Both the position numbers and the translations under genes were made by a program. From an uncultured Methylococcaceae bacterium (lineage in GTDB: Bacteria; Pseudomonadota; Gammaproteobacteria; Methylococcales; Methylococcaceae): a DNA stretch of 32,580 bases. A model generated the notes under the pieces. It was not told the origin of the DNA. It saw only the letters and a list, made by a program, of their open reading frames with translations, and did no database searches. Where the stretch lies: NCBI GenBank assembly GCA_903859815.1, contig CAIOOA010000074.1, forward strand, positions 1-32,580, read 5' to 3'. Below are positions 1 to 32,580 of this stretch, piece by piece (the stretch's first letter is position 1; the number at the start of each line of letters is the position of its first letter).

Positions 1-245
1 ATAAAAGGATAGGTTCCATCAGGGTTTTTGATCTTGAATTGAATCTGGGAGGAACAGGCTGTTCCGTTATAGAGCAGCGTAAGAGCAGCGAAAGTATTTG
101 TATTAGGATCACCAAATGCGTGATTTGCATCATAATCGCAAGTATAGGTGTCTTGTGCGGTTGTGGCATACATTGCACTGGCGGAAACGGGCATTAACCC
201 AGATAGCAGCACAGCGGCCGTGGATAATTTTAGACGACTGTTCAT
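1..245 (-). CDS. Secreted protein of unknown function, 3' end outside the window
   Basis: The minus strand is open from an ATG at 245 to the window edge, giving 81 codons. The protein begins MNSRLKLSTAAVLLSGLMPV and has a clear Sec signal peptide: basic N-region, hydrophobic core about residues 8-18, and an A-S-A site near residues 22-24. The mature part is polar and has two cysteines (in TYTCDY and TACSSQ), which could form a disulfide in the periplasm. An AAGGG lies 10 nt upstream of the ATG. I do not recognise the family. The opposite strand is also open here, but its product has no signal peptide or family pattern, so I take the minus strand as coding. Confidence 0.65.
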   Translation of the reverse strand, partial: MNSRLKLSTAAVLLSGLMPVSASAMYATTAQDTYTCDYDANHAFGDPNTNTFAALTLLYNGTACSSQIQFKIKNPDGTYPF

Positions 246-654
246 GGTTATTATACCCTTTGCATTATCAAAAAATGAAGGTTAGGGGAATTTTCTTATC
301 AACCTTTGGTACTAGTGGATATTGCAGTGGTCATGGGGTCAATGTTGTTGAATTAAGCAACAACCATGTACAATACACTGATTTTATTAATATATCATAA
401 TGAATGGCTGAATAAAACTCTATCACAGATTTGAGAAAGCGTTCAAGTTTCGTAATCCACTCAGTGGCGCTTTAGACCGAAGCAGGATAAAAGTCTTGCA
501 TTGCAAGGGTTCATATTCAGGCCGCACCCCCGAAGCTCATTAAAACACCTCCAGAGTTAATCTTTATAATAAGAACTCCCTATTTTTAATCCACTTATGA
601 TTTAATTGCGATAATAAACCCGGTATTGACTTACCTATTGACTGATTATCACCT
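246..654. other. Intergenic region between divergent genes, with one small inverted repeat
   Basis: About 400 bp separate two divergent genes. The only structure I can point to is an inverted repeat with 7-bp arms, GTTGTTG at 344-350 and CAACAAC at 358-364, about 100 bp upstream of the minus-strand start. It could be an operator, but this is weak. On the minus strand near 555-530 a good GGAGG precedes a 7-codon ORF (MSFGGAA), possibly a leader peptide or chance. No RNA gene is recognised. Confidence 0.3.
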
Positions 655-1377
655 TTGAGCCAATCGATAAAAATAAGCTTAGCGTACTGTTTTGCGCCCC
701 TTTTGTTCTTCACATTCCCATTGCATGCGGAAGGCTTTGGTGCGCTTGCCGTCGTTTCCACTGAATATTTTTATCGTGGTTATTCCAAAAGCGCCAACCA
801 TCCTGCGGTTCGCGCCAATGTGGATTATGGACACCCGTCCGGTTTCTTTTTGGGTTCTTGGATTTCATGGGTGGATTTTGATGACACTGATTACCCGGAT
901 CGGTCGAACGTCGAATTTTATCCCTATCTAGGATTCAACTATAAGCTTTCCGAGCAGTGGCGTATCGAAGCTTCGGTGGCCCGTTATCTGTACGATGGTC
1001 GGATTTTCGGAAAATTTTCCGACTATAACGAGTACAGCACGGTTTTGCACTACAGTGACCTAGCCAGCCTCCGTGTTGATTTTGCCAATGATGCTTACAA
1101 TCGTGGTGCGGGTGCCACCAATGTTGAACTCACTGGGCGCTACCCTATTTTAGCCAAGCTATCGGTTTCTGGAGGCTTGGGTTACAACAATGCAACTCCC
1201 GTGCTTGAATATGATACCTTGTATTGGAATTTGGGGGTGACGTGGCACTTCAAGTACGTCGCATTGGATTTGCGTTATGCCGATGCCGCCGATTTGGTGG
1301 AATATTATGATGTTGGTGTGATAGCGTTGCCAGAACTCAAGCAGAACTTCATTTTCTCACTCATGGTAGGTTTCTAG
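655..1377 (+). CDS. TIGR02001/Gcw_chp-type putative outer-membrane protein
   Basis: The product has 240 aa with a signal peptide (hydrophobic core about residues 8-22, cut after FPLHA). The mature protein is rich in aromatic residues and alternates like a beta-barrel, ending in MVGF with a terminal Phe as in outer-membrane proteins. The N-terminal pattern VSTEYFYRGYSKS and the later YPYLGFNYK match my memory of the TIGR02001/Gcw_chp family of unknown function in proteobacteria. The start is TTG; no in-frame ATG fits the signal peptide better, and the ribosome site is weak. The gene stands alone, followed by a cluster of palindromic repeats. A role in the outer membrane is inferred; no substrate is known. 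Confidence 0.7.
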   Translation: MSQSIKISLAYCFAPLLFFTFPLHAEGFGALAVVSTEYFYRGYSKSANHPAVRANVDYGHPSGFFLGSWISWVDFDDTDYPDRSNVEFYPYLGFNYKLSEQWRIEASVARYLYDGRIFGKFSDYNEYSTVLHYSDLASLRVDFANDAYNRGAGATNVELTGRYPILAKLSVSGGLGYNNATPVLEYDTLYWNLGVTWHFKYVALDLRYADAADLVEYYDVGVIALPELKQNFIFSLMVGF

Positions 1378-1416
1378 TCAAGGCCGATAAGCAAAGAGTT
1401 TGGACTTACCTGCTCT

Positions 1417-1540
1417 TGGAGTGCAAGGCTTGCCTTGCTGATATTCACAAGCGTTTGGGAGCCCTCGCAAGGCAAGCCTTGTACTCTATCTTTTTGCAAG
1501 GCAAGCCTTGCACTCCATTTTTTTGCAAGGCAAGCCTTGC
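1417..1540. repeat. Cluster of four GCAAGGC...GCCTTGC palindromes
   Basis: Four copies of a short inverted repeat lie here. One, at 1417-1438, is in one orientation (GGAGTGCAAGGCTTGCCTTG), and three (1467-1481, 1496-1517, 1525-1540) are in the other, built on GCAAGGCAAGCCTTGC. The copies at 1417 and 1496 carry the same outer flank (TGGAGT/ACTCCA) and are reverse complements of each other over 22 bp. The same 22-bp arms occur at 31472-31533 inside a gene, so this is a dispersed family. Most of the gap before the sigma factor gene is made of this cluster. Confidence 0.8.
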
Positions 1541-1695
1541 CCCTCATCTTTTTGCGCTATGAGGCTTTTAGAAAAAAATCAAATTTTTCATCCGGGCATG
1601 AACTAATTGGGTTAGTTTGGGAATTAACGGTTAAAGACATCCAACAGGGAGTCATTCACTTTGAATACTGGACCCAAGCCTAAGGATCAAAAAAC

Positions 1696-2322
1696 ATGTT
1701 CAATCGATCAAAAAATTTGGGAACACGACAAATGCCCAAGCCTGCAACAAGCGAAATTAGCGATAATGTTTTGATCCAGCGAATATGCGAGTCTGACACC
1801 GAAGCATTCGAGGCTTTGTATAAGCGCTATTACCCAAAGCTTTTTCAGTTTATATTACGGGTTACGCGGCATCTTGATCAAATTGAAGAAATTATCAACG
1901 ATGTCATGTATGTGGTGTGGAGAAGGGCCTCTTCGTTCCAGCCTGAAACCAGAGCCTCGACATGGATATTTGGCATTGCCTATAAAAAATCCTTGAAGTC
2001 ATTGTCCGAGCGGCAACCCGGCGAACATTTGGAACTGGATGATGCTGCCGACCTTATACCAGGGGTTGAGGATAGCGGCCTGCAAAATTTGGAACTTGAG
2101 GATTGGATTTCTGTGGCGTTTAGTAAACTCTCGACGGACCAACGGGCAGTGCTGGAACTGACTTACCATCAAGGCTTGCATTACCATGAAATCGCCCAAA
2201 TCATGGATTGCCCTGAAAATACCGTCAAAACCCGGATGTTTAGCGCTAGAAAAAAAATCAAGGCGTTGTTTCCTGAGTTTTTACCCGAATCCAATGCCGG
2301 TTATAGAGGTAATACACTATGA
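1696..2322 (+). CDS. ECF-type RNA polymerase sigma factor
   Basis: The product has 208 aa with the two domains of an extracytoplasmic-function sigma factor. Sigma-2 is at about residues 38-82 (FEALYKRYYPKLFQFILRVT, then EEIINDVMYVVWRR). Sigma-4 is at about 145-190, with a helix-turn-helix in HYHEIAQIMDCPENTVKTRM. It would direct transcription of its own operon and perhaps a wider set of genes. The ATG at 1696 is preceded by AAGGA with a good spacing; an alternative ATG is at 1732. It overlaps the anti-sigma gene by 4 bp (ATGA), so the two are translationally coupled. I found no convincing ECF promoter upstream; GGGAATT near 1618-1624 is a weak -35 candidate. Confidence 0.92.
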   Translation: MFNRSKNLGTRQMPKPATSEISDNVLIQRICESDTEAFEALYKRYYPKLFQFILRVTRHLDQIEEIINDVMYVVWRRASSFQPETRASTWIFGIAYKKSLKSLSERQPGEHLELDDAADLIPGVEDSGLQNLELEDWISVAFSKLSTDQRAVLELTYHQGLHYHEIAQIMDCPENTVKTRMFSARKKIKALFPEFLPESNAGYRGNTL

Positions 2323-3056
2323 ACACTCAATCTTCTGCGGCTTATTTAGCTCATGACGAAATTTGGTTGTTAATTCCATGGTATGCAAATGGGAGCTTGT
2401 CAGGTTCGGAACACGACCGTGTAAAGGCCCATGTGCAGGTTTGCTTGATGTGTCGGCGGGAGCTTTCCTATCAACTCATGCTTGCCAAGCAGTTGGAACA
2501 TACTCCACGCATGGAAATATCCAGCAAACCCTCGTTTGAAAGGCTGATGTCCCGCATTAGCGAGGAAGATAGTCCGCAGACAGAGCCAATGATAAAGCCA
2601 AGGACAAAACGAAGAAAGGAAAGACAAGGCAATACCCAAGGTTTAGCCCGTTTGAAGGGTTTCCTGATTTTTTTTATTCCGCCGAAACATTGGGCAGCCG
2701 CCTTCGCCACAGCACTGTTGGCTATCGCAATCGCGTTGCAATTTGGCGGAATACCCAACCATGGCATCAAGGACTATCATACCGTTGCCAATCCGCATGA
2801 ACTGGATCGTTTCAGTACGCAGGATCTGCGCGTGGTTTTTGCCGATCAAGTCACTGAACGGGAAATCAGTGCTTTGATTGGTTCAATTCAAGGCAGAAAA
2901 CTGGACGGCCCAAATCGGGTGGGTGCGATTACCATTAGAATCCCCGACAGCCTGACGGCAGACCAAGCGCTTAGCCAATTGCGCGACAGCAAATTAGTCA
3001 TTTTTGCGGAACCAGCCTTGCCGCAATCTGGCAAACCTAACGGGGGAGGCGGCTAG
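2319..3056 (+). CDS. Zinc-finger anti-sigma factor with a propeptide-like outer domain
   Basis: The product has 245 aa. The N-terminus carries a ZAS-type zinc site (His38, Cys42, Cys45 in HVQVCLMC), the usual sigma-binding domain of anti-sigma factors. A basic stretch (about 93-105) is followed by one membrane helix at about 113-145. The outer part, about 165-238, contains DLRVVFADQVTEREISALIG, then a GPN-x-VGAITIRIP strand and a final FAEPALP. This pattern resembles the I9/fervidolysin-like propeptide of subtilases (inference). The gene overlaps the sigma gene by 4 bp and the S8 peptidase by 1 bp. The layout suggests that the sigma factor is held at the membrane and that the outer domain senses, or is cut by, a protease. 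Confidence 0.85.
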   Translation: MNTQSSAAYLAHDEIWLLIPWYANGSLSGSEHDRVKAHVQVCLMCRRELSYQLMLAKQLEHTPRMEISSKPSFERLMSRISEEDSPQTEPMIKPRTKRRKERQGNTQGLARLKGFLIFFIPPKHWAAAFATALLAIAIALQFGGIPNHGIKDYHTVANPHELDRFSTQDLRVVFADQVTEREISALIGSIQGRKLDGPNRVGAITIRIPDSLTADQALSQLRDSKLVIFAEPALPQSGKPNGGGG

Positions 3057-4399
3057 TGACATTGATTCCAAAGCTAATGATTTTGAGCTTGCTGACTATG
3101 TTGCAGAGCGCTTGCGCATCTTTTGACGCTCCGAATTCCAACGCTTTGGCGCAATCTTCAACAAGCAGCCAAGCATCGGCATCATCCAAACAAATACTGA
3201 TCACGTTTGAGGATGAGCGCAATCAGAGAGTCCCGCTTGCCGACTCGCTCGGTGGCTATCGGCAGCGGGGCGACTATGGCAATTCGACTTGGAGTAAGCG
3301 TGTAGCCGATGCCTTGGCCGAGGACTATGGGCTGCGCCAAGTCACACAATGGCCAATCAATACCTTAGGCATCCATTGTGTGGTTTATGAAATTCCAGCC
3401 AATCAATCCATCGAACAAGTGTTGAAACGTTTGGAAAAGGATAAGCGGGTTGAAGCCGCACAAGCGATGAAGACATATCAGGTGATGGGGGAAGCCTACA
3501 GCGACCCTTACTTCAAGTTGCAAACCGGTATCCGCGACATGCATGTGGAACCGGCCCATCATATTGCCACCGGGCGGAATGTCAAGGTCGCAGTGATCGA
3601 CACCGGGGTGGATGGCAAGCATCCCGACTTGTCGGGGCAAATCGCCTACTCACAGAATTTCGTTGCAGAGCCGAATGATAGCCTTGACGATATACATGGA
3701 ACCGCCGTTGCCGGTGTCATCGCGGCGACCGCCAACAATCAGATGGGCATCGTCGGCATGGCACCGAACGCAAAAATCATCGCCCTTAAAGCGTGTTGGC
3801 AAACCGACCCGAAAAAAGCTGAGGCGGTTTGTAACAGCTTGACCTTAGCCTTGGCCTTGAACACAGCGATTAACCTTAAAACCGACATCATCAATTTGAG
3901 TTTGACCGGATCGCAGGACCCGCTGGTCGAACGCTTGGTAAACAAGGCAGTTAAAGATGGCCTTATTGTCGTGGCCTCGGCCCCTTCGGCTGACCTGGGT
4001 AAAAATGACTTCCCCGCATCCGTCAAAGGTGTCATTGCGGTGCGGATAGCTCAGGCGGAAGTCAATTCTTTAACCATTACGGGTGGAAGCATTCCAGCTC
4101 CCGGCATGGAGATTTTAACCACCCTGCCGCATGGCACTTATAACTTCATGTCGGGCAGTTCATTTGCCGCAGCGCATATTTCCGGCTTAATCGCGTTATT
4201 ACTGGAATTAAAACCTCATATTGATTCAGAGCAAATCATGGCGGTTTTAAAAACCTCCATTGCGCGATCTACCGAAATGGCATCCGTCAACACCGTCGAT
4301 GCTTGCGCATTAATGGCAAATGTTAAGGGTGTGCCTCATTGTGACAAACTTGCAATCAACCCCAAACCAGCGACATTGGCTTCGCCTTCCCCGTTATAG
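3056..4399 (+). CDS. S8 (subtilisin-family) serine peptidase, exported, probable lipoprotein
   Basis: The product has 447 aa from a GTG start that overlaps the previous stop by 1 bp. A short hydrophobic leader ends in LQSAC (Cys20), a near-lipobox with Gln at -3, so lipidation is possible but not certain. A propeptide-like region (about 45-145) precedes the catalytic domain. The triad is visible: Asp182 in AVIDTGVDGKHPDL, His214 in IHGTAVAGVIAA, Ser369 in SGSSFAAAH. The usual oxyanion-hole motif with Asn (AGN) is not where expected: the strand IVVASA continues PSADLGKNDFPAS. The family cuts proteins; as the last gene of the ECF operon it may act on the anti-sigma factor or on misfolded envelope proteins (inference). 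Confidence 0.88.
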   Translation: MTLIPKLMILSLLTMLQSACASFDAPNSNALAQSSTSSQASASSKQILITFEDERNQRVPLADSLGGYRQRGDYGNSTWSKRVADALAEDYGLRQVTQWPINTLGIHCVVYEIPANQSIEQVLKRLEKDKRVEAAQAMKTYQVMGEAYSDPYFKLQTGIRDMHVEPAHHIATGRNVKVAVIDTGVDGKHPDLSGQIAYSQNFVAEPNDSLDDIHGTAVAGVIAATANNQMGIVGMAPNAKIIALKACWQTDPKKAEAVCNSLTLALALNTAINLKTDIINLSLTGSQDPLVERLVNKAVKDGLIVVASAPSADLGKNDFPASVKGVIAVRIAQAEVNSLTITGGSIPAPGMEILTTLPHGTYNFMSGSSFAAAHISGLIALLLELKPHIDSEQIMAVLKTSIARSTEMASVNTVDACALMANVKGVPHCDKLAINPKPATLASPSPL

Positions 4400-4441
4400 T
4401 TAACGACGCTAGGTTTTAGTTGCTTATCAATATCACCCAAT

Positions 4442-4467
4442 AACCCATGGTCATTGGGTTGTTTTTT
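4442..4467 (+). terminator. Intrinsic terminator after the S8 peptidase gene
   Basis: A hairpin with arms AACCCA (4442-4447) and TGGGTT (4455-4460) is followed by T6 at 4462-4467. It lies 43 bp after the peptidase stop and would end the sigma/anti-sigma/peptidase operon. Confidence 0.7.
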
Positions 4468-4583
4468 CTGTCATTACTCATTATGGCTGAAATAACGAGC
4501 GGAGGAGTGATCGATTGTGCCTGTCTCATCAGCAGATATATTTTGTAAACAATTACCCCATCCACGCTACAGGAGATTGATTT

Positions 4584-5711
4584 ATGACGATTAGATGCTT
4601 GCAAAAAGCTGCACTTTTTCCCAAGGTGGCTATCCTGAGTGTATGCGCCACGCTGTTGCCAATCCAAGCCATGGCTGGCTATGTTCAAGAAAACCTAGTT
4701 TCGGATATATCGGGCTTGGCCAAGAACTTTGACACCCATTTAACCAATCCTTGGGGCATATCGTTTAACGCCACCGGCCCATTTTGGGTTTCGAACAACC
4801 GTGACGGAACCAGCACCCTTTACAATACGAGCGGAACGCCTCAAGCTTTGGTGGTCACCGTGCCGACAAAATCCGGTTCAGGGACAGGAAGCCCAACAGG
4901 ACAGGTTTTTAACACGAATAACGGCACAGGGGCATTTTCAGGGGACAGGTTTATTTTTGCGACTGAAGACGGCACGATTTCCGGCTGGAGCAGCGGGACT
5001 AATGCTGTAAAGAGAGCAGAAGGCTCCACTGACTCGGTTTATAAAGGCTTGGCCATCGATAATACGAGCAATAGGCTCTACGCAGCCAATTTTGGCAACA
5101 CTGGAAAGATTGACGCATTTAATACGAACTACACGTCCACCCTTGCTGGTCAATTTATCGATCCAAATCTTCCCGAAAAATATGCCCCGTTCAATATTCA
5201 AAATATCGGAGGGGTGTTATATGTCGCCTATGCTTTTAAGGGTAATACGTCTGACACGGACGAAACAACAGGGGATGGGCTTGGAATTGTTAATAAGTAC
5301 GATACTAATGGCAATTTCATCAACCGACTCATCACGGGCGGTCAACTCAATGCACCTTGGGGTTTTGCGCTCGCCCCTTCGGATTTTGGCGAATACAGCA
5401 ATGACCTGTTGGTCGGCAATTTTGGCGATGGCAGGATCAACGCCTACGATCCTACCAGCGGTGCTTTTCAGGGTACCTTGACTGACCCTTCTGGAAATCC
5501 GATAGTGATAGAGGGTCTTTGGGGGCTTGCATTTGGCAATGGAGGCAACGCTGGTGCGAAGAACAAGCTTTATTTCGCAGCCGGCATCAATAATGAGGTG
5601 AACGGACTCTTCGGTAGCTTGGCCGTACCCGAACCGGATAGTTTGTCACTCATTGGAATTGGTTTGCTAGGGTTGGCTGTCTCTAGGCGGCTAAACAGGT
5701 TACAAAATTAA
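4584..5711 (+). CDS. TIGR03118-family secreted protein with PEP-CTERM sorting signal
   Basis: The product has 375 aa. It has a signal peptide (core about 12-28, cut near AMA-GY) and a C-terminal PEP-CTERM signal: VPEPDSLSLIGIGLLGLAVS and then the basic tail RRLNR. Such proteins are processed by exosortase at the inner membrane and are common in biofilm/exopolysaccharide producers. The body (NPWGISF, GDRFIFATEDGTISGW, NAPWGFALAPSDFG, IEGLWGLAFGNGG) matches the TIGR03118 family as I remember it, probably a beta-propeller. AGGAG lies 9 nt upstream of the ATG. The gene stands alone between two terminators; no exosortase gene is in this window. Confidence 0.85.
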   Translation: MTIRCLQKAALFPKVAILSVCATLLPIQAMAGYVQENLVSDISGLAKNFDTHLTNPWGISFNATGPFWVSNNRDGTSTLYNTSGTPQALVVTVPTKSGSGTGSPTGQVFNTNNGTGAFSGDRFIFATEDGTISGWSSGTNAVKRAEGSTDSVYKGLAIDNTSNRLYAANFGNTGKIDAFNTNYTSTLAGQFIDPNLPEKYAPFNIQNIGGVLYVAYAFKGNTSDTDETTGDGLGIVNKYDTNGNFINRLITGGQLNAPWGFALAPSDFGEYSNDLLVGNFGDGRINAYDPTSGAFQGTLTDPSGNPIVIEGLWGLAFGNGGNAGAKNKLYFAAGINNEVNGLFGSLAVPEPDSLSLIGIGLLGLAVSRRLNRLQN

Positions 5712-5734
5712 ACCCCGGCGACACAGAGCAAACA

Positions 5735-5778
5735 GCAAGGCAAAGTAATTTCCCTATTTGCCTTGCCGTGCTTTTTTT
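5735..5778 (+). terminator. Intrinsic terminator after the PEP-CTERM gene
   Basis: A perfect 10-bp stem, GCAAGGCAAA (5735-5744) and TTTGCCTTGC (5757-5766), is followed by a T7 run at 5772-5778. It lies between convergent genes. The T-run is on the plus strand, so it mainly serves the PEP-CTERM gene. Confidence 0.8.
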
Positions 5779-5783
5779 CCTGC

Positions 5784-7040
5784 CTACCTTTTCATCGAAT
5801 CAAAAAACTCACCATTGGTTTTGGTGTCTTTAAGCTTGCCGATTAAAAATTCGCTGGCGGCCATTTCATCCATGGGTTGGAGAATTTTGCGTAAGATCCA
5901 GCATTTTTGCAGTTCGTCTTGGGGAACCAGATACTCTTCACGGCGAGTGCCGGAGCGATTGATGTTGATGGCAGGGTAGATGCGTTTTTCGGCGATTTTG
6001 CGCTCCAAATGCAGTTCCATGTTGCCGGTTCCCTTGAATTCCTCGTAAATGACTTCATCCATGCGCGAACCGGTGTCCACCAGTGCGGTGGCAATGATGG
6101 TCAGGCTGCCCCCTTCCTCGATGTTGCGAGCCGCGCCAAAAAACCGTTTTGGCCGTTCCAAGGCATTGGCATCGACACCACCCGTCAGCACCTTGCCGGA
6201 TGAGGGTACGACAGTATTGTAAGCACGTGCCAAGCGAGTGATGGAATCCAACAAAATAATCACGTCGCGCTTATGTTCGACCAAGCGCTTGGCCTTTTCA
6301 ATGACCATTTCAGCGACTTGGACATGGCGGGCGGGCGGTTCGTCAAAGGTAGAGGAAACCACCTCGCCTTTTACGCTGCGCTGCATTTCAGTCACTTCCT
6401 CCGGGCGCTCGTCGATCAGCAGCACAATCAAATAGCATTCCGGGTTTTGCTCGGCTATCGAGTGGGCAAGGTTCTGCAAAATCATCGTCTTGCCCGCTTT
6501 CGGCGGCGAAACAATCAATCCGCGCTGGCCTTTGCCAATGGGGGCCACCAAATCAATAATGCGGGCTGTGAGGTCTTCACTGGTTCCGTTGCCCAGTTCC
6601 AGCACGAAGCGCGACTTGGGGAACAGCGGGGTTAGGTTGGAGAACAGAATCTTGTGCTTGGCGTTTTCGGGGGGTTCAAAATTGATCTGCTCGACCTTGA
6701 GCATGGCGAAGTAACGTTCGCTCTCTTTGGGTGGCCTGATTTTGCCTGATATAGTGTCGCCAGTCCTCAGGGAAAAGCGCCTGATTTGGCTGGGCGACAC
6801 ATAGATGTCGTCTGGCCCTGCCAAATACGAGCTGTCGGTGGAGCGGAGAAAGCCGAAGCCGTCAGTCAGGATTTCCAGCACCCCGTCGCCGAAAATGTCT
6901 TCGCCACTTTTAGCTTGTTTTTTCAGGATGGCAAAAATGAGGTCCTGTTTTTTGGAGCGGGCGAAGCCCTCAATGTCGAGTGATTCGGCTATGTCGATAA
7001 GCTCGGCAACGGGCTTACGTTTAAGGTCGGTCAGGTTCAT
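5784..7040 (-). CDS. rho: Transcription termination factor Rho
   Basis: The product has 418 aa, close to the 419 aa of E. coli Rho, with an ATG start. It shows the N-terminal helical domain (1-48), the RNA-binding cold-shock-like domain with DGFGFLR at about 60-66, a Walker A motif SPPKAGKT at 178-185, and Walker B in [14 protein letters not shown]. Rho is a hexameric RNA-dependent ATPase that ends transcription of untranslated RNA. It lies 203 bp downstream of trxA on the same strand, the order also seen in E. coli. The gap holds a hairpin, and rho leaders are often autoregulated. Nothing unusual was seen in the protein. Confidence 0.98.
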
Positions 7041-7205
7041 AGGTTAAGAGTCAAGAAAAGCGGATTGAAAGGCTTGCGTCGCTTGATTTAGGGATGGACC
7101 CTAGGGGATGCCGGGGGGTCTAAGAGCCTCAGGGAGACAACCGATAGCGGTCACAGGCTTGAGAGATTAATTCTTTTATTGTTATAGCATAGCACGTTGA
7201 TGGGT

Positions 7206-7234
7206 GGCCCGTCCAGAAAGAATCCAAACGGGCC
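7206..7234 (-). terminator. Possible hairpin between trxA and rho
   Basis: The arms GGCCCGT (7206-7212) and ACGGGCC (7228-7234) form a GC-rich hairpin 10 bp after the trxA stop. There is no T-run on the minus strand, so it may be an mRNA-stabilising stem or a weak or Rho-related terminator and not an intrinsic one. Confidence 0.35.
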
Positions 7235-7243
7235 GAAGCTCAA

Positions 7244-7570
7244 TCAGATACTGGTGGATAACCAAGCCGTAAGTTGGGACTTGGAGAGTGCGCCGACTTT
7301 GGTGGCTTGCGCCTGACCATTCACGAACAGCATCAAAGTGGGGATGCCACGAACACCATAGCGTTGGGGGGTTGCTGAATTGTCGTCAATGTTTAATTTG
7401 GCGACGGTGAGCCTGCCCTGATATTCTTTGGCGATGTCCTCAAGGATAGGGCCTATCATTTTGCAGGGGCCGCACCATTCGGCCCAATAATCGACCAACA
7501 CCGGGCCGTCCGCATTGAGCACTTTTTCATCAAAGTCATCGTCGCTTAGTTTCAGGATATTGTCACTCAC
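7244..7570 (-). CDS. trxA: Thioredoxin 1
   Basis: The product has 108 aa, the normal length. It has the active site WCGPC (Cys33 and Cys36), the buried Asp27 region (VLVDYWAEW) and the cis-proline at Pro77 in RGIPTLMLF. It is a cytoplasmic disulfide reductase that receives electrons from thioredoxin reductase. The start is GTG with GGAG upstream at a good distance. It is followed by rho on the same strand. Confidence 0.97.
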
Positions 7571-7750
7571 AGGTATCTCCAGAGTTGATTAGGGGGGAGC
7601 TTGACTGTCAAAGTCAACACTCGGTTCCACAGGCGGATAGTCATCCGAATCGTTCATTTTCAGCCCAAACCGGGCAAGATTCAAGCCCCAAAAGCAATGC
7701 TGACTTCCTGACGGTCATATTGAAAGTCAGAATGGGGCTGACGGGGCGGG

Positions 7751-9646
7751 TCACAGGGCTTCCAAATCAATTCCCGGTGTCTCCACAACCACATGGCCTA
7801 AGTCATCCCACTTTACAGTGCCTATGTTCTTCCAAGCTTGCCGCTTATTATAGTCGCGAAGATTGGGTTCCCAATCCATGGGAACACGGACTTCTTTCAT
7901 CTTCAAAAGAAAAACAGTGTTGCCCGCATCAAGGCCCACTTTGTTGCCCCAAAAAGCGGTCACTTGCATTAACGCCTTGTTCAGCCGTTGGCGTTTGATG
8001 TGCGGTGTCACCGCGATATTGGCCCACCAACATTGAACACGCCCCCAATTGGGTGCAACGATGCGGCCTTCCTCGTTGACGAAGGGCAGAAACTGCTCCT
8101 TGCCGTCTTTATCCAAGTAAGCAATCGCCAGAAGGTGGGTGTAACCGACAAAGTGGTCGTGCATGTACAAGGCATGGGGTGTAATGCCTAAGAAAGTATG
8201 CGACAAAAACAAAATGGAATTGCTGACACCTTCCAGCACTTGCCCCAGTTCGGTGTTGGCGTGGCCTTTGTTGAGCCTGAAAAACACCCCAAACTGCAAG
8301 GTGCTGTTGAGTTGCAAGAGGATGATGAGCACTAAAAACTTGGCAATTCGCGTGGCTTGACGGCGCTGCGTCCCGGCATAGTGGTCAAACAACTGGGCAA
8401 ATAAATCATGGTCGGGTGATTGTGGCGGTGCGGCACAACTGACATCACACACTTGACGGGTTCGGTTGTCGGCGATGCTGCGATAAGTGGCCTTGGCGAT
8501 CTGATTAATGCCGGGCAGGCGGATTATCCAAGCAATAGGGGCGGGATACACCATTGCCGTCAGTATGCGGGTATAAGTATCAACCCCTGCATATAATTTC
8601 CCTTGCTTATCCACTGCATACAAATCCGTTAATAGTTCCGCTTCGGGGATGGCATCCAAGGCCCGGCAATCTTTAGCATGAGTTTGTAAGTCTCTGAATG
8701 AGATTGCACCGAATAGGTCAAAATGGGAAAGAATAATCACCGTGCGGTTGCACAAAGGGCAAAGCCCGTCATAATACACCGTTAGCGTCGTCGCCTTAAG
8801 GCGCAGACACTTCCACCAAGAAAACGGCACCAGCAGCGCGTAAGGGGCCAACATGCCAAAGCCGAACTGGTAAATGTTGAGCGAAAGGATGATGCCGATA
8901 TGAAAGCTGACACCGATCAGTAACAAGGGAATCCTTGCCCAGCGGAACCACATCAATGGCAGAAACAGGAATTGAAAGCTAATAAGCGAATAACCAATGA
9001 TACGCTCCAACCATTCGTTATTGAGCAGCCAATCCATATTCAAGGGCGACATGTAATAGGGATGGGTGGGCGGTAGCCAGGAACCCATGCCATTGCGCCA
9101 AAATTCGGCTGACAACTTGTGGATGCCAGCATCCAAATACAACAATCCCAGCACGATAGCCACTGGCAACAGATAACACAACACCGACACGGAAGTGTTA
9201 GGCTGATAATGCTTGGTTAAAAATGAATACTTCAGCTTGTAACGCAGATTATCCAAAGACAAACCGCGTTGAGCAGGCAGGAACATCATCAGGAAGCTGA
9301 TGCCGGTCATCATTTGGTCAAAGCCGCCGTCAAAGTCCAGCCACATCGGCGTAAAACCGACGAATACCAGCCATAACAGATAATTCCCCACCGCTGCGAC
9401 GCGGTAATGAAGGCCAATCGCCATGCAAGCCGCCAATATCGCCCATAAGAACAGGAATAAATCCACCACGGGCGAGGCTTGGTCCACAAAGGGGACGCGG
9501 TCAAAAATCAAATGACGGAAAAATAGCAGATAAAACACTTCCTGCAAAATCACCAAACCAACCAAGATGCGGAAAACGCCCAAGCCTGTGGCTGGAACTT
9601 GTTTTTCCAAGCCTTTTTGGACGAGTTCGCGGAGCAATCGAATCAT
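7751..9646 (-). CDS. HTTM-domain membrane protein fused to a DCC (DUF393) thiol-disulfide domain
   Basis: The product has 631 aa. Residues about 20-280 form a multi-pass membrane region with the HTTM (gamma-carboxylase-like) pattern: FRILVGLVIL, a run of helices, LYLDAGIHKLSAEFWRNG and a conserved Trp/Pro-rich WLPPTHPYYMSP. Residues about 286-395 form a DCC domain with the motif DGLCPLC (Asp293, Cys296, Cys299). One more helix (about 435-455) and a soluble C-terminal domain (about 480-631) follow. HTTM proteins are thought to be membrane enzymes or quinone-linked redox proteins; the substrate is unknown. The gene stands alone; its start is the ATG at 9646. Fusion of HTTM and DCC in one chain suggests electron transfer between the two parts (inference). 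Confidence 0.8.
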   Translation of the reverse strand: MIRLLRELVQKGLEKQVPATGLGVFRILVGLVILQEVFYLLFFRHLIFDRVPFVDQASPVVDLFLFLWAILAACMAIGLHYRVAAVGNYLLWLVFVGFTPMWLDFDGGFDQMMTGISFLMMFLPAQRGLSLDNLRYKLKYSFLTKHYQPNTSVSVLCYLLPVAIVLGLLYLDAGIHKLSAEFWRNGMGSWLPPTHPYYMSPLNMDWLLNNEWLERIIGYSLISFQFLFLPLMWFRWARIPLLLIGVSFHIGIILSLNIYQFGFGMLAPYALLVPFSWWKCLRLKATTLTVYYDGLCPLCNRTVIILSHFDLFGAISFRDLQTHAKDCRALDAIPEAELLTDLYAVDKQGKLYAGVDTYTRILTAMVYPAPIAWIIRLPGINQIAKATYRSIADNRTRQVCDVSCAAPPQSPDHDLFAQLFDHYAGTQRRQATRIAKFLVLIILLQLNSTLQFGVFFRLNKGHANTELGQVLEGVSNSILFLSHTFLGITPHALYMHDHFVGYTHLLAIAYLDKDGKEQFLPFVNEEGRIVAPNWGRVQCWWANIAVTPHIKRQRLNKALMQVTAFWGNKVGLDAGNTVFLLKMKEVRVPMDWEPNLRDYNKRQAWKNIGTVKWDDLGHVVVETPGIDLEAL

Positions 9647-9782
9647 AGCGTGTGCCTAGGGCGAAATATGGAGGGTAAGCACCCCTCCGATGTCATGAAT
9701 GGATGACTTACTAGCATAAAATGGCTAAGGCTATCATATATGCGTCTGCATAAGAACCCTATGGGAATAAGGATGTGAAAAT

Positions 9783-9861
9783 GGAGCGTCAAAGCTTGCT
9801 TTGACAGGCGAAGCAAGCTTCAGATTTCCGTTTCTTTTGTCAAAGCAAGCTTTGACGCTCC
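9783..9861. repeat. Inverted-repeat element with perfect 23-bp arms
   Basis: The arms at 9783-9805 (starting GGAGCGTCAAAGCTTGC) and 9839-9861 (ending GCAAGCTTTGACGCTCC) are perfect reverse complements. Each arm is itself a small palindrome (GTCAAA-GCTTGC-TTTGAC), and between them sits a third, GAAGCAAGCTTC. The design (GGAG/CTCC at the outside, a GCAAGC or GCTTGC centre) matches the element at 31472-31533 with different arm bases. It lies in the 280-bp gap between the giant gene and the HTTM gene; nothing else was recognised there. Confidence 0.8.
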
Positions 9862-9926
9862 CGTCAGACTAGAAAATAAGCAGCTTTCGCGTCAGTGCGT
9901 AGCATCAACCCACAACCTACACCCGC

Positions 9927-12900
9927 TTACTCCGGCAAGGCCACCATCCGGCTGGATTTGGGGCCGTTAATCAGCTTTTCCCACAACAGGTTGTTTTTAT
10001 AGACCCAGATGCCGTGGGGCGCGAAGTCTATCACCAAATCCTGCTGGTTATTGTTGTCCAAGTAAGCGGCGGCCATGGTGACGGGGGACAGGGGGTGCAG
10101 TTGCACCCAAGCTTGGTTGTTCATGAACACCCACAGCCCGGTTTTGTTGCCGAAGTTAAACGCCACATCGGTCTTCCCGTTCCCATCCAAATCGGCTGTG
10201 ACCATGCCCAGCGGTGACAGAGGATGCAACTTCACCCAAGTGCTGTTGTTCATCCATTTCCACGACCCGTCAGCGCCGAAGCTGAACACCACGTCCTCAT
10301 GCCCGTTGCCGTCCAAATCGCCGACCACACTCAAGCCGGGCGAGCGGTTGTGGTCCAGCTCCATCCAAGTCGGCTCGCTGCTCCGGTTGTTCAAATGTTC
10401 CCACAAACCATAGGGGGCGAAGTCGAGCAACAAATCCTGCCAGTCGTTCTCGTCCAGATAGGCGGCGGTGACGGATTTTGCCAAAGGCCCAAACAAGGTC
10501 TGCCAAGGTTGCTGATTGTTTAGCAAGGCATTGATCTTCCTCGACTCGGCAAAACTGGCGACCAACTCCATGCTGGCATTGGCATCCAAATCGGCGGCAG
10601 TGATCGACACCGGCGACACGTCCCGCAGTTGCGTCCATTCCTTGCGGTTCATCCAAGCCCATATCCCATAGGGTTTGAAATCGACGACCAGATCAAACGC
10701 CCCGTTGCCATCCAAGTCGGTCGAAACCAGTTGGCTAGTCGTCAGCGGATGCAGTTTCTCCCATACACCATTGGCATGGCGTATCCACAAGCCATTGGGT
10801 TTGTTGAAGTCGATGGCCAGCGCATCCATGCGGATCGTGCCGAAGCGGGCCGTCACTGACTTGGCCTTGTCCATGGTGACTTGGCAAGTCGCGCCCTTGC
10901 CGTGGCACACACCGGACCAGCCTGCAAAGAACCACGGATTGTCAGCCTTTGGGGCGAGGGTGACGACCGTGCCGTTGGCAAAACTTTGCTTACAGCTTGT
11001 GCCGCAAACGATCTCGCCAATATCACTCATGACAGTCCCGCCAGTGTTATTGGCATTGGTGACGGTCAGGGCAAACCCAAGGGTCACGGGAATTGGTAAT
11101 GTCACCTCTGGGGCGGGATTGTAATTATCATTACTCGCTTGATTGGCGGCGATGAGGCAAGTGCCAACTGCTCCGCCAGTGACTAGGTTGCCGCTAACCG
11201 TGCAAATATTGGGAGTTAGAGTGCTGAATGTCACGGGATTTCCAGATTTGCCACCTGTCGCCGCTAGGTGGCACGTATCGCCCACTGCAATAGAAGGTGG
11301 TTTGCAGTCAAGATTTGAAATGGTCTGGTCTGCCTTATTAATGGTGATGTCCTGTGTAGCTTGAGGTGCGGCGTCGTAATTGTCATTGCCCGCTTGGTCG
11401 GCAGCGACGGTGCAAGTCCCCGCTTTAACGCCTGTGACTATGTTGTTAGCAACCGTGCAAATGGTCCGAGTTAACGAACTGAACGTGACCGGATTGTCTG
11501 ACGCGCCGCCAGTGGCTGTCACGGTGCAAGTTCCATCGACTTTACAGGTGGTAGGCGGCAAGCCAAACGTGATGGTTTGATTCAATTTAAAAATCGCATA
11601 AGCTGATTTGACTGCGTTCATTGCTACATCACAGGTTATGGCCTTTCCGTTGCAAACGCCGCCCCACTCGACAAAACTGGAATCTGCCCCCGGTACGGCA
11701 TAAAGCGTGACTGTTGTATTAGCTGTATATCCTTCCGTGCAATCGGTTCCACATTGAATGCCATTAGGGGAACTGTAAATGTCACCATTGCCTATCCCCT
11801 GTTTTTGTACAGTCAGTTGATTGGTTTTTAAATTAAATATGGCAGTAACAGTTTTTGCTTGGTTTAACGTGACTTCGCAGTTCCCTAATTCGTTTGGGCA
11901 AGCTCCTTGCCAGCCTACGAAAGTTGAATCGTTAGCGAAAGTTGAATCGTTAGATGGTTGTGGAGTTAAAATGACAGTCGAATTGGCTGCATATTCATAG
12001 GTACAAGTACTTCCGCAATTAATGTGTCCATCATTGCTCGTAACTGTGCCATCACCAGTACCTTGCTTGTTGACCGTCAACGGTAAAATTGGATTGTCGA
12101 GATATTGATTGACTGCATCTTTTGAAAAAGTCTTTACATAGAGATTTTTGTCAATACCAATGTAAGAGATTACAAGTTGTTTTGTATTTGCGTCATAAAA
12201 TATTTTATTATAGTCACAGAGATATTGCTGGATATTTCTTATATTTGCACCACAGCTAATGCCGTTGACTTGCTTAGAATAAATATTATAGCCATTACTT
12301 AATGGTACTGATTTATCACTTGTCGATCTCCCTAGAACAACAGTTTTATTATTTATATTATAATGAATAAAGAAAGCTATTCCAGACTCATCATTAGTCA
12401 TATCATCAACAAATGATGTAGCACCTAGCACGGGTGTCGTATCCGGCGAAGAGACTTGAAAATAGTTTCCACAACTATTTACATGAATATTATTGTCAAG
12501 CTGAATTTGAATAGGTCTTACGCAATAAGAATATCCGCTCCTATAGGTATTATAGGTAAAAGTGTTATTTTGTTGATATACAATTTTAGTGGCGAATGAA
12601 CCTCCTGACTGTTGTTGGGCTATAGCAATCATAGGTTTTGCATCTAAACCACTGGCTATGGCAATATCCCATATAACTTCATCTTTATTTTCATCAACTG
12701 GGACAACCTGCATAGTTAATGAACTCCCCACTTTCCCCGAAAAATATCCTAAATAAGAAAAAGGCCATGTATATTTCCAATGATCAGCAGTTGTCACTAA
12801 CATAATTTGATCGTCAGCAGTAATGGTTACTTTATTCAATCGCCCAATCATGCCATAAGTTGAAGCATTTTCATAAATCACAGACCAATTGCCTTGCATA

Positions 12901-15900
12901 TCTCTGGTGGCATGTGCAAGCTTCTGATTTCGAGACCCCCATGTCACATTTTCCCCCCAAAAAACATGAACCCTACCCAATGAATCAATATCCATAGCAA
13001 ATGTTCCTTGTCCAAATTCGGTATTCCTATTCCAATTAGATTTCACTACTTCGGCGGCAGACCATTTTCCATCATTCGATAAATGCCGATAGTAAATCGT
13101 TTGGCAATCATGATCGCAATATATTAAAGACATAAGCCCTAGCTTGCTTCTGCCCGTAACAAAAGTCACGACACCGGGCAAAGGCTCGGCTGAGAGGGCT
13201 GGTGGCAGAATGCCGTCGATGTTTATGGTGACGCTGGCTGTCGCATTGGCTAAGCCATCGGTGACTTGGAAAATAAAACTATCCATGCCACTATAACCCG
13301 TGACAGGTGTATAGCTAAAGCTGCCGTCATTATTGATAGTGACAGTGCCATGTGTTGGCGGGGAGGCCGCAGAAAACTGAAGTATATTATTGTCCGGGTC
13401 GGTGGCGAGAAGTTGTCCACTGACTGGGGTATTTTGTGTGGTTTGCAAATGACTATTTTGTGGTTGTGGCGGTTGATTAGTTAGAGTGGTTGTGACATTA
13501 CCCGTGGCGATGTCAGTGCCATCGCTGACAATAAATTCAAAACTGTCACCAGAATAACCACCAGAAGGGACATAAACAAAATTGCCATCAGGATAGACAA
13601 TAGCCTTACCGTGGTTGGCTGACTTTTTTAAACTAAATGTCAGCGGTGCATTCTCAGGATCAGTACCGTTCAATTTCCCCATGATGGGCGAATTATTCCC
13701 GCCATTAAATAATAAATCGGTTGTTTGAGGAGGTTGATTGATGGTGATAAGCCTTTGTTTAGCCCTTATAATATTCGGATTGTTGGCCATTAAGTTCCAA
13801 ATCAACCCGCTTCTAGCATTTTCAATGTGCAATAGCATCGGGCCTTGATCTATCGAAAACAATGCCCGGTTGACCCATGAGCCGGATTTCCTGAGCCAAT
13901 TTGAAGGATTGCTTTTAGTATCAACGATGGTTGCGGGTTGAATATCTGAATTAAACGCATCAGGTAGACCAAAGCGATAATGCCATTGATTTCTTGTCCA
14001 ATTGCCTGTTATCCCTTGCATGACCGCCGAGTAAATATCTTGGTCGATGACTTGACTGTTTTTCATGGAAAACCCAAGCGAACTTATCATCCCGTAATTT
14101 GTAATCGTGCCATCCTCATACGAAGTTGTATCTCTGGCTATCTTGGAGATTGCATATGCAAAATAATTGTCAAATGGCCCTTCGGCAGACGACACGCCCC
14201 AAGAGGATTGACCATAATTTTGAAACCCCTTGGGATTGGCTATTACTTCGCTGATGGCTGTGCGTATTGCCATTTGAGAATTGGCAAACCAATCAATTTG
14301 AGACCCTTGTTGTTGATCGCAAGAGGCATCGTTAATTTTCCAATTACTCATATCCATGAAAGCTTGCATGAATTGGTAGGTGAACAAAGCGCCGGGATAA
14401 GTTCTAACTAAACCAGTTTCATTTTTAAGTCTTCTTATCCAACACCAATAGGCAGAACGTGGTACTGAGTGTGTGGTTGAACCCATTGCCAAGATTGACA
14501 CCAATTGGCCTTCATCGGTGTAATAATCCAAGGTTTGTGGAAAATTAGATTGACCAGAAAACTGACCTTTTCCTTCATTGTCTTGGAATAAAAATGCGCT
14601 AATGTCATTATTGCGGACTTCATTCGGTTTCCATCCTAAATAAAATTGTTGCCTGTTTGATTCAAGCATGAAAGCCCAATCCACGTTGTCGTATATGGAT
14701 TGGGCTAAATTTCTTATTTCAACTTCCTCGGCATCCGATCCCGTAAAGTAGCTTTGGGTGGTAAGAACCCCCATAATTGCCAAACCCGTGTCAATGGTTG
14801 AAAGTTCCACTGTGTTCAGTGACTCGTCGGTAGGAGTGCTTGGAAAGTCAAAATTCAGTTTGCGCTTTCCATCCACGCCTAGAAAATGATAAAACCATCC
14901 TTTATAACCAATACGGCCTATCGGTTCGGCACCGAAAGAGTTTGGATTGGCGAGAATTCGCAACATTGCCAAGGTTCGCGATCTCGCCTCCGAGCGAGTT
15001 ATCCAACCCCGTTCAGCACCAATGACATAGGCTGGCAGACCAAACCCAACCCCTCCCATTGAAAGTAGGTCGCCAAAAGATGAACGGTCTTGGGGTATTC
15101 CTAGACTAGCAGTTTTTCTGCTAGTCCAGTCAATGAAATATTGAAAGGCGCGCCTTTCAACTAAATCCAACATTTGTTCGTCATTAGCGGGTTGAACCTC
15201 TAAGCGATCAGGGACAAACCAAAGGCTTTTGATGTTCAATGTGCCTATATTTGGATTCGAATTGATTCGCTCTATGACCAAACTGACAACCTTGACATTA
15301 TTAACAGAAAATCCAGTGTCTTCTTGGTATTGAGATGTATCGCGGAAATTCCAATCTATAGTCATAGGCTGAGTGACTGGGAACCGCATGAATCGAACTT
15401 TCTGATTGACATCTTTAAGTTCAACTCTCAAATTAAGCAAAGTTCCTGAGTAATCTACATCTATACCCAATCTTTCGAATCTTCTAGCGCCGTTTGGCTC
15501 ATTGATGATGCCATCAATATTATCTAAATTCAGGCTGTGCTCCTGAAATGTAATGGTTTGTATCGAGCTGCGATTGAAGGTACCCAAAGTGTCGCAAAGC
15601 CCGAATACGCAAAAGAAAACCCCCGTGTATGCTTGTGGATCATTAGTGATAGTGAAATTCCAATCAAATTTCATCCCTACAGATTTCTCCTGACCACTTG
15701 AACTATCAATAATTATTAGTGGAGGTTTTCCATAATTGACTCCATCTTTGTTGAAAACACCAATGTTACCGTAAAAGTCATTAATCCCTGTATCCTGCTT
15801 TGTCACCATATCAGAGAAATCTTCAATGATGGCCTTTTCAACAGCTATTGCATTTGCAAGAATTGAATATAGTGAGCATCCACATAGAAGCGAAAATACA

Positions 15901-16112
15901 GCAAATCTCAAAATGATTTGTTTAAAATAAGGTATCGTGCGAGGCGTGAGGCGTGAGGCGTGAGGAAATATGATATATGTAATTAAGCTCATTATTAAAT
16001 CATCAATCACAGAGAGCATAGCCACTAGGCCAGCCGAGACAATATAAGCTAATTGACAGTTAAAATTAATGCAATGACTAGGCCGAACTGACATATTGGA
16101 TAGGCTGGACAT
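9927..16112 (-). CDS. Giant secreted multidomain protein with glycoamylase/GH144-like domain
   Basis: The product has 2061 aa from an ATG at 16112, which has AGAGGTG 6 nt upstream; a TTG at 16130 is also in frame. Regions in order: an N-terminus with two hydrophobic stretches (about 20-48 and 66-88, the second like a signal peptide ending ANAIA); a beta-rich region to about 305; a glycoamylase-like (PF10091/GH144) domain at about 310-785 with FGLPAYVIGAERGW, GWFYHFLG and VELSTIDTG; two cadherin-like repeats to about 970; a propeller-like region to about 1335; two InlB-like repeats with paired Cys; two Ig-like repeats (VAADQAGNDNY); a third InlB-like repeat; and seven FG-GAP-like blades (about 1760-2061) with Ca-binding DLDGNG loops. 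GH144 enzymes cut beta-1,2-glucans; the substrate here is unproven. An upstream riboswitch-like RNA suggests control by c-di-GMP. Confidence 0.85.
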   Translation of the reverse strand: MSSLSNMSVRPSHCINFNCQLAYIVSAGLVAMLSVIDDLIMSLITYIIFPHASRLTPRTIPYFKQIILRFAVFSLLCGCSLYSILANAIAVEKAIIEDFSDMVTKQDTGINDFYGNIGVFNKDGVNYGKPPLIIIDSSSGQEKSVGMKFDWNFTITNDPQAYTGVFFCVFGLCDTLGTFNRSSIQTITFQEHSLNLDNIDGIINEPNGARRFERLGIDVDYSGTLLNLRVELKDVNQKVRFMRFPVTQPMTIDWNFRDTSQYQEDTGFSVNNVKVVSLVIERINSNPNIGTLNIKSLWFVPDRLEVQPANDEQMLDLVERRAFQYFIDWTSRKTASLGIPQDRSSFGDLLSMGGVGFGLPAYVIGAERGWITRSEARSRTLAMLRILANPNSFGAEPIGRIGYKGWFYHFLGVDGKRKLNFDFPSTPTDESLNTVELSTIDTGLAIMGVLTTQSYFTGSDAEEVEIRNLAQSIYDNVDWAFMLESNRQQFYLGWKPNEVRNNDISAFLFQDNEGKGQFSGQSNFPQTLDYYTDEGQLVSILAMGSTTHSVPRSAYWCWIRRLKNETGLVRTYPGALFTYQFMQAFMDMSNWKINDASCDQQQGSQIDWFANSQMAIRTAISEVIANPKGFQNYGQSSWGVSSAEGPFDNYFAYAISKIARDTTSYEDGTITNYGMISSLGFSMKNSQVIDQDIYSAVMQGITGNWTRNQWHYRFGLPDAFNSDIQPATIVDTKSNPSNWLRKSGSWVNRALFSIDQGPMLLHIENARSGLIWNLMANNPNIIRAKQRLITINQPPQTTDLLFNGGNNSPIMGKLNGTDPENAPLTFSLKKSANHGKAIVYPDGNFVYVPSGGYSGDSFEFIVSDGTDIATGNVTTTLTNQPPQPQNSHLQTTQNTPVSGQLLATDPDNNILQFSAASPPTHGTVTINNDGSFSYTPVTGYSGMDSFIFQVTDGLANATASVTINIDGILPPALSAEPLPGVVTFVTGRSKLGLMSLIYCDHDCQTIYYRHLSNDGKWSAAEVVKSNWNRNTEFGQGTFAMDIDSLGRVHVFWGENVTWGSRNQKLAHATRDMQGNWSVIYENASTYGMIGRLNKVTITADDQIMLVTTADHWKYTWPFSYLGYFSGKVGSSLTMQVVPVDENKDEVIWDIAIASGLDAKPMIAIAQQQSGGSFATKIVYQQNNTFTYNTYRSGYSYCVRPIQIQLDNNIHVNSCGNYFQVSSPDTTPVLGATSFVDDMTNDESGIAFFIHYNINNKTVVLGRSTSDKSVPLSNGYNIYSKQVNGISCGANIRNIQQYLCDYNKIFYDANTKQLVISYIGIDKNLYVKTFSKDAVNQYLDNPILPLTVNKQGTGDGTVTSNDGHINCGSTCTYEYAANSTVILTPQPSNDSTFANDSTFVGWQGACPNELGNCEVTLNQAKTVTAIFNLKTNQLTVQKQGIGNGDIYSSPNGIQCGTDCTEGYTANTTVTLYAVPGADSSFVEWGGVCNGKAITCDVAMNAVKSAYAIFKLNQTITFGLPPTTCKVDGTCTVTATGGASDNPVTFSSLTRTICTVANNIVTGVKAGTCTVAADQAGNDNYDAAPQATQDITINKADQTISNLDCKPPSIAVGDTCHLAATGGKSGNPVTFSTLTPNICTVSGNLVTGGAVGTCLIAANQASNDNYNPAPEVTLPIPVTLGFALTVTNANNTGGTVMSDIGEIVCGTSCKQSFANGTVVTLAPKADNPWFFAGWSGVCHGKGATCQVTMDKAKSVTARFGTIRMDALAIDFNKPNGLWIRHANGVWEKLHPLTTSQLVSTDLDGNGAFDLVVDFKPYGIWAWMNRKEWTQLRDVSPVSITAADLDANASMELVASFAESRKINALLNNQQPWQTLFGPLAKSVTAAYLDENDWQDLLLDFAPYGLWEHLNNRSSEPTWMELDHNRSPGLSVVGDLDGNGHEDVVFSFGADGSWKWMNNSTWVKLHPLSPLGMVTADLDGNGKTDVAFNFGNKTGLWVFMNNQAWVQLHPLSPVTMAAAYLDNNNQQDLVIDFAPHGIWVYKNNLLWEKLINGPKSSRMVALPE
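15941..15965. repeat. GAGGCGT tandem repeat inside the leader of the giant gene
   Basis: Three exact 7-bp units GAGGCGT plus a partial GAGG lie at 15941-15965. On the minus strand they encode PHASRLTPRT (residues about 50-59 of the giant protein), just before its signal-peptide-like helix. Because 7 is not a multiple of 3, any change of copy number would shift the frame and turn the downstream 2000 codons off or on from this start. Confidence 0.75.
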
Positions 16113-16146
16113 AACTAGCACCTCTGACAATTCAATTTATCGACGC

Positions 16147-16187
16147 AAAAAAAAACCAGATTGACACGATCCGCCTCTGGAATCTGG
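16147..16187 (-). terminator. Intrinsic terminator in the leader of the giant gene
   Basis: On the minus strand the stem CCAGATT (16187-16181) and AATCTGG (16162-16156) is followed by an uninterrupted T9 (16155-16147). It stands 21 bp before the Shine-Dalgarno site of the giant gene and directly after the riboswitch-like region, so it is placed to act as an attenuator. A competing stem, CGCCT with AGGCG, can form around the same bases. Confidence 0.75.
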
Positions 16188-16200
16188 AATAAAGGCGCTC

Positions 16201-16310
16201 TTGGCAATCCGGCTGTCCCAAGGTGTAATTAAATCTGGATGGGACCCGTGACTTTCCGTCCCCGCCTTGCGGTCAGGTTTGGCTTTAGGCTTACTCTACC
16301 CCCGTCCTTT
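16201..16310 (-). promoter_or_regulatory. Probable cyclic-di-GMP-I (GEMM) riboswitch
   Basis: Read on the minus strand, the region shows the GEMM-I blocks in order: GCCAAACC (16283-16276), a GCAA tetraloop (16270-16267), GGGGACG followed by GAAAG, then CACGGGTC, a variable hairpin closed by GGTCCC/GGGAC, and AGCCGGATTGCC (16214-16203). The family binds c-di-GMP. The guanine before CCAAACC and the first cytosine of the final CC, which contact the ligand in the V. cholerae Vc2 structure as I remember it, are kept. The usual G-C pair next to the site (GGC-AAACC with CGC-AAAG) is here C-G. I could not find a convincing P1 stem, so it might be a degenerate copy. Confidence 0.6.
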
Positions 16311-16460
16311 TTAGCCTGTCAATCAAGAACGTTTTACTTGGTTATTTTTAAAATCCAGCCAAGTAGAATGAAAGGGGCTTAGGGTAGTTGAGATAAGTGG
16401 GCTTTCCAGCCATGGTTGCCAGTAAATCTCATTATGAGGTAAAGAGTTGACACCTAACTT

Positions 16461-16598
16461 GTCATTCCTGCCGGGAAGCAGGAATCCAGTCACATGGACG
16501 TGAAAATTGAGTTAACTCACAGGGCTTAATCAAACACTTACGCATCCGGCACGTTACCATCCCTAGCACTGGATTCCGGCAGTCCATGCCGGAATGAC
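16461..16598. repeat. REP/MITE-like element with imperfect 30-bp inverted ends
   Basis: The left end GTCATTCCTGCCGGGAAGCA (from 16461) and the right end (to 16598, ...CATGCCGGAATGAC) are imperfect inverted repeats of about 30 bp, each a small palindrome. The inner part shares CTTAATCAAACACTTACG and GTTACCATCC with the element at 29204-29399, so the two are one family. The bases from 16602 to 16765 hold nothing I recognise. Confidence 0.7.
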
Positions 16599-16765
16599 GG
16601 CTTCCACGTTAAAATGAGGCTCTCTGCATGGTTGCAGTCTGTGTATTGTTTAACGGCTAAAAATTTTTGGACAGATCACAATCCGAGTTTTTGCTATGGG
16701 TAGTTACCGCACTTTGACCTATCATTTGTCAAATTGTCTCTTTCCCCAGATTGACGTATAAGCGA

Positions 16766-17002
16766 AAACATCCATCAATTAAGGAATCATAGGTTTTCAA
16801 CTGGCTCAACTACCCCCAAACCTCGTCCAAGGTGTTGGCATCCAACACCCGCTCGCCCCAAACCAACAAGGTTTCGGCAGTGGCGATGCGTTGACGGGCA
16901 GAGTCCGGTAATGGGGGGGCTTGCGTTCCAGCAACCGGAGTAATAAAGCGGCTTCACCTTCCGCGCGGCCTTCCATAAATACACAATGATAAAACAGGGT
17001 TT
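16766..17002 (-). pseudogene. Decayed 3' remnant of a DUF2887/DUF4351 gene
   Basis: This stretch is closely similar to the 3' end and downstream flank of the intact gene at 18685-19542: the minus strand still reads SARQRIAT and LLVWGERVLDAN. It has a frameshift where the intact copy has a G-run (TGGGGGAAAC there, TGGGGGGGC here), a 6-bp loss near AETLL, and collapse of the 12-bp GRVEG/GRLEG repeats. Similarity also covers about 30 bp after the stop and ends near 16766. The 5' two-thirds of the gene are gone, with a MITE close to the break. Confidence 0.75.
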
Positions 17003-17032
17003 ATTATGGTTCCCACGCACCAGCGTCACTGA

Positions 17033-17155
17033 CATTAAGTTAAGCCGTTCGTGGTGAGCTTGTCGAACCATGAACGGCTTAACTTCCAACAAGTTGGGAA
17101 TTTCCGTTCACCCTTCGACAAGTTCAGGGCGAACGGAAAAATCCTTAACTTAATG
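17033..17155. mobile_element. 123-bp MITE-like nested palindrome
   Basis: Perfect 12-bp terminal inverted repeats, CATTAAGTTAAG (17033-17044) and CTTAACTTAATG (17144-17155), enclose two hairpins that are imperfect inverted copies of each other. Each has CCGTTCG, TTGTCGAA and TGAACGG blocks (stems CCGTTC/GAACGG). There is no coding capacity. The CTTGTCGAA core is typical of dispersed palindromes in proteobacteria. It sits at the broken end of the DUF2887 remnant. Confidence 0.8.
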
Positions 17156-17275
17156 GCAGTAAAGCCGGAGCTTGGGGACGAGATCAACTAAAGTTTCGGA
17201 ACCAGCAAAATCCTTCACTGAATCCAAGTATAGCGTATCGGGGCAAATATCCTGTTATAAACTTGGATTACAACT

Positions 17276-17767
17276 TCACCTACCCTCATTGGCCCAATCA
17301 AGTACATATTTTAAAGTTGGCGGATCAATGCGAAAACCGTTTTGCACCAATTGTTTGACCAGTGGTGCAAGTAAGGTAATTTGGTTATTTTTCTTTGCTC
17401 GCATGAGTATACCGAGTGTACCTGTCATTGGGATGCCAAGCGTTTGCGCACATCTTCGTGCCGCACCATCGTCTAATATGGCTTCAAAGCCGGGGTTCGA
17501 CAAGCACCAAGAAAGAACTTGGGTTTCCCCCGCGCCTAAATCCCATGCAGAGACAATATTCGCTGTTGGAACATCTAGGCGGATAAAATCCCGCCCCACT
17601 GTAGCCAGCCAAAGCTTTGCAGGATCATGGGCAGGGCCATCATTAATTTCGGCGGCAACGGATTGGGGAATCACGAATTTCGCACACAATGCCGAAAGCA
17701 AATTAAGCTGCTGGATTTTACCAAGCAGAATAGTGGGCGATGAATTGACGACCCAAGTTTTAGTCAC
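17276..17767 (-). CDS. DUF3368 PIN-like toxin of a type II toxin-antitoxin pair
   Basis: The product has 163 aa with a GTG start. It shows the PIN-fold pattern of DUF3368 proteins: TWVVNSSPTILLGKIQ at the N-terminus, a central DLGAGETQVLSWCL with acidic residues, then ILDDGAARRCAQTLGIPMTG and TLGILMRAKK. PIN toxins are metal-dependent ribonucleases. It overlaps the upstream UPF0175 gene by 8 bp, the usual arrangement for such pairs. It looks intact. A 40-bp copy of its 5' end lies at 18389-18428, so the module was once duplicated. Confidence 0.85.
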   Translation of the reverse strand: MTKTWVVNSSPTILLGKIQQLNLLSALCAKFVIPQSVAAEINDGPAHDPAKLWLATVGRDFIRLDVPTANIVSAWDLGAGETQVLSWCLSNPGFEAILDDGAARRCAQTLGIPMTGTLGILMRAKKNNQITLLAPLVKQLVQNGFRIDPPTLKYVLDWANEGR

Positions 17768-18014
17768 GTTCTATTTCCTTGAGCAATTCCTCTGGCGTGG
17801 TTTGAAAGGGCGAGACATTGAACCGATTTAACGCCAACAAGAAATCATGACGGCTCAAACCGGCGATTTCAGCAGCCTTGGCTTGCGAAACTAATTGCAT
17901 TTCATACCATTTAACAGCCGCCGTGACCCGCATTTCAGAAACAAATTCGTCAGGGGTTTTGCGAAGTGCGGAAAAAATGGTATCAGGTAATTGTAAATTA
18001 ACTTGAATATTCAT
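17760..18014 (-). CDS. UPF0175-family antitoxin
   Basis: The product has 84 aa with an ATG start. The pattern RVTAAVKWYEMQLVSQAKAAEIAGLSRHDFLLALNR (in two parts around VSQ) matches UPF0175 proteins, whose AEIAGLSRHDFL forms a helix-turn-helix-like segment. Antitoxins of this family bind the PIN toxin and probably their own promoter. It overlaps the toxin start by 8 bp. Confidence 0.85.
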   Translation of the reverse strand: MNIQVNLQLPDTIFSALRKTPDEFVSEMRVTAAVKWYEMQLVSQAKAAEIAGLSRHDFLLALNRFNVSPFQTTPEELLKEIERD

Positions 18015-18098
18015 GTCGTAATCTCTGAATTTTGTAAATCACCGTTTTACAATGCCGTAGAGTGCGGTGAGGTACGAACCGCATCAATCGCGAACTGC

Positions 18099-18155
18099 TT
18101 ACTCCGAACCCAACGTAGGGTCGAGATTGGCATAGTCAATATCACCACGTTTCAT
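18099..18155 (-). pseudogene. 18-codon stub of a MazF/PemK-like toxin
   Basis: An ATG at 18155, inside the 3' end of the antitoxin-like gene, opens the peptide MKRGDIDYANLDPTLGSE and then stops with TAA. This is the conserved N-terminus of MazF/PemK ribonucleases (MKRGDIY-x-x-NLDPT-x-GSE in my memory of the family). The rest is missing; a repeat-like sequence with GTGCGGTGAGGTACGAACC (about 18062-18080) follows. The toxin is therefore lost and the antitoxin is an orphan. Confidence 0.75.
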
Positions 18156-18378
18156 TGCTCAATCCATCCGCTATGGCACATTCCCAAGTGGAGTCGGTTT
18201 CGCTGTTGGCGTTTCGATAAGCCGCCTCCAACTCTTCGTCGGTAGGCAAAAGTTGATCGGTTGACTCTATGGGTTCAACTAGCGTCACAATCGCCCGGTA
18301 GCTTCCATCCAGTTGGACGGGATGGCTGAACTTGACGATACTTTGTTTGCTTACTTCAGCTTCTATTGCTTGCAACAT
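18142..18378 (-). CDS. Orphan MazE-like antitoxin candidate
   Basis: The product has 78 aa with an ATG start. The N-terminus MLQAIEAEVSKQSIVKFSHP and the following GSYRAIVTLVEP resemble small antitoxins paired with MazF/PemK or PIN toxins. The acidic C-terminus (TDEELEAAYR, SETDSTW) is the type that would bind a toxin. Its end overlaps the MazF-like stub by 14 bp, which supports the assignment. Without the toxin it may be a relic or may neutralise a toxin elsewhere (inference). Confidence 0.65.
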   Translation of the reverse strand: MLQAIEAEVSKQSIVKFSHPVQLDGSYRAIVTLVEPIESTDQLLPTDEELEAAYRNANSETDSTWECAIADGLSNETW

Positions 18379-18388
18379 ATTTGACTCC

Positions 18389-18428
18389 TAATGGTGGGCG
18401 GTAAGTTGACGACCTAGGTTTTAGTCAC
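18389..18428 (-). pseudogene. Fragment of a second DUF3368 toxin gene
   Basis: Starting with GTG at 18428, about 40 bp match the first codons of the intact toxin gene at 17767 with about 35 identities. The fifth codon has become TAG. The similarity ends just before the MazE-like gene. No antitoxin remains with it. Confidence 0.7.
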
Positions 18429-18451
18429 GCTGGATTATAACTTAACAAAGG

Positions 18452-18473
18452 TTCCCAAACTTAAGTTTGGGAA
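18452..18473. repeat. Perfect 22-bp palindrome
   Basis: The 22 bp are a perfect palindrome with arms TTCCCAAACTT and AAGTTTGGGAA. It lies in a short gap among toxin-antitoxin and transposase relics, and is probably one more dispersed repeat and not a terminator, as there is no T-run. Confidence 0.8.
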
Positions 18474-18496
18474 ACCGCAAAGAGACAATTACAAAA

Positions 18497-18655
18497 CTAT
18501 TGTGAACTGCGCGTGACCGATACTTTTGGAAATACGTCCAATATTGAGGGCAGGGAACTTCCCCCGCTCATCAACGGCACACTGTAACCGGTAGGCACTA
18601 AATAGGCCGCTATTTCCGTTGCCGATGCATTTTGGCTTATTTGCGAAACATCCAT
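18497..18655 (-). CDS. Possible small protein, 52 aa
   Basis: An ORF from an ATG at 18655 to a TAG at 18497 encodes a protein starting MDVSQISQNASATEIAAYLV, with a mid part PTGYSVPLMSGG. Composition looks protein-like and it starts 30 bp after the DUF2887 stop. The first residues resemble short YjfB-like proteins only loosely. No clear ribosome site. Its upstream 20 bp are shared with the flank of the decayed DUF2887 copy, where the frame is different, so it may be a fragment of a gene broken by the insertion. Confidence 0.3.
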   Translation of the reverse strand: MDVSQISQNASATEIAAYLVPTGYSVPLMSGGSSLPSILDVFPKVSVTRSSQ

Positions 18656-18684
18656 CGATTAAGGAAGCAGAGTTTTCGACTGGC

Positions 18685-19542
18685 TCAACTACCCCAAACC
18701 TCATCCAAATTATTAGCATCCAACACCCGCTCACCCCACACCAATAAGGTTTCGGCATCGGCAGTGGCAATGCGTTGACGGGCAGACTCCGGCAGTGGGG
18801 GAAACTTGCGTTCCAGCAACCGGATTAATAAAGCGGCTTCACCTTCCAAACGGCCTTCCAAACGGCCTTCCACTCGGCCTTCCACCCGGCCCTCCCCAAA
18901 TACATCTTGATAAAACCGGGTTTGCTTCAAACTTACATCGTTAAAATTGAGCATTTGCTGAATCTCCTCGCGAGTGAATGTCGGTAGTTTATAGACCAAT
19001 ACGGTTTCAAGCAATTCCAGCCAGTCGATGCCGTCGGTGGGTTGATTTTCTGAATGGGCCTGGACTTTCCGCACAATAGGGGCAATATTGGCATTATCTG
19101 CTAGGATCAATGCGATGAGCCAAAGTTTTGGGTTGGTGCTGTCAAGCAGGGGCAATTGGTCAAGGTATACTCGATGCAGATTGGGTATGCTTAGAAACGG
19201 CTTGATTGCTGGCGATAACCTTTCCACTGATTGCATAGAATATATGACAACTGCTTGCCAATGATGATCGCTTGGATATTGGCGTAGATGCAGCAGAATT
19301 TCGCTAAAAAATCGCAGATAAAAATCCTCATCGGGCTGAAATTGCACTTCGACGTAACCCCTAGGTGTGTCGGGTTGGTCGGCTGGCGGTTCGGCTATTC
19401 CGTCAAAACGGAACGCGGTTTGTTTGACTTCTTGGGAAATGAAGCTGTAACCCTCGGCATTCGGCACGGTCAAACCAGCCAGTTCAAAGGCCAAGGTCGG
19501 TTCTATTTGCATGAGTCGGTAAAAGAGGCTGTCTGTTTTCAT
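18685..19542 (-). CDS. DUF2887/DUF4351 (Rpn-like PD-(D/E)XK) protein
   Basis: The product has 285 aa. The N-terminus MKTDSLFYRLMQIEPTLAFE and later FRFDGIAEPP, YVEVQFQPDEDFYLRFF match DUF2887, a PD-(D/E)XK nuclease-like family often annotated as transposase or recombination-promoting nuclease; the Asp and the E-V-Q pair are candidate active-site residues. Residues about 219-236 are tandem GRVEG/GRLEG units (12-bp DNA repeats), a common feature of these genes. The C-terminus (ALLIRLLERKFPPLP, LLVWGERVLDAN) is DUF4351-like. A decayed partial copy lies at 16766-17002. No terminal inverted repeats were found. It looks intact. Confidence 0.8.
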   Translation of the reverse strand: MKTDSLFYRLMQIEPTLAFELAGLTVPNAEGYSFISQEVKQTAFRFDGIAEPPADQPDTPRGYVEVQFQPDEDFYLRFFSEILLHLRQYPSDHHWQAVVIYSMQSVERLSPAIKPFLSIPNLHRVYLDQLPLLDSTNPKLWLIALILADNANIAPIVRKVQAHSENQPTDGIDWLELLETVLVYKLPTFTREEIQQMLNFNDVSLKQTRFYQDVFGEGRVEGRVEGRLEGRLEGEAALLIRLLERKFPPLPESARQRIATADAETLLVWGERVLDANNLDEVWGS

Positions 19543-19823
19543 CTACATTATTCGGATTGGCTTGACTTTCCTGCTCATTGTTACTAGGTTTTGCCTATGA
19601 TTGCCTAGGACAAAACCAAACGTCAAGCCAGAAAACCATGGGATGAATCTTGTTGGTTGCGAAGCAGGGTTCGACGGCCCAGTAATCACCCAAAATCGGC
19701 ACGGTCGGGCGGTGCGGGCCTCATAAGCTTGATGCCACTCATGGTCATGGGCTTTTGTCAAATTGATCGTTCCCTGCAAACGAAACCTTTCTCAAGTGTG
19801 TTCCAAGCCGTTATACTTTGCGC

Positions 19824-22658
19824 ATGGACACTATTTCAATCCGAGGGGCTCGCACCCACAATCTCAAAAATATCGACCTAGACCTGCCGCGTGACAAGCT
19901 GATCGTCATTACCGGCTTGTCGGGCTCGGGAAAATCGTCGTTGGCATTCGACACCATTTACGCCGAAGGCCAAAGGCGTTATGTGGAATCGCTGTCAGCC
20001 TATGCCCGGCAATTCCTGTCGGTGATGGAAAAGCCTGACGTGGACCACATTGAAGGCTTGTCACCGGCCATTTCGATAGAACAGAAATCCACCTCCCATA
20101 ATCCCCGTTCAACCGTAGGCACTATCACCGAAATTTACGATTATTTGCGCTTGCTTTATGCACGTGCCGGTACGCCGCGTTGCCCGGAGCATGGCGTTTC
20201 CTTGGAGGCGCAAACCATCAGCCAGATGGTGGACACGGTGTTGGCGTTGTCCGAGGATTCCCGCTGGATGCTGCTTGCCCCGGTCATCAACGAACGCAAG
20301 GGTGAGCATGTGCAGATATTGGAGGAGTTGCGTGGGCAGGGGTTTATCCGCGCTCGCATTGATGGCGAAGTCTACGAGTTGGACGAACCGCCCAAGCTGG
20401 ATTTGAAGAAAAAGCACACGATTGAAGTCATTGTTGACCGCTTCAAAATTCGCGACGACTTGGGGCTTCGATTGGCTGAATCCTTCGAGACCACCTTGCG
20501 TCTGGCTGAAGGTTTGGCCTTAGTGGTTTCGATTGACGAGCCTAAGCAAAGTCTGGTGTTTTCAGACAAATATGCCTGTCCGCATTGCGGCTATTCCTTG
20601 AGCGAATTGGAACCGCGCATTTTCTCATTTAACAATCCGAAAGGCGCCTGCCAGAAATGCGACGGGCTTGGCGTAAAACTATACTTTGACCCCCGTTTGG
20701 TCGTCCACAGCCCACAACTCAGCCTGGCCGGCGGGGCGGTGCGTGGCTGGGACCGGCGGAATGCCTACTATTTCCAGATCATCAATTCTTTGGCAGACCA
20801 TTACGGTTTTGACCTTGAACTACCATTTGAACAGCTTTCACAGTCGGTCAGGGATATGATTTTATTCGGCAGCGGCAAGGAAGAAATTCCGTTTAAGCAT
20901 TTGAATGCACGGGGTGGCTTTGACATTCGTTTTCATCCTTTCGAAGGGGTCGTGCATAACATGGAAAGGCGGTATCGGGAGACTGATTCCAGCTTGGTGA
21001 GGGATGATTTGACCAAGTATATGAGTAGCAAGCCTTGCCCCGATTGCGGAGGAACCCGCTTAAACAAAGGTGCCCGTCATGTGTTTGTGGCCGAACGCGC
21101 CTTGCCGGAATTGACTGGCCTGCCGGTGAACCGGGGTCTGGAGTTCTTTGATGGCTTGCAATTACCCGGACAGCGAGGTGAAGTGGCTGCGAAGATCGTC
21201 AAGGAAATCCGCGAGCGGATGAGGTTTCTGGTCAATGTGGGCTTGGATTATTTGACGCTGGACCGCAGTGCCGACACCTTGTCCGGCGGCGAGGCACAGC
21301 GCATCCGCCTAGCCAGCCAAGTCGGTGCCGGGCTGGTGGGCGTGATGTATGTATTGGATGAGCCGTCCATCGGCTTGCATCAGCGGGACAACGAACGCTT
21401 GTTGAAAACGCTGATTCGCTTGCGCGACTTGGGTAACACCGTGATTGTCGTTGAACACGACGAAGAAGCCATCATGATTGCCGACCATGTGGTGGATATT
21501 GGACCCGGTGCGGGGGTGCATGGTGGACAGATTGTCGCAGAAGGGACGCCTAAGCAAATTCTGGAACATCCCGATTCGTTGACCGGGCAATATTTGTCGG
21601 GCCGCTTGGAGATCGAGATTCCAACCCGTAGAAGTCACGGCACGGATGGCAAAGTGCTACGTCTGGTCAATGCCACTGGCAATAACTTGAAAGGGGTTGA
21701 TGCGTCTTTTCCGGTAGGGCTGTTCACCTGCGTGACGGGGGTGTCGGGTTCGGGCAAATCCACTTTGGTCAACGACACTTTGCACAAATTCGCCGCCCGT
21801 GAATTGAATGGTGCGAGCGCCGCCCCCGCGCCTTGTGAAAAAATCGAAGGCTTGGAGCTATTCGACAAAGTGGTGGATATTGACCAAAGCCCCATCGGGC
21901 GCACGCCACGATCTAACCCGGCGACCTATACCGGGTTGTTCACGCCCATTCGGGAATTGTTCGCTGCGACCCCGGAAGCCCGTTCACGCGGTTATACACC
22001 AGGGCGCTTTAGTTTTAATGTCAAAGGTGGCCGTTGTGAAGCCTGTGCGGGTGACGGTGTCATTAAAGTCGAAATGCATTTTTTGCCTGACATCTTTGTC
22101 CATTGCGACATCTGCAAGGGTAAGCGTTACAACCGTGAAACCTTGGAAATCCGTTATCGCGGCAAGACCATTGATGAAGTTTTGGGAATGACCGTCGAGG
22201 AAGCTTGTGCATTCTTCTCGGCCATCCCCAATGTTCATCGCAAGCTGCAAACCCTGATGGAGGTTGGCTTAAGCTACATCACCCTAGGGCAAAATGCCGT
22301 CACCCTTTCTGGCGGCGAAGCTCAACGTGTGAAACTCGCCAAAGAGTTATCCAAGCGCGATACTGGCAACACCTTGTATATTCTTGACGAACCTACGACG
22401 GGGCTGCATTTTCACGACATCAAACAGTTGTTAACCGTGCTTCACCAATTGCGCGACCATGGCAACACTGTGGTCGTCATTGAACACAATCTGGATGTGA
22501 TCAAAACAGCCGATTGGATTATTGATTTAGGACCAGAGGGGGGCGATGGCGGTGGAAGAATCATTGCCACTGGCACACCTGAACATGTAGCGGCAAATCC
22601 CAACTCACATACCGGGCGGTTTTTGGCTAAAGCCTTGGAAAAAAACCAGCCAAATTAG
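19824..22658 (+). CDS. uvrA: Excinuclease ABC subunit A
   Basis: The product has 944 aa from the ATG at 19824 ([19 protein letters not shown]), the normal UvrA start; an in-frame TTG 6 bp upstream is less likely. It has two ABC ATPase modules: Walker [10 protein letters not shown] near residue 30 and [10 protein letters not shown] near 640, with signatures LSGGEAQR in both halves. Zinc sites are CPHCGYS with [14 protein letters not shown], and CEACAGD with CDICKGK. UvrA finds DNA lesions and loads UvrB in nucleotide excision repair. A -10-like TATACT at 19812-19817 lies so close to the ATG that the message could be nearly leaderless; there is no Shine-Dalgarno site. I saw no LexA box and no divergent ssb. 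Confidence 0.98.
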
Positions 22659-23036
22659 AGCCCAAACAGAAGAAATCAAACGCATCGTTTTGATTGTTTA
22701 TCCACCGCCACCTGTCAACGGAGTCGGGACATTGAAAGTTTGCAGCCATTTCAAGAGTTTACTTTTTTGTGAACGATTAAAGCATTAAATATCAATGACA
22801 TAAATAATGGCAGATGTGAAGATCGGTTGATGCAAGAGATATTAATAACCCAATGAGTAACCTACATAGGGATCGTCAATTTGAAAAAACTCACAAACTT
22901 ATCCACAGCCTTTTCCACTACTTTTCTGGATGATCCAGACAGGATTCACTCGAAAATACAAGCTTGAAGCTTTTGAAATTGGGATGTTTTGCTGTTTATT
23001 TTGGGGTTTGTCCTTAGCTTAAATGAAATGATTGAT
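22659..23036. other. Intergenic region after uvrA, little recognisable
   Basis: A weak stem, AATCAAA (22674-22680) with TTTGATT (22689-22695), may be a poor terminator for uvrA; its T-run is short. A single DnaA-box-like TTATCCACA (22899-22907) and a 13-bp palindrome CTGGATGATCCAG (22926-22938) are present, either of which may be chance. No gene was recognised. Confidence 0.35.
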
Positions 23037-23915
23037 ATGGTTTCCGAAAATCGAGTTTTGATAATAGGCTGTGGCGACATAGGCATTCGCGTTGCTGGTT
23101 TGGAACAATCGGCGGGTAAGCAGGTTGCCGCGTTGTCCCGTTCGGATGCATCGTCGAAAAAGTTATTAACACATGGCATAAATCCCATTTTTGGCGATCT
23201 TGATGAAGCTATTACTTTGGATGGGCTAAAAGGCGATGCGGCAGTCATTTATTATTTTGCCCCGCCCCCTTCAGCAGGCGATGGCGACCCAAGAATAGCG
23301 GCTTTGCTAAACACATTGAATGGATCAGCATTACCCAATCGATTGGTTTATATCAGCACTAGTGGCGTGTATGGCGATTGCGGTGGGGCTTGGGTCACTG
23401 AAGACTGGCCGGTGAATCCTCGGTCTGACCGCGCAAGGCGTAGGGTTTCGGCGGAGCAGCGGTTGACGGAATGGTCCTTGCTGAACGGCGTGGCTACGGT
23501 CATTCTCCGCGTCCCCGGCATTTACGGTCCCGGAAGATTGCCGGTCGAGCGCATCCGACGAGGCACCCCCGTCGTTTGTGAAGACGAGTCGCCGTGGAGC
23601 AACCGTATCCATGCGGACGATCTGGCGCAAGCCTGTTTCCTAGCCGCACGAGTTGGCCAGACAGAACATATTTACAATATCAGCGATGGCAATCCAACGA
23701 CCATGAGTGATTATTTTAATCGAGTCGCTGATTTGCTAAGGCTTCCTCGCCCACCGGTCATTTCCATGGAAGAAGCAAGGCGGTCACTAGGCCCAAGCAT
23801 TTTATCGTTTTTGGAGGAGTCCAAGCGTTTAGACAATCGTCGAATGCTTGACGGGTTGGGTGTGGTGTTGCGCTATCCTGACCTTTCCAGCGGACTGCCA
23901 ACCTGCCTAGAGTAA
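23037..23915 (+). CDS. NAD(P)-dependent epimerase/dehydratase, YeeZ-like extended SDR
   Basis: The product has 292 aa from an ATG at 23037 that directly precedes the first strand (NRVLIIGCGDIGIRVAG). In-frame upstream starts at 22989 (TTG) and 23028 (ATG) exist but add residues before the Rossmann fold. The nucleotide motif is GCGDIG. The active-site region shows YISTSGVYGDCGG, where Tyr and Ser are the expected SDR residues, then LRVPGIYGPGRLP and the substrate-domain YNISDGNPTTMSDY. This matches the YeeZ-type group whose substrate is not known. The gene stands alone. Confidence 0.85.
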   Translation: MVSENRVLIIGCGDIGIRVAGLEQSAGKQVAALSRSDASSKKLLTHGINPIFGDLDEAITLDGLKGDAAVIYYFAPPPSAGDGDPRIAALLNTLNGSALPNRLVYISTSGVYGDCGGAWVTEDWPVNPRSDRARRRVSAEQRLTEWSLLNGVATVILRVPGIYGPGRLPVERIRRGTPVVCEDESPWSNRIHADDLAQACFLAARVGQTEHIYNISDGNPTTMSDYFNRVADLLRLPRPPVISMEEARRSLGPSILSFLEESKRLDNRRMLDGLGVVLRYPDLSSGLPTCLE

Positions 23916-24029
23916 AGCCGATTGGTCTTAGAAATAGCCTAGCTTGACCACTCGGGTCTATAATGTTCCGATTGGTAAAAGGCGCTAACACGCTCTCTTT
24001 CTGTTGCAAGCAAGCAAGGGTTGGAAAAG

Positions 24030-24287
24030 ATGAAAGTGAAAAATGAAGTCCAGCTACTCAAAAAGGCTTTGGAGGTCGCTGAAAAATATGCAAAAAACCG
24101 TGGATTTACTCCGTTTCCCGCCACGACCACAGCCAACGAAAAAGTCGAATGCAGTTATCGGCTATTGGTTAACGACAAACTGATTACACCGCTTGCCATC
24201 GACCAGGAAAACATTCCCAATATGAAGCATAAACTGGCAATCTGGATTTCCCGCCAATTGCCCAAAGACCATCCCCTTTTGAAATAA
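24030..24287 (+). CDS. Small conserved-looking protein of unknown function
   Basis: The product has 85 aa from the ATG at 24030, chosen because AAGGG lies 9 nt upstream; a TTG at 24021 is also in frame. The sequence starts MKVKNEVQLLKKALEVAEKY, which predicts a helix, followed by a mixed part with LLVNDKLITPLAIDQEN and a final helix KLAIWISRQLPKDH. It has no signal peptide, Cys or membrane segment, so it is probably cytoplasmic. It precedes the glycosyltransferase gene by 36 bp and may share its transcript. Family not recognised. Confidence 0.7.
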   Translation: MKVKNEVQLLKKALEVAEKYAKNRGFTPFPATTTANEKVECSYRLLVNDKLITPLAIDQENIPNMKHKLAIWISRQLPKDHPLLK

Positions 24288-24323
24288 ACCAGTTCTGTGA
24301 GTGAATAGTCTCAGGAATTTCTA

Positions 24324-25469
24324 ATGAGAAAAAGCATTGGCTTGTGCATGATCGTTAAAAACGAGGCAAAGGTCATCCAGCGTTGTCTGGACAGTGTCAT
24401 ACCGCTCATTGACTATGCTTGTATTGTAGATACCGGCTCCACGGACGGGACGCAGGCATTAGTCAAACAGTATCTAAAGGAAAAGAAACTGGCTGGCGAG
24501 GTTGTCGAAGAGCCTTGGCGGAATTTTGCGTATAACCGTAGTTTTGCTTTGGCAAGATTAAGGGAGAAAAGGGACATTGATTATGCGCTCATGATTGATG
24601 CCGACAGCATCCTGACGTATGCGAAACATTTTAATGCCCACCAATTCAAGAATGGATTGGTGTCCGATGTTTACGATGTCGCCTTACGTTTAGGCAGTAT
24701 CATTTATCGCTTGCCATTATTGATTAGCAACCGGCATGAATTTTTTTACAAGGGTGTGTTGCATGAGTATTTGGAACTCGGTGAGGGTAAAACCCGGGCG
24801 AATGCCGACGGTTTTTTCAACGACCATATCCAAGATAGCGCTAGAAACACTAACCCAATGAAATACTTGGATGATGCTCTCGTATTGGAGGAAGCCCTAA
24901 AATCCGAAGTTGACCCATTCCTGATTTCCCGTTACACGTTTTATCTAGCCCAAAGTTATCGGGATTGTGGTGAAAAGCTCAAATCATTGGAGGCTTATCA
25001 GCGTCGGTCCACCATGGGGTATTGGGATCAAGAAATATTTTACAGTCTCTACCAAATAGGCAAGCTCAAGGAGGATTTAGGCCATGGCGAAGGGGAAGTC
25101 ATTCAAGCTTATCTTGCGGCTTATGAAGTTTTCCCGGCTAGGGCGGAGTCTTTGCATGGGGCGATACGATTCTGCCGGCTGCATGATAAATTCCACCAAG
25201 GCTATATATTGGGCAAACATGCCCTAAGCATACCTAATCAAAAGGATGGGTTGTTTGTCGAGCAATGGATTTATCAGTATGGCTTGCTGGATGAGTTTTC
25301 CATTGTGGCATACTGGGCCGGATATTATCGTGAGTCGTTTGACGCTTGCTTGAAATTGCTCAGGGATGACAAAGCGCCTCTGAATGAACGGGGTAGGATT
25401 CGCAAAAATGCCGAATTCGCCATTCAAAAATTGAACAATCCCGCTTTGAGCAACTTACTGCCTCTATAA
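24324..25469 (+). CDS. Family 2 glycosyltransferase with C-terminal TPR-like region
   Basis: The product has 381 aa. The N-terminal GT-A fold starts IGLCMIVKNEAKVIQRCLDS and continues with IVDTGSTDGT and a DxD-type metal site, IDADS (Asp92 and Asp94). After about residue 190 the protein is helical, with TPR-like pairs (TFYLAQSYRDCGEKLKSLEA, FYSLYQIGKLKEDLG). Such GT2-TPR proteins transfer a sugar from a nucleotide sugar; the acceptor is unknown, possibly a protein or surface glycan. It has no membrane segment. A strong terminator follows. Confidence 0.88.
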   Translation: MRKSIGLCMIVKNEAKVIQRCLDSVIPLIDYACIVDTGSTDGTQALVKQYLKEKKLAGEVVEEPWRNFAYNRSFALARLREKRDIDYALMIDADSILTYAKHFNAHQFKNGLVSDVYDVALRLGSIIYRLPLLISNRHEFFYKGVLHEYLELGEGKTRANADGFFNDHIQDSARNTNPMKYLDDALVLEEALKSEVDPFLISRYTFYLAQSYRDCGEKLKSLEAYQRRSTMGYWDQEIFYSLYQIGKLKEDLGHGEGEVIQAYLAAYEVFPARAESLHGAIRFCRLHDKFHQGYILGKHALSIPNQKDGLFVEQWIYQYGLLDEFSIVAYWAGYYRESFDACLKLLRDDKAPLNERGRIRKNAEFAIQKLNNPALSNLLPL

Positions 25470-25502
25470 AAAAGCCGGGTTCTGGCAAGAACCCGGCTTT
25501 TC
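25470..25502. terminator. Bidirectional intrinsic terminator
   Basis: A strong stem of AAAGCCGGGTTCT and AGAACCCGGCTTT with a GGCA loop is flanked by A-rich and T-rich runs. It lies between the convergent glycosyltransferase and htpG genes and can end both transcripts. Confidence 0.9.
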
Positions 25503-25521
25503 TTGTAAAGGTCTGTGAACC

Positions 25522-27420
25522 TTAAACCATGATCTGCTGTAGCAGATTGTTTAGTTTGTGGACAAAAGCGGCTGGATCGTCAATTTGTCCGCCTTCGCTT
25601 AGCACGGCTTGGTCGAAAAGTATCAGGGTCAAATCGGCGAAGCGGCTTTCATCGGTTTCATTTTTCAGCTTACCAATCAAGGCATGATTAGGGTTGATCT
25701 CGAACACAGGCTTGCTACTGGGTACAGTTTGACCAACCTCTTTGAGTATCTTCTCCATGGTGCGATTCATGCCGTAAGCTTCGCTGACCAAACAAGCCGG
25801 TGAAGCGGTCAAACGATGGCTCAGTTTGACATCGGCCACTTTGCCATCCAAGGTTTTCTTGATTTTAGCCACTAAATCGTCGAAATCCTTGCTGATGTTG
25901 TTTAGTTCCTCTTTCTCCTTCTCGTCTTCCAGCTTGCCTAAATCCAAGTCGCCTCGTGCGATGGACTGTAAATGCTTGCCTTCATAATCGCTGAGGTGGT
26001 CAGCCAGCCAAGAGTCGATGCGGTCGCCGAGCAACAACACTTCCACACCCTTCTTGCGGAAAATTTCCAAGTGTGGGCTATTCTTTGCCGCTGACAAACT
26101 ATCGCCGGTGATGTAATAAATCTTGTCCTGGCCTTCTTTCATCCGTGAAATATAGTCGTCCAAGGAAACCTCTTGGGCATCATTTTCAGTGGAAGAGAAG
26201 CGCAACAGTTTGGCGATGCGGTCTTTGTTCTTGTAATCGTCGATAACGCCTTCCTTGAGTACTTGACCGAATTCCTTCCAAAACGCCTTGAATTTATCCG
26301 GCTCGTTTTTCGCCAAATCTTCAAACAGCCCCAACAGCTTCTTCACCGCGCCGGAGCGGATTTTTTCCAGCAACTGGTTTTCTTGCAGCAATTCACGGGA
26401 AATGTTGAGCGGCAGGGAGTCGGAGTCAATCACACCACGAATGAAACGCAAATAACGCGGCATCAGCTTGTCGGCATCGTCAGTGATGAACACCTTTTTC
26501 ACATACAGCTTCACCCCATGCTTAGGGTCGCGCTCCCACAGGTCAAACGGTGCGTGTGAAGGAACGTAAAGCAGCAAGGTGTATTCGTTGGTGCCTTCCA
26601 CTCGGCTGTGCAACCGGGCCAATGGCTCCTTGAAGTCATGGGAGACATGCTTGAAGAATTCGTTGTATTGCTCTTCGGTTATTTCATCCTTGGATTTTGT
26701 CCACAATGCCGATGCACTGTTGACGATCTCGTATTCCACTGGCTTTTCTTCTTCCTTTTCTTCACCGTAACTCTCTTTCTTCATCTCGATGGGGATGGAG
26801 ATGTGATCGGAGAATTTGCGAATGATGCTGCGAAGCTTCCAGCCTTCGAGGAATTCGTCCTCACCCTCGCGCAAGTGCAGCGTGATTTTGGTTCCCCGGT
26901 CATCTTTTTGAATGGTTTCAAGGCTGAATTCGCCTTCCCCATTCGATTCCCAGCGCACACCCTCTTCAGGGTCGCCACCCGCTTCGCGGGTTTCCAGCGT
27001 CACACGGTCAGCGACAATGAAAGAAGAGTAGAAGCCCACGCCAAATTGTCCAATCAACTGGCTGTCTTTGGCTTCGTCGCCTGTAAGGGATTCAAAGAAA
27101 TGGCGAGTGCCTGAACGGGCAATCGTGCCGATATTCTCACGCACTTCGTCGCGGTTCATGCCGATGCCGTTGTCCGAAATCGTGATGGTCCGCAGTTCTT
27201 TGTCATAATCCAAGCGGATTTTCAACTGGCTGTCGCCTTCGTAGAGGCTTTCATTGCTCAGCGCACTGAAGCGCAGCTTGTCGGCAGCATCCGAGGCGTT
27301 GGAGATCAATTCACGTAGAAAAATTTCCTTGTTGCTATACAAGGAGTGAATCATCAGGTTGAGCAGTTGTTTGACTTCCGCTTCAAACCCTAGGGTGACT
27401 TTGTTTTCTGCAACAGTCAT
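25522..27420 (-). CDS. htpG: Molecular chaperone HtpG (bacterial Hsp90)
   Basis: The product has 632 aa, the normal length. It has the GHKL ATP-binding motifs: ELISNASDAADKLR, DNGIGM, and GQFGVGFYSSF. The middle domain has ISRELLQENQLLEKIRSG and the C-terminal dimer domain follows to LLQQIMV. HtpG is an ATP-dependent cytoplasmic chaperone active under heat and other stress. The ATG at 27420 has GAGG upstream. A sigma-32-like promoter about 120 bp upstream fits heat-shock control. Confidence 0.98.
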   Translation of the reverse strand: MTVAENKVTLGFEAEVKQLLNLMIHSLYSNKEIFLRELISNASDAADKLRFSALSNESLYEGDSQLKIRLDYDKELRTITISDNGIGMNRDEVRENIGTIARSGTRHFFESLTGDEAKDSQLIGQFGVGFYSSFIVADRVTLETREAGGDPEEGVRWESNGEGEFSLETIQKDDRGTKITLHLREGEDEFLEGWKLRSIIRKFSDHISIPIEMKKESYGEEKEEEKPVEYEIVNSASALWTKSKDEITEEQYNEFFKHVSHDFKEPLARLHSRVEGTNEYTLLLYVPSHAPFDLWERDPKHGVKLYVKKVFITDDADKLMPRYLRFIRGVIDSDSLPLNISRELLQENQLLEKIRSGAVKKLLGLFEDLAKNEPDKFKAFWKEFGQVLKEGVIDDYKNKDRIAKLLRFSSTENDAQEVSLDDYISRMKEGQDKIYYITGDSLSAAKNSPHLEIFRKKGVEVLLLGDRIDSWLADHLSDYEGKHLQSIARGDLDLGKLEDEKEKEELNNISKDFDDLVAKIKKTLDGKVADVKLSHRLTASPACLVSEAYGMNRTMEKILKEVGQTVPSSKPVFEINPNHALIGKLKNETDESRFADLTLILFDQAVLSEGGQIDDPAAFVHKLNNLLQQIMV

Positions 27421-27854
27421 AGTGTATGCAAATCCTCGTGACTAAGTTAGATTGGATGAGGCCAGTATAGGCCAACTATTGAACAGCTTGTGATAGTGAC
27501 AGCAAAAAAGTCACATCAACATACAAACGATTACCGACATTATTGGGATGTTTCGATTTTTTTCAAGCTCGCAAGTATAAAAAGTTGCTTAAATTTTGTA
27601 AGACAAACCCTCGACTAAGTGCGATAGGATTGCCGATGGCGTTGATTGTTTACATTATAATAGGCGAACTTAGTTTTTTTGAAGCTGATTCGCTCCAAAG
27701 TGAGAATAGCTGGCTCACTTAATGTAAGCCATTCTTTCACTCGTAAATAGTGGTATCATTGGCAAAAAGGTTAACCGGATTCCAACCAATCCCCACAGTG
27801 GGAAGCCGTCGGCTCGGGCTGTTGAAAGAAGGGCTTGCATCCCAAGGACTACCC
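27421..27854. other. Intergenic region between divergent htpG and parA
   Basis: Apart from the sigma-32-like promoter (27539-27567), the region holds a GGCC-AGTATA-GGCC palindrome (27460-27473) in the htpG leader and an AT-rich stretch with TATAAT near 27657 that lacks a good -35. I saw no RNA gene, and no repeat shared with the array downstream. Confidence 0.4.
27539..27567 (-). promoter_or_regulatory. Sigma-32-like heat-shock promoter of htpG
   Basis: On the minus strand CTTGAAA (27567-27561) is separated by 13 bp from CCCAATAAT (27547-27539). This fits the sigma-32 consensus CTTGAAA / CCCCATnT except for one missing C. Transcription would start near 27531, giving a leader of about 110 nt. 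Confidence 0.55.
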
Positions 27855-28478
27855 ATGATTATCGCCATACTCAATCAAAAAGGCGGGGTCGGCAAAACCA
27901 CGCTATCCGTGAACTTGGCAGCCGCACTGGCCTTGTCGGGCAAGCGCACCTTGTTAGTCGATGCCGACCCGCAAGCCAGCGCATTGGACTGGCAGGCGGC
28001 AAGGAAAGGCGAAAGCCTGTTCCCAGTGGTGGGCATCGCCAAGCCGACCTTGCACAAGGACATTCCCGGTCTTTCAGGCGGCTATGAACATGTCGTCATC
28101 GACGGCCCGCCTAGGGCCAACGAGTTGGCGAAGTCGGCAATCATGGCGGCCGACTTGATTGTGATACCCGTTCAACCTTCGCCCTACGATGTCTGGGCCG
28201 CCGAGGAAATCATCAAGCTCTACCAAGAAGCCAGCCTGTTCAAGGAAAACCTCAAGGCTGTCTTCGCCATCAACCGAAAGATTGGCAACACCGCGATTGG
28301 TCGGGATGTGGGGGCAGCCTTGAAGAGCTACCCGTTCCCGTTGGCGGTTTCCTTCATCAGCCAGCGGGTGGTGTTTGCCGAAAGCGCAGCCAGTGGCCTG
28401 TCCGTGTTGGAAGCCGAACCCAAAGGGCCGGCCGCCAAAGAAATCCGATCCCTCATGCAAGAATTGTTGGAGTTTTGA
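27855..28478 (+). CDS. parA: ParA-family partition ATPase, stand-alone
   Basis: The product has 207 aa from the ATG at 27855, with AAGGA 6 nt upstream; the frame stays open further upstream but that part is not protein-like. It has the deviant Walker A KGGVGKTT (Lys9, Lys14), the A' motif DADPQ (36-40) and Walker B VVIDGPP (80-86). The short form without an N-terminal HTH is typical of type Ib plasmid partition and of orphan ParA proteins that position cellular cargo on the nucleoid. The next gene starts 3 bp after the stop. No ParB-like gene follows. Which cargo is moved cannot be seen. Confidence 0.9.
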   Translation: MIIAILNQKGGVGKTTLSVNLAAALALSGKRTLLVDADPQASALDWQAARKGESLFPVVGIAKPTLHKDIPGLSGGYEHVVIDGPPRANELAKSAIMAADLIVIPVQPSPYDVWAAEEIIKLYQEASLFKENLKAVFAINRKIGNTAIGRDVGAALKSYPFPLAVSFISQRVVFAESAASGLSVLEAEPKGPAAKEIRSLMQELLEF

Positions 28479-28481
28479 CCC

Positions 28482-28832
28482 ATGGCAAAGAAAACCATTA
28501 CCATATCCCGCAAGCCCACCGCCGATACCTCCGCCCCGGTGGAGAGTGAGCCACCTGTCACTTCGTCAGCCTTGGCATTGAATTGGGAGCCACCCTCCAA
28601 AGCGTTGCCAGAAAGTCCAGAGGCTCAGGTGGCAACCACCCCATTCGCTTACACACCCTTTGAATTGGCGGTTTATGCCCCGGCGTTTTACCTGTCCTAT
28701 GGCCTAGCCTTCAGCACGATCATGATGAGCGCATTCATACCCGGTAGCGGTTTGATCCGTCAAGGCATTCATGACGGTGTCCATGCGGCACTAAAGCCGG
28801 TCGGGGTTTGCAACCCCGACGGAAACGTTTGA
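28482..28832 (+). CDS. Small protein of unknown function, probable ParA partner
   Basis: The product has 116 aa, starting 3 bp after parA and so almost surely co-transcribed. It has a short basic start (MAKKTITISRKP), a Pro/Ser/Glu-rich flexible part to about residue 55, then a hydrophobic helical segment (about 58-105: FELAVYAPAFYLSYGLAF, then IRQGIHDGVHAAL). Basic N-terminal peptides that stimulate ParA ATPase are known in ParB and McdB-type partners, so it may be an adaptor between ParA and a cargo (inference). Residues 107-113 are encoded by a palindromic repeat (28800-28820), so the original C-terminus may have been altered. Family not recognised. Confidence 0.7.
   Translation: MAKKTITISRKPTADTSAPVESEPPVTSSALALNWEPPSKALPESPEAQVATTPFAYTPFELAVYAPAFYLSYGLAFSTIMMSAFIPGSGLIRQGIHDGVHAALKPVGVCNPDGNV
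28800..28820. repeat. Palindrome overlapping the end of the ParA-partner gene
   Basis: A perfect 9-bp stem GTCGGGGTT/AACCCCGAC with loop TGC covers codons 107-113 of the gene. It resembles the stems at 28859 and 29443. There is no T-run, so it is not a classical terminator. Confidence 0.75.
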
Positions 28833-28891
28833 AGATCGCATCAATGCACCAAAAGTAAGCGACGGGATTACAAACCCCATCGCGCTTCGGT
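28831..28891. repeat. Left copy of a ~60-bp direct repeat with hairpin
   Basis: About 60 bp containing CACCAAAAGTAAGCGACGGG and the stem GCGACGGGATT/AACCCCATCGC (28859-28883) are repeated in the same direction at 29415-29475. The two copies frame the 22-bp array and the MITE. Confidence 0.75.
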
Positions 28892-28912
28892 ATTGACGGG
28901 GGCGGTGAGCCT

Positions 28913-29175
28913 TCCTACGGGAGTATGAGAGGGTTGCTACGGATATAGAAGAGCTTTCACACGGGAGTCGGAGAGGATTCCTACAGGTGTAGGAAATCCT
29001 TCCTATCGGAGTAGTGAAGAGTTCCCATGGGAATGGGACAGTCTTTTACGGGAGTGGGTTAGGGTTCATACTGGCGTAGGATAGCCTTCATACGGCAGTA
29101 TGAGACGGTTCCTACGGGTATAGGATAGCCTTCCCACGGGAGTTGGAGGAGATTCCTGCGGGTGTAGGATAGCGT
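28913..29175. repeat. Tandem array of twelve 22-bp hairpin units
   Basis: Twelve units start at 28913, 28935, 28957, 28979, 29001, 29023, 29045, 29066, 29088, 29110, 29132 and 29154; all are 22 bp except the seventh (21 bp). A typical unit is a 6-bp arm TCCTAC, a 4-base loop GGGA, the arm GTAGGA and a 6-base spacer TAGCCT. Arms vary together in some units: unit 4 TCCTAC/GTAGGA, unit 6 TCCCAT/ATGGGA, unit 9 TCATAC/GTATGA. Spacers alternate between purine-rich (GGGT, GGAT, CGGT) in odd units and pyrimidine-rich (TCCT, GTCT, GCCT) in most even ones, a 44-bp higher-order period. There are no spacers of unique sequence as in CRISPR. It begins about 80 bp after the ParA partner gene. Confidence 0.9.
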
Positions 29176-29203
29176 TCCGCTGGTTCCCAAGCTTCATCTC
29201 TCG

Positions 29204-29399
29204 TCGTTATACACAATGTCGGAGACACGTCATTTCGGCATGGATGCCGAAATCCAGCGTCCATGGATGGCAAGCTATAATTAGCCCGTTTCACTTAATC
29301 AAGCACTTACGCCATCTGATCGTTACCATCCTTGGTCTGGATACCGGCATCCCTGCCGGTATGACGGCACTACGGCTTGGCGGGACTTGTGTATAACGA
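29204..29399. mobile_element. 196-bp MITE with 13-bp terminal inverted repeats
   Basis: Perfect inverted ends TCGTTATACACAA (29204-29216) and TTGTGTATAACGA (29387-29399) enclose two REP-type palindromes (29229-29257 with TTCGGCATGGATGCCGAA, and 29337-29365 with ACCGGCATCCCTGCCGGT). The middle shares ACTTAATCAAGCACTTACG and GTTACCATCC with the element at 16461-16598. No coding capacity. Confidence 0.8.
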
Positions 29400-29414
29400 T
29401 GAGCGCGGAGCGTG

Positions 29415-29475
29415 TGAACGATCAAAAATACACCAAACGTTAGCGACGGGGTTACAAACCCCGTCGCGCTTTGGT
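29415..29475. repeat. Right copy of the ~60-bp direct repeat with hairpin
   Basis: This matches 28831-28891 (ACACCAAACGTTAGCGACGG here). Its stem GCGACGGGGTT/AACCCCGTCGC with loop ACA (29443-29467) is a perfect 11 bp, against imperfect in the left copy. It ends about 20 bp after the CHAT-STAND-TPR gene (minus strand) and could also shape the 3' end of that transcript. Confidence 0.75.
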
Positions 29476-29495
29476 GGGAACGATAAACGATGGGC

Positions 29496-32400
29496 TTACA
29501 GCTTTTCGAGCAGCAGGAGGATTTCGGCGGCCATGGAGAAGTCCAGATCCGGCGCGTGGGCGAGTTGTGGGTCGCGGCTGCCGGCGACGATGGTTTGCAG
29601 GGCGTGGATGAAGGTGTGTGCGTTGCTCGGCAATCCAGGATTCGCGGCGTGTGCTTGCAGCAGTTCGGAGGCGGCGGTGTTGTCCCCGGCTCGCAAGGCT
29701 TGAGCCACAGCAAGAGCGGTGCGGCCATCCGAGTTGTGATTCTCGCCGCCGTCGCGGCGGTAGGCGAGATAGCAGTTTAACGCCTTGGCTCTCGCCTCGG
29801 CGGCGGCGGTTGGGTTGCCGTCGTCGGTCTCAATCTCGGCGAGAATGGCCCAAGCATTCCAAATTGTACCCGCATGACCGAGGGACTTCTTGCATTCAAT
29901 CGCACGATGGATTTCCTGACGGGCTTCTGCTATGCGATTGAGCTTTCTCAAGCAAATGGTGAGGTTGCTCCGGGCGGATCCTTCACTAGCTGTGTCACCG
30001 ATTTCAATATATTTGTCAGCGGCTTGGCTTAGGAAAGTGATGGCATCTTCGATGCGACCTAAGGAATCACCATATAAGTGCCCTAATTGCCCCAAGGTTT
30101 TCACCTCTACTGCAATTTCACCAAGTCGTACACTTATTTCTAGCGATTTGCGGTAAGCATCCTCCGCCATTTCCGGCTGTCCTATTTTCTGATATACCAA
30201 ACCAGTATGATGCCAAGCGATGGCGACCGAACCCGGCTCGTCCATATTTGAGAAACGCTCACGGATATCCTGATAAGCCGCCAGAGCTTCAGGGTAGCGG
30301 CGCTGATCAAAGCGGACAGTACCAAGCCTGAATTTGCCGATGGCGACTTGTCGATCATTATTGAGTTTTACAGCATGGCGAATAACCTCTTCATAAGCCG
30401 CCGCCGCTTCATCCAATCGGCCCAAGCTTCTCAAACAATCGCCTCTTTCTACCAAACAGACGGATGCCATCTGTTCGTCTTTATGGGCTCCTTGCTCCTT
30501 GGCAATTGCTTCAAAACGTTGTTGCGCCTCGTCCAATACAGGCAAGGCAAGTTTCGATTGACCAGCAGTCTTCAAAACTACACCCAGCAGAATGTAAGCC
30601 ATCGCCAGATCATAATCGGCACTCGGATAGGCATGTTCACCTGTTGATCTTGCACGTTGCAGCAAGGCAGTAGCGCCTTCATAAGCCTCACGCAAATGCC
30701 CACTGCCCAACTGCTGTTCGATCCGGGTCCGTTGTGCCTCAAACTGCGCATGGTTCCAACAGTCGCCTAGCTTTGCCGCTGCCGCATCACGCACTCGTCT
30801 CACACGTTCCAGCAAGCGCGGTTTGCCTAGGAATTGCAACAAGCTGTAGAGCGATGTGGTCAAGTCTATTGTCTCTTCTGGGTCACCCGATTGTTGAACC
30901 CGATCGAGCAATGCAAACAGATTCGACAATTCAAAGCCTGTCAACGTCGCCGCAATTTCGGCGTTCTGACCTCGCCATTGCACGAGGAACCTAATATGTA
31001 CAAGCATTTCCTCTACCCAATGAATAGTCAACGCCTCTCGTTCCGCGTCGTCCATCTGACCTCGCAGATAAGGGCAGAGCGAGGGGTTCAGGCTCAGATG
31101 ATTATAAGGGTTGGGGGTTGCCAAGCCGGTGGCAATCAATTCCTCCGCCAACAATTCCACATCCGCTTGTTCCCATTGCATCATGGTTCGTAGCACATCC
31201 AAATCGACTCCGCCCTGAAACACGCCCAACACCTTTACCTTGTCTTGGGTTTTGGGTGACAAGCGGCGCAGCGAGAGTTCCAAGCTGGCATAGACCGATT
31301 GTTCACGGTTGCCGGGGTAACACCGTTCCATCTCCGCCATCAGTTTCACCAGATCGGCATGGGTGCGTTCCACGCCGAGAGTGCGGATGGACGGGGCCAG
31401 CAGCGCCAAAGTGCGGGCGTGGCAGTGGACGGCTTCGACCAGTTGGATGATGGATTCGGTGGTGTCGGTGTTGGAGTGCAAGGCTTGCCTTGCGGGGGGT
31501 TGCGGGTTTGGGCAAGGCAAGCCTTGCACTCCAGTTGTGGTATTCAACGCCCGTTCGACCAGCTTCACCGCGTCGTCTTGGGCGAGTTGGTGCAATTCAA
31601 TACGGTTGCAGTCGGCGGCGAAGGGTTCGGGCAAGGCTTCGCGGCTGGTGAAGATCAGGCGGGTGGTTCGATAACCCTCTCCCCCAACCCCTCTCCCGCA
31701 AGCGGGAGAGGGGAGCAAAAGCCCATTATTCTGATTAGGGGATGATGGCAAAAAGCCCCTCTCCCCACCGGGGAGAGGGGTTGGGGAGAGGGGGTACGAA
31801 CAACCAAGCAACCTCGCCAACAACTTAAGGATTTCGCCCAACTCTCGATGCGCCTCTTCGGTCAAGATGGCCGAGGTGTGCAGATAAGGCGGCATCAGAA
31901 TGCTTTCCATATTGTCGATCACCAACAGCGTGGCCTGTTCCTTCAAAGCACGTTCAACCGGCAGGATGGCCTGTTCCAAGTCGGCGAAACTGGCGACGGA
32001 GTAATTCGGCACAAGTTGATGGCCTATCGCATCCAACACGGCAGAGGTTGTGCTATGCAACTCCACCGACACAAATGCGACGCGGCGGATTTGCTGCGAG
32101 CGGACCAGCCAACGGGCGAACTCGGCGGCGAGCGCGGTCTTGCCTTCGCCGCCCTGCCCTCTTATCACCGCATAGCGCTCCTGTTTCAATAAACGTTGCA
32201 AGGCCAGCAGTTCGCGGCTACGACCGATGAAACCGGTCTCCGGTTCTGGTGGGGTTGCGCCTAAACGGTTGTGCAATGCGGTTTGCGCATCGGCTATGGT
32301 TTGGTTGGACGGCATAGCACGGAATAACTGCGGGTCGTCCTTCTCTTGGAACAGCACTGGCACGAACCAATCCTCCAAGCGGAAGTCGCCTAGCCCAAAG

Positions 32401-32580
32401 ACTTTCCCCCGGAAGCTGTCGTCTTTCAAGGTTCGCTGTCCGGCCAGCATCGCATCGCCGACCCGCGCTCCCTTAGCCAAGGCCGCATAAAACGCCTCGA
32501 CAAAGCGTCGGGCGGTTTCCACTAATACGGAATGGCTCATGGCGACGACCGAGGCCACGCCGACTTTCAGCAGTTCCGAG
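29496..32580 (-). CDS. CHAT-STAND NTPase-TPR protein, N-terminus outside the window
   Basis: The frame is open from the window edge; at least 1027 codons are seen (numbers below count from the Met at 32558). The first about 80 residues are the end of a CHAT (caspase-like) peptidase domain: ASVVAMSHSVLVETARRF, then GDAMLAGQRTL and WFVPVLFQ. A STAND P-loop NTPase follows: GFIGRSREL, Walker A GQGGEGKT (134-141), Walker B LLVIDNME (211-218), sensor RLIFTSREALPEPF. After about 480 come helical and TPR repeats (LLGVVLKTAGQSKLALPVLD, TGLVYQKIGQPEMAEDAYRK). Such proteins act as sensors that activate a protease, often in phage defence or cell-death pathways (inference). Two repeat elements are inserted in frame (residues about 254-296 and 343-363). 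The catalytic His/Cys lie outside the window. Confidence 0.85.
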   Translation of the reverse strand, partial: SELLKVGVASVVAMSHSVLVETARRFVEAFYAALAKGARVGDAMLAGQRTLKDDSFRGKVFGLGDFRLEDWFVPVLFQEKDDPQLFRAMPSNQTIADAQTALHNRLGATPPEPETGFIGRSRELLALQRLLKQERYAVIRGQGGEGKTALAAEFARWLVRSQQIRRVAFVSVELHSTTSAVLDAIGHQLVPNYSVASFADLEQAILPVERALKEQATLLVIDNMESILMPPYLHTSAILTEEAHRELGEILKLLARLLGCSYPLSPTPLPGGERGFLPSSPNQNNGLLLPSPACGRGVGGEGYRTTRLIFTSREALPEPFAADCNRIELHQLAQDDAVKLVERALNTTTGVQGLPCPNPQPPARQALHSNTDTTESIIQLVEAVHCHARTLALLAPSIRTLGVERTHADLVKLMAEMERCYPGNREQSVYASLELSLRRLSPKTQDKVKVLGVFQGGVDLDVLRTMMQWEQADVELLAEELIATGLATPNPYNHLSLNPSLCPYLRGQMDDAEREALTIHWVEEMLVHIRFLVQWRGQNAEIAATLTGFELSNLFALLDRVQQSGDPEETIDLTTSLYSLLQFLGKPRLLERVRRVRDAAAAKLGDCWNHAQFEAQRTRIEQQLGSGHLREAYEGATALLQRARSTGEHAYPSADYDLAMAYILLGVVLKTAGQSKLALPVLDEAQQRFEAIAKEQGAHKDEQMASVCLVERGDCLRSLGRLDEAAAAYEEVIRHAVKLNNDRQVAIGKFRLGTVRFDQRRYPEALAAYQDIRERFSNMDEPGSVAIAWHHTGLVYQKIGQPEMAEDAYRKSLEISVRLGEIAVEVKTLGQLGHLYGDSLGRIEDAITFLSQAADKYIEIGDTASEGSARSNLTICLRKLNRIAEARQEIHRAIECKKSLGHAGTIWNAWAILAEIETDDGNPTAAAEARAKALNCYLAYRRDGGENHNSDGRTALAVAQALRAGDNTAASELLQAHAANPGLPSNAHTFIHALQTIVAGSRDPQLAHAPDLDFSMAAEILLLLEKL
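31472..31533. repeat. Inverted-repeat element inside the STAND gene (22-bp arms)
   Basis: The arms TGGAGTGCAAGGCTTGCC... (31472-31493) and its exact reverse complement ending GCCTTGCACTCCA (to 31533) are perfect over 22 bp with about 18 bp between. The same arms occur at 1417-1438 and 1496-1517. It encodes GVQGLPCPNPQPPARQALHS (residues about 343-362) without breaking the frame. Confidence 0.85.
31671..31796. repeat. REP/MITE-like insert in the NTPase domain
   Basis: Near-complementary ends (CCCTCTCCCCCAACCCCTCT from about 31676, GGTTGGGGAGAGGG near 31780-31793) enclose two smaller palindromes, CTCTCCCGCAAGCGGGAGAG and CTCTCCCCACCGGGGAGAG. The insert is read in frame as YPLSPTPLPGGERGF and SPACGRGVGGEGY. 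It splits the NTPase domain between LLARLLG and TTRLIFTSRE. Confidence 0.85.

Follow-up and report, generated by a model that had tools for sequence, protein, structure and literature searches.

What role does a regular row of short palindromes play beside a parA gene in an uncultured Methylococcaceae bacterium? The question was raised by an initial annotation of the window, the stretch of 32,580 nucleotides analysed here (contig CAIOOA010000074.1), which described the row as twelve hairpin units and read it as possibly the centromere-like site of the adjoining ParA pair or a structured non-coding RNA. That a real, regular and palindromic array is present was borne out by our analysis; the link to ParA and the RNA were not. 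We lean towards a different reading, according to which the array in the window is an orphan of a family of gene-linked DNA arrays of tandem sites, which belongs to a gene for a helical/FN3 protein and would be covered by protein.

The array consists of twelve contiguous palindromic units at 28912–29174 on the forward strand, as judged from the sequence, TRF and a parse into units, and it starts and ends one base earlier than originally placed. Eleven units are of 22 bp and unit 7 (29044–29064) is of 21 bp, as had been described; an alternative parse puts the missing base one unit earlier. A degenerate leading unit (TTGACGGGGGCGGTGAGCC, 28893–28911, forward strand) precedes the array. It is parsed as a unit in the arrays of two contigs of a sister species (G002:C141 and G002:C420), and in the window it was seen by alignment with these, the former being the ortholog. 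At the other end, four bases (TTCC) of a thirteenth unit (29175–29178, forward strand) are followed by the edge of another repeat (CTGGTTCCCAAGC). The family consensus of the unit is TTCCTACGGGTGTAGGANAGNN. The spacers of odd and even units differ, and TRF recovered the 44-bp period that had been ascribed to this difference (44 × 6.2, 68% matches, score 218) along with the simple period (28908–29178, 22 × 12.4, 62% matches, score 118). The arms of the twelve units form 56 Watson-Crick pairs of 72 possible; units 4, 6 and 9 do have perfect 6-bp arms of three different sequences, and the AGGAT/ATCCT extension of the hairpin around unit 4 is present in the sequence. The consensus is palindromic to a degree far beyond chance, with 4.13 of 6 pairs per unit compared to 1.52 when letters are shuffled within units (86 gapless units from nine arrays). 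The most conserved columns of the unit include G9, G10, A6 and T2, and conservation thus takes in the loop. A CRISPR array was considered and rejected, as the units are contiguous and alike, with no unique spacers between repeats.

Several other elements surround the array. Two copies (88% identical) of a 49-nt hairpin repeat, at 28843–28891 and 29427–29475, flank the array region, and a MITE-like element with 17-bp inverted ends (CTCGTCGTTATACACAA/TTGTGTATAACGATGAG) occupies 29200–29403. A related MITE-like element of about 175 bp is found in C198, with dozens of copies among the matches listed, in genomes G000, G002, G005 and G006. In G002:C500 (L062, 1–140), a tandem repeat of about 23 bp (AAGCGGGAGCTTGGGAACCAGC) adjoins the array, and the edge of this repeat, in reverse complement, comes after the array of the window at 29179. 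A large STAND-like protein of AAA/TPR type is encoded on the reverse strand at 29496–32558; its start gives a weak, partial match to CHAT, and the protein may be cut short by the end of the contig.

Arrays of this unit type occur elsewhere. In the genome of the window (G000, 5.8 Mb in 315 contigs), four were found, in C74 (the window), C71, C198 and C228, by a search in which 150 of 574 candidates were scored. Two sister species hold five more, four in G002 (C141, C420, C500 and C447) and one in G001 (C600). At E 0.1, an array match was obtained in 6 of 61 genomes, own genome included, namely G000, G001, G002 and three with a single weak match. A strict array pattern, which fits only three of the nine known arrays, was run against 84,980 species, a set that may lack records from the genome of the window itself; it gave two contigs, both in the record of the G002 species (uncultured Methylococcaceae MAG Loclat_bin-06492). 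The array of the window, the partner of ParA and gene copies were not found in plasmids, one divergent gene copy was not found in phages, and one array pattern and one gene copy were not found in viral contigs. Between orthologous arrays, 225 of 273 aligned columns match for the window and G002:C141, with many gaps, 241 of 259 for C71 and C500, and 197 of 232 for C228 and C447. The leading end of the array is common to the window, C141 and C420, and both ends are common to C71, C198 and C500; ends are not shared between types. The neighbors, with names read from sequence, are a higA-like gene (C71, C500), a TPR gene with a phd-like gene (C228, C447), a PEP-CTERM-like gene with a 126-aa gene (C420) and the 126-aa gene (C198, C600).

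This 126-aa gene is the short form of a small multicopy gene that encodes about 115 residues of helices, to which the long form adds an FN3 domain. At E 1, its copy P0001 matched nothing in Pfam, NCBIfam or PADLOC, and two sister copies gave Pfam matches below cut-off only (best DEC-1_N, E 0.004). Among the long paralogs, Pfam fn3 scored above cut-off in one of three copies scanned; the predicted model of the long form (pLDDT 87, pTM 0.50) comprises a helical part and an FN3 sandwich, and the best 50 Foldseek matches listed were FN3 domains or chains with FN3-sized alignments. For the N-terminal helical domain there was no family above curated cut-off and no fold among the matches listed, and the domain proved not to be basic in any of the five intact copies computed. 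No toxin family (ToxN-like endoribonuclease) appeared in the Pfam, NCBIfam and PADLOC scans of the copies tried, the fold matches being FN3. The long form is present in 32 of 301 genomes of the order, in three genera of 50; in a sample of the phylum, the gene was found at E 1e-8 in own genome only, among 398 genomes.

The relation of array and gene is seen most directly in the short form. Seven genomes of the genus contain four full copies (C198, C420, C600 and C345) and a remnant at C141, plus longer paralogs. An array lies 5′ of the gene in three of the four (C198, C420 and C600), C345 being judged on 160 bp of upstream sequence. A REP-like inverted pair (GTAGGAGCGGGCCATGCCCGCG / CGCGGGCGTGGCCCGCTCCTAC) was observed upstream of the latter copy (L110, G001:C345, 1–90). 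The closest relative of the window array that retains an intact gene is G002:C420 (74% DNA identity over 258 bp, E 7e-33), where the array lies 5′ of the 126-aa copy. At the G002:C141 locus (L060), a gene remnant of the C-terminal 24 residues (79% identity, E 1e-7) lies 28 bp from the array and reads away from it. The array in G000:C291 (L236) runs straight into residues 166–214 of a long copy. At both loci the 5′ part of the gene has been lost and the array retained beside the 3′ part. The fetched flanks of C71, C228, C500 and C447, and the window, hold no significant gene remnant (best E 0.06). As the C141 remnant and the partial gene of C291 indicate that arrays can outlive their genes, the array of the window is best read as an orphan whose gene has been lost. 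It is degenerate compared with its G002:C141 ortholog; it is probably a decaying copy, and its function has probably been lost as well.

The association extends to the long form and to other genera. In the genus, TRF reported arrays of 21, 22 or 43/44 bp 5′ of the gene in 13 of 25 loci, three of short form and ten of long form; the long-form arrays have periods of 22 bp (C24, C28, C223, C160, G002:C455, G006:C394 and G005:C364, the last with three copies), 21 bp (C60 and G002:C4) or 44 bp (G004:C418). TRF found none in the other 12 loci, several of which are cut by the contig end. For the order, we used 60 loci picked by hand from the gene matches listed, which is not a random draw, and 12 loci of the genus. 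Of the 60 fetched loci, 14 had an array upstream and one had an array downstream by TRF alone. By autocorrelation, z exceeded 3 in 39 of 70 upstream segments of at least 200 bp, and in 38 of these the lag was 21–22 or 41–44; downstream, z exceeded 3 in 5 of 72, at scattered lags. Under a stricter length limit, the top lag fell at 20–23 or 41–45 in 57 of 67 upstream segments (12.3 expected), compared to 60 of 286 flanking controls (52.5 expected; 18/61, 11/50, 14/68, 12/60 and 5/47), and z exceeded 3 in 37 of 67 upstream segments versus 6/61, 3/50, 5/68, 2/60 and 0/47 of the controls. Since the loci are not independent, those with similar DNA in the upstream segments were placed in one group; of the 29 groups so formed, 24 had the lag (5.3 expected) and 16 also had z above 3. 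The signal was present upstream of all seven genes tested in the own genome, which has ten gene matches. Within the genus, 15 of 18 loci passed by z and 16 of 18 by lag, the two missing by lag (G002:C30 and G005:C263) being incomplete genes; the figures for other genera, where the signal is frequently weak, were 23 of 52 and 43 of 52. Several arrays, mostly of 21 bp, sit in long frames without stop codons and are possibly coding. Lags of 22, 43 and 44 do not follow from a heptad code; for these, the counts were 28 of 70 upstream versus 2 of 69 downstream.

The intact modules typically have an upstream array of 8–20 units of 21–22 bp, and over 38 loci the distance from the end of the best periodic window to the start codon is 68–622 bp (median 290). 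In six of 72 gene loci, all six of this genus, the sequence GGGTAATATTCAC occurs between the array and the start codon, at −105 to −112, with zero or one mismatch; one of the 72 had no upstream sequence. We considered GGGTAATATTCAC as a promoter and set this aside; a promoter scan of one of the six loci gave no site, and we therefore refer to it only as a block.

The period and the side of the arrays are kept, and their sequence differs between paralogs. In the strong arrays, an arrangement of a 6-nt arm, a 4-nt loop, a 6-nt arm and a 6-nt linker recurs with unrelated sequences. Tested on 16 arrays, this geometry gave 4.30 of 6 pairs compared to 3.27 under column permutation, and 8 of the 16 reached p < 0.05 (Fisher 3e-8); over all 70 loci, 12 did so (Fisher 6e-4). 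The geometry had been suggested by eye from arrays that were also in its test, and the analysis was repeated with free geometry; here 4 of 15 arrays of the genus (Fisher 5e-5) and 4 of 24 others (Fisher 0.004) had p < 0.05. The arrays of C24 and C600 gave no hairpin geometry in either test. Period and side are thus general features, and a clear dyad is limited to part of this genus. The turnover of sequence is evident in the pair C24 and C223, which are 92% identical both in the gene and over the 140 bp that precede it, compared to 65% across the region of the array (average of shuffled pairs, 41%); the fixed array window of this comparison misses the array of G002:C455, whose array values in it were not used. 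One array unit is shared between species by C160 and G002:C455, so turnover is not always fast. At 10.5 bp per turn, 22 bp corresponds to 2.1 turns, so that units placed on one face of the helix would drift around it; 21 bp fits better.

The reading with which the annotation began, that of a centromere-like site for the ParA/partner pair, is suggested by position. A ParF-like ParA-family ATPase of 207 aa (27855–28478, forward strand) lies two genes upstream of the array, followed by a partner of 116 aa (28482–28832, forward strand) that had no Pfam or NCBIfam match at E 0.1. The twelve units with inverted repeats and the 44-bp period also recall sopC of plasmid F, for which PMC6238139 gives twelve 43-bp repeats. 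Unlike sopC/parS, the arrays here are not tied to par genes, occur at several loci per genome and differ in unit sequence between types. The parA pair adjoins the array in two of nine cases, the window and G002:C141, which are orthologs of each other; other copies of the array do not accompany parA. The same array at loci without parA, which had been named as telling against the proposal, was found in part: such arrays exist in the own genome and in relatives. Conversely, the pair in G001 and G006 has no array beside it, and the same holds for G003 within the few hundred bases downstream; the partner is conserved in G003 and G006, where no array was found. Its identity to the partner in the window is 78% in G001, 45% in G006 and 44% in G003. 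A partner profile has relatives in 27 of 38 genomes of the family. Of 38 profile matches, 29 were taken for a downstream test and 28 had enough sequence; 26 of these are without a 22-bp signal downstream, and the two with it are the window and C141. In many of the 27 genomes, partner residues of about 61–105 recur in open frames of about 120–240 codons (L240–L267), with at most two matches per genome. The predicted model of the partner (pLDDT 50) is too poor to judge DNA binding. The window and G002 parA differ at 13 of 621 positions, all of them third codon positions. The three species with arrays of this unit type do have the closest partner proteins, which shared ancestry explains as well, and the C141 remnant links the ortholog's array to another gene. 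A centromere function is thus highly improbable, both proteins are judged to be outside the system of the array, and its position beside parA is best read as incidental. A less remote reading, though still quite improbable, is that of a structured RNA, with the array transcribed into a chain of hairpins that would serve as an sRNA, a leader or a type III-like RNA that partners the gene product. The window array folds better than its shuffles, but does so on both strands (z −3.0 and −4.1), and its MFE pairs join different units. In the window alone there is a weak excess of arm covariation (p = 0.007 with 11 units; p = 0.026 with 12 units and p = 0.045 within odd/even class), which disappears when nine arrays are pooled without the six flanking pseudo-units at array ends (435 pairs observed versus 438.4 expected, 111 units, p 0.73). 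In a separate count on rows of two units in four arrays, 72.7% were paired compared to 73.3% when shuffled; consensus and count used 29 of 43 rows, the 14 with a 21-nt unit being omitted. Neighboring units did not pair beyond expectation (410 versus 405.6). The arm mismatches show no excess of G-U, with 40 G-U versus 45 A-C, the mirror of G-U on the other strand. With neither covariation nor G-U excess, RNA structure is unsupported. The orientation of the array to the gene also varies, C420 being opposite to C198, C600 and C141, and purine content on the gene's strand exceeded one half in 13 of 39 arrays, with no clear strand bias. Rfam gave no match at E up to 1 within 28400–29600, and a scan of 28500–29500 gave no promoter-like site; a terminator-like site does lie within the array, at 29023–29038 (two in the region, 0.9 expected). 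The placement upstream of a small protein gene is shared with type III toxin-antitoxin loci (toxI arrays), and an array kept after gene loss resembles an antitoxin kept after its toxin is lost. Unlike those loci, the units here are of 21–22 bp and typically in 8–20 copies, the protein is helical plus FN3, and in the one locus scanned (L219) the gene's strand has no terminator separating the array from the gene, one weak site being on the other strand. A CsrA-type sponge RNA with GGA in the loops was considered and dropped, as many units lack GGA in the loop.

A non-functional minisatellite is a more serious contender, although we consider it rather unlikely. Here, a palindromic seed would have been amplified by slippage, spread by duplication and left to drift, and its link to the gene would reflect inheritance only. 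Orthologs do change in copy number by whole units, as in minisatellites (VNTR), with the single 22-bp gap between C71 and C500 and different unit numbers in the other ortholog pairs. The missing covariation, the existence of orphan copies and the degeneracy of the window array relative to its ortholog all agree with such an origin, and a minisatellite that has no function could, if inherited vertically, retain its side and period for some time. Against it, the 21–22-bp period 5′ of the gene is found repeatedly in two families, with units of unrelated sequence, and short arrays of the window type were absent among the scored candidates (150 of 574, own genome), all nine trimmed arrays having 11–15 units. 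A geometry that is kept at the level of the family, while sequence is not, fits a protein-bound DNA array.

For the gene-linked family, to which we assign the window array as an orphan, action at the level of DNA is suggested by the lack of covariation and of G-U excess, the opposite orientations to the gene and a spacing near two helical turns. The array would act in the form of double-stranded DNA, its sites following one another at intervals of about two helical turns and being covered cooperatively by a protein, either the gene product or a regulator. Such coverage would control or mark the gene, and the unit sequence would drift and then be re-homogenised. A further and tentative step, possible but doubtful at present, takes the helical/FN3 protein and an obligatory upstream array of 21–22-bp tandem sites, constant in period and position, as a two-part module, in which the protein would recognise geometry or co-evolve with its array, as a system of self-recognition or a nucleoprotein filament. 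On this account, since array sequence turns over between paralogs, gene lineages would acquire arrays of their own.

Both tandem arrays of binding sites and interspersed modular repeats are already known, the former from sopC (PMC6238139) and the latter from BOX (PMC3049150). The arrays resemble the BOX elements of streptococci in being interspersed and intergenic, with a variable count of tandem internal modules and predicted stem-loops. Unlike BOX, they have no boxA/boxC-like ends common to the whole family, are tied to one gene family and are built of a 21–22-bp unit whose sequence is not common to the array types. No description of a gene-linked array kept in geometry and not in sequence was found in the literature searched, which lay mostly outside subscription journals and in part comprised the best-listed papers only. 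REP/BIME elements are dispersed palindromic units with alternating spacers, a likeness to the present arrays; the units here are much shorter, at few loci and gene-linked.

The finding amounts to a testable rule. Where a member of the helical/FN3 family is present in the order, a repeat pattern of 21–22 bp can be predicted 5′ of it, with no need of its sequence. Non-coding elements conserved in geometry only, and not in sequence, escape ordinary homology searches, and for these arrays the rule names a protein to test against its DNA.
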